From Bacteroidota bacterium (lineage in GTDB: Bacteria; Bacteroidota; Bacteroidia; Flavobacteriales_D; Crocinitomicaceae), in the NCBI GenBank assembly GCA_016192075.1, contig JACPUU010000008.1:62001-126000 (forward strand): 64,000 nucleotides of DNA, given 5' to 3'. The position numbers and the translations under genes are program-made. Below are positions 1 to 64,000 of this stretch, in pieces (positions within the stretch are counted from its first letter, which is position 1; each line of letters starts with the position of its first letter). The notes beneath the pieces are model-generated. The model made no database searches. It was not told where the DNA came from and saw only the letters and a list, made by a program, of their open reading frames with translations.

Positions 1-269
1 AATAATTTTCAAAAAAAGCTTGCATGCTGTTTCTTTTATGCTTTACCTTTGGCCCCGGAATATTCTTCCCAAAATTAAGAAAAGGAGGATCACCATGACA
101 GAGCGCACTCTTATATCACCTATGCCACTCACTGCGTAAAACGCGGCTCTGCATTTCTTTGTATTTCATTTACGATTTAACGAATTCAGACCGCGGAAGA
201 TTTCACGTTTCGTGTTCTTGTTTACGCTTTGCCGGCAATCTCACTGATTTCTAACAAAACAAAATAACA

Positions 270-1022
270 ATGAACACAAACGATTGGGCGTATTACGCCC
301 ATTGCAGTCGTTTGAAAACAAAACGAACCAAAAAACGATTGCAGAAAAAAGATCAGGAAAAACAACTGATCAGCATGGCCAAAGAACTCTTTGCTCTTTA
401 CGAAAAGCAGCGGAATCGTGAATACGAAAAACTGGAGAACCCTTATCAAAAAGGATGGCTTCGGACCTTTGTTCTACGCGATGAAACCACGCTTTTACCA
501 ACGGCTACTGTTTTTGAAAAAATACTGAATGTCATTAATACCATTCAGTACAGCGAACGGCGCGATTTTAAAATAAAACGCCGGCGTTTCAGAAAACGAG
601 TCTATGTGAAAAAGCCACAGGAACTGACGGTTTTGAATGAATTGCAGCTTAACCGTTTGTTCAATGAAAAAGAACGGAACTATTTTGAACGGGTTGAGCA
701 TTTTGATCAAAAAAGGCGCACCACCGTGGTGCGGTATCATTTTATGCAACCCTGGCGATTCAGGTTGAAAGTGAGTCCTTACATGATCACACATGTGCGG
801 ATTGTAGACGCCGAATCAACACAAAAAATTTCAGAAATCCGTTCACGGTTGCTGGGTCAAAACCTGGAGGCACGCATGTGGAAAATGCTCTATGGCTATG
901 CTGCAAACAAACGATGGAGGTGTGAACCACCTCCCAGGTACAAACATTTTATTAAATCAGAGCCCGTTCACAAACTAAAGCGGGACTATGAAACAGAAAA
1001 ATTATATGGGAATAAAAATTAA
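270..1022 (+). CDS. Basic protein of unknown function, first gene of the rtcB-prfH unit
   Basis: I do not recognise a domain in this 250-residue protein. It is strongly basic, with Lys/Arg-rich stretches near residues 15-30, 100-115 and 205-245. It has no signal peptide or membrane segment, so a cytoplasmic, possibly nucleic-acid-binding protein is a fair inference. The ATG at 270 follows an A-rich leader with no Shine-Dalgarno, as is usual in Bacteroidota. Its last codons overlap the start of the rtcB-like gene, which implies translational coupling and a shared role with the RNA ligase and PrfH. The C-terminal Lys/Arg-rich tail could contact RNA. No function is claimed. Confidence 0.75.
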   Translation: MNTNDWAYYAHCSRLKTKRTKKRLQKKDQEKQLISMAKELFALYEKQRNREYEKLENPYQKGWLRTFVLRDETTLLPTATVFEKILNVINTIQYSERRDFKIKRRRFRKRVYVKKPQELTVLNELQLNRLFNEKERNYFERVEHFDQKRRTTVVRYHFMQPWRFRLKVSPYMITHVRIVDAESTQKISEIRSRLLGQNLEARMWKMLYGYAANKRWRCEPPPRYKHFIKSEPVHKLKRDYETEKLYGNKN

Positions 1023-2409
1023 AGGAAAAGAATTGTACAACATTGGTTATGACAATGACACGTCACGATCAATGGCCGTAGAAACGGCATCGCGCTTTTT
1101 CAAGCACGAAACCAGGGCAGACATTCTGAAACTATTTGAATCCGTTCGGCTTAATCCACACACTTACCTTGAGGATTACCGACTCTTTAAACTTGCCAAT
1201 ACGTTCATTGAAAAGGTGATTGAAAAACCCTTTACAGTATATGAGCTGCATGAAAAAGCCGAACACTTTAAAATTTACGGCCATGCTTTTATTGAAGAAG
1301 AGGCTAAAAAACAAATGGAAATGGCTATGCGTTTACCAGTGAGTAAAAAAGGGGCTCTGATGCCCGATGCACACAGTGGTTTCGGTTTACCAATTGGCGG
1401 TGTGCTGGCAACTGAAAATGCGGTTATACCCTATGGCGTTGGTGTAGACATCGGGTGCAGAATGGCCCTGTCCATTTATGATCTGCCTGAAAAATACATC
1501 CAGCGCAATGCATTTGAAATGAAACGCGTGCTGAAAGAATTTACACATTTTGGTATGGAAGGGAATTTAGATTTTAAGCAAGAGCATGATGTACTGGACC
1601 GCTCCGAATTTCAACTCACTGATTTGTTGCGCAAGTTACATGGCAAAGCAGCCAAACAATTAGGTTCATCAGGCAGTGGCAATCACTTTGTGGAATTTGG
1701 TGTGATTGATTTGTATGAACAGAATACGCTGACCATGCCTGCGGGAAAATACGTGGCGCTTTTATCCCATTCCGGATCACGGGGATTGGGAGCTAATGTT
1801 GCACAACATTACACCAATCTGGCCATGGAAATCTGCAAACTACCGCGTGAAGCCAAACACATGGCCTGGCTTGACCTGAATTCCGCCGAAGGGCAGGAAT
1901 ACTGGCTGAGTATGAACCTGGCCGGTGATTACGCCAGAGCCTGTCATGACCGCATTCATTTAAATCTCTCCAAAAATCTTGGAATAAAACCGGTTTGTAA
2001 AATTGAAAATCATCACAATTTTGCCTGGAAAGAAAAAGATGAAAACGGAAACGACATCATTGTTCACCGCAAAGGAGCTACTCCGGCACACAAAGGCGAA
2101 CTGGGAATTATTCCCGGAAGCATGACCAAAGCTGGTTACCTGGTCAGCGGCAAAGGAAATCCGGATTCGCTGAATTCAGCATCACACGGCGCAGGACGAA
2201 GCATGTCACGTAATAAAGCAAAGAACTCGTTTACGGTTTCGTCTTTCAAAAAGATGGTTGAAAATGCAGGCGTATCGCTGATTGGCGGAAGTCCGGAAGA
2301 ATGCCCGCTCGCCTATAAAGACATTGAAGAAGTGATGGTGGCGCAGCAAAACCTGGTAGAAGTTCACGGGAAATTTATTCCCAAACTAGTACGCATGAAT
2401 AAAGAATAA
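1006..2409 (+). CDS. rtcB: RtcB-family RNA ligase (RtcB2 type)
   Basis: 467 residues. RtcB ligases join RNA ends with 2',3'-cyclic phosphate or 3'-phosphate to 5'-OH, using GTP and Mn2+. Visible family motifs are MPDAHSGFGLPIGG (about 119-132), GVDIGCRM with the metal-binding Cys151, SGSGNHFVEFG with His227, SHSGSRG with His255, the NHHNFAW pair at 336-337, and SHGAGRSMSR, whose His394 is the expected guanylylated residue. All catalytic positions appear intact. An in-frame ATG at 988 exists, but the ATG at 1006 gives the usual MG-x-K-GK start. The frame overlaps the upstream gene by 17 nt, and prfH begins 1 nt after its stop. The pairing with PrfH marks the RtcB2 subgroup, which is reported to repair 16S rRNA cut in the decoding centre (recalled, not checked). 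Confidence 0.95.
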   Translation: MGIKIKGKELYNIGYDNDTSRSMAVETASRFFKHETRADILKLFESVRLNPHTYLEDYRLFKLANTFIEKVIEKPFTVYELHEKAEHFKIYGHAFIEEEAKKQMEMAMRLPVSKKGALMPDAHSGFGLPIGGVLATENAVIPYGVGVDIGCRMALSIYDLPEKYIQRNAFEMKRVLKEFTHFGMEGNLDFKQEHDVLDRSEFQLTDLLRKLHGKAAKQLGSSGSGNHFVEFGVIDLYEQNTLTMPAGKYVALLSHSGSRGLGANVAQHYTNLAMEICKLPREAKHMAWLDLNSAEGQEYWLSMNLAGDYARACHDRIHLNLSKNLGIKPVCKIENHHNFAWKEKDENGNDIIVHRKGATPAHKGELGIIPGSMTKAGYLVSGKGNPDSLNSASHGAGRSMSRNKAKNSFTVSSFKKMVENAGVSLIGGSPEECPLAYKDIEEVMVAQQNLVEVHGKFIPKLVRMNKE

Positions 2410-2410
2410 T

Positions 2411-3028
2411 ATGAATAAAAAAATAATACAATTAACTTCTGGTAAAGGACCCGCTGAATGTGAGCGGGTTGTTTACCTGTTGTTGGAAAAACTGAAAAAA
2501 GAACTTTCAGAAAAACAACTAACGGTTGAAGAAATGGAATTGATCAGCGGTAAACAAGACCGCACGTATTTGTCTGCCGTGATTAAAATTACAGGTGAGC
2601 ATGTCACAGATTTTTGTTTATCCTGAGAAGGCAGTATTCTATGGATTGGCCAAAGCCCTTTCCGTCCGTTTCACAAACGCAAAAACTGGTTTGTGGGCAT
2701 AGCCTGTTTCGATATTCCGGAAAAACAAAGCTGGCGTGAACGTGATTTTGCCTATCAGACACTCCGTGCATCTGGCCCGGGCGGACAAAATGTCAATAAA
2801 GTGGAATCTGCCGTCAGGGCAACTCATGTGCCTACAGGACTTTCAGCTACGGCATCGGACGAACGGTCACAACTGCAAAACAAAAAAATTGCACGGGAAA
2901 AACTCGTTCAAAAACTGACCTGGCTGGATATTGAAAACGGTAAAACCCAGCAACAAAAACAGTGGATGGAACACCAAACGCTGGAACGAGGAAATCCAGT
3001 GAAGACAATTCGTGAAAAATTGGACTAG
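2411..3028 (+). pseudogene. prfH: Peptide chain release factor H, interrupted by in-frame TGA (nonsense or recoded)
   Basis: If the TGA at 2624-2626 (codon 72) is read through, this frame encodes a 205-residue protein, the normal PrfH length. The first 71 codons carry the family start (ITSGKGPAE-like). After the stop the same frame continues with EGSILWIGQSPFRP, HKRKNWF, the catalytic SGPGGQNVNK (GGQ about 124-126) and a C-terminal ERGNP. In E. coli PrfH, as I recall it, the interrupted position is Trp (S-W-C-G-T-I-Q-W), so TGG to TGA is the simplest explanation. Both halves are otherwise well conserved with no frameshift, so the lesion is either very recent, a sequencing error, or a functional recoding site. 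A GTG at 2693 could start only a 111-residue GGQ fragment. PrfH releases ribosomes stalled by decoding-centre damage so that RtcB can reseal the rRNA. Confidence 0.85.
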
Positions 3029-3042
3029 TTTATTCTATAAAA

Positions 3043-3120
3043 GAACACGGATGACACAGATGTAAAAGATTTTCACTGATCAAATCCGTTTTATCCGTCC
3101 AATCCGTGTTATCTGTGTTC
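3043..3120. repeat. Imperfect inverted repeat between convergent units
   Basis: The arms GAACACGGATGACACAGAT and ATCCGTGTTATCTGTGTTC are imperfect inverted repeats of CACGGAT / CACAGAT words around a ~40-nt centre. Such GTGTTATCCGTG-rich palindromes are common dispersed intergenic elements in Bacteroidota and other phyla (from memory). It separates prfH from the converging small-RNA array and could act as a transcription barrier. Confidence 0.5.
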
Positions 3121-3200
3121 CGATTCGTTCACTTCATCAGACTGAAGAGCATCGAAACAAAGCGTGCCTGATATTTTCTCTATTTGATTTTGCATGATAG

Positions 3201-3338
3201 TTGAACAGGCAACAACCTGCAGGAGACTATTTTCCTTTGCTCTGACTGCTGAGCTATACCGGCGTTGCCGGTAGCCGGATTCGCACCGGCGACCTAAGGG
3301 TTCTTAACGAAGTAACTCCGGCATACGACACTGTTCAA
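3201..3338 (-). ncRNA. Y-RNA-like small RNA 5, with circularly permuted tRNA-like module
   Basis: The outer helix TTGAACAG / CTGTTCAA (3338-3331 with 3208-3201) is perfect. Next come the conserved TGTCGTAT, a helix CCGGAG with CTCC (plus GG), and the conserved TTACTTCG (3315-3308). The interior has tRNA parts in permuted order. First is a T-arm GCCGG-TGCGAAT-CCGGC (3290-3274). Then comes a 7-bp acceptor stem TACCGGC / GCCGGTA closed by the 3-nt loop AAC. It is followed by TA and a D-arm GCTC-AGCAGTCA-GAGC (3254-3239). Short complementary words CCTT and AAGG could form the anticodon-stem position that joins the module to the Ro-binding stem. This agrees with bacterial YrlA RNAs, known to carry a tRNA-like module. 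Bounds are the helix ends; true 5' and 3' ends are unknown. Confidence 0.8.
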
Positions 3339-3350
3339 TGTCAATAAAAC

Positions 3351-3427
3351 AAATACAAGCAATACTCAAAAAAAGTCTGTTTTGGATCGGTTTCAGCGAA
3401 GTAACTTTTTTCTACGGCATTATATTT
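3351..3427 (-). ncRNA. Y-RNA-like small RNA 4 (short hairpin form)
   Basis: The outer helix AAATATAA / TTGTATTT (one G-U) encloses the conserved TGCCGTAG (3419-3412), an inner helix AAAAAAG / CTTTTTT, and TTACTTCG (3404-3397) at the start of a ~29-nt loop. The 3' internal loop ends in TTGC, as in units 3 and 5. There is no tRNA-like module. It shares motif order and spacing with the other four units while its helix sequences differ, which is what a conserved RNA structure looks like. Confidence 0.75.
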
Positions 3428-3428
3428 T

Positions 3429-3500
3429 AAAAGGCAATAACCAAATAAGCTTTTACATAGAAAGTTTGGTATCGAAGTAAGCGTATTTAACGGCACTTTT
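3429..3500 (-). ncRNA. Y-RNA-like small RNA 3 (short hairpin form)
   Basis: The outer helix AAAAG / CTTTT (3500-3496 with 3433-3429) is followed by TGCCGTT, then an inner helix AAATACGC / GCTTATTT with one mismatch, then TTACTTCG (3480-3473) opening a ~30-nt loop. The 3' internal loop ends TTGC. It begins immediately after the CCA end of the tRNA-like element at 3503, so the two may be cut from one transcript. No tRNA-like part is visible. The outer helix is short and A/T-only apart from one G-C pair, so this is the weakest of the five. Confidence 0.65.
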
Positions 3501-3502
3501 TT

Positions 3503-3627
3503 TGGCGGAAACGAAAGGAATCGAACCTTTATCTCTGGATATTAATGAGTAGTCTTTTTTTCAATGGTCTCATTGAATTCGCAAGCTCATTTCAGTCCAG
3601 CGCATTGACCACGTTTGCTACATTTCC
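3503..3627 (-). ncRNA. tRNA-like RNA with encoded CCA and a ~49-nt hairpin in the anticodon arm
   Basis: This reads as a canonical cloverleaf in normal order. It has a 7-bp acceptor GGAAATG / CGTTTCC (one G-U), a D-arm with GCA/TGC stem and GG in the loop (3618-3602), an anticodon stem CTGGA / TCCAG, a 4-nt variable loop, T-arm AAAGG-TTCGATT-CCTTT, discriminator G and encoded CCA at 3505-3503. Between the anticodon-stem strands are 56 nt instead of 7. They fold as AATGAG / CTCATT and then TTCAATG-AGAC-CATTGAA. If the loop began as C-T-GAA the anticodon would be GAA (Phe), but G73 is not the usual Phe discriminator. The window's five normal tRNAs lack encoded CCA, so this one is distinct. It lies inside the Y-RNA array next to an RNA ligase locus. 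It could be an intron-bearing tRNA, a tRNA mimic or a decoy. Confidence 0.75.
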
Positions 3628-3630
3628 AAA

Positions 3631-3750
3631 AATGAAAGAGTAAAAGGCGGCAGCGGTATCAAACACATCAACAATCCAAACGGATTGTGACGGGCAGGAC
3701 TCGAACCTGCTTAGACCAAGAAGTAACGCTGTCCTACGACATCTTTCATT
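3631..3750 (-). ncRNA. Y-RNA-like small RNA 2, with T-arm and capped acceptor-like hairpin
   Basis: The outer helix AATGAAAGA / TCTTTCATT (3750-3742 with 3639-3631) is perfect. It is followed by TGTCGTAG (3741-3734), the inner helix CAGCG / CGCTG, and TTACTTCT (one change from the shared TTACTTCG). Inside is a textbook T-arm GCAGG-TTCGAGT-CCTGC (3710-3694). After it comes an 11-bp helix with one bulge, CGTCA+CAATCC / GGATTG+TGATG, capped by GTTT. This resembles a T-arm stacked on an acceptor stem closed by a loop, the same permuted order as unit 5, but the D-arm is reduced or missing. Confidence 0.8.
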
Positions 3751-3765
3751 GTTTTTCAAAGCGTA

Positions 3766-3894
3766 TTGTCAAAAGCAACAGGCGATTCAGGATCGGGGAT
3801 TCGCACTGAGGATTTGCACCTCTTCCTGACTTTTACATCAGGACCCTTCCCCTTCAATGGAGCGAAGTAACCTGTTTCTACGGCATTTTAACAA
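3766..3894 (-). ncRNA. Y-RNA-like small RNA 1, with branched interior
   Basis: The outer helix TTGTTAAAA / TTTTGACAA (one G-U; 3894-3886 with 3774-3766) precedes the conserved TGCCGTAG (3885-3878), inner helix AACAGG / CCTGTT, and TTACTTCG (3870-3863). The interior can close with GGGGA / TCCCC around two hairpins: TCCTGA-TGTAAAAG-TCAGGA and GAGG-TGCAAAT-CCTC. The second has a T-loop-like heptamer. It begins ~20 nt after the rsr terminator on the same strand, so it has its own promoter or depends on read-through. Confidence 0.75.
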
Positions 3895-3914
3895 TTTTCA
3901 AAGAACGTCTTTTC

Positions 3915-3944
3915 AAAACCCCTCTGCCCGGATTGACAGAGGGG
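3915..3944 (-). terminator. Rho-independent terminator of rsr
   Basis: On the - strand, CCCCTCTG and CAGAGGGG form a perfect 8-bp stem around a 10-nt loop, followed by TTTTG. It lies 12 nt past the rsr stop and before the first Y-RNA-like unit. Confidence 0.8.
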
Positions 3945-3956
3945 GCCTGTATGAAC

Positions 3957-5492
3957 CTAGTTCAATTCAATCTGTTTAATTTTTGCAATGGCGCCGGAAC
4001 CGTTTTCAATGGCCTCCAACACGTCAAATACTTTGTCTGACCAGCCGGCAATCAGAAACACGTCCTGACGCTTAATGCTCAACGGCGCATGACCGTATCC
4101 GGCCAGGTCAAAGAGATACAATTTGGCATTTGGCGCTATCTTTTTGTAGGCTTTCCAGGCTCGTTCCACGCTTGAACCGATCATCATGTTGCTGTACAAC
4201 TGGCAGTCAGTAAACAACATCACTTTATCCATCACCACACCACGGCTGATCAGGTCATCAATCACTTTATGCCCGTTGGTGGCATACCCTACCTCACCTT
4301 CGCGTTTGTAGTATTCTTCAACATTAGCCAGTACATTGCGTTGTGGCATGTTGATGATTTTCCAGGTATCGCCAAACATACCGCTCACAACCCGTTTGCA
4401 TTTTGACTGCATCAGCATTCCCAGCATCAACCCGATATCATACATCAGTATTTTGCTTTTTTCGGAGATTGGTTTTTGCATCGATCCGGAAACGTCACAC
4501 GCAATTAATACTGCCGTATTTTCATCAAAGCCTTTCATGTTTTTCACACTCAGTTCAACTGCCTCTTCCAACGCATACAGGATAGATGAAGTAAATTCAG
4601 ACTGCAGCACTTTAATCTCGCGGTAAGCCGCCAGGAAACGGAATGGCAATTGTTTTGAATTGGCAACCGCAGTTACATCACGCAGCGTGTTACACACTTT
4701 CATCACCTGTGCTGAACCCACTCCTGCTTCCAGGATGTTGCGCAGGTTTCGCAACAGCGCCATGTAACCGATTTTTCCGCTGTCAATCAGTTCTTCCCAT
4801 TTCAATTTAAATGCTTCAGAACGTGCATGGGCCGTTTCAAATTTTTGCTGACCCAATGCTGACAATTCAGTTTCCCAGGTATAAGGCACAGCCAGTTCAC
4901 CGTTCACTATTTTGTTGAACAAGGCCTGCTGCGCTTCATCTTTGGCCTTTGGGTGCACCAGAAACAAGGCATCACGCAATTTGATTTCTGCCGCGCGGTT
5001 GTATTTCGCAAACTGGTATTCGTCAAATTTATTAAACGCTTCAGCCAATCCTTTTTGCACCTGTTTAGACAAACGGTTCAGTTTTTTTGTTCCTGTACGG
5101 GCGTTCGCCACCTGATAGTATGCCAGCAATTCCGTGATTTCATCAGCCCGGCGAACAACACCGGAAACTGTTTTTCCAACCACTCCGTTCACCGATTTTT
5201 TATCTGCTGAAATGGCTTTTGCCAATTCTACAGCCAACACCAGCGGTACGCTGCGCAGCTGCATTTGGGTGCGGGCATACACAGCCAGTTTCCCCACAAA
5301 ACCCGGATCGTTTTTAGAAATCAATTCCCGCAAACGTTTCAACCGGTCTTCCTGCTTTTCGTAGAACATATTGCTCAGGCCGGCAGTTACAGTAGCAGCA
5401 TACAGCTCCATTTCAGGAGTCAGTGTAAACGCTTTTTCACCCTCGTAATTGGTTACTACCGCTTCTTTCTTTTTAAAGATGTTGAATTTCAT
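3957..5492 (-). CDS. rsr: Ro60-related TROVE/vWA protein (Rsr)
   Basis: 511 residues. Ro60 proteins are ring-shaped RNA-binding proteins that hold Y RNAs on the outer surface and bind 3' ends of misfolded RNAs in the central hole. In bacteria they act with Y RNAs and exonucleases in rRNA maturation and RNA decay. Residues ~15-320 are helical repeat-like and fit a TROVE module (for example residues 60-95 and 165-180). The C-terminal third is a von Willebrand A domain with MIDAS DVSGS (Asp333-x-Ser-x-Ser) and a later LFTDCQ segment. No signal peptide is present. The gene is followed by a terminator and five Y-RNA-like units on the same strand, and faces a divergent WYL regulator. The neighbouring convergent rtcB-prfH unit matches the known genetic link of Rsr, Y RNAs and RtcB (for example Salmonella rsr-yrlBA-rtcBA). 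Confidence 0.95.
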   Translation of the reverse strand: MKFNIFKKKEAVVTNYEGEKAFTLTPEMELYAATVTAGLSNMFYEKQEDRLKRLRELISKNDPGFVGKLAVYARTQMQLRSVPLVLAVELAKAISADKKSVNGVVGKTVSGVVRRADEITELLAYYQVANARTGTKKLNRLSKQVQKGLAEAFNKFDEYQFAKYNRAAEIKLRDALFLVHPKAKDEAQQALFNKIVNGELAVPYTWETELSALGQQKFETAHARSEAFKLKWEELIDSGKIGYMALLRNLRNILEAGVGSAQVMKVCNTLRDVTAVANSKQLPFRFLAAYREIKVLQSEFTSSILYALEEAVELSVKNMKGFDENTAVLIACDVSGSMQKPISEKSKILMYDIGLMLGMLMQSKCKRVVSGMFGDTWKIINMPQRNVLANVEEYYKREGEVGYATNGHKVIDDLISRGVVMDKVMLFTDCQLYSNMMIGSSVERAWKAYKKIAPNAKLYLFDLAGYGHAPLSIKRQDVFLIAGWSDKVFDVLEAIENGSGAIAKIKQIELN

Positions 5493-5566
5493 AATCCGGT
5501 TGTTTTTAGTTTATGGGCCGATTGATTTTCTGTTTGTTCTTTCGACAGGACAAAGTTGTACCACCA

Positions 5567-5588
5567 CTACGCAGTAGAATTGCGCAGT
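5567..5588. promoter_or_regulatory. Operator-like repeat, copy 1 (rsr side)
   Basis: This 22-bp element starts CTACGCA and ends ATTGCGCAGT on the + strand. On the other strand it contains two direct half-sites, ACTGCGCA and ACTGCGTA, 13 nt apart. It lies just upstream of a CAACTTTG box at 5551-5544, a near match to the Bacteroidota -7 consensus for rsr, so it would cover the -33 region. It is a likely site for the adjacent WYL regulator (inference). Confidence 0.5.
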
Positions 5589-5680
5589 AAAATTATTTTT
5601 TGATTTTTAGTGCCGTTTCATTCGAAAACAACTGAAAACAGGGCACAAAAAATTTTTAAAAAATTCCGATTAAATTCAAT

Positions 5681-5702
5681 CTACGCAAATACATTGCGCA
5701 GT
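5681..5702. promoter_or_regulatory. Operator-like repeat, copy 2 (WYL gene side)
   Basis: Second copy of the same 22-bp element, with CTACGCA at the left and ATTGCGCAGT at the right and only 4 differences from copy 1 (17 of the first 18 shared positions lie in the two blocks and central TA). A TTG within it (5694-5696) sits 21 nt before TACCTTGG at 5718-5725, so it would overlap the -33 element of the WYL gene promoter. This suggests autoregulation. Confidence 0.5.
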
Positions 5703-5752
5703 TTTCAGAAAATTTTATACCTTGGTTGTTTGCCATTTTAATTTTCACCTGT

Positions 5753-6778
5753 ATGCCCATTAATAAACTTGCACTTATTCGCTACAAAACCATTGACAGC
5801 TGTTTGCAAAATCGTTTCCGCAAATGGACACTGGAAGACCTGATAGAAGCTGTATCAGATGCCCTGTATGAATACGAAGGAATCACCAGTGGTGTGAGCA
5901 AACGTACCATTCAGCTGGATATTCAGAACATGCGCAGTGAAAAACTGGGTTACAATGCGCCCATTGTTGTTACAGATAAAAAATACTACAGCTATGAAGA
6001 AAAAGAGTATAGTATTACCAACACACCCGTGACAGAACAAGACCTGAGCACACTCAACGAAGTACTCGCTGTTTTAAAACAATTCAAGGGGTTTGGCTAT
6101 TTCCAGGAACTGAATGGTATGGTAACCAAACTTGAAGATAAATTATACAAACAGCAGCACCGCGGAAAATCGTACATTGATTTTGAAAAGAACGAATTGC
6201 TGAAGGGACTCACGCACATTGATCCGCTGCACAAGGCTATCATGCAGAAAAAGACCATAGAAATTACCTACCAGTCATTCAAAGCATCTAAACCACAACA
6301 GATTATTTTTTACCCGTATTTACTGAAAGAATACCGGAATCGCTGGTTTTTACTGGGGATTCAAAAACGCGGCAACGTAGTTTTAATACTGGCATTAGAC
6401 CGCATTGCATCATTCAAAGAACTTGCCGGTGAAAAATTTCAGAAACCACAATTTGATGTCTTTACCTATTTTGATGATGTGATTGGTGTTTCGAAAATGC
6501 CAAATCAAATTCCACAAACCATTGTATTTAAAATTTCACCCGGGAATGTGCCTTACGTAATCACCAAACCCATACACCCGTCACAAAAAATAATGAAAGA
6601 AGAAAAAGACGGAACCATTTTTTCGATTGACGTGATCTGGAATTTTGAACTGGAACGCGAGTTACTGGGTTTTGGAGAACAGATAAAAGTGCTTGCCCCG
6701 CGCAGACTTCAAAGCAAAATCAAATCCTGTGTGCGTCGTGCATTTGAAAACTATGAAAAACAAAATGCGGAATTATAA
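5753..6778 (+). CDS. WYL-domain transcriptional regulator
   Basis: 341 residues starting from the ATG at 5753; an upstream TTG in frame at 5726 would overlap the probable -7 box and is unlikely. The N-terminus has a winged-helix region (about 1-60, with SKRTIQLDIQNMR as the recognition segment). The middle contains the WYL core (ITYQSF about 190, YPYLLKEYRNRWFLLG about 205-220, LDRI about 235). The C-terminus resembles a WCX extension. WYL proteins sense ligands, often nucleic acids or nucleotides, and commonly control DNA-damage, phage-defence or RNA-repair genes. It is divergent from rsr with two copies of an operator-like repeat between them, so control of rsr and itself is the natural inference. 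Confidence 0.9.
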   Translation: MPINKLALIRYKTIDSCLQNRFRKWTLEDLIEAVSDALYEYEGITSGVSKRTIQLDIQNMRSEKLGYNAPIVVTDKKYYSYEEKEYSITNTPVTEQDLSTLNEVLAVLKQFKGFGYFQELNGMVTKLEDKLYKQQHRGKSYIDFEKNELLKGLTHIDPLHKAIMQKKTIEITYQSFKASKPQQIIFYPYLLKEYRNRWFLLGIQKRGNVVLILALDRIASFKELAGEKFQKPQFDVFTYFDDVIGVSKMPNQIPQTIVFKISPGNVPYVITKPIHPSQKIMKEEKDGTIFSIDVIWNFELERELLGFGEQIKVLAPRRLQSKIKSCVRRAFENYEKQNAEL

Positions 6779-6795
6779 ATTGTAGGGGCAGGTCG

Positions 6796-6839
6796 CCTTG
6801 GTTGTAGGGGCAGGTCGCGACCTGCCCCTACAATCAAGG
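6796..6839. repeat. 44-bp palindrome, possible bidirectional terminator
   Basis: Centred at 6817/6818, the palindrome runs from CCTTG to CAAGG with arms built on TTGTAGGGGCAGGTCG and its complement, broken by one mismatch. A partial left arm is repeated just before it (6780-6796). It lies between convergent genes and overlaps the last codons of the gene on the - strand. GTAGGGGCAGGT palindromes of this kind occur as dispersed repeats in many bacteria (from memory). Confidence 0.8.
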
Positions 6840-7124
6840 CAATTTTTTTTCATAAAAACGCCGCGCCAGGATCGTTAAAATAATTCCCGGAATCAGGCTT
6901 ATCAACAGAATAAACAGATACACCACAAGCGTTATCAATCCAGTGATAATTACGTAATATCTGTCAAACCACGACACCTGGATATCGGCAACAGCATCGT
7001 ATATATTACCCATGTAAACCATTAAAACGATCCCACCTGCCACAAAGGGCAATACCAGGAGGGCCCGCAACCAACCTGGTACAATTTTATTCCGGTTCCC
7101 GGCCTGGGCTGCTTTTTCAAACAT
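6834..7124 (-). CDS. Small two-TM membrane protein, unknown function
   Basis: 96 residues with two hydrophobic segments, about 19-40 (ALLVLPFVAGGIVLMVYMG) and 58-88 (VIITGLITLVVYLFILLISL), and a basic C-terminal tail (ARRFYEKK). No family recognised. The C-terminal codons run into the palindrome at 6796-6839, so the repeat may have changed the original end of the protein. Confidence 0.65.
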   Translation of the reverse strand: MFEKAAQAGNRNKIVPGWLRALLVLPFVAGGIVLMVYMGNIYDAVADIQVSWFDRYYVIITGLITLVVYLFILLISLIPGIILTILARRFYEKKLP

Positions 7125-7270
7125 ATCTTTTATTCGTTTAGATTAATTTTTAGTGCTTTAAAAGGAATCAGAGTAATTTTTTACCTCTTGAATCTTCTTT
7201 TCAAAATCTCAAATTCAAAAGCAAATTACGAATTTATCCGTTCATGCGATCATTATACCGGGTTGCCGGA

Positions 7271-8134
7271 TTACAAGCCGGTAATGGCCTGAAATGCCGC
7301 ATTCACCACCGCTTTCATCTTATCAAAATCAAGCGTATCTATTGTATCCGTCAATTCATGATAATGTGGGTTGCGTACAAACGCCGTGTCATTAATCATC
7401 AATGCCGGATAACCGAATTTCCAATAATTCCGCTGATCAGACATGGCAGCAAGATTTTCCATGCCGGGAAAAGAAATTACCTGCACATCAATCTCCGCTT
7501 TTGGTTTCATCAGTGCATGTATGCGATTGTTAAACTCACGATAGGCCTCAATGCCCACCACCATAATAAAATTGGCCGTGTGCGGATAAAGAAGGGCCAG
7601 TTCCGGAGAAGGAAAGGGTTGCGAATTTGGTTCATCTGAAAAATAACCAATCATTTCATAACAGATCATTCCAATCACCTCAGTACCGGAATCAAAAAGT
7701 GATTTGGCATGAACATAACTTCCCATTTGATGGCTTCCAAAAAAAGGAGGTTCTTCCAGGCAGTACGCTACAAAATCAATACGGTAATCAATATCCGGCT
7801 TACGCAAAGCCACCAGCCTAGCTGACTCCAGCAAACCAGCTACCGCACTGGCATTGTCGTCTGCACCGGGTTGGTTACCGCAGACATCGTAATGTGCGCC
7901 AACTATCAATCGTTTACTTTTATGCGTATTATACGACGCTATCACATTGGTATATTCACGCGTTTCTGCAATCCATTTCTGATCTTCGGAGGTATAGCCA
8001 TACGCAGAAAATTCAGCACGCAGATAATCACATACCTGTTTCAATGACTCCGGATTGCGGTAATTCCGCCAGGGTCTGATACTGGTCAGAAAATCAACGT
8101 GGCGATAGAGGTTCTCCTTTTGAGTATTCATCAC
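7271..8134 (-). CDS. M28-family zinc peptidase
   Basis: 287 residues. The di-zinc aminopeptidase signature is visible: GAHYD (His81, Asp83), ADDNASAVAG (Asp92-Asp93), CLEEPPFFGS (Glu127-Glu128) and a late HYHELTDTIDTLD with the last zinc-ligand His. Family members remove N-terminal residues from peptides. No signal peptide is visible, so the enzyme appears cytoplasmic, or shorter than the usual secreted forms. It is followed by 146 nt without features before the small membrane protein. Confidence 0.9.
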   Translation of the reverse strand: MMNTQKENLYRHVDFLTSIRPWRNYRNPESLKQVCDYLRAEFSAYGYTSEDQKWIAETREYTNVIASYNTHKSKRLIVGAHYDVCGNQPGADDNASAVAGLLESARLVALRKPDIDYRIDFVAYCLEEPPFFGSHQMGSYVHAKSLFDSGTEVIGMICYEMIGYFSDEPNSQPFPSPELALLYPHTANFIMVVGIEAYREFNNRIHALMKPKAEIDVQVISFPGMENLAAMSDQRNYWKFGYPALMINDTAFVRNPHYHELTDTIDTLDFDKMKAVVNAAFQAITGL

Positions 8135-8174
8135 CGGTCAATGAAAATAAATTTTTCTGAATTAAAAAAAAGAT

Positions 8175-9935
8175 CTACAACCTCACCCCAATCACGCAAA
8201 CATCGTCAATCTGCTCCAGGGATCCGCGCCAGCTTTCAAATGTGTTTTCGAGGTTATCAAGCTGCCTGTCGGTGTCAAAACGTGAACTGGCTGACAACAA
8301 TTCCTGGAACTGTTTGTACTTGAATTTTTTGCCATACTGTCCGCCAAACTGATCCGCATAACCGTCTGAAAAAAGATAGAGCATAGAGCCTCTTTCAATA
8401 ATCAGTTTATGATTGGTAAAAGGTTTCTGATACTGGTATTTGCCAATAGGCTGTTTATCTGCCGGAACCGTTTGAAGCGCCGTGTTTTTAACGATGTACA
8501 GTGAATTATTAGCCCCGGAATATTCAATCAGGGCAACTTCTTTTCCGTCGTCAAGCGTATATTTCAATGAAATCAGCGCAATATCCATTCCGTCATTCAC
8601 GCTGTAATCTCCTGAGGCAAATGTTTCAATAACCAATTCACGGCATTTTTCAAGAATCTGGGCCGGCTGTTTTAACTCAAATTCACGCACGCACCGGTTA
8701 AGCGCCGTGCTGCAGACAACACTTACCATTGCTCCAGGGACGCCGTGCCCGGTACAGTCTGCAACCGCAACAAAAAGGCGGTCGTCTGTTTTAACCGTCC
8801 AATAAAAATCACCGGCAACAATGTCTTTTGGTTTGTATAATACAAATGATTCTTTCAGATAAGCAGCAAACAATTTACGATCAGGCAAAATGGCTTCCTG
8901 AATTTTTTGAGCATAAGTAATACTGTCTGTAATTTCCCTGTTTTTGGCATCGGTTTCCTGCTTGGCTTTGCGCAGCGCAATTTTAAATGCCTCGTTTCGC
9001 TTAACATAGGTATTCACTGCATACCCGGCAATAACCAACAAGACACAGGCCAGAATACAAAACAGGCCAATCAGTATGTTTGTCTGCCTGCTTTTGGTAT
9101 CTGCCAGCGCAAGCTTCTCATCCATGCTAAGGGTTTCTTTTTCCTCCATCTGGACAAACATAGCCAATATGCGATCCATGACTTTTTTGTCTTCCTGAAT
9201 CAGTAAAAGTTCTTTTTCACGAACCGACTTATCAATGCGCGCTTCTTCTTTTTTAATCTGTAAAATTTCCTGGTTGATTTCGTCCAGTGTAATTTTTTCA
9301 TTTGGATCAACTACTGCTTCTTCCGTAATTTCTTCCGGATTTTGCTGCGTAGAGGTTTCTTCGTTTTTTTTACGTTTGTTCAGCAGTTTTTTGAAAAATT
9401 TATCTTCTTCAGCTTTTTCCTGCTCTGCTGTAATGACTTTATCTTCCTGCGAAAAAACACCTCCGTCATCTTCTGCGGCGCTTGTTTCAATGTGGGTTGC
9501 TACCCGGTCAAGTGCATTGGTAACACGAGACTGGCCGCGCAGCAGCAGCATATCTTCCAGGATAAAAAATTTCTGGTGAATCAGCACATCCAGTGAATCA
9601 ACCTGCAGTTTTGAATCTGCATCATCTGCGGTAAGTTCACGCAGTTTGCCTATTTTTTCCTCTACTTCGGTAACGTTCAGATTATAGTCTTCCAGATACG
9701 GAATTTCATTGGTCAGACTGTATGATTTAACATTGTTCTCAGCATCTGTGAGGTCATACAGCACCTCTTTCATCAGAATAACTGTTTCATCAGGCCGTGC
9801 CTCTTCTGTCAGACCATTTACAATACCACTGAGGCTGCGGTACACAAAAAAACCACTGAGCAATACAACAGCCAGTACAACTAATAAAATTAGCCAGACC
9901 TTATTTTCGAATTTGGTGATTACTGTTTGACTCAT
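8175..9935 (-). CDS. Membrane-anchored PP2C/SpoIIE-type serine phosphatase
   Basis: 586 residues. A first membrane helix (about 13-32) and a second (about 285-308) flank an extracytoplasmic helical region that includes an acidic, low-complexity stretch (about 155-215). After a coiled segment comes the SpoIIE/PPM domain (about 350-586). Metal-binding motifs are KDIVAGDFYW, VADCTGHGVPGAMVS, NDGMDIAL, LFSDGYADQFGG and the final DDVCVIGV. Such proteins dephosphorylate anti-sigma-antagonist-like or other regulators in response to signals sensed outside the membrane. No partner kinase lies nearby. Confidence 0.9.
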   Translation of the reverse strand: MSQTVITKFENKVWLILLVVLAVVLLSGFFVYRSLSGIVNGLTEEARPDETVILMKEVLYDLTDAENNVKSYSLTNEIPYLEDYNLNVTEVEEKIGKLRELTADDADSKLQVDSLDVLIHQKFFILEDMLLLRGQSRVTNALDRVATHIETSAAEDDGGVFSQEDKVITAEQEKAEEDKFFKKLLNKRKKNEETSTQQNPEEITEEAVVDPNEKITLDEINQEILQIKKEEARIDKSVREKELLLIQEDKKVMDRILAMFVQMEEKETLSMDEKLALADTKSRQTNILIGLFCILACVLLVIAGYAVNTYVKRNEAFKIALRKAKQETDAKNREITDSITYAQKIQEAILPDRKLFAAYLKESFVLYKPKDIVAGDFYWTVKTDDRLFVAVADCTGHGVPGAMVSVVCSTALNRCVREFELKQPAQILEKCRELVIETFASGDYSVNDGMDIALISLKYTLDDGKEVALIEYSGANNSLYIVKNTALQTVPADKQPIGKYQYQKPFTNHKLIIERGSMLYLFSDGYADQFGGQYGKKFKYKQFQELLSASSRFDTDRQLDNLENTFESWRGSLEQIDDVCVIGVRL

Positions 9936-9946
9936 ACCTGAATAAA

Positions 9947-9971
9947 GAAGGGGGGAAAAAATCCCCCCTTC
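9947..9971 (-). terminator. Terminator of the PKD/T9SS gene
   Basis: GAAGGGGGG and CCCCCCTTC form a perfect 9-bp stem around AAAAAAT. It lies 22 nt past the stop of the gene ending at 9994 and 11 nt before the start of the phosphatase gene. Confidence 0.75.
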
Positions 9972-9993
9972 GAAACCGTTCCAAAGTTAGTGA

Positions 9994-12900
9994 TTATTGC
10001 TTAACCAATTTGCTATAAAGGGTTCCGTTTTCAGTTGTCAGCTGAATTGTATAAACACCGCGGGCAAAGCCCGAACAATCCACTGCCAGTGTGTTTGAAG
10101 CATTGTTTGTACGGTAAACCAGCTGTCCGGATAAATCATAAATTCTTAACTCAGAAATAACACTTGAATACATCAGCTGTACCATACCTGATGTTGGATT
10201 AGGGTAAATACTCAGCGCTGTTTTTTCAACCGGTTCAATGCCCAGATCTGTTGGTCCACCAGGCATATTGATAGCTGATTTATTGGAGCGTGATGAGTTG
10301 TGATCCTGCACTTTGAAAGCTGTACATACAGCTGGTGGTAAAACTTCAACCACGTAAACCAGGTTACTGTCACTTGGTGGTGTCAAATCAGTATATGAAA
10401 TATTTAATGATCCAACTGAGTCAATGACCATCCAACCGGTTGATGGATGATAACGATGAATATAATAGGTTTCGTAGGCAAATCCGTTGTAATGATCCCA
10501 GATCAGGTTTACCACGCCGCCTACACCCAGGTTTGATGTGAGGTGTATCGTTTTATGCGGATCACTGAGCTCAGCAATATTATTGCAATCATCTACGGCC
10601 GCAACTTTGTATCTCCATGAACGGATTGCCGGATTGGAGGCATAGTCATAATACTCACTGATGCTGTCAGCACTTTGATTTGCTACCAAAAAGTATAAGC
10701 CGCTCTCTGAACTTTCTTTGTAAATGTTGTATGAAACCACATCCGGTGAATTTACCGGATTCCAAACCACAATATTGGAATTGGTCAGTGTGTCTACCGT
10801 AACCATACAAATGCTGGTTTGATCAGGCGCCGACATTTCTACATCAAAGAACATGTATGAACTGCAACCGTCAGCACCTTCAACCTCTACGGTATATTCA
10901 CCCGGTAATACACCGGTTAAATCTTCAGCCGCTGTAGCATTGGACCAGGTGTAGCTAAATGGTGAGGTACCTCCAATGGTACTGATGTAAACACCACTCA
11001 GGTCACCCGAGCAGGTAGCATCTGTAATCGAATCGGTCACAATAACCGGTCCGTTTTGTTCATTCACTACAAATTCTTTTTGAATGAGGCAGGTATTGCC
11101 ATCAATAACCATTAGTTCATATACCCCTGGGGCAAGACCAGAAGTGACATTTGATGATCCGGTTGTATTAGGCCAGATGTAGTTGAATGGCGGGGTGCCG
11201 TTATTAATAACCGCGGTTGCCTCACCATTCACCCCGTTACAGGTAGCAGGCTGTGAATAGATAGAAATAACAGATTCTTCCGGTTCTTGAATGGTGAAAC
11301 TTTCAGCAGCAAAACAACCGTTGGCATCTGTCACAAAAATTTCATACGGGCCGGCTTCCAGGTTAAAAATATCTTCCAGCACATCTCCGTTTGACCAGGA
11401 AATGACATACGGCGGAGCACCACCTAAAACTGAAACAGAGATAACGCCATTATCTTGTCCGAAACATTCATTGTGTACAATATTCTCTAACAAAATAACC
11501 GGACCCTGATCATCACTCACGGCTGCAATGGCCTCTGTCGAACAGCCGTTGTTATCTGTAACCGAAACAACATAAATACCAGAGCCCAGGCTGTCAGCCA
11601 GTACTGACTGGTCACCATTGGTCCACGAGTAACTGTATGGCTGTGTACCACCCGATGCCGATACAATGGCAACACCGTTATTAATACCACAATCAGAATT
11701 GGCTACCGTATTTGTAATCAGGTTTATTTCTGAATCAGGTATAACGATGGTTTCATTGTTAATATCCGAGTTTCCGCATGCATTAAAACCGTTTACTGTG
11801 ATTGTATAACTTCCGTCATTATCGTACACATGTTCAACGGGACTGAGTGAGCTATACGTAATCAGATTTCCGGATCCATCTCCAAAATCCCACATGTAAG
11901 AGCCACCGCCTACCGCATAGAATGTAACGGGCTGGCCTTCGCAGGTAATTTCTGCCTCATCGTGCCAGAAAAAGACATCTGCCGGTATTCCGCTGCCGGG
12001 ACCATCTACCACAACGGTAAGGGTTGTGTCAAATGAATTGCCACAGGCGTTTGTAATTGTGAGCACAGCATTGTATGTCCCAGGTGCAGAATAGGCGTGG
12101 AAGCCAACAGCTATAGGCTGTCCTTCTACATAAATTAACTGATCACTGCTGCCGGTATTACCATCTCCAAAATCCCAGGTGAAAGTTCCTATACCTGCAG
12201 GTACAATTGCAAAATAAAGATTGTCACCTACACAACCCGGTGACTGAACACTAATCTCTGTTGAAGGACTGTATGGGCTTGCGGTATTGTCAATGGCAAT
12301 GTTGTGCGTAACAGTGCTGTCACTGCCGCAGCCATTCAATGCCACCAGTGTAATGGTGTAGTTGCCGGGTGTATCGTAAATATGTGACGCCGTAGGATCA
12401 GTAGAAACAGCTGAACCGTCTCCAAAATCCCAAACCACGCTAATGTCATCACCTTCATCTACCGACATGTAAACCGTAGATCCGGGACAAGCCTCATCTG
12501 CATAAACATTCCAGTCAAGGTTGGTAAGCGGAAGGTTATTTACAATGTCTATCGACGAAAACAATGTTGTATCTGCACCGCAGCCGTTTGTAATAGTTAC
12601 CGAATAGTTATAGGTTCCGGTATTCTGATACGGGTGATTTGCCTGCTCGGCGCTGGTGGTAAATCCATCTCCAAAACTCCAGTCATATTGTGAGAAACCG
12701 CTTGCCGCATAAAACTGAACGTCATTTTGCGGACACGATGGGTCAGGGTTTGCGCCCATGTATACATTGGATGCGATTGGTAAATTATCAAGTACATAAA
12801 CCGTATCATACAAGGTGGCAGTGCTGCCGCAGGCATTTTGTACAATGGCATAAACGGGGTATGTACCGGTGCTGGTATATTCATGCGAGTAACCCTCAGT

Positions 12901-14079
12901 TGTTCCGGTACCATCACCAAAATCAATGTAATAATCATAGCTCCATGGCAGCCAATAATTAATGGCATCACCCGGGCATACATTGTCAGGGTAGATATCC
13001 AGCTGTGCATCATAAACCGGTGCTGTGGTGCTTGCGGTTATGCTGTATAGTTGTGTGGTTGTATTGCCGCATTGATTTTCAATAACGAGTTCAATGGTGT
13101 ACGGACCCGCTGCTGCATAGGTATGGTAGTGGTACGACTGAATATCTGTCTGCACCGGAGAGCCATCCCCCATATCCCAGGTATAGGTTAAGTCCTGCGG
13201 ACCATTGGCAGCAACAAAAAACTCTTCACCCACACAAACTTCAGTAGGCCCGGTAATAGGAACCGAAGGTGCAGGTACACTGTTGTCTACCGTTATCTGC
13301 TGAACAAGTGTGGTATCAACACCACAGCCATTGGTTAAGGTAACCTGCAGATCATACAAACCTACCGAACTATAGGTGGTTGATGCCTGCTGCGGACTTG
13401 ATGCAAATGTACCATTGCCAAAATCCCAGTTATACAGCAGGTAATTACCGCCAACGCCGGCATACACCGTTGTATTGGGGCAAACTGTTGTTTCGTAGAT
13501 GTACAACGATGGATAACCGCCAAAATAAGGAATGGTTGAGCTGATAGCAATGGTATCAGAAACCGAATAGGTTATTCCACAGGTTTGGTCAAAAAAGGAC
13601 ATGGAAACTGCATAAATTCCGGGAGAGGCAAACGCGTGATTGATGTATGAGTCTGTTGTAGTAACAATGTTGCCATCACCAAAATTCCAGGTATAAAAAG
13701 ATGCACTTATGGGAGACCAGAAATTTATCTGATCCATCGGACACGCAAGTTCAGGAATAGATAAGCCATAAGGCTGACCGCTCACATCAATAGTGGCCGA
13801 ATACATGCCCACGTAATTGTACAATGCATCATAGGCATACATGGTGACTGTAAACGAACTGGCATAGGTGTAGGTGTGTGATGCATTGTACGAATCGTAC
13901 GTTGCGGTTCCATCACCAAAATACCAGTCAAAGTGTACACCTGAAGAACTGGTATTGGAAAAGTTTACCGGCAGGGGTGTACAGCCTGAATAAGTGGATG
14001 CGTTAAATGAAATCTGGCTGTATGAAACCAGGTTCAGCGTAAGGCAAAAAATCGTTAACAGCGCAAAGCGTTTTTTCAT
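9994..14079 (-). CDS. Large secreted PKD- and SprB-repeat protein with T9SS sorting domain
   Basis: 1361 residues from the ATG at 14079, where MKKRFALLTIFCLTLN begins a normal signal peptide; an upstream ATG at 14127 adds an unlikely 16-residue leader. About nine PKD domains are marked by WDFGDG-type motifs (from about residue 50 to 740). Four SprB-like repeats follow (GGTQPYSYSW, GGAPPYVISW, GTPPFNYIW, GGTSPFSYTW). Then come a fibronectin-like segment and a C-terminal type A sorting domain (LSIYPNPTSG ... GVYTIQL ... KLVKQ). Such proteins are exported by the Sec and type IX systems and attached to the cell surface or released; adhesion is common. No enzyme domain is visible. Confidence 0.92.
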   Translation of the reverse strand: MKKRFALLTIFCLTLNLVSYSQISFNASTYSGCTPLPVNFSNTSSSGVHFDWYFGDGTATYDSYNASHTYTYASSFTVTMYAYDALYNYVGMYSATIDVSGQPYGLSIPELACPMDQINFWSPISASFYTWNFGDGNIVTTTDSYINHAFASPGIYAVSMSFFDQTCGITYSVSDTIAISSTIPYFGGYPSLYIYETTVCPNTTVYAGVGGNYLLYNWDFGNGTFASSPQQASTTYSSVGLYDLQVTLTNGCGVDTTLVQQITVDNSVPAPSVPITGPTEVCVGEEFFVAANGPQDLTYTWDMGDGSPVQTDIQSYHYHTYAAAGPYTIELVIENQCGNTTTQLYSITASTTAPVYDAQLDIYPDNVCPGDAINYWLPWSYDYYIDFGDGTGTTEGYSHEYTSTGTYPVYAIVQNACGSTATLYDTVYVLDNLPIASNVYMGANPDPSCPQNDVQFYAASGFSQYDWSFGDGFTTSAEQANHPYQNTGTYNYSVTITNGCGADTTLFSSIDIVNNLPLTNLDWNVYADEACPGSTVYMSVDEGDDISVVWDFGDGSAVSTDPTASHIYDTPGNYTITLVALNGCGSDSTVTHNIAIDNTASPYSPSTEISVQSPGCVGDNLYFAIVPAGIGTFTWDFGDGNTGSSDQLIYVEGQPIAVGFHAYSAPGTYNAVLTITNACGNSFDTTLTVVVDGPGSGIPADVFFWHDEAEITCEGQPVTFYAVGGGSYMWDFGDGSGNLITYSSLSPVEHVYDNDGSYTITVNGFNACGNSDINNETIVIPDSEINLITNTVANSDCGINNGVAIVSASGGTQPYSYSWTNGDQSVLADSLGSGIYVVSVTDNNGCSTEAIAAVSDDQGPVILLENIVHNECFGQDNGVISVSVLGGAPPYVISWSNGDVLEDIFNLEAGPYEIFVTDANGCFAAESFTIQEPEESVISIYSQPATCNGVNGEATAVINNGTPPFNYIWPNTTGSSNVTSGLAPGVYELMVIDGNTCLIQKEFVVNEQNGPVIVTDSITDATCSGDLSGVYISTIGGTSPFSYTWSNATAAEDLTGVLPGEYTVEVEGADGCSSYMFFDVEMSAPDQTSICMVTVDTLTNSNIVVWNPVNSPDVVSYNIYKESSESGLYFLVANQSADSISEYYDYASNPAIRSWRYKVAAVDDCNNIAELSDPHKTIHLTSNLGVGGVVNLIWDHYNGFAYETYYIHRYHPSTGWMVIDSVGSLNISYTDLTPPSDSNLVYVVEVLPPAVCTAFKVQDHNSSRSNKSAINMPGGPTDLGIEPVEKTALSIYPNPTSGMVQLMYSSVISELRIYDLSGQLVYRTNNASNTLAVDCSGFARGVYTIQLTTENGTLYSKLVKQ

Positions 14080-14237
14080 AGCGTGAAATTTGTTAAACGA
14101 ATGTACAAAATATCTCCATTTGAGCATCTTATTTCAGGCTTAAATCATTCTTAAACAATTAAATCCGGCCTGGAAGCGGGTTTTCAAAACTCCCGTTTGC
14201 GTTTAAATTTTGTAGCTTTATAGAAACACAAACAGTT

Positions 14238-14654
14238 ATGAAAAAAGTAACCGGTATTGGCGGTATTTTCTTTAAGTGCACTGATCCTGAAAAAATGCGG
14301 AACTGGTATGCCCAAAACCTGGGGTTGGTCACCAACGAATACGGCTCTCTTTTTGAGTTCAGAAATGCAGACCGGAACGAAGAAATCAATTACCTGCAAT
14401 GGAGTCCTTTTGCGGAAACAACGGGCTACTTTGAACCGTCCAAAAAACAATTCATGATCAACTACCGGGTAGAAAACCTGGCGGCATTGGTAGAAGAACT
14501 GAAAAAAGACGGGGTTACGATCTGCGACGCTATTGAGGAGTTTGAATACGGTAAGTTTGTTCACATTTTGGACCCTGAAGGAAATAAAATTGAATTGTGG
14601 GAACCTGTAGACCGTGTTTTTACCAACGAATATTCCGGCAATACAACACATTAG
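14238..14654 (+). CDS. VOC (glyoxalase/bleomycin-resistance fold) family protein
   Basis: 138 residues. The N-terminal beta-alpha unit (VTGIGGIFFKC, DPEKMRNWYAQNLGL) and C-terminal ILDPEGNKIELWEP are typical VOC motifs, with the last Glu in the usual metal-ligand position. The substrate cannot be named. The gene is alone on the + strand and ends before a strong bidirectional terminator at 14702. Confidence 0.85.
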   Translation: MKKVTGIGGIFFKCTDPEKMRNWYAQNLGLVTNEYGSLFEFRNADRNEEINYLQWSPFAETTGYFEPSKKQFMINYRVENLAALVEELKKDGVTICDAIEEFEYGKFVHILDPEGNKIELWEPVDRVFTNEYSGNTTH

Positions 14655-14701
14655 TTATAAATCCGCGAGGCAAGTACTGTGGTATATAGTCACTGTATAA
14701 A

Positions 14702-14739
14702 ATAAACAAGGGGCGGAAGATTTTCCGCCCCTTGTTTAT
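14702..14739. terminator. Bidirectional terminator with GGGGCGGAA core
   Basis: Perfect 17-bp palindrome (ATAAACAAGGGGCGGAA, loop GATT, complement) between two convergent genes. A/T-rich flanks allow termination from both sides. The same core and loop recur at 44983-45030, and a near copy at 63838-63873. Confidence 0.85.
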
Positions 14740-14761
14740 GAATGATTTTAGATTTTAGCGA

Positions 14762-15796
14762 CTACTCCAATACGTAATACAGTTTGGTAAGCACTGAATC
14801 GTATGTTGGAACGGTTGTTGGATCCGTAACATATTCTTCAATACTGACTGATGCTTTCAGGCTGTGCTCAAGCATGTATTTATCCATGGCCATGTGTGCC
14901 ATCCAGATATTATCATAACGGCCGTAATAATCAATGAGCAGTGCATTGCCGCCTTGCAGTTGAATAGATTCAATTCCATTCTGTTTGGCAGGTTTAGCAT
15001 TTAATGCAACCGGGAAAGCAGCCACCAATTCGCAGCGGCCGGCTGTTTCATCCCATTTATAGGTAATACAAACCGGTGCACCGGTCATTTCCAGTTTATT
15101 TTCAGCACTGTATACCCCTAATTGACCGTATGCTGACGAAAATAAGGTTGAATCTACCGCTGTGATCAATGTATCAAAACGAACGCCGATATAATGTGCG
15201 GCCGGTAATGTAAGCTGCTGAATTTCGTAGTCAGGGATTTCAGGAAAAGCAGGTGTCATGGTGGCCAGCAAATCGTCCAGATTTTTGAGTCCTTTTTCAA
15301 AATCAGGCCCCATCATGGCATCCATGTCCATAAACAATAAACTCAGGGTTCTCATCAGAAACGGGATATCCCCTTCGTTGGTCCAGTTAACCCGTGTGCT
15401 GTCACCTAATGCGGTTAGCGTAAATGCACCGGTTGAAACTGAATTCCAATCCACAAACGTTAGTTTGTATGCAATTTTTGCATTGGGTACCAGCTCGGTA
15501 ATTTCCATTATTCCTTCACCGGTTTTCTCGGGATCGCCTTTCCATTTCATGACTGACCCTACAGCGCCGTCAGTACCTTCATAGGTATAAACAGTTGTAG
15601 AATCCATGCGGGCCCAGGCTGACCAGGCATTCCAGTTTTTTAACTGGCTGATTTGGGAGTAAACTGCCTCAGGCGAGGCAGCCAAGGTTCTTGTACGCTC
15701 CACTTTATAATGTGAAGGTGCAAACAGGGCAATTAAAAAATAAATGCCCGCTAATGCCAGTACCGTAATACCAGCCCATTTTAGAACTTTTTTCAT
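14762..15796 (-). CDS. SRPBCC-domain protein with C-terminal GyrI-like domain
   Basis: 344 residues. A single N-terminal membrane helix (about 6-26) anchors an SRPBCC ligand-binding domain (about 30-180: VERTRTLAASPEAVYSQIS, WNAWSAWARMD). A second domain (about 190-344; QQLTLPAAHYIGVRF, WMAHMAMDKYM) resembles GyrI-like small-molecule-binding domains. Its role is unknown. It follows the DUF3467 gene with only a few bases between them, so they probably share a transcript. Confidence 0.85.
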   Translation of the reverse strand: MKKVLKWAGITVLALAGIYFLIALFAPSHYKVERTRTLAASPEAVYSQISQLKNWNAWSAWARMDSTTVYTYEGTDGAVGSVMKWKGDPEKTGEGIMEITELVPNAKIAYKLTFVDWNSVSTGAFTLTALGDSTRVNWTNEGDIPFLMRTLSLLFMDMDAMMGPDFEKGLKNLDDLLATMTPAFPEIPDYEIQQLTLPAAHYIGVRFDTLITAVDSTLFSSAYGQLGVYSAENKLEMTGAPVCITYKWDETAGRCELVAAFPVALNAKPAKQNGIESIQLQGGNALLIDYYGRYDNIWMAHMAMDKYMLEHSLKASVSIEEYVTDPTTVPTYDSVLTKLYYVLE

Positions 15797-15798
15797 AA

Positions 15799-16122
15799 TT
15801 ATGCTTCGTTTATTGGTCCTCCAAAATTCATGGGGATAACATGTCCCATTGATCCATGTTCTTTAATCGGACCGTGGGTGGTTTCATATTTCCCAACATT
15901 ATCAGCCATTGCCTTTAAAAGCTTTTTTGCATTTTCAGGAGACATAATAATGCGTGATTTCACCTTTCCTTTTGGAACCCCCGGCATTAATTGAATAAAG
16001 TCAATTACAAACTCAGTTGGCGAATGTGTTATGATTGAAAGATTTGAATACACACCGCTTGCCACCTCTTCCGGAAGTTCAATATTTAATTGGTTCTGTG
16101 GTTTTTCATCCTGTTTGCTCAT
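15799..16122 (-). CDS. DUF3467 family protein
   Basis: 107 residues from ATG 16122 (MSKQ); an ATG three codons upstream is possible. Matches the DUF3467 pattern: LNIELPEEVASGVYSNL, ITHSPTEFVIDFIQLMPGVPKGKVKSRIIMSPENAKKLL split over two blocks, and a Gly/Pro-rich end. The family's role is unknown. It often lies downstream of rpoC in Bacteroidota, as here, separated by a terminator. Confidence 0.88.
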   Translation of the reverse strand: MSKQDEKPQNQLNIELPEEVASGVYSNLSIITHSPTEFVIDFIQLMPGVPKGKVKSRIIMSPENAKKLLKAMADNVGKYETTHGPIKEHGSMGHVIPMNFGGPINEA

Positions 16123-16136
16123 ACCGGGCAAGTTAG

Positions 16137-16170
16137 AAAAAAAAAGCGTATCCCGTTTCCGAAATACGCC
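16137..16170 (-). terminator. Terminator after rpoC
   Basis: GGCGTAT and ATACGC(C) form a 7-bp stem on the - strand with a 12-nt loop followed by nine T residues. It ends the rpoB-rpoC transcript just before the DUF3467 gene. Confidence 0.85.
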
Positions 16171-16190
16171 TTTTGAAGTTGATTTTTGAA

Positions 16191-19100
16191 TTATTTGGTC
16201 AGTTCTTCATACTCTTCCTGGCTGCCCACAACAATGTTCTGGAATGACCGGAATCCTGTTCCTGCCGGAATTTTGTGCCCGACAATAACGTTTTCTTTTA
16301 ATCCGAGTAAGAAGTCTTCTTTTCCGTTCAGCGCAGCTTCATTCAGTACTTTGGTAGTTTCCTGGAATGATGCAGCTGATATGAATGAACGGGTCTGCAA
16401 CGACGCTTTGGTAATACCCTGCAGCAATGGTGTTGATGTTGCAGGCACGGCATCACGCGCATCGATGAGTTTTTTGTCTTTACGTTTCAGCGTTGAATTC
16501 TCATCACGCAATTTACGTGCAGTGATAATTTGTCCGGCCTTAATTGAGTCAGATTCACCCGGATCAATGACAACCTTTTTACCGTAAAGCGCATCGTTCT
16601 CTTCAAAGAAATCTGCTTTGTGAATGGATTGTCCTTCAAGGAATTTAGTATCACCTGCTTCTTCAATCTCTACTTTCAACATCATCTGGCGAACAATCAC
16701 CTCAAAGTGTTTATCGTTGATTTTTACACCTTGCAAACGGTATACTTCCTGAATTTCATTCACCAGGTATTCCTGTACAGCTGTTGGCCCTTTAATGTTG
16801 AGGATATCACGCGGTGTGATTGCTCCGTCAGACAATGACTGACCTGCTTTTACGAAATCGTTTTCCTGAACAAGAATGTGTTTTGAAAGCGGAACCAGGT
16901 AACGGCGAACTTCACCGGTTTTTGATTCTACTACAATCTCACGGTTACCACGTTTGATTTTGCCATAAGTCACAATTCCGTCAATCTCTGCTACTACAGC
17001 AGGGTTTGATGGGTTACGTGCCTCAAACAACTCTGTTACACGTGGAAGACCTCCGGTGATATCTCCTGATTTTCCGGAAACACGCGGAATCTTAACAAGA
17101 ATGGTACCTGCCTCAATCTTATCTCCCTGGTTCACCACAATGTGTGCGTTAACCGGCAAGTTGTAAGATTTAATGGTTTCTTTCGTTTTCGAATCAACGA
17201 TTGAAACGGTAGGGATGGTTTTCTTGTTTTTATTTTCAGTAATTACTTTTTCAGTAAACCCGGTTTGTTCGTCAATCTCTTCACGGAAAGTTTCACCTTC
17301 AGTGATGTTTTCAAACTGAACAACCCCTTTTGCATCAGAAAGGATAACGGCGTTGTATGGATCCCATTTACAGATCACATCGCCTTTTTTCACTTTCGAA
17401 TTATTGGTGGCAACCAGAATAGATCCGTAAGGAATGTTTGCAGTCATCAGAATAATTCCGGTGCGTGAATCAGTAATTTTAGCCTCAGCTGAACGGCCAA
17501 TAACTACCAATGCATCTTTACCATCTTTATCTTTTGTAGCAATTGTTTTTAACTCCTCAATATCCAGGTTACCTTCAAATTTAACTTTGATATCAGCTTC
17601 TTCAGCAATGTTTGCTGCAGTACCACCGACGTGGAATGTACGGAGTGTTAACTGTGTACCCGGCTCACCGATTGACTGAGCTGCGATAACACCAACTGCA
17701 TCACCCATTACCGCCATTACACTGGTTGAAAGGTTACGTCCGTAGCATTTAGCGCACACCCCGCGTTTCATTTCGCACGTTAATACCGAACGAACTTCTA
17801 CGCTTTCAATCTCAGAATCTTCAATTTGTTTGGCCGCTACTTCTGTTACTTCTTCACCTGCTGCAATGATTAATTCATCACTGCCCGGTTTGTAAACATT
17901 GTGAACAGTTACACGACCCAGAATACGGTCATAAAGTGACTCTACAATATCATCGCTTTTCTTCAAAGCAGATACCTGAACACCGCGCAATGTGCCGCAA
18001 TCTTCTTCATTGATAACCACATCCTGTGCAACGTCAACCAAACGACGTGTCAGGTAACCGGCATCTGCCGTTTTAAGAGCCGTATCGGCAAGACCTTTAC
18101 GTGCACCGTGTGTTGAAATGAAGTACTCCAATACCGACAAACCTTCTTTAAAGTTTGACAAAATCGGGTTCTCGATAATGTCTTGTGATGAAGCACCTGA
18201 TTTTTGTGGTTTCGCCATCAATCCCCGCATTCCTGAAAGCTGACGAATCTGTTCTTTTGATCCACGTGCACCGGAATCCATCATCATGTAGATAGAGTTG
18301 AATCCCTGTTGATCTTTAATCAGACGCTCCATCAGTTTTGATGTCAGACGGGTATTGGTATGTGTCCAGATATCAATGATCTGGTTGTAACGTTCGTTGT
18401 TGGTAATGAGACCCATGTTATAGTTCATCATTACTTCTTCCACTTCTTTGTTAGCGGTGTCAATCATTTCGTCTTTTTCAGCCGGAATGATAACGTCATC
18501 CAGGTTGAATGACAATCCACCTCTGAAGGCCATTGTAAATCCAAGATTTTTAATGTCATCAAGGAATTGCGCAGCTCTTGCTGTTCCGCATACTGCAAGA
18601 ACTTTAGAGATGATATCACGCAGTGCTTTCTTTGTTAAGATGTCGTTGATATAACCGCACTCATTTGGAACAAGCTCGTTGAACAGAATACGTCCGCAGG
18701 TTGTTTCAATCAGTTTTATAACAATGTTTCCAGCCTCATCCAAATCCGTTGTACGAACTTTGATAGCTGCATGCAGATCCAGTTTACCTTCGTTACGGGC
18801 AATAATTACCTCTTCCGGAGAATAGAAAATCATGCCTTCACCTTTTACTTTCACTTCAGCAGTTCCCTTTTTCAGTTTGGTAATGTAATACAAACCAAGA
18901 ACCATGTCCTGAGAAGGTACGGTAATAGGTGCACCGTTAGCTGAGTTACGGATGTTGTGTGATGCAAGCATCAACAATTGTGCTTCCAGAATTGCGGCGT
19001 TTCCAAGCGGAACGTGAACCGCCATCTGGTCACCGTCAAAATCCGCGTTGAACGCTGTACACACCAACGGGTGCAAACGAATAGCTTTTCCTTCAATCAG

Positions 19101-20471
19101 TTTTGGCTGGAACGCCTGGATACCCAAACGGTGCAATGTAGGGGCACGGTTCAGTAATACCGGGTGTCCTTTCAATACGTTTTCAAGAATATCCCAAACA
19201 ATTGGTTCTTTTTTGTCAACGATTTTTTTAGCTGATTTTACCGTTTTTACCACTCCTCTTTCAATGAGTTTACGAATGATAAATGGTTTAAATAATTCAG
19301 CCGCCATGTCTTTTGGCAAACCGCACTCATGAAGTTTCAGGTTTGGTCCAACGACGATTACGGAACGTGCTGAATAATCGACACGTTTACCAAGTAAGTT
19401 TTGACGGAAACGTCCTTGTTTACCTTTCAATGAATCAGAAAGTGATTTCAACGGACGGTTTGATTCTGTTTTTACCGCACTTGATTTACGTGAGTTGTCA
19501 AACAGGGAATCTACCGCTTCCTGCAACATCCGTTTTTCGTTACGAAGAATTACTTCCGGCGCTTTAATTTCCAAAAGTCGTTTCAAACGGTTGTTACGGA
19601 TAATAACACGACGGTACAAATCGTTCAGATCGGATGTGGCAAAACGGCCGCCATCCAACGGAACCAACGGACGCAGTTCAGGTGGAATAACCGGAACCAC
19701 TTTTACAATCATCCACTCTGGTTTGTTGTCAACACGTGTAAATGATTCACGCAATGATTCAACTACCTGAAGGCGTTTCAGTGATTCTTTTTTACGTTGC
19801 TGAGAAGATTCTGTGTTTGCGCGGTGACGCAGGTCAAACGACAGTGTATCCAGATCAAGACGCTGCAATAAATCATGCAATGCCTCAGCACCCATTTTTG
19901 CAATGAATTTATTTGGATCTGTATCTTCCAGGTACTGGTTTTCTTTTGGTAATTCGTCAATGATATCCAGGTACTCTTCCTCAGTCAGGAAATCCATGTA
20001 TTCCAATGCAACACCATCTGCACGTTTAGCGATTCCTTTTTGGATAACCACATAACGTTCGTAGTAAATAATCTGATCCAGTTTTTTTGTTGGCAGACCC
20101 AACAGATAACCGATTTTGTTTGGCAATGAACGGAAATACCAGATGTGTGCAACCGGAACAACCAGGGAGATATGCCCCATGCGCTCACGACGTACTTTTT
20201 TCTCTGTTACTTCAACACCGCAACGGTCGCAAACAATTCCTTTATAACGGATACGTTTGTATTTTCCGCAGTGACATTCGTAATCTTTTACCGGTCCGAA
20301 AATACGCTCGCAGAACAAACCATCTCTTTCAGGTTTATAGGTACGGTAGTTAATCGTTTCGGGCTTTAATACTTCACCATGAGATTTCTCAAGGATCATT
20401 TCAGGTGAAGCCAGACTGATAGTAATTTTTGTGAAACTACTTCTTGGTTTTGTTTCTTTTCTGAACGCCAT
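16191..20471 (-). CDS. rpoC: DNA-directed RNA polymerase subunit beta'
   Basis: 1426 residues, full length for Bacteroidota. Near the N-terminus is the first zinc site ([19 protein letters not shown], about 66-84). The catalytic Mg2+ motif NADFDGDQ lies near residue 475, the second zinc cluster at [16 protein letters not shown] (about 905-920), and the trigger loop or bridge helix region at [15 protein letters not shown]. The start ATG is preceded by a 31-nt gap from rpoB, so the two are co-transcribed. RNA polymerase core subunit. Confidence 0.99.
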
Positions 20472-20502
20472 AGTCTAAATTAATTTTTTAATACCTGTTC
20501 AA

Positions 20503-23500
20503 TTAGTCCATTGTGATGTTTAGTCCAAGACCTGCCAGCTCATTCAACAATACATTGAATGATTCAGGAATACCAGGCTCCTGGAATACTTCACCTTTAA
20601 CAATTGATTCGTATGCTTTAGCACGACCGATAACGTCGTCTGATTTAATGGTAAGAATCTCTCTGAGGATGTTAGCTGCACCGTATGCTTCGAGTGCCCA
20701 AACCTCCATCTCACCAAAACGCTGACCACCAAACTGAGCTTTACCTCCAAGTGGCTGTTGTGTGATGAGTGAGTATGGTCCGATAGAACGTGCGTGCATT
20801 TTATCATCCACCATGTGACCGAGTTTCAGCATGTAGATTACACCAACAGTTGCAGGCTGATCGAATCTTTCGCCGGTCAAACCATCTGTGAGGTGTGTTT
20901 TTCCAAATTTAGGAATACGTGCTTTCTCAGTATATTCTGTGATTTTCTCAAGTGAAGCACCGTCAAAAATTGGTGTGGCAAATTTCACCCCAAGTTCCAT
21001 ACCGGCCCATCCGAGAACTGTTTCATAAATCTGTCCAAGGTTCATACGTGAAGGTACCCCCAGTGGGTTAAGCACAATATCAACCGGTGTTCCGTCTGGT
21101 AAGAAAGGCATGTCTTCTTCACGAACGATGTTGGCTACGATACCTTTGTTTCCGTGACGACCCGCCATTTTATCACCCACTTTCAGTTTACGTTTTTTAG
21201 CAATGTAAACTTTTGCCATTTTCACAATTCCTGCAGGCAATTCATCTCCAACAGAGATCTGGAATTTTTTGCGTTTGTAAACACCCAGCAAATCGTTTGC
21301 TTTGATGTTGAAATTGTGAAGTAAGCGCTGGATCAATTTGTTTGTAGCATTGTCAGCGGTCCAGTCGTAAGGATTTACGATACCAAAGTCAACTGTCTGT
21401 AAACTTTTAGCTGTAAATTTCACGCCTTTTTTCAGGATCTCTTCTTTGTAGTTATTGAATACACCGTTTGATTTTTGCTCACCCAGGATATTCAATAATT
21501 TATCAATCAAAACACCTTTCAGTTCACCTGCTTCTTTTTCGTAATCAGCATCCAACTGCGCCAGTACCGGTTTGTCTTTTGCTTTTGTTTTACGATCTTT
21601 AATGGCACGTGAGAAAAGTTTTTTGTCAATAACAACACCGCGTAATGACGGAGACGCTTTTAACGACGCATCTTTCACATCACCGGCTTTGTCACCGAAG
21701 ATTGCGCGGAGTAGTTTTTCTTCCGGTGAAGGATCTGTTTCTCCTTTTGGTGTGATTTTTCCAATCAGGATATCACCTTCTTTGATCTCAGCTCCAATAC
21801 GGATAATTCCATTCTCGTCAAGATCTTTGGTTGCATCTTCACTTACGTTTGGAATATCAGCTGTCAGCTCTTCCAGACCACGTTTGGTGTCACGTACTTC
21901 CAGTGCATATTCATCAATGTGAATAGACGTGAAAATATCGTTACGGACAACGCGTTCAGAAATTACAATCGCATCCTCAAAGTTATATCCCTGCCATGGC
22001 ATGAATGCTACTTTCAGGTTTTGACCCAATGCCAGTTCACCGGCCTCGGTTGCAAATCCTTCACAAAGTACCTGTCCTTTTTCAACTTTGGTTCCTTTAA
22101 ATACAATCGGACGCAGGTTGATGGTTGTACTCTGGTTTGTTTTCTGGAATTTAGTTAATTCGTATGTTTTCAGATCACCGTCAAAACTTACCAACTTGTC
22201 GTCTTTAGACATGTTGTAACGGATTTTGATCTCGTTTGCATCCACATATTCTACTACACCATCTCCTTCTGCATTGATCAACACACGTGAATCTTTGGCA
22301 ACCAGTTTTTCAATACCGGTTCCAACAATTGGTGCAGTTGGTTTCAATAACGGAACTGCCTGGCGCTGCATGTTTGATCCCATCAAAGCACGGTTGGCAT
22401 CATCATGTTCCAGGAATGGAATTGAAGAAGCCGCAATGGATGCAATCTGGTTGGTACCAACGTCCATCAATTTGATTTGGGTTGGGTCAACAACCGGGAA
22501 ATCTCCCTCCAGACGTGCTTTTACACGTTCAGCCTGAATTTTTCCTTTGCTGTCTAATTTGGCAATAGCCTGTGCAATGATTTTTCCTTCTTCTTCCTCT
22601 GCACTTAAGTACATTGGTTTTTCACTCAGCTTAACAGCACCATTTTCTACTTTCCAGTAAGGTGTTTCAATGAAACCAAGTTTGTTTACTTTGGCGTAAA
22701 CGCACAATGAAGAAATCAAACCGATGTTTGGTCCCTCAGGTGTTTCAATGGTACACAACCGTCCGTAGTGTGTGTAGTGAACGTCACGAACCTCAAAACC
22801 GGCTCTTTCGCGGGAAAGACCTCCGGGCCCGAGTGCAGACAAACGACGTTTGTGAGTTACTTCAGAAAGCGGGTTGGTCTGATCCATGAACTGCGATAAC
22901 TGGTTGGTTCCGAAGAACGAGTTAATTACCGAAGACAATGTTTTTGCGTTGATCAGATCGATTGGTGTGAACACCTCGTTGTCACGTACATTCATACGCT
23001 CACGAATAGTACGCGCCATACGGGCAAGACCTACACCAAATTGTGTGTGAAGCTGCTCACCAACGGTACGTACACGACGGTTTGACAAGTGGTCAATATC
23101 ATCAATCTCAGCTTTTGCGTTGATCAGTTCAATCAGGTATTTTACAATCAGAATAATGTCTTCTTTGGTCAACACTTTCTGATCCATATCGGTTTTTAAA
23201 CCGAGTTTGGTATTGATACGGAAACGTCCTACTTCACCTAAATCATAACGTGAATCAGAGAAGAATAATTTTTCAAATACGCTTCTGGCTGTTTCAAAAT
23301 CAGGTGGTTCAGCATTTCTTAACTGACGATAAATGTGTTCTACCGCTTCTTTCTCTGAGTTAGAGGTATCTTTTTGAAGCGTGTTGTAGATAATTGCAAA
23401 ATCAGCCGTGTTTACATTCTCTTTGTGGAGAATGATGGTTTTAACGCCTGAATCAGCAATCAGGTCAAGGTGTTCTTTTTCGAGAATGGTTTCACGATCA

Positions 23501-24315
23501 AGCAACACTTCATTCCGTTCAATGGAAACAACCTCACCGGTGTCTTCATCCACGAAATCTTCAATCCATGTTTTAAGCACACGTGCAGCCAGTTTACGGC
23601 CTTGTGCTTTTTTCATGTTTCCTTTATTTACTTTGAACTCATCTGCCAGATCAAAGATCTCGAGAATGTCTTTATCCGTTTCATAACCGATAGCGCGGAA
23701 CAAAGTAGTTACAGGTAATTTCTTTTTACGGTCAATGTAAGCATACATGACATTGTTGATGTCTGTTGCAAACTCAATCCATGATCCTTTGAAAGGAATG
23801 ATACGGGCAGAATATAATTTGGTACCGTTAGCATGTCTGCTTTGCCCGAAAAACACTCCTGGTGAACGGTGAAGCTGCGAAACAATAACGCGCTCAGCAC
23901 CGTTGATCACGAAAGAACCTTTTGGTGTCATGTATGGGATAGTTCCCAGGTACACGTCCTGAACAATGGTTTCAAAATCTTCGTGTTCAGGATCTGTACA
24001 ATACAGTTTTAGTTTAGCCTTCAGCGGAACGCTGTATGTCAAACCTCTGTCAATACACTCGGCAATGGTATAGCGCGGCGGATCGATGAAATAATCCAAA
24101 AACTCGAGTACGAACTGGTTTCTGGTATCCGTGATTGGAAAATTTTCACTGAATACTTTGAAAAGACCTTCGTCACTTCTGTTTTCCGGGGTTGTTTCCA
24201 ACTGAAAAAACTGCCTGAATGATTCGAGTTGGATATCTAAGAAGTCTGGATATTCCAGCGTTGAGGCGCGGCTTCCAAGATTGATTCTTTCTGAAGTTAT
24301 ATTTTTTGGTACCAA
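20503..24315 (-). CDS. rpoB: DNA-directed RNA polymerase subunit beta
   Basis: 1270 residues. The rifampicin-binding region is visible ([33 protein letters not shown], near residues 465-500) and carries the drug-sensitive type residues by inspection. The C-terminal [25 protein letters not shown] is typical. Forms the catalytic cleft with rpoC. A hairpin at 24368-24407 lies between rplL and rpoB and may set the ratio of ribosomal protein to polymerase expression. Confidence 0.99.
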
Positions 24316-24367
24316 GGCTAAAATTTTTAGTTAAACAAATTGCAATCGAAAACAAGGGCTCTTTAAA

Positions 24368-24407
24368 CAGATGTAGGCACATACCCAATGGGGTAGTGCC
24401 TAATCTG
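24368..24407 (-). promoter_or_regulatory. Hairpin between rplL and rpoB (candidate attenuator or processing site)
   Basis: On the + strand CAGAT-g-TAGGCAC pairs with GTGCCTA-ATCTG around TACCC/GGGTA-type words, giving a long imperfect stem. It lies in the 110-nt rplL-rpoB gap. E. coli has an attenuator and an RNase III site at the same place; equivalence here is inferred. Confidence 0.5.
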
Positions 24408-24425
24408 CGTAAATGCGTGTATTTG

Positions 24426-24794
24426 TTAATTCACTTCAACAACTGCACCTGCCTCTTCAAGAGATTTTTTCAGGCCAGCAGCTTCGTCTTTAGATACTCC
24501 TTGTTTCAAAGGAGATGGCGCTTTGTCAACCAGGTCTTTTGCTTCTTTCAGTCCAAGACCGGTAAGATCTTTAACCAATTTCACAACAGCCAATTTGTTT
24601 GCACCGGCATCTTTCAGGATAACGTCAAACTCGGTTTTTTCAACAGCAGCTTCTGCTCCGCCACCACCTTGCATAACTACAGCAGCAGCAGCTGGTTCAA
24701 TACCGTACTCGTCTTTCAAAATCTGAGCTAATTCGTTAACTTCTTTAACTGTCAGGTTAACCAATTTTTCTGCGAATTCTTTTAATTCAGCCAT
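24426..24794 (-). CDS. rplL: 50S ribosomal protein L7/L12
   Basis: 122 residues. An N-terminal dimerisation helix ([26 protein letters not shown], split), a Gly/Ala hinge (about 36-52), and the C-terminal factor-binding domain ([34 protein letters not shown]) are complete. It forms the ribosome stalk with L10 and recruits EF-Tu and EF-G. It follows rplJ by 59 nt. Confidence 0.98.
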
Positions 24795-24853
24795 TTTATT
24801 TTGTTTTAATTTAAGTTAATACTAGTCCTTCGCCAGTGGCGAAGGATTTCAAT

Positions 24854-25351
24854 TTAATTTTCTGCCCATTTACGGTCTTCACGTGTAAGACCAGAAATAA
24901 CTTTCTGAGCAGGTGATTTAAGCGCAGCGATAATGTCCGCAATGAGTTCATTTTTGCTTTTAAGAGCAGCCAGGGAGTCGAGGTTTTTATCACCCACGTA
25001 AGTTTCCTCCAGGATATATGCACCCTTTAAAACCGGTTTATCACTTTTTCTTCTGAATTCCTGAATCAGTTTTGCAGGAACGTTTCCAACTTCAGAAAAC
25101 ATAACAGCCGTAGGACCATGCAGTGCATCATAAAGATCACTGTAATTTTTGCTGTCCAGGCTTTGCATCGCTTTTTTGAGCAGGGTATTTTTTACTACCA
25201 GCAACTCAACTTTGCTCTGGAAACATTTTCTTCTGAAGTTATTGATTGTTTCTACATCCAATCCGGCGGTATCTGTCAAATAAAATACGCCTGATTCAGA
25301 CAATTTAGCCGCTAAATTTCCGATATACTTCGATTTCTCTTCTTTTGTCAT
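24854..25351 (-). CDS. rplJ: 50S ribosomal protein L10
   Basis: 165 residues, with MTKEEKSKYIG and a helical N-terminus, and NTLLKKAM and FSEVGNVPAKLIQEFR in the body. It binds 23S rRNA and carries L7/L12 dimers on its C-terminal helix. It lies 16 nt after rplA. L10-L12 often autoregulate through the rplJ leader; I see no clear leader structure in this short gap. Confidence 0.97.
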   Translation of the reverse strand: MTKEEKSKYIGNLAAKLSESGVFYLTDTAGLDVETINNFRRKCFQSKVELLVVKNTLLKKAMQSLDSKNYSDLYDALHGPTAVMFSEVGNVPAKLIQEFRRKSDKPVLKGAYILEETYVGDKNLDSLAALKSKNELIADIIAALKSPAQKVISGLTREDRKWAEN

Positions 25352-25367
25352 AATTTAAGCGTGTTTA

Positions 25368-26063
25368 TTAAGAAACAAAACTTTTTGCATCAATTGAGAT
25401 ACTAGGGCTCATTGTAGAGCTCATGTAAACACTCTTAATGTATGCACCTTTTGCAGATGAAGGTTTCATGCGGACAATGGTTTGCAGCAACTCATTGGCG
25501 TTTTCTTCGATTTTTTTAGGATCAAAAGAAACTTTTGCCACCGATGAATGGATGATTCCATATTTGTCAACGCGGAAGTCGATTTTACCTGCTTTAGTCT
25601 CAGTTACCGCTTTACCAATTTCCATTGTAACAGTACCGGTTTTAGGGTTTGGCATCAGACCGCGTGGTCCTAACACTTTACCTAAAGCACCTACTTTACC
25701 CATTACAGATGGCATGGTGATGATAACGTCGATATCAGTCCAACCAGCCTTAATCTTGTTGATGTATTCATCAAGACCAACGTGGTCTGCTCCGGCTGCT
25801 TTTGCTTCAGCTTCTTTATCCGGTGTACAAAGGACAAGAACGCGAACGTCTTTTCCTGTACCATGCGGTAAAGCAACGCTTCCACGAACCATTTGGTTAG
25901 CTTTACGCGGATCAACACCCAGGCGAACAGCGATGTCAACAGATGCATCAAATTTTGAATTTGAAATTTCCTTAACCAGGCTTGATGCTTCAGCCAGGGA
26001 ATAAGATTTTGCCCGGTCAATTTTCGCGAGCACAACTTTTCTCTTTTTACTTACTCTTGCCAT
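25368..26063 (-). CDS. rplA: 50S ribosomal protein L1
   Basis: 231 residues with the family pattern: the ATG start with [59 protein letters not shown] split across the domain II region, and [12 protein letters not shown] at the end. It binds the L1 stalk of 23S rRNA and in other bacteria represses the rplKA mRNA. rplK lies 5 nt upstream. Confidence 0.98.
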
Positions 26064-26068
26064 GATTA

Positions 26069-26509
26069 CTATTTTTGAGGAAATTCACCTGTTACTGTAA
26101 GACCCATACTGCGCGCAGTTCCGGCTACCATTTTCATAGCAGACTCAACTTTGAAGCAGTTCATATCCTGAATTTTATCTTCAGCGATAGTTTTAATCTG
26201 ATCCCAAGAAACTTTACCTACTTTAGTTCTGTTTGGTTCAGCCGAACCAGACTTTAACTTAGAAGCTTCAAGAAGCTGAACAGCTACCGGTGGTGTTTTT
26301 ACAACAAATTCAAACGATTTGTCTGCATAAACTGTAATAACTACCGGAAGTACTTTCCCTGGTTTGTCCTGTGTACGAGCGTTAAACTGTTTACAGAACT
26401 CCATGATGTTCACACCTTTCGAACCGAGAGCCGGCCCTACAGGAGGGGAAGGATTTGCTGCTCCACCTTTAATCTGAAGCTTGATTAATCCAACGATTTG
26501 TTTTGCCAT
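26069..26509 (-). CDS. rplK: 50S ribosomal protein L11
   Basis: 146 residues from ATG 26509 ([16 protein letters not shown]); a longer in-frame start at 26560 adds a non-homologous 17-residue leader. Motifs: [26 protein letters not shown] and the C-terminal RNA-binding GTARSMGL. It binds the GTPase-associated centre of 23S rRNA. The short gap to rplA shows co-transcription; 91 nt separate it from nusG. Confidence 0.98.
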
Positions 26510-26600
26510 TTTTGTTTGTTTTTTGTAGTTCAATCGTGCGTTAATCGGCGGGGGAAGCATTCAAAACATCGCCGTAGCACTCCTACACGTTAATAAAAAA

Positions 26601-27185
26601 TTAATTGCTTTTATCTACCTGCATATAGCTCAACTCCAGTGGCGTTTTACGGCCAAAGATTTTCACCATAACCTGTAGTTTTTTCTTTTCCTCATTAATC
26701 TCTTCGATAACCCCGTTAAAGCCATTGAACGGTCCGTCAATTACTTTTACGGTTTCACCTATTACGTAAGGAATATTCAATTCCTCTTCATGTTCAGATA
26801 ATTCATCTACCTTACCAAGAATACGGTTTACTTCAGCAACCCGCATTGGCATAGGCTCGCCCCCTTTGGTACCAGACATAAATCCAATCACATTGGGAAC
26901 GCTGTTGATCACGTGCTGCACTTCACCGTCAAGGATTGCCTCAAGCAATACATAACCGGGAAGATAGCTGCGTTCTTTGCTGATCTTTTTTCCGTTTTTA
27001 ATCTGGTAAACCTTTTCGGTAGGGATCAATACCTGACCCACCAGGTTTTCCAGCTTATGGCGTTTAATTTCAAGTTCAATTGAATCACGAACTTTTTTTT
27101 CTTTACCACCAATAGCACGAACAACGTACCAGCGTTTTTTCTCCTCAGCTGCTGCTTTGGCTTTGTTACCTTTTTCCTCTGCCAT
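26601..27185 (-). CDS. nusG: Transcription elongation and antitermination factor NusG
   Basis: 194 residues. A charged N-terminal extension (Lys/Glu-rich, about 1-16) precedes the NGN domain (KRWYVVRAIGGKEKKV, SYLPGYVLLEA) and a C-terminal KOW domain (ETVKVIDGPFNGFNGVIEEIN). It links RNA polymerase to Rho or the ribosome. It lies 4 nt after secE. Confidence 0.97.
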   Translation of the reverse strand: MAEEKGNKAKAAAEEKKRWYVVRAIGGKEKKVRDSIELEIKRHKLENLVGQVLIPTEKVYQIKNGKKISKERSYLPGYVLLEAILDGEVQHVINSVPNVIGFMSGTKGGEPMPMRVAEVNRILGKVDELSEHEEELNIPYVIGETVKVIDGPFNGFNGVIEEINEEKKKLQVMVKIFGRKTPLELSYMQVDKSN

Positions 27186-27189
27186 AGGT

Positions 27190-27417
27190 TTAGCTTTGTT
27201 GAACGATACTATAATAAAATCCTAATATTCCTCTCCAGAAACCTTCGCCGGAGTTAATTCCAAATACAAAGTCCATCACAAAAATGATGAGTGCAAAAAT
27301 CAAAGAAGCTACAAGCACAACGATTGCGCTGCTTTGAAGCTGATTCCAGGTTGGCCAGGTAACTTTGTTTACCAATTCTCCAAAAGACTCTTCGATGTAT
27401 TGAATAATATTAGCCAT
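27190..27417 (-). CDS. secE: Preprotein translocase subunit SecE
   Basis: 75 residues with the SecE amphipathic start (YIEESFGELVNKVTWPTWNQL) and one membrane helix (about 28-50, SSAIVVLVASLIFALIIFVMDF split). It joins SecY in the Sec channel. The next gene, nusG, starts 4 nt later. Position and length confirm the call. Confidence 0.95.
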   Translation of the reverse strand: MANIIQYIEESFGELVNKVTWPTWNQLQSSAIVVLVASLIFALIIFVMDFVFGINSGEGFWRGILGFYYSIVQQS

Positions 27418-27472
27418 ATCATTTCTTTTTTTGGGTTTTGAATGACAGGTGTACGATCATCATTTGCCCTTG

Positions 27473-27524
27473 TTTATTCTTTGCACGGGCGGAGAGTCCC
27501 GAAGCGTCGGGACGAACTCCCATC
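27473..27524 (-). repeat. Truncated copy of the tRNA-Trp 3' end, T-loop replaced by a palindrome
   Basis: The segment repeats the flank and 3' acceptor of the tRNA-Trp gene at 27566 (TTTATTCTTTGCACGGGCGG and GAACTCCCATC on the + strand). The original four bases ATTC are replaced by a 17-bp piece with the palindrome TCCCGA-AGCG-TCGGGA (27497-27512). The 5' half of the tRNA is absent. It may be a remnant of integration, recombination or a mobile palindrome insertion. Confidence 0.75.
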
Positions 27525-27565
27525 CACTTCTCTTCTCAATTATTCCTGCCCAATCTTTATTCTTG

Positions 27566-27636
27566 CACGGGCGGAGAGATTCGAACTCCCATCAACGGTT
27601 TTGGAGACCGCTATTCTACCCTTGAACTACGCCCGT
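27566..27636 (-). tRNA. tRNA-Trp (anticodon CCA)
   Basis: Acceptor ACGGGCG / CGCCCGT, D-arm GTTCAAGGGTAGAAT, anticodon loop CTCCAAA (CCA, tryptophan), T-arm GGGAG-TTCGAAT-CTCTC. CCA is not encoded (GCAA follows). It lies between tuf and secE, the usual place in Bacteroidota. Confidence 0.97.
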
Positions 27637-27662
27637 AAAAGAGAGAGGCACCGGGCCTCTCT
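27637..27662 (-). terminator. Terminator after tuf
   Basis: On the - strand AGAGAGGC-CCGGT-GCCTCTCT is followed by C-TTTT. It sits between the tuf stop (27683) and tRNA-Trp (27636), so tRNA-Trp and secE-nusG may be reached only by partial read-through or from their own promoter. Confidence 0.75.
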
Positions 27663-27682
27663 GCTTTACTTGTGTCCGTTTT

Positions 27683-28870
27683 TTATTTCAGGATTTCAGT
27701 AACCTGACCTGCACCAACTGTTCTTCCACCTTCACGGATTGCGAAACGCAAACCTTGGTTGATAGCTACCGGAACGATTAGTTTTACAGTAATTGTTACG
27801 TTATCTCCAGGCATAACCATTTCGCGGCCATCACCTAAGAAAATTTCACCTGTTACGTCTGTTGTTCTTACATAGAACTGTGGACGATATTTGTTATGGA
27901 ATGGAGTGTGACGTCCACCTTCTTCTTTTTTCAGGATATACACCTCAGCTTTGAATTCAGTGTGAGGAGTAATTGAGTTTGGTTTTGCGATAACCATACC
28001 ACGACGGATATCAGTTTTCTCAATACCTCTCAACAACAAACCTACGTTATCACCAGCTTCTCCTCTGTCAAGGATTTTACGGAACATCTCAACACCTGTA
28101 ACAACTGATTTCAGTTTTTCATCACCCATTCCGATAATGTCAACCTCTTCACCAGAGTTGATAACACCTGTTTCGATTTTACCAGTAGCAACTGTTCCAC
28201 GACCAGTGATTGAGAATACGTCCTCAACCGGCATCAGGAAAGGTTTGTCAACTTCACGAACCGGCAATTGAATCCAGTTGTCAACTGCATCCATCAATGC
28301 TTTTACAGTAGCAACCCATTTTTCTTCACCGTTCAATGCACCAAGTGCAGAACCTTGAATAACTGGTGTATTGTCACCATCGTATTCATAGAATGATAAC
28401 AAGTCTCTGATTTCAATCTCAACAAGTTCTAACAATTCAGGATCGTCAACCATATCCACTTTATTCATGAATACAACCATACGAGGAACACCAACCTGGC
28501 GGCCCAAAAGGATGTGCTCACGTGTTTGTGGCATAGGACCATCAGTAGCAGCAACTACAAGAATTGCACCGTCCATCTGAGCAGCACCGGTTACCATGTT
28601 TTTAACGTAATCCGCGTGACCTGGACAGTCAACGTGTGCATAGTGACGTGTTTGTGTTGCGTACTCAACGTGTGAGGTGTTAATAGTGATCCCTCTTTCT
28701 TTCTCTTCAGGTGCGTTATCGATCGAAGAGAAATCGCGCAATTCAGCAAGACCTTCTTTTGCAAGAACGGTTGTGATAGCAGCAGTAAGCGTTGTTTTAC
28801 CGTGGTCAACGTGACCAATTGTTCCAATATTTACGTGCGGTTTGGAACGGTTATAGGTTTCCTTAGCCAT
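27683..28870 (-). CDS. tuf: Translation elongation factor Tu
   Basis: 395 residues. G-motifs are complete: GHVDHGKT (about 19-26), the switch [22 protein letters not shown] (about 80-90), NKVD and SAL. Domain 2 and 3 features are also present ([29 protein letters not shown]). It delivers aminoacyl-tRNA to the ribosome. It is preceded on the same strand by tRNA-Thr, Tyr, Gly and Thr, matching the widespread tRNA-tufB arrangement. Confidence 0.99.
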
Positions 28871-28956
28871 AATCTACAATTGTTTACTTTTTATTATTAA
28901 TACAAAATTTATACAACACAAAAACACACCTCTTTAAAGTGTGTACTCTACATTCG

Positions 28957-29028
<72 letters not shown>

Positions 29029-29047
29029 ACAACGTTCTTTTAATTTT

Positions 29048-29121
<74 letters not shown>

Positions 29122-29137
29122 CTATAAAGTGTAAAAG

Positions 29138-29219
29138 TGGGGAGAGCAGGATTCGAACCTACGAAGACTAAGTCAGCTGAGTTACAGTCAGCCCCAGTTG
29201 GCCACTTTGGTATCTCCCC
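29138..29219 (-). tRNA. tRNA-Tyr (anticodon GTA)
   Basis: Acceptor GGGGAGA / TCTCCCC, anticodon loop CTGTAAC (GTA, tyrosine), and a long variable arm (GACTTAGTC region), the class II shape expected for bacterial tyrosine tRNA. T-arm TAGG-TTCGAAT-CCTG. No CCA encoded. Confidence 0.97.
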
Positions 29220-29237
29220 AAGCACTTTATATACTTG

Positions 29238-29310
29238 AGCCGGCAGAGGGACTCGAACCTCCGACCTGCTGATTACAAATCAGCTGCTCTACCAACTGAG
29301 CTATGCCGGC
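29238..29310 (-). tRNA. tRNA-Thr (anticodon TGT)
   Basis: Acceptor GCCGGCA / TGCCGGC, D-arm GCTCAGTTGGTAGAGC, anticodon loop TTTGTAA (TGT, threonine), T-arm GGAGG-TTCGAGT-CCCTC. First gene of the tRNA-tuf unit. Confidence 0.97.
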
Positions 29311-29333
29311 CAATACTATTAAAAGAACGAAAA

Positions 29334-29360
29334 ACTCCCGTAATTTTTGAAAACGGGAGT
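29334..29360 (-). terminator. Hairpin with T-tract just past the tRNA-tuf promoter
   Basis: On the - strand ACTCCCGT-(11 nt)-ACGGGAGT is followed by TTTTT. It could end the chalcone-isomerase-like transcript coming from 29425. It also starts 2 nt after the -7 box at 29369-29362, so much of it would lie in the first bases of the tRNA-tuf transcript and could attenuate it. Confidence 0.7.
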
Positions 29361-29361
29361 G

Positions 29362-29391
29362 CAAATATATGAAACTTATTTATTGTAGCAA
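29362..29391 (-). promoter_or_regulatory. Promoter of the tRNA-Thr-Tyr-Gly-Thr-tuf unit
   Basis: TATATTTG at 29369-29362 fits the Bacteroidota -7 consensus TAnnTTTG exactly. A TTG at 29391-29389 lies 19 nt upstream in the -33 position. The first tRNA starts ~50 nt downstream. Confidence 0.6.
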
Positions 29392-29424
29392 CAAGTTTCC
29401 GTTTTTTTTTCAGTAAAACTGGGG

Positions 29425-29985
29425 CTAAAGGCCTAACATTTTGTTTTTCAGATTTTCATCAGCCGGCTGAGAACACAGCCAAATGCCGAAAAGCGCCTTT
29501 TTAAAGTCTAAACCGGTTATGGTGACAACTGCCGAATTGTTTTTGTGCAGGGTTGTTCCTTTACCGGGCATGTAAATGAGGTCAATGATGTCTCCAACCG
29601 CAATCTCATCCTTGAATCCGGCGGTTATTAACTGATCAATTTTTGACTTGATCGCACTCGTATTACCGTTGGTTGATTTATCAAAACCTGAACGAATGGC
29701 TTCTTCCATGTTTTCTTTACTCACCATGCTTGAAATCACCCGCATTTTTATTGCCATGGGCTCATCCGCTTCTATAATTTTTGAAGCGTCAGATGATTTT
29801 TCACGCAAATACAATACGCCTATGTAAAGATCCATGAACATTTTTTCACGAATTCCTCCCCCATTTATTTTCAAATACTCATCCCCCGCTTTTACCACAT
29901 TAGGCATAATAACACCCCCAATTTTTGTTTGGGCGGTTGCAGTTAAACCAGCAACGAAAAAAGTAACTAAAAGAATTGCTTTCAT
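29425..29985 (-). CDS. Secreted chalcone-isomerase-like domain protein
   Basis: 186 residues with a signal peptide (MKAILLVTFFVAGLTATAQ). The rest fits the chalcone-isomerase-like domain seen in bacterial periplasmic proteins: GIREKMFMDLYIGVLYL, ISSMVSKENMEEAIRSGF and GTTLHKNN, ending ALFGIWLCSQPADENLKNKMLGL. The bacterial members have no known flavonoid substrate; a fatty-acid- or lipid-binding role is possible. It is followed by the tRNA-tuf promoter region. Confidence 0.8.
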   Translation of the reverse strand: MKAILLVTFFVAGLTATAQTKIGGVIMPNVVKAGDEYLKINGGGIREKMFMDLYIGVLYLREKSSDASKIIEADEPMAIKMRVISSMVSKENMEEAIRSGFDKSTNGNTSAIKSKIDQLITAGFKDEIAVGDIIDLIYMPGKGTTLHKNNSAVVTITGLDFKKALFGIWLCSQPADENLKNKMLGL

Positions 29986-29998
29986 AGGCTAAAATTTA

Positions 29999-30058
29999 AA
30001 CCCGCTGCAGTCCTGAAATGATCCCAACATTATTGGGGCATAGAGACTGCAGCGGGTT
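29999..30058 (-). terminator. Long hairpin downstream of hpf
   Basis: AACCCGCTGCAGT and ACTGCAGCGGGTT form a perfect 13-bp stem around a 34-nt loop holding a second stem CCCAA/TTGGG. It lies 14 nt past the hpf stop and before the start of the chalcone-isomerase-like gene. The following tract TTTAAATTTT is a weak U-run, so it may be a terminator or a leader structure. Confidence 0.6.
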
Positions 30059-30071
30059 AAAGAGGTTGTTT

Positions 30072-30365
30072 TTATTGTCCTTTACCTTTGTGTTTATCTA
30101 CCTGGCGACGCAGTGCGTCACAGGCAAGGTCTGTCGCTTCTTCAAAACTTTTGCATTGTTTTTTTGCAAAAAGTTCTTTTCCGGGAATCATCAGTTTAAT
30201 CTCAGCTACTTTGTTTTCAGCGTCAACAGATTTGTCAATTTTTAATACTACTTCACCGGCAATAATTTTATCAAAATAAATTTCCAGTTTATTTACTTTT
30301 CCGTTTACAAAGTCAATGAGTTTTTTGTCAGCGTCAAAATGAAGCGAATGCACTTGCAGGTCCAT
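30072..30365 (-). CDS. hpf: Ribosome hibernation promoting factor (short form)
   Basis: 97 residues with the HPF/RaiA fold signature: MDLQVHSLHFDADKKLIDFVN, helix KVNKLEIYFDKI, and the late CKSFEEATDLACDALRRQVDKHKGKG. No long C-terminal dimer domain, so the short type that pairs ribosomes into 100S dimers with a partner (RMF-like) or only inactivates them. It follows the Xer gene by 11 nt. Confidence 0.9.
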   Translation of the reverse strand: MDLQVHSLHFDADKKLIDFVNGKVNKLEIYFDKIIAGEVVLKIDKSVDAENKVAEIKLMIPGKELFAKKQCKSFEEATDLACDALRRQVDKHKGKGQ

Positions 30366-30376
30366 AATTGTTCGTT

Positions 30377-31255
30377 TTAATTCACACCACGGGGATGCGA
30401 TTGGTTATAGATTGATTTAATTTGTGCAAACGAATTGTGTGTGTAAATCTGTGTTGCAGCAAGATCCACATGTCCCAATAACTTCTTGATTGACTCCAGT
30501 GAAGCACCATGGTTCAACATGTGAGTCGCAAAAGTATGCCGCAGGACGTGCGGACTTTTTTTACTCAAATTCGTTGCCTTACCAAGGTAATAATTTACTT
30601 TAGTATAAACAAATTTAGGGGTGAGTTTTTTACCGTTGCTCAGGAGAAAGAGCGAATCGCTTTTTAAACCGGCTGATGCTTTGAGCAGCATAAAGTCATG
30701 CATGAGCCGGCTTAAGGCAGCAGAAATCGGAATAATGCGCTCTTTGTTGCGTTTTCCAAGAACCTTAATTTGTGTGCCGGAAATGTTTTTCTCTTGCAGG
30801 TTAATGAGTTCAGACTGCCGGATGCCGGTTTGATAAAACAATTCCAGGATCAATTCATCCATTGCCCGCTGGTAGGGGTCTTCCACCTCATCAAAAACAG
30901 CTTTGCTCCACAGCTGGGTTTCAGGTACAAATTGCGGCAGTACTTTTTTTTGTTTCAGACTTTTTACCTTGGTTGACGGGTTTACGTCACAAAAGCCCTT
31001 TTGACGCAGAAACCTGAAAAAGGTTTTAATGCTGGAGAGCTTGCGGTTGACAGAGGTATTTTCAAGCCCTGATTCCACCAAAGCCACCAGGTAGCCCCTT
31101 AAATCACGGTGCTTAAGCTCTTTTAGTTCATCATCTGAGCGCAAGGCCAGAATATCTATAAAATTCTCAAGGTCTTTTTTATACGCAATAACCGTATGCT
31201 CAGAAAAGCGCTTTTCATGTACCAGGTAGTCCAGAAATTCCTGCGGTAACTGCAT
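30377..31255 (-). CDS. xerC: Tyrosine recombinase, XerC/XerD family
   Basis: 292 residues from ATG 31255 (MQLPQEFLDYL); a longer start at 31273 would lie inside the rpsU terminator. N-terminal SAM-like DNA-binding domain (about 1-85), then the catalytic domain with Arg in TGIRQSE, HVLRHTFATH, LLGHVD and the nucleophile Tyr in TQIYTH. It resolves chromosome dimers at dif, with FtsK. It lies between rpsU and hpf, a common Bacteroidota position, so it is not a phage integrase. Confidence 0.92.
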   Translation of the reverse strand: MQLPQEFLDYLVHEKRFSEHTVIAYKKDLENFIDILALRSDDELKELKHRDLRGYLVALVESGLENTSVNRKLSSIKTFFRFLRQKGFCDVNPSTKVKSLKQKKVLPQFVPETQLWSKAVFDEVEDPYQRAMDELILELFYQTGIRQSELINLQEKNISGTQIKVLGKRNKERIIPISAALSRLMHDFMLLKASAGLKSDSLFLLSNGKKLTPKFVYTKVNYYLGKATNLSKKSPHVLRHTFATHMLNHGASLESIKKLLGHVDLAATQIYTHNSFAQIKSIYNQSHPRGVN

Positions 31256-31258
31256 AAA

Positions 31259-31286
31259 AAAAGAGGTATACAAGTATACCTCTTTT
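31259..31286 (-). terminator. Terminator of rpsU
   Basis: AAAAGAGGTATAC and GTATACCTCTTTT form a perfect palindrome around AA, followed by T residues on the - strand. It ends rpsU (stop at 31310) four bases before the start of the recombinase gene. Confidence 0.85.
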
Positions 31287-31309
31287 ACGTATCATTTTAA
31301 AAAATGTTG

Positions 31310-31504
31310 TTATTGCACTTCGTTGATAGCCAGTTTTTGTTTGTAAACTGCTTTCAGTCTTCCCTGACGGCTAACAACAGATGGTTTTGTAAAAGCCTGA
31401 CGCTCTCTTAACTGACGCAAAACGCCGGTTTTTTCGTATTTCTTTTTATACTTTTTAAGAGCTCTCTCAATGTTTTCGCCTTCTTTAATTGGAATAATCA
31501 ACAT
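31310..31504 (-). CDS. rpsU: 30S ribosomal protein S21
   Basis: 64 residues: MLIIPIKEGENIERALKKYKKKYEKTG and the basic C-terminus are typical. It acts late in 30S assembly and in initiation at the anti-Shine-Dalgarno region. A clear terminator follows. Confidence 0.97.
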   Translation of the reverse strand: MLIIPIKEGENIERALKKYKKKYEKTGVLRQLRERQAFTKPSVVSRQGRLKAVYKQKLAINEVQ

Positions 31505-31569
31505 AATTTTTTCTTTATTTCATTCAAAATTGGATGGCAAAGATAATACAAATCTCAATTCCTGCCTAA

Positions 31570-32709
31570 TTATTTTAAAATTTCTCTGGAAATAACCAGT
31601 TTCTGGATCTCAGAAGTGCCTTCACCAATGGTACAGAGCTTAGAATCACGGTAAAATTTCTCAACCGGAAAATCTTTGGTATACCCGTACCCGCCAAAAA
31701 TCTGTACGGCATCATTTGAAACCGATACCGCTACTTCAGAGGCATAATATTTAGCCATTGCTGACTCTTTGCTCATTTTCATACCGCGTTCTTTCAAATC
31801 AGCGGCATTTAAAAGCAACAGTTCAGACGCCTTTATTTTGGTAGCCATATCAGCCAGTTTAAAGGCTATGCCCTGGAACTGTGAAATAGGTTTGCCAAAT
31901 TGTTGTCTTTCTTTGGAATATTTAATTGCTGCCTTATAGGCTCCCTGGGCAATTCCAAGGGCTAAAGATCCTATTGAAATACGGCCGCCGTCAAGAATTT
32001 GCATGGCCTGGATAAAACCTTCACCCTCTTTACCAATTAACTGATCTTTATGAACGCGGCAATTGGTGAAAATTAATTCAGCCGTTTCTGAAGCACGCAT
32101 GCCCAGTTTATTTTCTTTTTTTCCGGATGCAAAACCAGGCGTTCCTTTTTCAATAATAAAAGCCGACATACCATGCGAGTCTCCTTTTTCACCGGTTCTT
32201 ACAATAACAACGGCTACGTCACCGGAAATGGCATGTGTAATGAAGTTTTTAGACCCGTTGATCACATAATAGTCTCCGTCTTTTACGGCAGTGGTATTCA
32301 TTCCACCGGCATCTGATCCGGTTCCGGTTTCTGTTAATCCCCAGGCACCAATCCACTCAGCAGTTGCCAGTTTGGGAAGGTATTTTCTTTTTTGCGCTTC
32401 ACTGGCGTGATACATAATATGACCTGTACACAACGAGTTATGCGCAGCTACTGACAGTCCGATTGAGCCACAAACCTGCGAAATTTCAGAAATTACAGTA
32501 ATGTATTCAAAATACGAAAGACCGCTTCCACCATATTCTGCAGGAACCAGAACACCCATTAAACCAAGTTCACCCAGTTTTTTGAAAACCGGTACGGGAA
32601 ACTCCTGCGACTCATCCCATTTCATGATATTCGGGCGGATTTCTTTTTCAGCAAAATCACGCACCATCTGTTTTATCATCAACTGATTGTCGTTTTCTAT
32701 GACTTTCAT
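31570..32709 (-). CDS. Acyl-CoA dehydrogenase
   Basis: 379 residues. FAD-dependent first step of beta-oxidation or amino-acid degradation. Motifs: [13 protein letters not shown] (flavin and substrate loop, about 135-147), [29 protein letters not shown] and the catalytic Glu segment [17 protein letters not shown], then IGEGTSEIQ at the end. Short- or branched-chain specificity is possible but cannot be fixed. It follows apt by 18 nt and may be co-transcribed. Confidence 0.95.
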
Positions 32710-32727
32710 TTCAGTAGTAGTTTTTTT

Positions 32728-33258
32728 TTAGTAGCGCACTAAAGTACTAATATTTTCTGAGTAATTTGAAAGCGCTTGTTTACCGTTTAAAAAGGATAAT
32801 TCAACCAGAAAGTTGAATCCTGCCACCACGGCATTCTGCCTCTTAATCAATTCAGCCGCGGCCGAGGCAGAGCCACCGGTGGCCAATAAATCATCGTGAA
32901 TGAGAATTCGCTGACCCGGTTTTACATCATCTACCTGCATTTCAATTACGGCCGATCCATACTCCAGCTCATACGAATAGGAAATGGTTTTATAAGGCAA
33001 TTTACCTTTTTTACGGATTAAAATAAAGGGAACACCAAGTGCCATAGCAAGCGGTACACCCAATAAAAAACCACGGCTTTCAATACCCGCAATTCCGTCA
33101 ATTTTCAACGGTTCAATTTCATTTTTAAGGTGAACAACAATCTCCTGGCAGAGCTCAAAATTCTGCATAATCGGGGTGATATCTTTAAACAGAATACCCG
33201 GTTTTGGAAAATCAGGAATATCCCTGATCACGCCTTTAACTTTATCTTCAATGGTCAT
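32728..33258 (-). CDS. apt: Adenine phosphoribosyltransferase
   Basis: 176 residues. Converts adenine and PRPP to AMP and pyrophosphate. Motifs: IRDIPDFPKPGILFKDITP (start), GIAGIESRGFLLGVPLA, and the PRPP loop ILIHDDLLATGGSA. Its start overlaps the stop of the HhH gene by 4 nt (ATGA), so the two are coupled. Confidence 0.97.
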   Translation of the reverse strand: MTIEDKVKGVIRDIPDFPKPGILFKDITPIMQNFELCQEIVVHLKNEIEPLKIDGIAGIESRGFLLGVPLAMALGVPFILIRKKGKLPYKTISYSYELEYGSAVIEMQVDDVKPGQRILIHDDLLATGGSASAAAELIKRQNAVVAGFNFLVELSFLNGKQALSNYSENISTLVRY

Positions 33259-34085
33259 TCAAAACGAATATATGGTTCGAGTTTTTCTTCTCCCTCTGGT
33301 GTGAGCAGCGCTTTTGCAATCAGAAAATCAAGGTTTCTGATGGGTGCCTGTTCACGTTCTTTCAAAATGGCAGCCGTCATTGCAAAATCAATATACGGGT
33401 GCCGGTCAATTTCATCTTTTGTAGCGGTATTAATATTCAGCGTTTTTATTTCAGCCTGATTCAATGTGGTATTATCGACCAGTACCTGGTAAATATCTTC
33501 GGTCATTTTATATACTTCATGCAATTGCGTCATGCTGTAAAAACCACCCAGCGAGGTTCGTTTCTGAATAATATTTTTTGCTGTCCAGGCTCCAATTCCG
33601 GGCAACGTTTCAAGCTCTTCAGCAGTAGCTGTATTCAATGAAATAGCCACTGTCTTGTTTTCACTTTCAGGAGCCGATTCAAGTAAAATATACGGTTCCA
33701 GTTCCATGTATTTTTCATCTGAAATAACGTACACTTTTTTCAGCTCTTCTTTTGTTTTGAAAGGTCCGTTTTTTGCGCGGTAATCGAGAATTGCCGCTGC
33801 CTGCTTGTGCGAAAATCCTAGCTTTTTCCAGTCGCTCAATGCAATGGTGTTTGGATCAAATTCAAACAGCGAATAGCTAAAATCAGGCCTGTAAGTCTGC
33901 GCAAAAGAGCGGTCTTCTTCAGCAGCCAGCTGAACATACTGCAGCTGCTGCGGATTTACTTCAAGCGGTTGCTGCAACCTGATTTCGTGTGTCCAATTCA
34001 GAACAACCAATACGATCAGAATCAGGGTTGACCAGATAACAACACCCAACTGCTGCACCCGTGTAAATGCAAAGTAGTTTTTCAC
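33255..34085 (-). CDS. Membrane-anchored helix-hairpin-helix protein (ComEA-like)
   Basis: 276 residues with an N-terminal membrane helix (about 13-32) and several helix-hairpin-helix units, for example FSHKQAAAILDYRAKNGPF (about 88-108) and ELETLPGIGAWTAKNIIQKR (about 155-175). Such domains bind DNA without sequence preference, and ComEA-type proteins take up transforming DNA at the membrane; this protein has more HhH units than ComEA. Function in DNA uptake is inferred. Confidence 0.85.
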   Translation of the reverse strand: MKNYFAFTRVQQLGVVIWSTLILIVLVVLNWTHEIRLQQPLEVNPQQLQYVQLAAEEDRSFAQTYRPDFSYSLFEFDPNTIALSDWKKLGFSHKQAAAILDYRAKNGPFKTKEELKKVYVISDEKYMELEPYILLESAPESENKTVAISLNTATAEELETLPGIGAWTAKNIIQKRTSLGGFYSMTQLHEVYKMTEDIYQVLVDNTTLNQAEIKTLNINTATKDEIDRHPYIDFAMTAAILKEREQAPIRNLDFLIAKALLTPEGEEKLEPYIRFE

Positions 34086-34119
34086 GCCAAAAAATTAAAA
34101 ACCCATACCTGACTGACGA

Positions 34120-34260
34120 CTATTTTTTGTCATCATTTTCAGTATACGAATCTGGCTCATCGTGTTTTTTCATGGTGAGAACCTTGTAGAAAAAATAGCC
34201 GGTAATTACAGTAATTGTAATTTCAGTTACCAGCATCATGGTTAATGCTCCTGTACTCAT
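34120..34260 (-). CDS. Small subunit of NSS-type transporter (MetS-like)
   Basis: 46 residues beginning MSTGALTMMLVTEI, with one membrane helix (about 5-28) and a charged tail (KKHDEPDSYTENDDKK). The start codon overlaps the stop of the transporter gene (ATGA). It matches MetS-type small subunits that partner NSS transporters, such as the methionine-alanine MetPS of Corynebacterium. Too short to be found by length filters. Confidence 0.85.
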   Translation of the reverse strand: MSTGALTMMLVTEITITVITGYFFYKVLTMKKHDEPDSYTENDDKK

Positions 34261-35852
34261 GATGTAAATCTCCCTTCTTTAATGCGTTTTTTGTATGCGT
34301 GATAAACGAGGTAAGCAATTGCCAACCAAAGTAACAACAGACCTGCCCTGGAAATATTCACGTAAAGTAATTTGGTGTGTAACGATTCAAGAACAGCCGG
34401 ATCAGTAGTTTCTGAAATGGCCTTGTAAATATCCACGTTCATAATTTTGTCCCAGATTCCGGGACAACTCATAACAAATACATATCCTAACAGAACCGGG
34501 GTGATCCATTTAATGAAGAACTTAAAAATGGTTGGTACTTTAATATCCGCGCCGTCGGTAATTTCTCTCCAGCCTTTGTCCATTCCAAATACCCAGGCAA
34601 ACAATATAATTTCCAACAGGGCAAAAACTACGAGTGAAACAGTTCCTGCCCAATAATCATATTCATCAAAAACGCCTTCGTTGAAAAAAAGTACCGTTGG
34701 CAAACCAAGTAGAAAAACAATTCCCCCAAAAGCCCAGGCAGCCGGTTTCCGTCTCCAGCCGTATTCATCTTCAAGGAATCCCATAACCGGAGTTCCCATT
34801 GCAAGTGAAGATGTAATACCTGCAAAGAACAATAACCCGAACCAGAATACACCCGCTATAATAGCCATAACAGGTCCCCATTGTTCAAACAGGTAAGGCA
34901 TGGTCATAAATCCTAAACCAAGTCCGCCACTTTTTGTCATTTCAACAACCTGATCAATTCCCAGGTAACCAACCGCAATTGGAATTAAAATAGCGGAACC
35001 TAAAACCACCTCTACAAATTCATTCATCCAGCCGGCGCTCATGGCATTCAAAGCAATATCATCTTTCTTTTTAATGTATGATGCGTAACATTGAATAGAA
35101 CCCATTCCAAGCGAAAGCGTGAAGAAAACCTGGCCCGCCGCCGCAAGCCATACTTTAGGCTCCCAGATTGAACTGAAATCAGGCGACCAAAGAAAGTTCA
35201 ACCCTACCACCCCGTCAAATGTAGCACCCTCTGAACCGGCTTTAATGGTAATGGCTTTGTATGCCAGAAATGCACCAAAAATTAAAAGCAGCGGCATACC
35301 AATTTTGGCGGCTTTTTCAACACCACCGGAAAGACCTTTTGATAAAATCCAGGTGTTTAATAACAAACATAACAGCCAGAAGAAAATCGGCATCCACGAG
35401 AAATGTCCGGCACCATCTTCTAATGAAACGTAGTTTCCAAAATAGGTAGCAACCTCAGCCTGTGTCTGACCTGAAAATTCACCGGTTATGGAATTCCACA
35501 TCCAGGAAAGCGTCCACGATTCCAGGTAACAATAATAGGCCGCAACAGCTACGTTGGTGAAGATTCCAAACACACCCACATATTTCCAGAATTTACGGCG
35601 ATCCATGGAATCAAAAATGAACGGTGTACTGTGGTGGCCTTTTGATCCGCCAAAACGACCGCTGGACCACTCTACAAAAAGTAACGGTAAGCCCATCAAT
35701 AAAAAACATACAATGTAAGGAATGATGAATGCCCCACCCCCATTTTGAATTGCCTGAACCGGGAAGCGCAGAAAGTTACCAAGGCCGACAGCGTTACCTG
35801 CCATTGCCAGAATTAATCCTACACGTGAGCCCCATGCTTCGGTATTTGCCAT
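34257..35852 (-). CDS. Sodium-dependent NSS-family transporter
   Basis: 531 residues with ~12 hydrophobic helices and the LeuT-fold TM1 signature NAVGLGNFLRFPVQAIQNGGGAF near the N-terminus. It couples Na+ to uptake of amino acids or other solutes. The substrate is unknown; a MetS-like small subunit overlaps its 3' end, and in MetPS the substrate is methionine. A palindromic repeat lies upstream of the start. Confidence 0.93.
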   Translation of the reverse strand: MANTEAWGSRVGLILAMAGNAVGLGNFLRFPVQAIQNGGGAFIIPYIVCFLLMGLPLLFVEWSSGRFGGSKGHHSTPFIFDSMDRRKFWKYVGVFGIFTNVAVAAYYCYLESWTLSWMWNSITGEFSGQTQAEVATYFGNYVSLEDGAGHFSWMPIFFWLLCLLLNTWILSKGLSGGVEKAAKIGMPLLLIFGAFLAYKAITIKAGSEGATFDGVVGLNFLWSPDFSSIWEPKVWLAAAGQVFFTLSLGMGSIQCYASYIKKKDDIALNAMSAGWMNEFVEVVLGSAILIPIAVGYLGIDQVVEMTKSGGLGLGFMTMPYLFEQWGPVMAIIAGVFWFGLLFFAGITSSLAMGTPVMGFLEDEYGWRRKPAAWAFGGIVFLLGLPTVLFFNEGVFDEYDYWAGTVSLVVFALLEIILFAWVFGMDKGWREITDGADIKVPTIFKFFIKWITPVLLGYVFVMSCPGIWDKIMNVDIYKAISETTDPAVLESLHTKLLYVNISRAGLLLLWLAIAYLVYHAYKKRIKEGRFTS

Positions 35853-35953
35853 GAATTATTTTTTAAGGTTGATGGGTAAATTTAACCATTATCCTGAAAA
35901 ACGGGCAGAAAGGGTCGAAAAGATGAGGGAAATATTAAGGGCGGCGTGTTGTG

Positions 35954-36001
35954 GGGATATATTGTAGGTACAACTCACGAGTTGTACCTACAATATATCC
36001 C
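35954..36001. repeat. 48-bp palindrome
   Basis: Perfect inverted repeat beginning GGGATATATTGTAGG and ACAACTC, a 2-nt centre (AC), and its complement. Same style as the element at 6796 (GTAGG-type arms) but a different sequence. It lies between the NSS transporter start and the end of the lipoprotein gene and may end the latter transcript. Confidence 0.8.
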
Positions 36002-36006
36002 GATTA

Positions 36007-36528
36007 TTAATCAACCACGTTATAATCGGCATCCATCAGAATAACGATGTCGTTAACCTCGTCGCCCAACTGGTAATGCACGGTTGCTTCAAAGCCTGCA
36101 ATGTCAGCCCAAACGCTTCGTTTCAGATGCATAAAAATGCGATTCGTTTGCGCAAATTCGGCCTGTTTTATCTGCAGTTCCTGCAATTTCAAACGGTATT
36201 CAAGTGATTTTATTTTGGCTTCTTTTGCCTCAGCCACATTGCCCGCCTTTTCAAGGTCTAATGATTTATACGACCAGTCGTCAACCATTAAATGAAGGGT
36301 ATCAATGTCTAACTGAATTAAGTTGATATTCTCTTCGATGGTCAGAATCATTTCATCCAATTCATTGTGCTTTACGGTATCAGTGATTGTAATTTCCACA
36401 TCAACAGAATCTCCCATAAAAAAATACGCACGTACGTTTTTTTCAATAAGTTCCTGATCAGAAAGTTTGGTTTCACCTTTACAACTAAAGATTAAAAAAG
36501 AAACGGACAGTAAAAGAAGGAGACGCAT
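36007..36528 (-). CDS. Putative lipoprotein with coiled-coil segment
   Basis: 173 residues from ATG 36528 (MRLLLLLSVSFLIFSCKG), where a lipobox (LIFS-Cys) gives a signal peptidase II site near residue 16. An upstream in-frame ATG adds an unlikely leader. The middle is helical, with heptad-like spacing (about 105-140). No family recognised. Its 3' end sits next to the palindrome at 35954. Confidence 0.75.
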   Translation of the reverse strand: MRLLLLLSVSFLIFSCKGETKLSDQELIEKNVRAYFFMGDSVDVEITITDTVKHNELDEMILTIEENINLIQLDIDTLHLMVDDWSYKSLDLEKAGNVAEAKEAKIKSLEYRLKLQELQIKQAEFAQTNRIFMHLKRSVWADIAGFEATVHYQLGDEVNDIVILMDADYNVVD

Positions 36529-36603
36529 AACACCAATTATTGTGCAAAGATGCGCAATATTTCTGACGCATTCTAATTCACCCGCGACAGGAAACAAAAG
36601 GGC

Positions 36604-36629
36604 AAAAAAAATCCGGCCGCAGCCGGATT
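36604..36629 (-). terminator. Terminator after the phosphate transporter gene
   Basis: On the - strand AATCCGGC and GCCGGATT form an 8-bp stem around TGCG and a run of seven T residues follows. It lies ~8 nt past the stop codon at 36637. Confidence 0.85.
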
Positions 36630-36636
36630 AATGTTT

Positions 36637-37695
36637 TTAGTTTACACCTGTCATATTCAGAATCCAGAATACCAGGGCGCCTAATAGCCCGCTGATTGGA
36701 ATGGTCAGAATCCATGCCCAGAGTAATGAGATTGTAACACCCCAGCGAACGGCCGAAACACGTTTGGTCATACCAACCCCGATAATGGAACCGGTAATGG
36801 TGTGGGTTGTACTAACAGGAATACCTAATTTTTCAGTCATAAACAAGGTAGCAGCACCGGCAGTTTCTGCAGCAACGCCCTCAAGCGGGGTTACCTTGGT
36901 AATTTTGGTACCCATGGTTTTGATAATTTTCCAGCCGCCAAACATGGTTCCGATTCCGATAGCAAAATAACAGGCAGCCGGAATCCAGTTAGGCAAATGG
37001 TTAATGACCAGTTTTCCCTTGGCATCCATTTCCTGACCGATGTGTGCCCATTCCGGAATTGGTTGTCCCGAAGCAGTCAACTGCGCCATGTATACCAGCA
37101 TTGCTGCGGCAATAATACCCATTACTTTTTGAGCATCGTTACCACCGTGGCCAATACTGAATAAAGCAGATGAAACCAACTGGAGTTTTTTGAACCAACG
37201 GTCAGCTTTTGACGGATTCGCTTTGCGGCAGATATTTACAATAATCAGTGTTATAATACTGGCAATGATCATACCCACAATTGGCGCTGCAAAAATGAAT
37301 GCAAACGTGATCAGAATTTTTTCCTGGTTAACAACGCCAAAGCCGGCATTGGCAACAGCTGCACCGGCAAAACCGCCAAGCAGTGTATGTGATGAGCTGG
37401 AAGGAATTCCAAACCACCAGGTTAAAAGGTTCCAGCAAATTGCTGCTATTAACCCGGCACAAACAACGGCAAAGGTTACAGAATCAGGATTAACAATTTT
37501 TGCAACTGTATCAGCCACTTTCAGGTCAAAAATCCAGAAGGCCAATACGTTGAAAAATGCGGCCCATAATACGGCCTGAAAAGGAGTCAGAACTTTCGTT
37601 GAAACGACAGTAGCAATAGAGTTGGCTGCATCGTGAAACCCATTAATAAGGTCAAAAAGAAGCGCCAGAAATATAATGGTGAGCAAAATTCCCAT
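36637..37695 (-). CDS. pitA: Low-affinity inorganic phosphate transporter (Pit family)
   Basis: 352 residues with ~10 membrane helices. Family motifs GFHDAANSIATVVSTKVLTP (about 19-38), HGGNDAQKVMGI (about 185-196) and PVSTTHTITGSIIG are complete. It moves phosphate (as metal-phosphate) with H+ or Na+. It follows the DUF47 gene by 41 nt, the usual Pit-DUF47 pair in bacteria, and shares the promoter region at 38418-38485. Confidence 0.95.
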   Translation of the reverse strand: MGILLTIIFLALLFDLINGFHDAANSIATVVSTKVLTPFQAVLWAAFFNVLAFWIFDLKVADTVAKIVNPDSVTFAVVCAGLIAAICWNLLTWWFGIPSSSSHTLLGGFAGAAVANAGFGVVNQEKILITFAFIFAAPIVGMIIASIITLIIVNICRKANPSKADRWFKKLQLVSSALFSIGHGGNDAQKVMGIIAAAMLVYMAQLTASGQPIPEWAHIGQEMDAKGKLVINHLPNWIPAACYFAIGIGTMFGGWKIIKTMGTKITKVTPLEGVAAETAGAATLFMTEKLGIPVSTTHTITGSIIGVGMTKRVSAVRWGVTISLLWAWILTIPISGLLGALVFWILNMTGVN

Positions 37696-37736
37696 TGTAA
37701 TAATTTTTTACGTTGAATAGATGATCAACCAATCAC

Positions 37737-38381
37737 TTAGGCGTGCTTAATGATAATTGACTGAATGACATTGGTAGCATCCTCACATTTGTCAGTTGCT
37801 GTTTCAAGTGCCTGAAGAACTTCTTTATTTTTAATCAGTTCAATTGCATCTTTTTCATTTTCGAAAAGATCTGCAATGGCTAAATCAAACAAATCATCTG
37901 CATGATTTTCAATGCTGTTTACACGCACACAGGCCTCACGGATTTTTGTGACATCACGCATGTTGCGCAATTCTTTCACTGCACCGTGCAGTTCATTGGA
38001 GGCAATTTGAATTAACTCCGCCAGTTTCTGCATTGAAGGTGTTATTTTTTCTACCTTATAAAGTTCCATTCTTTTTGAAGCTCCGTGAACGAAATCAGCA
38101 ATATCATCCAGTGAAGAAATTAATGCATGAATATCTTCACGGTCAAATGGCGTGATGAAATTGGCACTTAATTCTTTAAACGTTTCATGGGTTAACGAAT
38201 CTCCAACATGTTCCAATCTTTCAATTTCACGAATCAGTTCTTTTTTCCGGTCTGCACTAGGTGTATTTACCATTTCAACCAGGGCGTTTGAAATTTCGAT
38301 CAGGTTGGCTGTTGCTTTTTCGAAAAGAGTAAAAAACACTTTGTTTTTTGGCTGGAAATAGTGGAAAATGTTAAAGCTCAT
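37737..38381 (-). CDS. DUF47/PhoU-like phosphate transport regulator
   Basis: 214 residues, all helical, with the repeated E-x-x-x-D/E motifs of DUF47 proteins (IERLEHVGDSLTHETFKEL, about 62-82; NSIENHADDLFDLAIADLFE, about 155-175). The family is thought to gate Pit transporters. It leads the Pit operon with a Pho-box-like site upstream. Confidence 0.92.
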   Translation of the reverse strand: MSFNIFHYFQPKNKVFFTLFEKATANLIEISNALVEMVNTPSADRKKELIREIERLEHVGDSLTHETFKELSANFITPFDREDIHALISSLDDIADFVHGASKRMELYKVEKITPSMQKLAELIQIASNELHGAVKELRNMRDVTKIREACVRVNSIENHADDLFDLAIADLFENEKDAIELIKNKEVLQALETATDKCEDATNVIQSIIIKHA

Positions 38382-38417
38382 GTAGACTTTTTTTACGATT
38401 ATTAATTAAAGACGGTA

Positions 38418-38485
38418 CAAATATAGAGAGCTTTAAACTGGCACCCGGGCGGCAAACGTTACTTTAATGTTAACTTAACGTTAAG
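38418..38485 (-). promoter_or_regulatory. Candidate Pho-box promoter of the DUF47-Pit operon
   Basis: TATATTTG at 38425-38418 (- strand) matches the -7 consensus TAnnTTTG. Forty nt upstream, two 9-nt direct repeats TAATGTTAA (38465-38473) and TAACGTTAA (38476-38484, + strand) are spaced 11 nt, the spacing used by PhoB/OmpR-family dimers. No good -33 TTTG lies at 20 nt, which fits an activated promoter. Confidence 0.45.
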
Positions 38486-38626
38486 AACCGTTTGAAGGCA
38501 TAGGTAATAATTTGAAAAACAAATTATTACACAATCATCAACGGTGCAGAAAAAAAGGAAAAACACGCAAACACAGAACGTAGTGCTTTACTGTGTGAAA
38601 AAGAGGGCAACTGTTCAATATTGGAT

Positions 38627-40261
38627 TCAATTGGCTCTCAAAGCCGATAGCGCTGTGCCCGAAGCAAACTCTTTCAGCGCACGCTGCACATCCAGATCAT
38701 CTTCAAGATAAACGGTATAATACCCGTTGTCACTCCACAGGTGTCTGGCAATCTCAGCCTTGATACGGTTTTTGATCACCGGTTTGGAAACAACAATATC
38801 TTTTGGAATCTGCTCAACCCCCAGTTTTGCCGCATAACTTACAAAATCGGTAAACATGGTTTCAGTTACCACAAATGTGTTTACAAATTTATCTTTATCA
38901 GAACCGGTCAATGCTGCTCTGCGGGTATCGAGGAAACGGATGGCATAATGGTTGAAAATACTTTCATAATAAAGCTCTGTCAGGTAGTACGATGCACCGG
39001 CTGTATCATTGGGAATAAAAACATCCGGATAAATGCCGCCGCCGCCATATACAATACGACCGGCCGCTGTGGTGTATTTCAAATTCTCATCGTGTTTGAT
39101 GCTGTCTTCATTCATAAGTTCACCGCTTTCAAACCGGTTGAAATAATCACTTTCATAATCCACACCATCACCGTATGGTTTTTGAATGCTGCGCCCGGTT
39201 GGTGTATAATAACGTGAAATAGTCAGGCGCAATGCGCTGCCGTCGGTAAACTCCTCCTGCGTTTGTACCAGCCCTTTTCCAAATGACCGCCTGCCCATTA
39301 CCAGTCCACGGTCATTGTCCTGAATTGCACCTGCAACAATTTCACTGGCTGATGCAGAAAGCGAGTTGATGAGTACAATAACCTCAACATCTTCCAAAAC
39401 ACCACGGCCTGTGGCGTAATAATCTTCACGCGGACTTTTTCTACCCTCTGTATACACAATCAGTTTTCCCGATTCCAGGAACTGGTCTGCAATATCTGTA
39501 GCGGCAGACATAGAACCTCCGCCGTTGTTACGCAAATCGAAAATGAGTTTTTTCATTCCCTTTGCTTTGAGGTCGCTGGCGGCTGCGGTAAACTCATCAG
39601 CCGCACCGTAGGTAAAACTATTCAGTTTAATAAATCCAACGTCGTTACTCAACATCAGGGAAGCATCAATGCTGCTGATTGGAATGGTGCCGCGTATAAT
39701 GGAAAGATCTTTGGTAATGCCTTTCCGGTAAATTTTCACTTTCACTTTTGATCCCTCTTTCCCTTTTAAAAGAGACATCACACGTTCATTGCTCAGATCA
39801 ATGTTGGTAATTACAGTATCATCCACCACAATTAAACGGTCGCCGGGCAGCATACCCGCTTCTTCAGAAGGTGAACCCGGCAGCACATGCGTGGCTACCA
39901 ATGTATCATCGTGAATTAAAAACCGGATTCCGATTCCGCCAAAATTTCCTTCGAGCTGTTCATTCACCTCAGCCAGGTCACGCGCCGGAATATAGGCACT
40001 GTGTGGATCAAGTTTGGTGATCATACCCTCAATGGAACTTTCGATGAGCAAATCATGATCTACAGAATCCACATATTTATCTTCAATGAGTTCAAGAATG
40101 GTGTTAAACTTATTGCTGTTTTCAATTACCGGATTCTGAAACCCACCGTCTTTGATAAAAAACGTACCCAGCCAAACCCCGGCAGCAAGTGCCACTGCCA
40201 TCAACAGCGGAATTATAGCATAAACCGCGGTTTTTTTAGGTTGATTTGTTTCGTCACTCAT
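38627..40261 (-). CDS. S41-family C-terminal processing peptidase
   Basis: 544 residues. N-terminal signal anchor (about 11-34), PDZ domain (about 85-175; GIGIRF, GSPSEEAGMLPGD) and the S41 protease domain. Catalytic Ser in SLSASASEIVAGA (about 305-318) and Lys in RRSFGKGLVQ. Such Ctp/Tsp-like proteases trim periplasmic protein C-termini. The start overlaps the end of the dCMP deaminase gene by 4 nt. Confidence 0.95.
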   Translation of the reverse strand: MSDETNQPKKTAVYAIIPLLMAVALAAGVWLGTFFIKDGGFQNPVIENSNKFNTILELIEDKYVDSVDHDLLIESSIEGMITKLDPHSAYIPARDLAEVNEQLEGNFGGIGIRFLIHDDTLVATHVLPGSPSEEAGMLPGDRLIVVDDTVITNIDLSNERVMSLLKGKEGSKVKVKIYRKGITKDLSIIRGTIPISSIDASLMLSNDVGFIKLNSFTYGAADEFTAAASDLKAKGMKKLIFDLRNNGGGSMSAATDIADQFLESGKLIVYTEGRKSPREDYYATGRGVLEDVEVIVLINSLSASASEIVAGAIQDNDRGLVMGRRSFGKGLVQTQEEFTDGSALRLTISRYYTPTGRSIQKPYGDGVDYESDYFNRFESGELMNEDSIKHDENLKYTTAAGRIVYGGGGIYPDVFIPNDTAGASYYLTELYYESIFNHYAIRFLDTRRAALTGSDKDKFVNTFVVTETMFTDFVSYAAKLGVEQIPKDIVVSKPVIKNRIKAEIARHLWSDNGYYTVYLEDDLDVQRALKEFASGTALSALRAN

Positions 40262-40686
40262 AACTCCAAATTTTTTACATGATGAACCGCAATTCCATAT
40301 TCTGACAGAAAATCAATTCCGGAAGTGTCTTTGTACTGATACAGGTATACCACCCGTTTAATGCCTGACTGAATAATCAGTTTACTGCATTCTTTACAGG
40401 GAGATAAGGTAATATACAGTGTTGCGCCGTCAGCACTTTGTGTTGACTTGGCTACTTTCAGAATGGCGTTTGCCTCAGCATGCAGCACATACCAGTGTGT
40501 TTCACCATTGTCATCTTCACAGGCGTTGGTATAACCAGAAGGTGTTCCGTTATAACCATCTGAAATAATCATGTTGTCTTTGACAATGAGTGACCCTACC
40601 TGCTTGCGTTTGCAATGCGAAAGTTTTCCCCATTCATGAGCCATTTTTAAATAGGCCTGATCGTATTTTTCTTGTTTTGAATCCAC
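40258..40686 (-). CDS. dCMP deaminase family protein
   Basis: 142 residues from GTG 40686 (VDSKQEKYDQAYLKMAHEWG). A longer frame reaching 40794 has no homologous start. Zinc ligands are in HAEANAIL (His-Ala-Glu) and PCKECSK. Converts dCMP to dUMP for dTTP synthesis. Lies between sppA and the S41 protease with overlapping or short gaps. Confidence 0.93.
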   Translation of the reverse strand: MDSKQEKYDQAYLKMAHEWGKLSHCKRKQVGSLIVKDNMIISDGYNGTPSGYTNACEDDNGETHWYVLHAEANAILKVAKSTQSADGATLYITLSPCKECSKLIIQSGIKRVVYLYQYKDTSGIDFLSEYGIAVHHVKNLEL

Positions 40687-40738
40687 GGTGATGTTATAAC
40701 GCCAGTTGTATGAAAAAGTAAAGCGGGCTTCGTTAAAA

Positions 40739-42529
40739 TTAGTTAATCCAGAATAAATAAGGCATGCGCGCCTGGATACTTGATTTACCTTCAATGGTCA
40801 TCAAATAGTTGTAAATTTCAAAGAGCTGCATTTCAAGGTTTGATTTTTTGAGTGATGCCTCTTCAATGTTCTCCAGGTTATCGAGAATTTCAAATAAATT
40901 ATCTTCTTCTTTTTCAGGATAGATTTTGATTTTTATGTCTTCTTTGGCTATACCGGCCTGCTCAGCACCGTAAAAAACAGCATCGTAAATGCCGCCGTAT
41001 TCGTCAATCAACCCAATGCGCTTGGCATCTGTACCAGCCCATACACGGCCCTGCCCGATACTGTCTACCTCAGCCGTTGTCATGCCGCGGCCCTCAGCTA
41101 CCTTTGTAATAAAATCAAGATAAATGTCGTCTACGCCTTCCTGGAAAATGAGCAGTTCTGAATCAGTCAGTTTGCGGTTGGTAGACAACACAGCGTGATC
41201 ATTTGTTGTAACATGATCAAATGAAATACCCAGCTTGTTTTTGAACATATCACCGGTATAAGGTACAATTCCAAAAACGCCAATAGAACCGGTAATGGTA
41301 TTTGGCTCTGCAAATATTTTATCAGCCGCGCAGGAAATATAATATCCGCCTGAAGCAGCTACATCACCCATGGAAACAATAAATGGTTTTACGGCTTTTG
41401 TGAGCGTTACTTCACGCCAGATAACATCACTGGCAAGGGCACTGCCGCCCGGCGAATTCACACGCAGGATAACAGCCTTAATGGTAGAATCTGTGCGGGC
41501 ATCACGAATAAGTTCAGCCAGTGAATTACCACCAATCTCACCTACCTCACCATCACCGTCAACAATGTCACCTTCAGCAAAAATGAGTGCAATATTTTTC
41601 TTATCAAGTTTGCGGAGTGTGCGCTCATGTTTTGTTTTTTTGAGCGCGTATTTCTGAAAATTTACCAGTTCAAGCTCTTCCCCTTCTTTTGTACCGGCTT
41701 TTGATTTCAGCAATTCCAATACCTCATCGTAATACATTATTCCATCAGCCATTTTATAATCAACTGCATCACCTGATTTACGAATGTAAACACTGTCAGC
41801 TATCTCATTCAGTTCAGAAACCGAAATGCCGCGTGATTCACTGATGGCTGACAGCATGGTATTCCAAAGGGAGTTAATGTAGGTCTGTGTCTGGAGCCTG
41901 CTTTCATCACTCATTTTTTCATACATCAGCGGCTCTACTGCGCTTTTGAATTTGTTGTTTGACCCGCGGATAATCTGCATCTGAACATCCAGCTTTTCAA
42001 GTGCGCCTTTGACAAACATAATCTCAGCACCCAACCCTAAAAAATCAATCATACCGCTTGGAAAAACAAAAACCGAGTCAGCCGCCGAAGCCACATAATA
42101 GGCCTTTTTACTATAGTTTTCAGAATAGGCATAAATAAATTTTCCGCTGGTTTTAAAATCAATTAGCCCATCCCTGATTTCTTTGGTGGTAGCCATACCA
42201 GTACTCAAATCACCGCAATTCAGAAAAATACCTTCAATGTTTTTGTCTTCTTTGGCAATTTTTAATCCTTCCAGAATTTCATACAACCCAAATTTCTTGT
42301 TGATTGCAAACGATGCCGGATTAAAGTCAGCATAGGTATAATCACCTATATCACCGCTTAAGTCCATGTGAAGTACTGAGTTTTCTTTAACCACCAGCTT
42401 TTTGGGGGTAAACAGGTCATCAAAGCCGGCAAGCATGGCATTCAGAATCATAAAAAACACAGCCATTGCAATAAGGCCGGCTAAAACACTGGATAAAAGG
42501 CTTGCCCAAAAAGTTTTCCAAAAGGTCAT
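40739..42529 (-). CDS. sppA: Signal peptide peptidase SppA, long form
   Basis: 596 residues from ATG 42529 (MTFWKTFWASLL); the next upstream ATG adds a mismatched leader. One N-terminal membrane helix (about 8-34). The two homologous halves of a 67K-type SppA are visible, with the Lys active site in YSENYSKKAYYVASAAD and the Ser active site in GDVAASGGYYISCAADKI. It degrades signal peptides left after export. Confidence 0.95.
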   Translation of the reverse strand: MTFWKTFWASLLSSVLAGLIAMAVFFMILNAMLAGFDDLFTPKKLVVKENSVLHMDLSGDIGDYTYADFNPASFAINKKFGLYEILEGLKIAKEDKNIEGIFLNCGDLSTGMATTKEIRDGLIDFKTSGKFIYAYSENYSKKAYYVASAADSVFVFPSGMIDFLGLGAEIMFVKGALEKLDVQMQIIRGSNNKFKSAVEPLMYEKMSDESRLQTQTYINSLWNTMLSAISESRGISVSELNEIADSVYIRKSGDAVDYKMADGIMYYDEVLELLKSKAGTKEGEELELVNFQKYALKKTKHERTLRKLDKKNIALIFAEGDIVDGDGEVGEIGGNSLAELIRDARTDSTIKAVILRVNSPGGSALASDVIWREVTLTKAVKPFIVSMGDVAASGGYYISCAADKIFAEPNTITGSIGVFGIVPYTGDMFKNKLGISFDHVTTNDHAVLSTNRKLTDSELLIFQEGVDDIYLDFITKVAEGRGMTTAEVDSIGQGRVWAGTDAKRIGLIDEYGGIYDAVFYGAEQAGIAKEDIKIKIYPEKEEDNLFEILDNLENIEEASLKKSNLEMQLFEIYNYLMTIEGKSSIQARMPYLFWIN

Positions 42530-42637
42530 AGAAAGCGGATTTTCAACAAAGTTACGAAACAAGGCAATAGAAATTACAGTGATTTGGTTGGGAGGCTGAA
42601 TTAATGGTTAAACGCTTTTCAGCCATGCCGGACAACA

Positions 42638-42668
42638 TTGATGCAATTCAGCCGTTTTTGTACCTTTG
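42638..42668 (+). promoter_or_regulatory. Promoter of the glycosyltransferase pair
   Basis: TACCTTTG at 42661-42668 matches TAnnTTTG and a TTG at 42638-42640 sits 20 nt upstream. Transcription would start about 42673-42676, at or next to the GTG chosen as start of the first glycosyltransferase, implying a leaderless message. Confidence 0.55.
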
Positions 42669-42674
42669 ACCTGC

Positions 42675-43790
42675 GTGCCTGCCAAAAAAATCATAGTTTC
42701 GGTTACGAATGATCTTTACACGGATAACCGTGTACGCAAGGTATGTGAATTCCTGGTAAAGCATGGGTTTGAGGTTACCCTGGTGGGGCGCAGGCTGAGC
42801 CACAGTCATAACCTGGACAGCCTGCCCTATAAAACCAAACGTTTCAGGCTGCCCTTTACAAAGGGGCCGCTTTTTTATGCCGTGTATAACCTGCGGCTAT
42901 TCATTTACCTGCTTTTTCACAAAGCCGATCTGCTGGTGTCTAACGACCTTGATACGCTTTTGGCGAACCACTGGGCCCGTAAATTCAAACGCCGTTGCCG
43001 GCTTATTTATGATTCACATGAATATTTTATTGGGGTGCCCGAATTGCTTGAAAAACCACGTGTACAAAATTTCTGGCGGCGCATTGAAAAAAAATGCCTG
43101 CCAAAGGTAGATAAAATGTATACCGTGAATGAATCCATTGCCGGTTTGTACCATCGTGAATACGGAATTCCAATAGCCGTTGTACGCAATATTTCAGATG
43201 CCCCGGCCGGTTTTCAAAAAAAAACACGAGCTGAATTAGGCCTTCCGTCAGACAAACGCATTGTAATTTTTCAGGGCGCCGGCATTAACGTTCAGCGTGG
43301 TGCTGAAGAACTGATGGAAGCCATTCAGCAGGTTGAAAATACCATTCTCATTTTTGTAGGCAGTGGTGATGTCATTGACCAGCTTAAAGCAACCGTTAAG
43401 CGGAACAACTGGGAGCAGCGCATTTTGTTTTTTGGCAAAAAACCTTACCTGGAATTGCTGAATTATACAGCCGTTTCAGACGTGGGCGTTTCATTGGATA
43501 AAGACACCAACATCAATTACCGGTACTCATTGCCCAACAAAATTTTCGATTACATACACTGCGGCATTCCGCTGCTTGTTTCTGATTTGCCTGAAATACG
43601 CAAAATTGTAGATCACTATGATGTTGGCCTGGTTACACCCTCACACAAGCCCACTGATATTGCCGCCTGCCTTAACCGTTTGTTTCAGGATCAGGCACTG
43701 TATCAGCGGCTGAAAGCAAATACAAAAAAGGCAGCAACTGACCTGACCTGGGAACACGAATGCCGGCAGCTTGAAAAAATTTACCTTTGA
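42675..43790 (+). CDS. Glycosyltransferase, GT4-like
   Basis: 371 residues from GTG 42675; a TTG at 42666 is in frame but lies inside the -7 box. N-terminal Rossmann half (KKIIVSVTNDLYTDNRVRKV) and C-terminal donor domain (VIFQGAGINVQRGAEELMEAI, RYSLPNKIFDYIHCGIPLLVS with Glu-x7-like sites). Likely adds a sugar in an envelope glycan pathway; donor and acceptor unknown. The next glycosyltransferase follows after 6 nt. Confidence 0.9.
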   Translation: MPAKKIIVSVTNDLYTDNRVRKVCEFLVKHGFEVTLVGRRLSHSHNLDSLPYKTKRFRLPFTKGPLFYAVYNLRLFIYLLFHKADLLVSNDLDTLLANHWARKFKRRCRLIYDSHEYFIGVPELLEKPRVQNFWRRIEKKCLPKVDKMYTVNESIAGLYHREYGIPIAVVRNISDAPAGFQKKTRAELGLPSDKRIVIFQGAGINVQRGAEELMEAIQQVENTILIFVGSGDVIDQLKATVKRNNWEQRILFFGKKPYLELLNYTAVSDVGVSLDKDTNINYRYSLPNKIFDYIHCGIPLLVSDLPEIRKIVDHYDVGLVTPSHKPTDIAACLNRLFQDQALYQRLKANTKKAATDLTWEHECRQLEKIYL

Positions 43791-43796
43791 TAACAG

Positions 43797-44972
43797 ATGG
43801 CATCTCTGACAGAAAATAGCCCTTATACTGCTCCAAGCCTGCACCTGGTGGCATTTGATGTGCCTTATCCACCAAACTACGGCGGTATCGTAGACGTGTT
43901 TTACAAACTAAAATCGTTGCACGAGGCGGGTGTGCGGATAATTTATCATTGCTTTTATTACCGCGGGCATAACCGCCCCAACGATGAGTTAAAAAAATAC
44001 TGTGCTGAAATTTATTATTACAAACGAACTAAAAACCTGATCAGGCTTATTTTTGGTGCTAACCCTTATGTAGTAACCAGCCGCAATCATCCTGACCTTT
44101 TGAAGAATTTGTGTAAAACAAATGATCCCATTTTTTTTGACGGACTTCAGACCTGTTTTTACCTGAATCATCCCGACCTTGAATCACGGAAAAAATATGT
44201 GCGGGCCAACAACATTGAGCATACCTATTACCGTGAACTGGCAAAAGTAGAACGAAACCGGCTTAAACGAATTTACCTGGACCGGGAAGCCGACCGGCTT
44301 GAACTTTTTGAACCTGAACTTAAAAAAGCAGATGCTATTTTTGCCGTTGCAAAAATGGACCTGGAGCATTTTGAAACCTATTCAAAAACCCTCTATGTTC
44401 CGCCGTTTTTTAATACCGATCACGCCCGTAAAGAAGTTAATAAAAGCGGTATTAAAGGTCGGTTTGTTTTGTTCCAGGGAAACCTGCGTATACGTGAAAA
44501 TGAACTGGCTGCCAAATTCATTATTAACGAAGTGGCACCGCTCACCAATCATAAAATTGTGATTGCCGGCAAATCACCTTCTACCTGGTTGAAGAACGAA
44601 GCCTCAATTCAGGAAAATGTACAGCTGATTGATACACCACCCGCTGTTCAAATGGATTCCCTGATTCAGTACGCACATATTAATTTGCTGATTACGTTTC
44701 AGCAAACGGGCATTAAATTAAAGCTGCTGCACGCACTTGATTCAGGCAAACACATTATCATCAATTCTAAAATGGATGATAGCGGTGTATTTGCTGAACT
44801 GTGTTACGTAAAAGATACGGCTGAAAATATTGCTGCAAAAATTGATGATTTGATGAAGGTTGAATTTACGGAGCAAATGGCGCTTGAACGGCATTCAAAA
44901 TTTTCAGCAACATTTGACAACCGCCGCAGTGCAAGGCGAATTATTGAAACGATTTTTGGAACCTTGCTGTAA
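43797..44972 (+). CDS. Glycosyltransferase family 4-like protein
   Basis: 391 residues with ATG 43797. Starts with a Rossmann-like nucleotide fold (LHLVAFDVPYPPNYGGIVDVFYKLKSL, split by a loop) and has a C-terminal donor-binding fold (VLFQGNLRIRENELAAKFI, GIKLKLLHALDSGKHIIIN). Similar in plan to the previous gene, with which it forms an operon ending at the terminator 44983-45030. No substrate can be named. Confidence 0.85.
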   Translation: MASLTENSPYTAPSLHLVAFDVPYPPNYGGIVDVFYKLKSLHEAGVRIIYHCFYYRGHNRPNDELKKYCAEIYYYKRTKNLIRLIFGANPYVVTSRNHPDLLKNLCKTNDPIFFDGLQTCFYLNHPDLESRKKYVRANNIEHTYYRELAKVERNRLKRIYLDREADRLELFEPELKKADAIFAVAKMDLEHFETYSKTLYVPPFFNTDHARKEVNKSGIKGRFVLFQGNLRIRENELAAKFIINEVAPLTNHKIVIAGKSPSTWLKNEASIQENVQLIDTPPAVQMDSLIQYAHINLLITFQQTGIKLKLLHALDSGKHIIINSKMDDSGVFAELCYVKDTAENIAAKIDDLMKVEFTEQMALERHSKFSATFDNRRSARRIIETIFGTLL

Positions 44973-44982
44973 CCAGGTTTTA

Positions 44983-45030
44983 ATCCAAAAAGAAAGGGGC
45001 GGAAGATTTTCCGCCCCTTTCTTTTTGGAT
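44983..45030. terminator. Bidirectional terminator with GGGGCGGAA core
   Basis: Perfect 22-bp palindrome ATCCAAAAAGAAAGGGG-CGGAA, loop GATT, complement. The core GGGGCGGAA-GATT-TTCCGCCCC matches 14702-14739 exactly. It separates the convergent glycosyltransferase and ftsE genes. Confidence 0.88.
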
Positions 45031-45054
45031 ATTATGCTTCTGCTACTTTTAGTT

Positions 45055-45774
45055 CTATTCAAATTTGACCTGCTCAAACGGATTGAATACGTTCATTGGA
45101 TTCAATTCAACCACCGTTTTATTTTCCACTTTCATGGTGCGGGAAGGGAATTGTTCCATAATAGACATATCATGCGTTGCCATTAAAACTGAGGTGCCTT
45201 CTTTGGCAATTGCCATTAAAACAGCCATTACCTCACGCGACGTTTCCGGATCAAGATTTCCCGTTGGTTCATCTGCCAGAATAAATTTTGGATTATTTAC
45301 CAATGCACGGGCAATGGAAACACGCTGCTGCTCACCGCCTGATAACTGGTGCGGCATTTTTACACCCTGGTGATCAAGCCCTACCAAACGCAAAACATCA
45401 TTGGCCTGTTTGGTAATTTCTGCTTTATTTTTCCAGCCGGTAGAACGCATTACAAAATAAAGATTTTCGTAAACCGTACGATCTGATAACAATTGAAAAT
45501 CCTGGAAAACAATGCCCAGCTGCCTTCTTAAAAAGGGAATTTCTTTGCGTTTTAACTGATGCAATTTATAGTCTGCCACTTCGCCCTCTCCTTTAGCCAG
45601 CGGTAACTCTCCGTATAAGGTTTTAAGCAAACTGCTTTTGCCTGCACCCGTTTTACCAATCAGGTATACAAATTCTCCTTTTTTCAGGTGAATATTCACG
45701 TCAGACAGAACAACGGTACCGCCCTGGCTTATTTCACCGTTTTTGATCCAGAAAATGTTGTCAGTTGATTCCAT
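45055..45774 (-). CDS. ftsE: Cell division ATP-binding protein FtsE
   Basis: 239 residues. ABC ATPase with Walker A IGKTGAGKSS (about 38-47), signature LSGGEQQRVSIARAL (about 143-157), Walker B FILADEPTGNLD, and H-loop ATHD. The short, FtsE-like length and LolD-like family features are typical. It works with FtsX to activate cell wall hydrolases at division. ftsX is not adjacent in this window. Confidence 0.9.
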   Translation of the reverse strand: MESTDNIFWIKNGEISQGGTVVLSDVNIHLKKGEFVYLIGKTGAGKSSLLKTLYGELPLAKGEGEVADYKLHQLKRKEIPFLRRQLGIVFQDFQLLSDRTVYENLYFVMRSTGWKNKAEITKQANDVLRLVGLDHQGVKMPHQLSGGEQQRVSIARALVNNPKFILADEPTGNLDPETSREVMAVLMAIAKEGTSVLMATHDMSIMEQFPSRTMKVENKTVVELNPMNVFNPFEQVKFE

Positions 45775-46128
45775 TTGAAATTATTCAATTGTAAAAGTAA
45801 ACGATTCAGTGTGACTTTAAGTCCCGACTGCGTCAAACTTATTCAAAATCTTTCAACCCTTAAAGGGTGTTTTGATTGCTGCCGCGCAGCTTATTTTCAG
45901 GTTACCCGGGCTCAAATGATTCGCCGTTCAGCGGCAACCGGAAAAAAGGGTAAGGGTTTTCAGGTGCAAAATAGTTTATTTCACCCGCAATAATCTTAAC
46001 ACAACCGCGTTTATAACTTTCAAATACCCCTCACACTACCCCTTCTCATCGAACGTACTTTTACAGATTGATACAATTGCAGCATTCCCCACTGCTGTAA
46101 GCGAATCAAAATAAACGGACAAAAACGT
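45775..46128. other. 354-nt gene-free stretch
   Basis: No convincing gene. It contains a small palindrome ACCCTT-A-AAGGGT (about 45857-45869). TAACTTTC at 46013-46020 resembles a -7 box for the TPR gene but is not a good match. A 72-codon + strand frame from 45775 has no coding character I can support. Confidence 0.5.
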
Positions 46129-49100
46129 ATGATGCGTAGCGGTGTTTTATTTCTCCTTTTTCTGAACCTGGCTGTTTTTGCACAGCAATCAGAACGCTAT
46201 ACCAGCGACTATTCGCATTACTATACAGCTGAAGATCTTTTTGAAAAACAAAAATACAGTGCCGCCCAGCAGGAATTCAAACTCTTTATGGATGAAGTGG
46301 CTGATGCCAACGATCCGTTTTTTATCAAGGCTAAATATTACCATGCACTTTGCGCGCTATACCTCTACCACGCCGATGCTGAAAAACTGCTTTTAGGTTA
46401 CCTGGCTGAATACCCTGAGAGTATTCACCGGATGGAAATCTATTTTGAACTGGGTAAATATTACTACCGCAAAAAAAACTACAAAACAGCTATTGAATGG
46501 CTCACTCAGATAGACACATACAACCTGAAAGATGAACAAAAGGGAGAATATTATTTTAAACTGGGGTATGCCTATTTCAGCGAAAATCAGCTAAAAGAAG
46601 CACGCAACGCATTCTACGAAATCATTAATGCCGACAGCGAATATTACGGCCCTGCCCTGTATTACTATTCACACATTGCGTATACTGAAAAAAGTTACCA
46701 AACTGCCCTCGAAGGATTTCTGAAACTGGAGAACAACCCCAGTTTTCTGGAAACGGTTCCATACTACATTGCACAGATTTATTACCTGCAGGGCCGTTAC
46801 GATGAACTCATTGCCTACGCACCTTCTATTCTTGATTCGGTTGACACCAAAAATTCTGTTGGTATTGAACACCTGGTGGGTGATGCGTTTTACCAGATGG
46901 GAAAATACGATGAAGCAGTCCCTTTCCTGGAAAACTATAACCGCAAAAGCGCCACCACCCGTGATGATGATTACCAGCTGGGATATGCCTATTTCATGAG
47001 CAAAGACTATGTCAACGCCATTAAAATGTTTGACAAAGTTGCCAAAACAAAAGATGAACTGGGGCAGGTTTCACTCTACCATATTGGCGAATGTTACCTG
47101 AAACTCGATAACCTGTATTATGCGCGGAATGCCTTTGAACTGGCGTCTACCCTGCCTTTTGATGCCGCGGTTGAAGAAGATGCTTTGTACAATTACGCCG
47201 TACTTTGTTATAAACTTGATTTTAACCCGTTCAATGATGCGGTAGAAGCATTTAACCTGTACCTGACACGTTACCCCAAATCAAACCGCAACCAGGATAT
47301 TCATGAATACCTGGTGAATATTTACACCACCATGAAAAATTATCCGGCAGCACTGGCCTCGCTGGACAAAATAGAAAACAAAGACTTTAAACTTAAGACA
47401 GCCTACCAGCTGATGGCTTATAATTATGGGGTTGAACTGTTCCAGAACAATGAGCTGGATAAGTCCATTGAAAATTTTATTCTTGTCAAAAAATACCCGC
47501 TTGACCCCAAACTGAATGCACTGAGCAATTACTGGATAGCCGAAGCCTTTTACCGCAAACGTGATTTCCCCGGTGCCATCAGTTCATACCGCAAATTTCT
47601 TGAAGAGCCCGGTGGATTTGGGTTGCCGCAGCACAATGATGCCTTTTACAACATTGGTTACTGTTATTACAACCAATCTGATTTTTTTAATGCCGCAACG
47701 GCTTTCAGAACCTTTACGCAAGATGCCGGTGAAACATCCAGGGATAAAATTGCCGATGCTTACCTGCGCATTGGTGACTGTTACTTTATTCAAAAACCGG
47801 CCGACGATAACAATGCCATTTTATTTTACCAAAAGGCCATTGAAACCGGTGCCGGGCAAGCTGATTATGCCAAATACCAGATAGGTTTGTCATACGGGTT
47901 TCTGTCAAAATATTCTGAAAAAATCAGTATGATGCTTGACATTGTAAACAACCACCGCGGTTCTGTTTTCATTGTGCCTGCCTTGTACGAAGTGGCCGAA
48001 ACATACCGGGTAACTGAAGATCACACCAACGCCAAACGGTATTACAACCAGTTGCTGCTTGATTATCCAACCCACCAGCACGCGGTAGATGCCATGTTTC
48101 AGCTGGGGGTTATTTACTTTACCTCTAAAGAATATCAAAGTGCCGAATCACAATTTCTGCGGATACTGAATGAATATCCAAACTCACCGCGCCAGAAAGA
48201 AACCATTGAGATTTTACGTGATGTTTATTCAGCCATGGGACAGCCTGAAAAATATGTGGCCCTGCTTGATAAAATGGATATTCAGCTGGACGATTCAGCC
48301 CAGGATGATCTTTTGTTTGATGCCGCCATGCGCCCTTATGAAGATTCACTTTACAGTGCAGCCGTTACCGGGTTTGAAAAATACCTGGCCCATAGTACGC
48401 ATCCGAAAAAAGAACTGGAAGCATTATACTATTTAGGCAGCAGTTACTACCAACTTGGCAACAAAGAAAAATGCGTGGAGGTATACCGGAAAGTGCTTGC
48501 AAAACCAACCAGCATCTTCACTGAATCTGCCGCGCTGGTTGTTTCAAAACACGATTACGACCTGAAAAATTACGACACCGCCCTGGACGCTTATAAAAAA
48601 CTGGAAATGAGCGCCACCTATGCTCAAAACAGGCTTATTGCCAAAATCGGGCTGATGCGTTGTTACACGTTCCGCAACGAATTTGATTTTGCACGGCCTT
48701 ATGCGCAGGATGTTTTGAAAGACTCACTTTCACTTGACAACGTAAAAATTGAAGCCAATTATGTTATTGGCAAAGCCGAGTATGAAGATGGTAACTACAA
48801 CGGCGCGCTGGATTACCTGATGTTTGTTTCATTCAACTCAAGCGGTGCCATTGGTGCAGAATCACAATACCTGGTTGCCCTTATTTATCACCTGCAGGAG
48901 GATTACAGCGGCTCAGAAGCAGAAGTGCGATCCATCGTCAAAAAACGGTCAAGCTACAGTTACTGGGTTGCAAAAGCACTGATACTACAGGCAAAAAATT
49001 CCATGGCTATTGAAGATTACGTGCAGGCTGAGTACACCATCAACTCAGTACTTACCAATTACAAAGTAACCGATGACGGCATACTGCAGGAAGCGCAGGA

Positions 49101-49194
49101 GGTCAAAGACCAACTTATGACACTGAAAAATCAACAGAAAGATATTCAGAATGACAATGGCGGAACTATAGAAATAGGAGGTGACAATGAATAA
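46129..49194 (+). CDS. Secreted tetratricopeptide-repeat protein
   Basis: 1021 residues. Signal peptide (about 1-18, ending VFAQ) and many TPR-like helix pairs throughout (for example DEQKGEYYFKLGYAYFSENQLKEARNAFYEI split near 115-145; HQHAVDAMFQLGVIYFTSKEYQSAESQFLRIL split near 640-675). Likely periplasmic, or attached to an outer-membrane partner, as a scaffold. The next gene, an outer-membrane barrel, overlaps its end by 8 nt with an SD site inside it. No function can be named. Confidence 0.9.
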   Translation: MMRSGVLFLLFLNLAVFAQQSERYTSDYSHYYTAEDLFEKQKYSAAQQEFKLFMDEVADANDPFFIKAKYYHALCALYLYHADAEKLLLGYLAEYPESIHRMEIYFELGKYYYRKKNYKTAIEWLTQIDTYNLKDEQKGEYYFKLGYAYFSENQLKEARNAFYEIINADSEYYGPALYYYSHIAYTEKSYQTALEGFLKLENNPSFLETVPYYIAQIYYLQGRYDELIAYAPSILDSVDTKNSVGIEHLVGDAFYQMGKYDEAVPFLENYNRKSATTRDDDYQLGYAYFMSKDYVNAIKMFDKVAKTKDELGQVSLYHIGECYLKLDNLYYARNAFELASTLPFDAAVEEDALYNYAVLCYKLDFNPFNDAVEAFNLYLTRYPKSNRNQDIHEYLVNIYTTMKNYPAALASLDKIENKDFKLKTAYQLMAYNYGVELFQNNELDKSIENFILVKKYPLDPKLNALSNYWIAEAFYRKRDFPGAISSYRKFLEEPGGFGLPQHNDAFYNIGYCYYNQSDFFNAATAFRTFTQDAGETSRDKIADAYLRIGDCYFIQKPADDNNAILFYQKAIETGAGQADYAKYQIGLSYGFLSKYSEKISMMLDIVNNHRGSVFIVPALYEVAETYRVTEDHTNAKRYYNQLLLDYPTHQHAVDAMFQLGVIYFTSKEYQSAESQFLRILNEYPNSPRQKETIEILRDVYSAMGQPEKYVALLDKMDIQLDDSAQDDLLFDAAMRPYEDSLYSAAVTGFEKYLAHSTHPKKELEALYYLGSSYYQLGNKEKCVEVYRKVLAKPTSIFTESAALVVSKHDYDLKNYDTALDAYKKLEMSATYAQNRLIAKIGLMRCYTFRNEFDFARPYAQDVLKDSLSLDNVKIEANYVIGKAEYEDGNYNGALDYLMFVSFNSSGAIGAESQYLVALIYHLQEDYSGSEAEVRSIVKKRSSYSYWVAKALILQAKNSMAIEDYVQAEYTINSVLTNYKVTDDGILQEAQEVKDQLMTLKNQQKDIQNDNGGTIEIGGDNE
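49177..49187 (+). promoter_or_regulatory. Shine-Dalgarno AGGAGGTG before the outer-membrane barrel gene
   Basis: AGGAGG at 49177-49182 is a full match to the anti-SD and lies 4 nt before ATG 49187. Such strong sites are rare in Bacteroidota. It falls inside the last codons of the TPR gene and favours ATG 49187 over GTG 49181. Confidence 0.6.
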
Positions 49195-50899
49195 GCATTC
49201 GTTCATAGTACTTATCGTAACACTGTTTCCATTTTTGGCAAACGGGCAGGAAGATCCACAGGTGTGGACCAACATCACCGTGGGCGAACGTATTATTACC
49301 CCGGCCTACCGCATTACCGAAAATCCGGTTATTGTAGATACTGTTATTGCCAGCCCCACCATTCAGTACCCGCTTTTGAGCCGGCACATGAAAACAGATA
49401 TCAGCATAACACCCATTGAACCTTCTAAAGTAAAAATTGTGGAGAAGCTGGATAAATTGTATCCGGGTTACGTGCGTTTGGGTATTGGAAATTATGCCAG
49501 CCCGATGGGTGAAATTTACTACAATTCCATGCGCAACCGCAAAGTAAATTATGGCGTGGCCATTAAGCACAATTCGTCGTTTGGTAATATCAAAGACTAC
49601 GCCCCAAGCTCATTTGATTATACAACAGGCCGTTTATTCGGTGATTTTTTCACTACTAAATTCAGACTACAACCTGAGTTCAATTATTTAAATCACGGCT
49701 ATCATTATTACGGTATCCGTGATACGGCTCACCTTATTTCAAAAGATTCACTTACAAACCGGGTACAGGGCATTGGCGGCAGTTTCCGCTTTTCAAATTA
49801 CACCTCGCGTGACAGTGCAATACTGCTCTACAGCGTTTATACCAATTACATGTATTTTCATGAGTTTATAAATGATACGGATACCCTGGGACTGAACGGA
49901 AAAAACAACCGTTTTAACCTGGGCACTGAAATGAAATACAAGTTCAAAAAGAACATTTTTGCCGCCAACTTTGACATCAATTACAACCAGTACAATTACA
50001 ACCTGGCAGATACAGCTTTCAGCACCGGCTATTCAGCCCATGAACAAAAAAACTGGCTGATACACCTGCGGCCGACAATTTCTACCTATGGCGGCAAATG
50101 GAAAATTATTTATGGTGTTGACCTGAACATTGACACCCCGTCTGATACTGTTTTTAAAGTGGTTCCGGTATTTGAAGCCAAATACAGTTTGTTTAATGAC
50201 ATGTTCATTCCGTATATAGGGGTTGACGGTGGGGTTAAACAAAACTCATTCCAGAGCCTGAACCGTGAAAATGAATTTATGCTCTCTGGTGTAAATTTAC
50301 GCAATACCAAAACCATGAATTTTTATGGCGGAATTAAAGGTACACTTTCCAAAACCATTTCGTTTAATGCACGCGTGTCATACAAATTAATTGATAATTT
50401 ACCCCTGTTTGTGAACGACACCGTTTTCAGTGACATGTACCGTTTCAGGGTAATTTACAACAGCATGAATGTGTTTACACTGGACGGTTCATTCTCATAC
50501 CAGAACGGTGAAAAACTGAAAATTGACCTGATGGGTGAATACAACAATTACTCCAGCACACTTGTGGGTGATTTATATCAGTATGCCTGGCATTTACCAA
50601 CCTATGCGTTTACCTTGCGCGGTAATTACAACCTGTTTGAAAAAATCTATGTCAAAGCAGATTTTGTACTGAAAGGTGGCCGGACAAGTCCGTTTGGCTT
50701 GTTTGATTCTGACGCCACCACGGCCAATGCTGATTTAGGGGTTATGGCTGATGCAAACCTGCATGCTGAGTACCGGTACAGTAAACGATTATCTGCCTTT
50801 ATTCAGTTCAACAACCTGGCTGCACAGCGTTACCAGAAATGGTACGGATATCCGGTACAGGGCTTCCAGATAATGGGTGGCCTGACGTTTGGCTTTTAG
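49187..50899 (+). CDS. Outer-membrane beta-barrel protein paired with the TPR gene
   Basis: 570 residues. Signal peptide (about 1-21, MNKHSFIVLIVTLFPFLANG) and a barrel of alternating strands with many Tyr/Phe and Asn (for example GYHYYGI, NYMYFHEFI, NLNYNQYNYN-like segments), ending in a typical aromatic C-terminal strand GGLTFGF. No TonB plug is visible, so transport of a small solute or a structural role is possible. Overlap with the TPR gene implies they act together. Confidence 0.85.
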   Translation: MNKHSFIVLIVTLFPFLANGQEDPQVWTNITVGERIITPAYRITENPVIVDTVIASPTIQYPLLSRHMKTDISITPIEPSKVKIVEKLDKLYPGYVRLGIGNYASPMGEIYYNSMRNRKVNYGVAIKHNSSFGNIKDYAPSSFDYTTGRLFGDFFTTKFRLQPEFNYLNHGYHYYGIRDTAHLISKDSLTNRVQGIGGSFRFSNYTSRDSAILLYSVYTNYMYFHEFINDTDTLGLNGKNNRFNLGTEMKYKFKKNIFAANFDINYNQYNYNLADTAFSTGYSAHEQKNWLIHLRPTISTYGGKWKIIYGVDLNIDTPSDTVFKVVPVFEAKYSLFNDMFIPYIGVDGGVKQNSFQSLNRENEFMLSGVNLRNTKTMNFYGGIKGTLSKTISFNARVSYKLIDNLPLFVNDTVFSDMYRFRVIYNSMNVFTLDGSFSYQNGEKLKIDLMGEYNNYSSTLVGDLYQYAWHLPTYAFTLRGNYNLFEKIYVKADFVLKGGRTSPFGLFDSDATTANADLGVMADANLHAEYRYSKRLSAFIQFNNLAAQRYQKWYGYPVQGFQIMGGLTFGF

Positions 50900-50904
50900 C
50901 ACAC

Positions 50905-51564
50905 TCAGAAAGCAACACCTACTTTAAGGCCCATGTGGAAACGGGGTGCCATGGTTGATTTTTCATGGGCATAAGGTTCACCGGTAGTGGTATCATAATC
51001 CAGGGAGTTTGTGGTTATTTTACCAATGCCAAATCCGGCTGAATAGTCAACAAAAATATTGTCATCAAAAAAATAAACGTAACCAAAAGTAAGGCGTCCC
51101 ATTCCAATTTTTGTTGATTCTTCCAGCTGCTGATCCATGCCCATTAAATCAGTATAAAGTTTATTGTTGTGATAGTATTTGAATTTAAACTCAGGGGCTA
51201 CATAAAACTCATCGGCCGCGCGGAACGGGTAATAACGCCCACCCAGTAACATGCTGAAACCCATCAGCGGTTCAACACTCTCATCATTAATCACAAAATT
51301 ATCATTCCAGATCATGGATGCGTAATTGGATAACGTAGTACCCAGCCCGATTTCTGCCGAAAAATTCTTGTTCAGAATGCGCTCGTAATAGAGCCCAAAA
51401 TCACCGGCAAAAGCTTCAAATACGTTAAACTTTACCAGGTTGTATTTTGACCAGTATTCCGGCTCTTTCGATTCAGATGAGTTAAAAACAACCACTTTGG
51501 GGCCGTCCTGGGCAAAAGAGGCCAGTGTTAAAAAGAAGAAACCAGCCAGGAGCATTTTTTTCAT
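50905..51564 (-). CDS. Outer-membrane beta-barrel protein
   Basis: 219 residues from ATG 51564 (MKKMLLAGFFFLTLASFAQ signal peptide). Antiparallel strand pattern with Gly and aromatic residues (for example FSAEIGLGTTLSNYA, DYSAGFGIG) and the C-terminal strand FHMGLKVGVAF. A small barrel of the OmpA/OmpW-like size class. Convergent with the previous barrel gene, with a 5-nt gap, but no common function is visible. Confidence 0.8.
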   Translation of the reverse strand: MKKMLLAGFFFLTLASFAQDGPKVVVFNSSESKEPEYWSKYNLVKFNVFEAFAGDFGLYYERILNKNFSAEIGLGTTLSNYASMIWNDNFVINDESVEPLMGFSMLLGGRYYPFRAADEFYVAPEFKFKYYHNNKLYTDLMGMDQQLEESTKIGMGRLTFGYVYFFDDNIFVDYSAGFGIGKITTNSLDYDTTTGEPYAHEKSTMAPRFHMGLKVGVAF

Positions 51565-51747
51565 AATACACAATTTATGCTACGTATCAAAGATAGTAAT
51601 TATACGCCCTGATAACGTCAAAATAGCGCGTTTAGTGAGTCAGGGTAAATGAATTTGTTATATTTGAACTGCCTGGCCCAAAACAAAACAACCGGTTTAG
51701 ACGATTTTACAGCTGGTTTACCAAAGGCAATTTATTAATTCAATACT

Positions 51748-53352
51748 ATGAAAAAAAAGTTTTTTTACCTGATGAGCGCTGTTGCCATGACAGTGTCCGG
51801 ATTCACTTTCGCGCAGGAAGTTGAAATCCACAACGGAGCCCAGTTTACCACAGACCGGCTGGAATATGTAGAATCTATCCTGGATGCAAACGGAAACAAC
51901 GTATCGTTTCTGACCAGAACAGGGATGCTTGGAAACAAGTTCAGGGTTTTGAACCTGGACGGAGAACTTAACGAGGAATCAAAATTCAGCATTGAAATTC
52001 CTGAAGTAAACGGCAAAAAATTAAAATATTTCTGGTCTGTCAAACTTGGATCAAGTGTCTACTTTTTGTCGCGTTATTTTGACAATAAAGCAAATGATTA
52101 CTACCTGTATGCTTCAGAGCTGGATCCTAAAACCGGTAAATTTATCCGCCACCTGGAGGCGCTGAAAGTAAACAACAAAGATTTCAAAGGTTTTGTTAAC
52201 CCGTTTTCTGCAGTGCGCAGTGTTGATTCTACCAAAGTGCTTTTCATCACCGAATACCCTACCGCACAAAATGAAAATGCGCGTTACGGACTGAAAGTGG
52301 TACACAATGACATGACTGAAATCTGGTCAAAAGACATTGAGTTTCCAATCAAAGACAAAGACTTTACCCTGCAGGATTATGATGTGGATAAAGACGGAAA
52401 TATTCACTTTGTTGCCGCTGTGCGTATGACTATGAGTGAGCGTGATGAAAAAGATTCAAAAGGAAAATATTACATCAACATCTATTCGTATTTCCACGAA
52501 ACCGGTGAATTGAAACAATACGAAATTGGTTTCACTGAAGAAATTATCCGCACCATTGACCTGGAGGTAAATGAAAAAAATGAACTGGTAGGAACCGGCT
52601 TTTACAGTGAGCGTAAATTTGTAGACTCTTACAAAGGCTTTTTCTACCTGCGCATTGATCCAAAAAGCAAAGAAGTGGTTGCCAAAAACCTGTCTGCATT
52701 CAGCACTGAGCTGTTAACTGAAATTATTGGTGAGCGCCGCGCTGAAAAAGGAAAAGAAATGCCTCCGTACCTGATTCGTGCTTCTATTCCACTGGATGGC
52801 GGTGGAATGGCCGTAGTAGCTGAACATTATGTTTACACTTACCAGACGACAGATGACGGACAAACGTTTGAAACCTGGTTGTATGGTAACGTGGTGGTAA
52901 TGTTTATTGATGCCGATGGTAAAATGAAAACAGCTGCTGTTTTGAAAAAGAAACAGCTGTGTACTGCCAAAAATGGTAACCCAACAGTATTGCAGTTAAT
53001 GGGTGTTGGAATGTACCCGGGTTCAAACGAACTACCTTATTATGGAATTGGTATTATGCAAAACAAAGGCAACATTTACATTTTGTACAATGATAATCCT
53101 AAAAATGCGGAGCGCCTTACTTCAGGCAAAAACCCGCTTTCAGTAAGACAAAAGAACTCTATTACCTACCTGGTTTCAATCACACCTGACGGAAAACTGA
53201 CATCCAGCGAGTTGTTCAAATCCAAAGACAAAGAGGCAGGTTATAACATGCCGCTGATGCCTAGAAGCTCTGTTCAGTATTCAGCAAACGATATGGTTGT
53301 AGTTGGCGCAAAAGGTAAATACATGCGTACAGCCCGTGTATCTATCAAATAA
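51748..53352 (+). CDS. Secreted protein, paralogue A of a tandem pair
   Basis: 534 residues with a signal peptide (about 1-22). I do not recognise a domain. The start VEIHNGAQF after the signal and several later blocks (YLVSITPDGKL, NPKNAERL, RIDPKSKE) align by eye with the next gene. The sequence suggests a mostly beta protein. A TATATTTG box at 51659-51666 may be its promoter. Part of an envelope or secreted-protein cluster. Confidence 0.75.
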   Translation: MKKKFFYLMSAVAMTVSGFTFAQEVEIHNGAQFTTDRLEYVESILDANGNNVSFLTRTGMLGNKFRVLNLDGELNEESKFSIEIPEVNGKKLKYFWSVKLGSSVYFLSRYFDNKANDYYLYASELDPKTGKFIRHLEALKVNNKDFKGFVNPFSAVRSVDSTKVLFITEYPTAQNENARYGLKVVHNDMTEIWSKDIEFPIKDKDFTLQDYDVDKDGNIHFVAAVRMTMSERDEKDSKGKYYINIYSYFHETGELKQYEIGFTEEIIRTIDLEVNEKNELVGTGFYSERKFVDSYKGFFYLRIDPKSKEVVAKNLSAFSTELLTEIIGERRAEKGKEMPPYLIRASIPLDGGGMAVVAEHYVYTYQTTDDGQTFETWLYGNVVVMFIDADGKMKTAAVLKKKQLCTAKNGNPTVLQLMGVGMYPGSNELPYYGIGIMQNKGNIYILYNDNPKNAERLTSGKNPLSVRQKNSITYLVSITPDGKLTSSELFKSKDKEAGYNMPLMPRSSVQYSANDMVVVGAKGKYMRTARVSIK

Positions 53353-53403
53353 TTTCAGCAGGCCGGATTACCCGGTTAACTACTGCATTATAACTTAAAC
53401 GAA

Positions 53404-53431
53404 GAAGAGGCCTTGTGCCTCTTCTTTTTTT
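53404..53431 (+). terminator. Terminator between the paralogues
   Basis: GAAGAGGC-CTTGT-GCCTCTTC followed by TTTTTTT. Ends the transcript of the first paralogue. Confidence 0.85.
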
Positions 53432-53478
53432 GTCACTACCTTTAGTGTACTTCGAAAACGTCACTTAAACCAGCGTCT

Positions 53479-55095
53479 ATGCAAAAGTTACTGTATCTGA
53501 TTACACTGCTTGTATGCGTTAAAGGCTATAGCCAGGATGTTGAAATTCACAACGGGGCTGAATTTAAAATTGAAAAGAAAAAACGGGTAGATGGTTTTGT
53601 TGAAAACAATGACAACATGTTGTCCCTGGTTACCTATTCGTACAAACTTTTTGAAACAGCTGACAACCGCACATCGTTAATTGTTTTAGACGAGCAGCTT
53701 AATTTTTACAACCAGTTTCCCGTTACACTGCCCACCTCTGATGAAGGAAAAATAACGTTTCGTGAAACCAAAAAATTCAGGGAGCAACTCTACCTCATTT
53801 CACGCCAGTATGTTCGCGGATCAGGTGATCTCAGACTCTATGCTTCAGAGCTGGATGCTACCAACGGCGCACTGGGTACCAGCTATGAAATTTTTACCTA
53901 CAATGCACGGGAACAGGGATCGCTGGACCGCTATGACCTGCTTATGTCAGCCGACTCATCCAAAATGGCATTGATGATTGAGTACCGCACTAAAAAAGAT
54001 GAACCGGTAAAAACAGGTTTTCGTGTATACGATGAATCACTTAAAACCCTGTGGGAGGCCGACCTTGTTTTGCCGGAAACTGACAGGAACACCATCATAA
54101 CCGATTACCTGGTAGATAACAGCGGCAACATACACCTGGTGGTGCGCATTCAGCTTGACAAAGCCGAACGGGATAAAAATGAAACCAATGTACGTTACAA
54201 ATATGCCCTGTTCAGTTATTTTCATGAATCTCAAACCATCAAGGAATATGACCTGTTTCTGCGCAATAATTACCTGACCGGGCTCACCATTATTCAAAAC
54301 AAAAACAACGAACTTATAGGCTCAGCATTCTATTCTGATGACCGTGCCACTTCGGGTATGTTAGGCTTTCTGAATTTCAGGCTGGACCTGGCAACCTATG
54401 AAATCAAAAATTCGAAAATGAATGATTTTGATGAAACGTTCCTCAAAAATTTTCTGACCGAGCGGCAGGTTGAAAAAGGCCGTGGTGTGCGCAATTTCAG
54501 AACACGCAACATTTTTCCAACCTCTGATAACGGATATGCTTTTGTGGTGGAAGAATTTGATTATTATGTACAAACCTATACGGCTTACAACCCATCTACC
54601 AAAACAACCGAAACCAAAACAACCGAACGGTGGATGTTTGGAGACGTGGTGGTATTTTATGTCAGTCCGGAAGGAGAGACCAAAGAAACAGGCATTCTTA
54701 AAAAGAACCAGTTTGCATCTTCCACCACCCAGGGATATTCCGGTCATGGACGCGACGGTTATGGCACCTATCATCCGGCGCGGTACTGGGGTATTTCTGC
54801 CATGATGAAAAATGACCGCATTTACATTGTTTACAATGACAACACCAAAAATACCGAGCCCGATGCACCAAAACTGTACACAGCGAGCAACATCAAAAAA
54901 TGCACGACCATGCTGGCCATTATTGGTCCCGGTGGTGAATTTTCCAATTCGGCCCTTTTCAAATCACGTGACAAAGCTGCCAAATACAAATCAGCACTTA
55001 TACCACGTTTCAATTATGTGTTCAGTGATTCAGAACAGGTTATTGTAGGTGGTGCCGCCAACTACCTGCGTTTTATGAAAATAAAGGTAAAGTAA
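53479..55095 (+). CDS. Secreted protein, paralogue B of a tandem pair
   Basis: 538 residues with a signal peptide (about 1-20, ending GYS). Unknown family. The start VEIHNGAEF and later blocks (RLYASELDATNGA, IIGPGGEFSNSALF, TERQVEKGRGVR) resemble paralogue A, so a tandem duplication is likely. A charged repeat TTKTTERWMFGD lies near 380-395. The gene has no strong promoter signal, and a repeat-protein gene follows at 55185. Confidence 0.75.
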   Translation: MQKLLYLITLLVCVKGYSQDVEIHNGAEFKIEKKKRVDGFVENNDNMLSLVTYSYKLFETADNRTSLIVLDEQLNFYNQFPVTLPTSDEGKITFRETKKFREQLYLISRQYVRGSGDLRLYASELDATNGALGTSYEIFTYNAREQGSLDRYDLLMSADSSKMALMIEYRTKKDEPVKTGFRVYDESLKTLWEADLVLPETDRNTIITDYLVDNSGNIHLVVRIQLDKAERDKNETNVRYKYALFSYFHESQTIKEYDLFLRNNYLTGLTIIQNKNNELIGSAFYSDDRATSGMLGFLNFRLDLATYEIKNSKMNDFDETFLKNFLTERQVEKGRGVRNFRTRNIFPTSDNGYAFVVEEFDYYVQTYTAYNPSTKTTETKTTERWMFGDVVVFYVSPEGETKETGILKKNQFASSTTQGYSGHGRDGYGTYHPARYWGISAMMKNDRIYIVYNDNTKNTEPDAPKLYTASNIKKCTTMLAIIGPGGEFSNSALFKSRDKAAKYKSALIPRFNYVFSDSEQVIVGGAANYLRFMKIKVK

Positions 55096-55184
55096 AAGCC
55101 CGGGGGTAAAACAGGACTTTTTTACACAGTTGATTGTATTTACCTAAATTTCATTAACTTAGATTCAACTAAAATTTAATTTGT

Positions 55185-55526
55185 ATGCAAAAGATCATTT
55201 ATATAATTGCCCTTACAACACTTCTTCTGATGGGATCGGCTGCCTTTTCACAGTCCGTTTATAAAGTTGATTATGAATCTCAGGCTGATGTGAAAGTGTA
55301 TGTGGTAGACTATGAATCACAGGCTGACTTGAACGTGTATGAAGTGGATTATGAATCACAGGCCAGTGAAGATGGGCTCTGGTATTTTGTAGACTACGAA
55401 TCACAGGCAGATGTAAAAATCTACTTTGTTGATTACGAATCGCAGGCTGATCTGAAAGTTTATTTTGTTGATTATGAATCACAGGCCGGCTGGAAAAATA
55501 ATTCAAAATCATACCTGTTGAAGTAA
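55185..55526 (+). CDS. Small secreted protein with six VDYESQA repeats
   Basis: 113 residues: a signal peptide (about 1-22) then six copies of VDYESQA at intervals of 13-15 residues, alternating with short strands (VKVYV, LNVYE, VKIYF, LKVYF). The repeat pattern suggests a small stacked-strand fold. It resembles proteins annotated DUF6150, an identification I make only from memory. The final segment GWKNNSKSYLLK differs and may close the fold. Confidence 0.8.
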   Translation: MQKIIYIIALTTLLLMGSAAFSQSVYKVDYESQADVKVYVVDYESQADLNVYEVDYESQASEDGLWYFVDYESQADVKIYFVDYESQADLKVYFVDYESQAGWKNNSKSYLLK

Positions 55527-55548
55527 TTTTTTATACCCCGTTTTTGAG

Positions 55549-55573
55549 AAGGAGCTTTCGGGCTCCTTTTTTT
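55549..55573 (+). terminator. Terminator after the VDYESQA-repeat gene
   Basis: AGGAGC-TTTCGG-GCTCCT stem followed by TTTTTTT. Confidence 0.8.
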
Positions 55574-55636
55574 ATTTGAAAAGAATTTACGAATAGTGAT
55601 CGCTTGCAAAAAAATCAGCTGACAGGTTTATTCTTT

Positions 55637-55822
55637 TTACTCAAATGCATCTCGCATTTTGTCTTGTTCCTGGCGTGATAATCCAATATCTTTTGCTGCA
55701 TTTCATACTATTTCTTATTCTGCACAAACAGAATCAACCAGCGTATTTTTATACGCATTATACGCTATTAATTTTTGCAAATCGGATAACACAACCACTG
55801 TATCCGGATTAACCGTAAAGCC
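55637..55822 (-). pseudogene. Remnant of a decayed protein gene, with two internal stops
   Basis: A - strand frame reads GFTVNPDTVVVLSDLQKL, IAYNAYKNTLVDSVCAE, stop (TAA), EIV, stop (TGA), NAAKDIGLSRQEQDKMRDAFE, stop. The text between and around the stops looks like real coding sequence, so TAA probably replaced a CAA or GAA and TGA a TGG. Upstream stops (TAG at 55825-55823, TAA at 55831-55829) cut it off. I do not recognise the family. Confidence 0.55.
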
Positions 55823-55914
55823 CTAAAATTAATGTGCTCCAATCTGATTTTTTTGTTTCCATGCCATCACGGAACCTTTGCATCTCGACGGTCACAGAAG
55901 CTCACGTTATCGTA

Positions 55915-56370
55915 TTAATCTGTACGCGTTAGATTCCACCCTCCGGCTGTTTTTTCAAGCCTGTAATATCCATAATTCCGGTTCAACTCTTCAGATTCCC
56001 TTTCACAAAAACCATGGCGGTTAATGGATTTTACGGTAATATGGATTTGGTTAGCTGTCACAAAATAATAGGAACCAAATACGCTGGTAAAACAATCATT
56101 GCCACAGGGCGCTGAATAACTGCTTGAAAAAGTAGTCTCATCAAACGTGATGAAATGCCCCCAATGACTTTCATAACTATTTTCGGGAATAGTACTGAGC
56201 GAATATAGTTCACGGTCTTTGGTTTCAAAAGGTACACCATCAACCTGCCAGGTTGTGCCGGCAAGCACATTTTCAGATTTGTCTGAACCTTTTGCGGGCT
56301 GGCCAAAAACAGAAACGGAACAGATACCTGTCAAAACAAGCAGGAAAAAAATACGAACGCTGAGTTGCAT
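55915..56370 (-). CDS. Small secreted protein, lipocalin-like
   Basis: 151 residues with a signal peptide (about 1-24). Tryptophan-rich beginning GTTWQVDGVPF and four Cys (CGNDC and CERE) with an aromatic core are compatible with a small beta-barrel. No family can be named with confidence. It lies 56 nt upstream of the dusB stop and faces no obvious partner. Confidence 0.65.
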   Translation of the reverse strand: MQLSVRIFFLLVLTGICSVSVFGQPAKGSDKSENVLAGTTWQVDGVPFETKDRELYSLSTIPENSYESHWGHFITFDETTFSSSYSAPCGNDCFTSVFGSYYFVTANQIHITVKSINRHGFCERESEELNRNYGYYRLEKTAGGWNLTRTD

Positions 56371-56426
56371 AACAGTTGTTTGGAGTTTATACAGCCCGAT
56401 GCAAATTTGGTTCAGTTGAACCAGTA

Positions 56427-57416
56427 CTAAATAGTGCCGGCAAACTGCGTTTCAATGCTATTGAGTGTAGCAAGCAATTCGCTCAGGTTATTTGATGTTA
56501 CCAAAACGGTACGGGCATCTTTGAAATACGGTATGCCCTTAAAATAATTGGAATAGTGACGGCGCATTTCTACAATTCCCAATCCCATGCCTTTCCATTT
56601 GACAGACATTTGAAGGTGTTCTTTAGCCACAGCAACACGGTCTTTTAACGTAGGCGGAGCCAGATGTTCACCCGTTTTCATGAAATGTTTTATCTCATTA
56701 AAAACCCAGGGGTGACCAATTGAAGCACGGCCAATCATAATACCATCAACCCCGTATTTATTTTTGTATTCTACCGCCATTTCAGGTGATGAAATGTCAC
56801 CGTTTCCAAAAACCGGAATACGCATGCGGGGATTATTTTTTACCTCCGCAATCAGACTCCAGTCAGCATCTCCCTTATACATTTGCTGGCGTGTGCGGCC
56901 GTGAATAGAAATGGCTTCAATTCCAATATCCTGGAGCCGTTCAGCAACCTCAACAACGTATTTTGTTTTATCATCCCAGCCCAAACGGGTTTTAACAGTG
57001 ACCGGCAGTTTTGTGGTGTTCACAATCTCTTTGGTCATACTCACCATTTTGGGAATATCCTGCAGGATACCGGCACCAGCGCCTTTACAGGCTACCTTTT
57101 TAACCGGGCAACCGTAATTGATGTCAATAATATCAGGATTGGTGCGCTCAACAATTTCAGTAGTCTGCCGCATGGATTCAATTTCAGATCCAAAAATCTG
57201 AATTCCAACCGGGCGTTCGTATTCATAAATATCCAGTTTTTGAACTGATTTGGCGGCGTCCCTGATCAACCCTTCTGAAGAAATAAACTCTGTAAACATC
57301 AGGTCAGCCCCGTGCCGTTTACAAAGTGCCCTGAATGGCGGATCACTTACATCTTCCATGGGTGCAAGCAGTAATGGAAAATCTCCCAGGTCAATATGTC
57401 TGATTTTTACACTCAT
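56427..57416 (-). CDS. dusB: tRNA-dihydrouridine synthase
   Basis: 329 residues from ATG 57416 (MSVKIRHIDLGDFPLLLAPMEDVSD). Flavoprotein that reduces uridines in the tRNA D-loop. FMN-barrel motifs: APMEDVSDPPFRALCKRHGAD, INYGCPVKKVACKGAGAGIL (with the catalytic Cys), ISIHGRTRQQMYKG and GIMIGRASIGHPWVF. The DusB subgroup is by length and gene plan. Note that Y-RNA tRNA mimics in other bacteria carry tRNA modifications, so this enzyme could also act on the RNAs near 3200-3630 (speculation). Confidence 0.92.
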   Translation of the reverse strand: MSVKIRHIDLGDFPLLLAPMEDVSDPPFRALCKRHGADLMFTEFISSEGLIRDAAKSVQKLDIYEYERPVGIQIFGSEIESMRQTTEIVERTNPDIIDINYGCPVKKVACKGAGAGILQDIPKMVSMTKEIVNTTKLPVTVKTRLGWDDKTKYVVEVAERLQDIGIEAISIHGRTRQQMYKGDADWSLIAEVKNNPRMRIPVFGNGDISSPEMAVEYKNKYGVDGIMIGRASIGHPWVFNEIKHFMKTGEHLAPPTLKDRVAVAKEHLQMSVKWKGMGLGIVEMRRHYSNYFKGIPYFKDARTVLVTSNNLSELLATLNSIETQFAGTI

Positions 57417-57460
57417 TGATTGGTGCAAAGATACGGACTAATCAAAAAAGACGGGTATTA

Positions 57461-57532
57461 AAAAAAAGACCGGTCCTGAGGCTGTGCTGAAATAACCCCG
57501 AAATTTAGGGGCAGCACAACTTCAGGACCGGT
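57461..57532 (-). terminator. Terminator of the PorP/SprF gene
   Basis: On the - strand ACCGGTCCTGA and TCAGGACCGGT form a perfect 11-bp stem with an inner TGTGCTG/CAGCACA stem, followed by CTTTTTTTT. Ends 12 nt past the gene. Confidence 0.85.
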
Positions 57533-57543
57533 TGTCAAAGTGA

Positions 57544-58563
57544 CTAATGAATGCTTGGGTTTCCTAAACCACCGTTGCCAAATTGCACACGGTATCTCAG
57601 AAACACCTCAAACCCTCCAAACCCGTTACTCGCCACTGTCAGCTGAGACACATTCATGTCATACGCTGCACCAATGGAAAGGCCGGATATATCAAAAATA
57701 AGGTTGGCCATAATAGCATCACCCAGGCGGTAATAAGCTCCAAACGAAATGGCAATTTCTTCAAAATAACCGGTAACACGCGACGATCCGCGAAGCAGGT
57801 ACCTGAAATTTGAACCGAGTGTCAATTCTTTGTTAGGTCCCTGAACAAAACCATAGAACGCCGGTATGATTGACAAATTTGAATTTGCCTGCTTGAATTC
57901 ACACTGGCCGTGTAATGTCAGTTTTCTGAACAATCTTGAATCTTCACTCATAAAATTAACCCGCTGTTTGGTCAGGTGACTGCCAGCCAAACCAAACGAT
58001 AATTTTGTTTGACGGCTCAAATGTGCGTACCAATAAGCACCGGCTGAAATATCAAAACGGCTCAGGTTCATGTTTTCATTCAGCAGCACTTCATTACTGC
58101 TATAGCTGGTATTAAAGGCTGTACCGGTCCATTGATTATCCCAGGTGAGGTTTTCATTAAAGATAGTACGCTGATACCAGCCGGGCTGCAGGCCAATGGC
58201 CAGGTGATTGTCTTTTGCAATTTCAATGGCATAATTAATTGGAAATGTTACCTCATTAATCATGTACTTGCTGTCGCCGGAATAGTCGTTGTAAAAGTTA
58301 ACCCCGGCCCCCATAAAACTGCCGTTGTCGAGCATGCGCCAGTCTGTACCGGCAGTAATTGTTCTGTACGGTGTATCAGATACGGGTAACCACTGCATTC
58401 TGAAATTGGTAAACAACTGCATGTTGCCCGGAAAAAATCCGGCCGCTGCCGGGTTCATGTATACAGGCGATTCGGCAAACATGCTAAAGTGTTTATCTTG
58501 CTGAGCTGTGACATTGAAAACCATTCCAAATGCCAGCGCTAAAAATCCTACGTTCTTTTTCAT
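57544..58563 (-). CDS. PorP/SprF-family type IX secretion membrane protein
   Basis: 339 residues, signal peptide (about 1-20), then NPAAAGFFPGNMQLFTNFRMQW (conserved PorP/SprF start) and a 14-strand-like barrel, ending VFLRYRVQFG. Such proteins pair with T9SS cargo of the gliding-motility (type B) kind and help export and anchor it. It follows the cargo gene (58576) by 12 nt, the usual pair order. Confidence 0.93.
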   Translation of the reverse strand: MKKNVGFLALAFGMVFNVTAQQDKHFSMFAESPVYMNPAAAGFFPGNMQLFTNFRMQWLPVSDTPYRTITAGTDWRMLDNGSFMGAGVNFYNDYSGDSKYMINEVTFPINYAIEIAKDNHLAIGLQPGWYQRTIFNENLTWDNQWTGTAFNTSYSSNEVLLNENMNLSRFDISAGAYWYAHLSRQTKLSFGLAGSHLTKQRVNFMSEDSRLFRKLTLHGQCEFKQANSNLSIIPAFYGFVQGPNKELTLGSNFRYLLRGSSRVTGYFEEIAISFGAYYRLGDAIMANLIFDISGLSIGAAYDMNVSQLTVASNGFGGFEVFLRYRVQFGNGGLGNPSIH

Positions 58564-58575
58564 TGTCTGTCCGAA

Positions 58576-61053
58576 TTATCTGATTAGGGTTGTGTTTCCG
58601 GATATAACTCCACTCTTACCGGTAATGAAGGTGTATTCAAGCACCCAAACAAAAACTCCGGGGTTTTCATCTTTGTCTTTAAACTTACCATCCCAGCCAA
58701 TATTCTGATCACTGGTTTCAAAAACCAACTGACCATACCGGTTAAACACTTTGAAATTCATGAGTTCAATACCATATCCTTTCACAAACAGAATGTCGTT
58801 GTTTTCATCTCCGTTTGGTGAAAATGCCTGTGGTACGCCAATGCCTTCAATGAAATTTACCACCACAAATACCGTATCTGTTGCCTTGCAGCCGTTCACA
58901 TCGGTAAACGTGACCAGGAAATCAGTATCAATCAGCGGTTGTGCATAGGTTGATGAACAGGTGTCACAATCAATGTCACCTTCATCCGGTATCCACCAGT
59001 ATGAACCTGGTCCGCTGCCGGCAGCCAATAGCTCAACCTGACCGCCAATATCAATGGTTGTATCCAGCTGAGCGGTTACTGTTGGCAGATCAAATACTGA
59101 AATTGAATTGGTGGTTGATGAGGTATTTGCGCCCGCATCTGTAGTAGTTAGCTGAATATTGAATGTACCCGAAGTATTAAAACAAACAACCGGATTCTGA
59201 TCAGTAGAGGTATTTGGTGTTGCACCACCGCCAAAATCCCAGCTCCATGAAATTGGAGTGCCGGTAGTGGTATCTGTGAATGTAATACAATCTCCAACAC
59301 AGATATTATCAGGGTATGAGAATCCTGCAACCATTGGTACACAGGTGGTAACTGTAACTGTTATGTTTGCCGTATTCTCACAGGTATTTACATCTGTACC
59401 GGTAACGGTGTAAGTTGCTGTTGAAGCAGGTGTAAATGCGACACCGTCTGTTACTCCGCCTGTCCAGGTATAGCTGGTTGCTCCACCTCCGGTGAGGGTA
59501 ACCGGATCTCCAGCGCAAACGGTTGCAGATGGTGTTGCAGTGGCCGTTACGGTTGGCAGTGCATTAACCGTAATGCTTAATGTTTGTGTGTCGTTTCCAA
59601 ATGGATTTGTTACACCCAGGGTAATGGTAAATGTTCCGGCAGTATTAAAACAAACACTTCCCGGGTTTTGACCTACAAAATTGTTTGGTGTGGCACCGCC
59701 GCCAAAATCCCAGGCCCAGTTGGTAATGTCACCGGGTGTGCTGGTATCTGTAAAGGTTATGCAATCGCCTGCGCAAAGAGTAGTCTGAGACGCGGTGAAA
59801 GACGCTGTAGGCGGTGTACCGGCCGTGCAATCAATGATGGTAATTGTAATGGTAGCTACATCTGTTCCAACACACGGTGCAGTTGCATTTACGGTATAGG
59901 TAAAGGTATAATTACCAAGTGCAAGGCCGTTTCCATCCAAAACACCGGTACCTGTGTTAAACTGGCCGCTTGGGGTACCTGTCGTTTCAACCCAGGTTCC
60001 GCCGGCATCTGCACCGGTAAGCAGCGTGTTAAGATTCAGTGTGGTATTATTGCAAAGGTTTGAAGATGCGTCAGTGCCGGCATTTGGGGCGGCTATCACC
60101 GTGATATAACCCGGTGTGGTTTGTACATCTGTACCGTTTACATCGGTTACAGAAAGCGAAACCTGGTAAGAACCCGGAGTATTGTAACAAATATTGGTTG
60201 GATTGTTTACTGCTGAAGTTGCAGGTGTTGCGCCGGTAAATGTCCAGTCAGTTACGGTAAACGGTCCGCCGGTGCTGGTATTGGTAAAATCAATGCATGT
60301 GCCAACGCAGATGGTAGTTACAGGAGTTGAAAAAGATGCTACCGGAGTACCAACTGTTGGAACAGTCAACTCAATGTCATCTACCGCAATGGATGGGTCA
60401 GTACCTACGTTGTCATCATCATTTTTCCATCTGAAACCGATTTTTACGCTTGGGTTATTGTCAGCACTTGCCGGAAGCAGTGCACTATACGTAGTCCAGG
60501 TTCCCTGCGGGGCACATCCGGCCGGGGTCAGGCTCAAGGGATCTATTTGAGTCCAGGTAACGCCATCAAAATACCACAGTGTAGCATCGTCAAACGAATC
60601 GTATCCGGCCTGGCCCACATAATCTTCAATGTAATTAAATGTCAATGTAATGTTTGATTGTCCGGTCAGGTTAATAGTAGGTGATTCTGCACGAACATCT
60701 GTCTCAATAAAAAAGAAACCAAGCCCACCAGCTGCATAGGCAGCTCCCTGGTCACCAAGCACAGAGGCCCCTGATCCAATATGTAAAGACGGATCTGTTG
60801 CACCGCACACTGAACCGCAGGCACCTGCGCTGTTACCGCATTCTGCCCCACTGACATACCACTCATTGGCATCAGCACCGTTTGCACCGGTACTGGTAAC
60901 GGTCCAGGCTCCGTTTGGCCCTACATACCCGGTTACACTGCAATCAGAGGTACATCCGTTTGAAAAAGTTTCTGTCCAGATAACCGTTTGTGCCATGCTT
61001 TGGGTGCCCAGTAAAAGCATTGGCATCCAGAAATAGTTAAAGATTTTCTTCAT
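58576..61053 (-). CDS. PKD-repeat T9SS cargo protein with gliding-type C-terminal domain
   Basis: 825 residues from ATG 61053 (MKKIFNYFWMPMLLLGTQSMAQ), where a signal peptide begins; an upstream frame from 61107 is not needed. It has an N-terminal lamin- or carbohydrate-binding-like segment (ITLTFNYIEDYVG, NDDDNVGTDPSIAVDDIEL), then several PKD-like domains (WDFGGGATPN, WDFGGG, TPASTATYTVTGTD repeats). Its end VPQAFSPNGDENND ... FNRYGQLVFE ... NPGVFVWVLEY is the CHU_C/type B sorting domain. The cognate PorP/SprF gene follows. Confidence 0.92.
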   Translation of the reverse strand: MKKIFNYFWMPMLLLGTQSMAQTVIWTETFSNGCTSDCSVTGYVGPNGAWTVTSTGANGADANEWYVSGAECGNSAGACGSVCGATDPSLHIGSGASVLGDQGAAYAAGGLGFFFIETDVRAESPTINLTGQSNITLTFNYIEDYVGQAGYDSFDDATLWYFDGVTWTQIDPLSLTPAGCAPQGTWTTYSALLPASADNNPSVKIGFRWKNDDDNVGTDPSIAVDDIELTVPTVGTPVASFSTPVTTICVGTCIDFTNTSTGGPFTVTDWTFTGATPATSAVNNPTNICYNTPGSYQVSLSVTDVNGTDVQTTPGYITVIAAPNAGTDASSNLCNNTTLNLNTLLTGADAGGTWVETTGTPSGQFNTGTGVLDGNGLALGNYTFTYTVNATAPCVGTDVATITITIIDCTAGTPPTASFTASQTTLCAGDCITFTDTSTPGDITNWAWDFGGGATPNNFVGQNPGSVCFNTAGTFTITLGVTNPFGNDTQTLSITVNALPTVTATATPSATVCAGDPVTLTGGGATSYTWTGGVTDGVAFTPASTATYTVTGTDVNTCENTANITVTVTTCVPMVAGFSYPDNICVGDCITFTDTTTGTPISWSWDFGGGATPNTSTDQNPVVCFNTSGTFNIQLTTTDAGANTSSTTNSISVFDLPTVTAQLDTTIDIGGQVELLAAGSGPGSYWWIPDEGDIDCDTCSSTYAQPLIDTDFLVTFTDVNGCKATDTVFVVVNFIEGIGVPQAFSPNGDENNDILFVKGYGIELMNFKVFNRYGQLVFETSDQNIGWDGKFKDKDENPGVFVWVLEYTFITGKSGVISGNTTLIR

Positions 61054-61268
61054 GTTTTTTGAGATTTGATTCTGATCAGCTTCTGCACCTAAGTCTCTCC
61101 CTGTCAAAAACGGATCAGAGCATAAATTTATACTCTACAAGACGATTTTAAACTGAAAGGGTTGATTTTTATCAAAAAAAACTTGTTCACTTTCTCATTT
61201 CTTATGTGGGCATTGTGCACGTTTTTGGTAAATCAGTCACTGCCGGACTTATCGAGATAGGCCATCTA

Positions 61269-61300
61269 TTTGCACAATTAAACAGAATGATATACTTTTG
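61269..61300 (+). promoter_or_regulatory. Promoter of the membrane pyrophosphatase gene
   Basis: TTTG at 61269-61272, 20-nt spacer, TACTTTTG at 61293-61300: a full match to the Bacteroidota TTTG-N(19-21)-TAnnTTTG pattern. Start codon lies 49 nt downstream. Confidence 0.8.
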
Positions 61301-61348
61301 CCGACCTTTTCATGGGAGAAGGCAAATTATATATTTACTAAACGAATT

Positions 61349-63820
61349 ATGGAGAATTTAATTTACATCATTCCGGTTTTTGGCGTAATAGCCTTGATTT
61401 ATATGTTCATCTTATCTAAATGGGTAAGAAAACAAGGATCCGGAAATTCAAAAATGGTTGAAATTTCAACCTACATCCGTGAAGGTGCCCTGGCCTTTCT
61501 GAAGGCAGAATACCGCGTGCTTGCAATTTTTGTATTGATTGCCGGTGTTTTACTGGGTGTTGTTTCACAAATTGTACCTCACTCTTCTTTGTTTATTGTG
61601 ATTGCCTTTGTGATAGGTGCAGTGTTTTCAGCCATTGCCGGTAATATCGGGATGCGCATTGCAACCGCTGCCAACGTAAGAACTACAGAAGCGGCACGCA
61701 CCAGCCTGGCACACGCCTTAAAAGTTTCATTCAGGGGCGGAACCGTAATGGGCCTTGGAGTTGCAGGCCTTGCCGTATTTGGTTTGGGAACCTTGTTTAT
61801 TGTACTGACAAGTATGTTTATTACCGGTACAGATTCCTTTTACAACGAAATGACCATGGTGCTTGAATCACTGGCCGGATTTTCATTAGGTGCTGAATCT
61901 ATTGCGCTTTTTGCACGTGTTGGTGGTGGTATTTATACCAAAGCGGCTGACGTTGGAGCTGACCTGGTTGGAAAAGTAGAAGCCGGAATTCCGGAAGATG
62001 ATCCGCGCAACCCTGCAACAATTGCCGATAACGTGGGTGATAACGTAGGTGACGTTGCTGGTATGGGTGCCGATTTATTTGGTTCTTATGTGGCTACGGT
62101 ACTGGCTTCCATGGTACTTGGAAATTATGTAATCCGTGATATCACATTGGCAAATGGTTCATTCGCTGACAGCTTTTCAAACATGGGCCCTATCTTGTTG
62201 CCAATGGTTATTGCCGGCGTAGGTATCATTTTCTCAATCATTGGAACCTTTGTTGTAAAAATCAAAGAAGGTATTGCTTCAAAAGATCAGCAAAATGCGG
62301 TTCAGGGCGCTTTAAACAAAGGAAACTGGTTATCACTTATTCTTACTGCTGTTGCCTGTTATTTCTTAATTAACTGGATGTTGCCTGCAACCCTTAAAAT
62401 GTCATTTTTTGGAGAAGGCATTAAAGAAGTAAGTTCTGTTTATGTTTACATTGCTGTATTGATTGGATTAGTTGTTGGAGCCTTGATTTCATCACTGACT
62501 GAATACTATACCGGCCTTGGTAAAAAACCGGTTTTAGGCATTGTACAAAAATCAGCCACCGGTGCCGGAACAAACATTATTGCCGGTTTAGGTGTTGGTA
62601 TGATCTCTACCTTCTTTCCGGTGCTTTTATTTGCCGGTGCTATCTGGGGTGCTTACGCCTGTGCCGGTTTCTACGGTGTGGCCATTGCCGCTTCAGCCAT
62701 GATGGCAACTACTGCCATGCAATTAGCCATTGATGCTTTTGGACCTATTTCAGATAACGCCGGCGGTATTGCTGAAATGAGTGAGTTGCCAAAAGAAGTG
62801 CGTGAAAAAACAGATGTACTGGATTCTGTAGGTAACACCACTGCGGCTATTGGAAAAGGATTTGCCATTGCTTCAGCTGCATTAACTGCACTGGCTTTAT
62901 TTGCTGCCTATGTAACGTTCACCGGTATTGATGGAATCAACATTTTCAAAGCACCCGTATTAGCGATGCTTTTTGTGGGCGCAATGATTCCTGTTGTATT
63001 CTCTGCTTTAGCCATGAACTCAGTAGGTAAAGCTGCCATGGACATGGTAAATGAAGTTCGCCGCCAGTTCCGTGAAATTCCCGGAATTATGGAAGGCAAA
63101 GGCAAACCGGAATATGGCAAATGCGTTGATATTTCTACAAAAGCTGCTTTGCGCGAAATGGTTTTACCAGGCGCATTAACCATTATCACTCCCATACTGA
63201 TTGCGTTTTTACCAATGTTGTTTGGTTATAACAACCTCGAAGTTGCTGAAATGCTGGGTGGTTATATGGCCGGTGTTACCGTATCGGGTGTTATGTGGGC
63301 TATCTTCCAGAACAACGCCGGTGGTGCCTGGGACAATGCTAAAAAATCATTTGAAGCCGGTGTTATGATCAACGGTGAAATGACCTTCAAAGGTTCTGAT
63401 GCACACAAAGCAGCTGTAACTGGTGATACTGTTGGTGACCCTTTCAAAGACACATCAGGACCATCGATGAACATTCTGATTAAATTAACCTGCCTGGTTG
63501 GTTTGGTGATTGCACCAATCTTAGGTCAGAGTTCTGCTGAAGAAACAACACCGGTAACTGCTGAAACAGTGGCCCCGGTACAACAAACTTCAGAAGTTCA
63601 AAAAGTTGTTTTGACTGACACCCTGGGTGTGAATGTTGAGATTGAACAACGCACAGAAAATGAACTGACCAGTACCAGTATTGCTGCAGGTAATGTCAAT
63701 GCACTTTCAGATGAAGATTTGACGCAACTGAAAAAAGACGGTTTTGACCTGTCAAAATTCATTGACGCCGCCAGATGGAATGCATTGAATGCAGATCCGG
63801 TTATTGTGGCGCAGAATTAA
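61349..63820 (+). CDS. hppA: Membrane-bound ion-pumping pyrophosphatase, K+-dependent type
   Basis: 823 residues from ATG 61349 ([20 protein letters not shown]); upstream frame residues are not homologous. About 16 membrane helices. Catalytic motifs [35 protein letters not shown] (split, near 210-245) bind pyrophosphate. The [12 protein letters not shown] segment carries Ala and Gly at the sites that mark K+-dependent enzymes (Na+- or H+-pumping). The enzyme turns PPi hydrolysis into ion export. A ~95-residue C-terminal extension past the last membrane helix ([18 protein letters not shown] onwards) is unusual and is noted as a finding. Confidence 0.96.
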
Positions 63821-63837
63821 AAACTGATAACATGTAT

Positions 63838-63873
63838 AAAAAAGGGGGCGGAAAATTTTCCGCCCCCTTTTTT
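63838..63873. terminator. Bidirectional terminator with GGGGGCGGAA core
   Basis: Perfect palindrome AAAAAAGGGGGCGGAAAA and its complement followed by T-rich sequence. Ends the pyrophosphatase gene and resembles the elements at 14702 and 44983. Confidence 0.88.
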
Positions 63874-63905
63874 GTTGCACGAAAAGTTATTCATTTTCGA
63901 AAATA

Positions 63906-63936
63906 TTTGTGTCTTCTTTGTGCCCTCTGTGGTTAA
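63906..63936. repeat. TTTGTG..CTTTGTG..CTCTGTGG-type intergenic repeat
   Basis: The segment TTTGTGTCTTCTTTGTG followed by CCCTCTGTGGTTAA resembles common Bacteroidota intergenic repeats (from memory). No gene is seen in the last 127 nt of the window. Confidence 0.4.
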
Positions 63937-64000
63937 TTTTTTTCAAAATCGAATAAGAAATCGGCTCACCTAGAAAAACAAAAAGAGCGATGTATATCTA

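Follow-up and report, generated by a model that had tools for sequence, protein, structure and literature searches.

What do the five units that follow the rsr gene at this locus encode, and is the stem that they share a site for the Ro60 protein beside them? The units lie on the minus strand of the window, ie the whole stretch of 64,000 nucleotides that was analysed. On our reading they are very probably Y RNA genes of a Bacteroidota-type Rsr clade, with a basal stem of their own that presumably binds Ro60, and they come in long forms, often with a tRNA mimic, and in short ones; they look like an overlooked branch of the bacterial Y RNAs, RNAs that partner Ro60, a protein of quality control. 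On the plus strand rtcB and prfH come first, followed by rsr and then the units on the minus strand, and after these by a WYL regulator, again on the plus strand. In the list of features below, R1 is a covariance model built from 45 short units, 40 of the 45 training rows being from the 80 named loci, which are the best 80 rsr loci from a scan of named genomes.

988..2409, plus strand: rtcB RNA ligase; PF01139, E 1.6e-78
2411..3028, plus strand: prfH, peptide chain release factor H, a single frame interrupted at 2624-2626 by an in-frame TGA; the two halves match TIGR03072, each under the cut-off
3199..3340, minus strand: U5, probable Y-RNA unit, long, with a permuted tRNA-like head at 3233-3298; core motif 3309-3330; R1 44.7 bits, E 3.3e-10, outside the R1 training set
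3349..3429, minus strand: U4, probable Y-RNA unit, short, with a simple loop; core motif 3398-3419; R1 66.1 bits; in training alignment A2
3424..3505, minus strand: U3, probable Y-RNA unit, short, with a simple loop; core motif 3474-3495; R1 59.3 bits (genome search); in training alignment A2
3503..3627, minus strand: tRNA-Phe(GAA), between U2 and U3 and itself no unit; Rfam tRNA 52.9 bits; ARAGORN intron mode
3630..3751, minus strand: U2, probable Y-RNA unit, long, with a T-arm and a hairpin; core motif 3720-3741; R1 43.4 bits, E 7.9e-10, outside the training set; fold z -3.28
3765..3895, minus strand: U1, probable Y-RNA unit, long, with a GC-rich branched head; core motif 3864-3885; R1 45.9 bits, E 1.5e-10, outside the training set; fits the family geometry
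3957..5492, minus strand: rsr, Ro60/TROVE protein of 511 aa with a vWA-like C-terminal part; PF05731, E 4.6e-30; fold matches to Ro60/Rsr structures
5756..6778, plus strand: WYL-domain regulator, divergent from rsr; PF13280, PF25583

The preliminary description had placed five units on the minus strand, each with two invariant motifs, and all five were recovered at the core-motif positions listed. The pattern TGYCGT-N9-TTACTTC has five matches in the whole 4.65-Mb genome, all of them at window positions 3199-3895 on the minus strand; the reversed pattern, used as a control, occurs once. The distance from motif to motif is the same in U1 to U5. U3 and U4 overlap by 6 nt, and U3 is missing from the R1 match table of the window. 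The outer helices agree with their earlier description, and so does the variety of the heads: U2 has a T-arm plus hairpin, U5 is permuted and tRNA-like, U3 and U4 are simple loops and U1 is GC-rich and branched.

The Rsr protein of the window contains both the TROVE ring and a vWA part, the latter at 20.5 bits with vWA_Ro60, under the cut-off of 27.7. Its AlphaFold2 model has a mean pLDDT of 80, and the fold matches over most of its length those of 9l5y (Ro60 of Thermus phage phiLo), 2i91 and 1yvp (Ro complexes) and 2nvo (Deinococcus Rsr). The neighbours of rsr in the 80 named loci, with flanks of up to 7 kb and some shorter, include rtcB in 41, a WYL gene in 56 and PrfH in one; neither RtcA nor RtcR was found among the six window proteins scanned (270-6775). 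In the sole prfH homologue found across the 80 loci the codon corresponding to the TGA at 2624-2626 is one for W, and the window's prfH is either a broken gene or a release-factor gene whose stop is read through. Two further loci have other contents: L096 (26-4363 and 11726-12868) encodes reverse transcriptase-like, Thg1-like, RNA ligase (PF09414) and Band_7 proteins, and L160 has an Rfam Flavo-1 RNA right after rsr on the opposite strand (8552-8629, minus; 77.8 bits).

The structure of the units was determined by comparison of rsr loci. A loose set of 242 units was reduced to 240 distinct and then 233 strict ones (5 from the window, 211 from named loci and 17 from anonymous loci); L067-L071 were left out, four of these five being duplicates of genomes among the named loci. 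From its base, the stem consists of an outer helix, a bulged U, a G-C and a Y-R pair formed with TNRC, CGUA opposite a loop, an inner helix of 8 bp, UUACUUCG, and a variable head. CGUA on the 5' side opposes 4-6 nt together with the U and N of the 3' side, and UUACUUCG, beyond the 8-bp helix, is unpaired. In the window the inner helices, counted by hand, form 6 of 8 pairs in U1 (GAAACAGG/CCTGAATC), 6 of 8 in U2 (GGACAGCG/CGCTGCCG), 7 of 8 in U3 (AAATACGC/GCTTATTT), all 8 in U4 (GAAAAAAG/CTTTTTTT, one of them G-T) and 7 of 8 in U5 (TGCCGGAG/CTCCTGCA). The inner helices thus pair, as had been proposed, but not in the registers proposed for them: there is one shared 8-bp register, and AACAGG/CCTGTT in U1 belongs to another, which overlaps the 3' motif. 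The register of U1 is ambiguous, because folding of U1 as a single sequence favours AACAGG/CCTGTT.

The preliminary description had also noted that four of the five units have GC immediately ahead of the 3' outer strand. That is so as seen, but the real rule is TNRC, the R of which pairs with the Y of TGY: U2 has TGT with TTAC, and U5 has a U-G wobble. Among the 187 units that reached the score, the four bases 5' of the outer strand, located by pairing, were TTGC in 71, TTAC in 41, TCGC in 15, TAAC in 10 and TAGC in 6 (143 together), compared with 27 TTGC and 17 TTAC out of 316 when downstream sequences were swapped. The third base of TGY and the third of TNRC occur as C-G in 135 units, T-A in 68, T-G in 13, A-G in one and C-A in one (n = 218). 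The mutual information of this pair has a z of 60.7, the next highest being 7.5. A viral unit in L256 has G with C at this position in the alignment, a further type of pair.

An initial helix search with free offsets gave only moderate separation (median 26 for real and 22 for swapped sequences). In a register-free pairing matrix the diagonal of the 8-bp inner helix is prominent and in a fixed place, which accounts for the constant spacing of the motifs. The whole geometry fits 220 of the 233 strict units, from 87 sources, and 208 of 1165 controls in which downstream sequences were swapped between sources, the geometry having been selected from the same data after the matrix; the remaining 13 strict units do not fit. 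As 18% of the swapped controls pass, the fit of any single unit counts for little, and it is the set as a whole that gives the result its strength. Two variants of the stem were tried and rejected. An inner helix adjoining the 3' motif was weak (12 points or more in 27%, against 11% of swapped sequences), and the matrix led instead to the offset of 4-6 nt. The idea that ACU-AGU extends the inner helix was dropped, AGU being found 5' of the inner 3' strand in just 40 of 163 rows. Pairing of CGUA with the 3' loop showed no covariation on the scale of the Y-R pair.

Covariation was examined in an alignment of 45 of the 53 short units, ie those with an interior of 32 nt or less, from which near-duplicates had been dropped; the stem aligns nearly without gaps. 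Given no structure, RNAalifold returned both helices, with two-sided changes in at least one sequence at 14 of 15 pairs. The covariation score was 0.627, compared with 0.204 for shuffled rows and 0.204 or less after sliding of the partner; the 45 units had been chosen by pairing, which favours the share of paired cells and, less so, the kinds of change. For 148 distinct rows that had been fitted to the model, the scores were 0.639 and 0.214, in an alignment biased towards the structure by construction. The shared RNA fold that had been claimed from covariation within the locus is thereby confirmed at the level of the family, by the Y-R counts, RNAalifold and the covariation scores. Folding of single sequences is less informative: U3 and U4 fold no better than their shuffles (z -0.49 and -0.64), and in U1 and U5 the family inner helix is not formed at minimum energy.

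A covariance search near other TROVE genes had been set as the test that could refute the preliminary description, and it was run with two models; the description withstood it. Of 29 anonymous rsr loci, 15 had matches to R2, a model made from the five window units only with the stem register borrowed from the family analysis. These matches numbered 25 at E <= 0.01, and every one was on the strand of rsr. R1 gave 267 matches in 79 of the 80 named loci, all 267 on the rsr strand, 263 downstream of rsr and 4 upstream (L151). The sole miss, L166, is a sequence that stops 204 nt past rsr. In the window R1 detects U1, U2 and U5, on which it was not trained, at E 1.5e-10 to 7.9e-10. In 77 of the 80 named loci the rsr strand carries the motif pair with a spacer of 7-12 nt. 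The strict pattern misses units of several cousins, and R1 catches variants such as TGCTGT...ATACTTC. The closest rsr relatives in named records are nearly all labelled Bacteroidota, and the genera with these loci include Flavobacterium, Pedobacter, Chryseobacterium and Pontibacter.

The linkage to rsr was also assessed on whole genomes. Rsr homologues were found in 30 of 395 genomes of a sample of the phylum. R1 had a match at E <= 0.1 in 19 of these 30, and 53 of the 58 matches were beside rsr, the remaining five scoring 23.0-28.6 bits. Within the order, TROVE was found only in the window's genome among 249 genomes, its own included. The motif pattern is present in 67 of the 249, scattered except in the window's genome; in one of them, G171, it belongs to a real orphan array, described below. 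Of 29 order loci that contain the motif pair by pattern, two matched R2: L014, which is this orphan array, with 25.6 and 15.6 bits, and a second locus with 14.4 bits. With stricter filters, R1 on 120 genomes of the order gave just six weak matches (20.5-27.6 bits) outside the window's genome.

Relatives of the window's Rsr, 41-59% identical, are encoded by 20 IMG/VR viral contigs. R1 matches were found in 14 of them, 27 of 27 on the rsr strand and either upstream or downstream of rsr. L250 is the same as L251, and L256 and L257 share sequence; when each pair is counted once, the figure is 12 of 18.

The type of stem follows the type of Rsr. In 23 of the 30 TROVE genomes Rsr is at least 53% identical to that of the window, and 21 of these 23 have clear units beside rsr by the model or the strict pattern. 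A further one, G318, has units there by a looser pattern and by eye. The other, G347, lacks TACTTC throughout 9.5 kb of the rsr strand, and its sole match, of 29.9 bits, is about 1.5 kb upstream of rsr. None of the seven genomes with an Rsr of at most 35% identity has an R1 match above 26 bits, and three of the seven have classical YrlA stems beside rsr (62.8-73.2 bits). Fisher's test of stem against Rsr type gives 5e-7 with G347 counted as a carrier and about 4e-6, calculated by hand, with G347 counted as lacking, both uncorrected for kinship. This is the behaviour expected of a protein-binding site that diverges together with its protein, and it is on this that the binding to Rsr is inferred.

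One array departs from that rule. G171, from the window's own family, has three units (L240, 5825-6130; 54.7, 48.6 and 42.0 bits) between what appear by eye to be a mutS-like gene and a gene for a secreted-like protein, with no Rsr in the 16 kb around the array and no TROVE match in the genome. The stem can therefore exist without rsr, and the array may be a relic or serve another protein. It is a point in favour of an improbable alternative, in which the stem is the site of some other protein of the island and rsr is a mere neighbour. Such a protein might be PNPase, a nuclease of RNA processing, or a translation factor able to recognise the tRNA-like head. The position of UUACUUCG at the head side of the stem, where it is kept even in short units that have no tRNA mimic, is also consistent with such a partner. 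Against it, the other genes of the window vary from locus to locus, as the counts for rtcB, WYL and PrfH show; as Rsr was used to retrieve the loci, its presence in all of them is by construction. The switch of stem type with Rsr type also speaks against another partner, as does the lack of strong R1 matches in the 120 genomes of the order other than the window's own, G171 not being among those matches.

The heads of the presumed Y RNAs are modular. Interior lengths are bimodal. Of 154 long units, 63 have a T-arm followed by a D-arm, 50 have just the T-arm, 10 just the D-arm and 31 neither, by our own patterns, and none has the D-arm first; 54 of 61 short units have neither arm. Long and short units occur together in 44 of 78 loci (77 named loci and the window). 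Neighbouring units are separated by 20 nt or less in 70 of 134 cases, which suggests that they are probably cut from a single transcript.

The same closeness, together with the ordinary tRNAs that adjoin units in several loci, would be expected if the units were processing or maturation signals (RNase sites, for example) in a long transcript carrying tRNAs and tRNA-like inserts, the released heads being the functional product. This is very improbable. The 53 units with interiors of 32 nt or less have no evident product to release, ARAGORN found no tRNA in 41 of the 60 named loci scanned (out of 80), and conservation is higher in the stem than in the heads. That the units are instead a DNA-level element, ie recombination sites or an integron-like or other repeat family whose palindromic arms mimic RNA helices, is hardly credible in spite of the resemblance of tandem copies with variable interiors to cassette arrays, and was rejected because G-U pairs are tolerated (the 13 T-G pairs, and GU cells in the covariation sets), the 5' and 3' loops are asymmetric, all 267 R1 matches in named loci share the orientation of rsr, and neither pattern nor model finds copies elsewhere in the window's genome.

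Unusual tRNAs were observed near some of the arrays. The tRNA-Phe(GAA) of the window, near rtcB, has 49 nt inserted into its anticodon loop after A37, and its CCA is encoded. Were the insert absent, the loop would be identical to the one in the ordinary tRNA-Phe of the genome (L210). The insert occupies the usual site of nuclear and archaeal tRNA introns. By Rfam alignment, L096 has a tRNA-Thr(TGT) with an insert of about 70 nt (9717-9859) and another tRNA whose anticodon loop is a long hairpin (10004-10089); a tRNA with a 30-nt anticodon loop was found by script in L157 (1395-1487). The enlarged-loop script missed both L096 cases and produced one artefact, two joined tRNAs in L162; it found none in 63 control loci. 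The 46 calls made by ARAGORN in intron mode in L067-L175 were set aside, many of them being, by eye, joined neighbouring tRNAs or units. There are 10 to 18 tRNA genes near the rsr/Y-RNA arrays of L096, L098, L099, L109, L162, L174 and L252, and a tRNA-Lys(TTT) adjoins a unit in L096, L097, L099, L101, L109, L250 and L252.

YrlA (Rfam RF02553) has been reported from Salmonella and mycobacteria. The window family resembles it in having several gene copies beside rsr, a basal stem of paired ends and a head that is a permuted tRNA mimic. In both, an ACUWC-like stretch comes after the inner helix; it reads ACUAC in YrlA and UUACUUC in the window family. The YrlA consensus is GCGA-AUGC-7 bp-CUAC ... 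ACUUG-UCGC, whereas the window family has an outer helix of no conserved sequence, the U bulge, the GY/RC pairs, CGUA, 8 bp, UUACUUC and TNRC, and, unlike YrlA, includes short units without a tRNA mimic. The YrlA gathering score of 69 bits was not reached in the window or in the 24 of 80 named loci searched; the best window score, 32.9 bits, is that of the U5 head with YrlA positions 23-87. Two of the 30 TROVE genomes exceed the gathering score, both with a distant Rsr. In the same phylum, G477 has tandem classical YrlA-type units (GCGAATGC, about 7 nt, then GACTAC or similar) beside a distant rsr (L093, 6700-7650).

PMC8394870 and PMC4726728 describe bacterial Y RNAs as lying beside rsr, with paired ends and a modular head that includes a tRNA mimic. 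In the present family the gene is beside that of Ro60/Rsr in 79 of the 80 named loci, and the G171 array, outside this set, is an exception; the paired 5' and 3' ends form a basal stem with a conserved internal loop or bulge; and the head is modular and often a tRNA mimic. The vertebrate Y RNA family (RF00019) is absent from the Rfam matches of the window. The window stem recalls in plan the vertebrate Ro60 site on the lower stem of Y RNA, as described in PMC4726728: a helix, one bulged pyrimidine in the 5' strand, a short pairing and an excess on the 3' side, which in the window family comes to about three nucleotides (7 as against 4 in the commonest form). The sequences of the two differ, and the resemblance is one of plan.

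In the Salmonella rsr-yrlBA-rtcBA RNA-repair operon, as outlined in PMC7790460, a Ro60 protein, Y RNAs and RtcB are adjacent. The window brings the same three together, with a WYL regulator and PrfH in place of RtcA and RtcR. The same paper states that by 2020 the function of Ro60 and Y RNA in bacteria had been studied in Deinococcus only. Among the titles and abstract openings covered by a literature search, none had Bacteroidota Y RNAs as its topic.

How might the units work? They would be cut out of a longer transcript of the rsr strand and then bind Rsr, which would contact the basal stem through the bulge and the internal loop and, one helix up, UUACUUCG. The long heads are often circularly permuted tRNA mimics, with the T-arm before the D-arm, and the short heads are small loops. 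For DrY and YrlA, the Y-RNA head has been described as gating the central hole of Rsr or as tethering PNPase. By analogy, the head may here gate that hole or tether PNPase or some other partner. Where RtcB or another RNA ligase is encoded alongside, the particle could sort damaged tRNA or rRNA for RNA repair.

A wider proposal, which we consider doubtful, is that a Ro60 clade with its own Y-RNA stem, and with matched long tRNA-mimic and short headless Y RNAs, sits in bacterial and viral RNA-repair islands with reserve tRNAs, some of them carrying an insert at 37/38. The role of the particle would be to sort cleaved tRNAs, for RtcB or another ligase to rejoin. The tRNAs with inserts would be reserves invisible to the nuclease and spliced into use, or else decoys, and the former would amount to tRNA splicing in bacteria.

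If the units are Y RNAs, as is very probable, they add to this class a large and sharply defined group with a fixed, putative recognition stem, and with a covariance model able to find its members. The short units, which have the stem and lack the tRNA mimic, allow a direct test of the functions of the parts of a Y RNA. The lone covarying Y-R pair and the fixed 8-bp distance to UUACUUCG offer clean mutants. The islands would connect Ro60 with the repair of tRNA and rRNA, in viral contigs as well.
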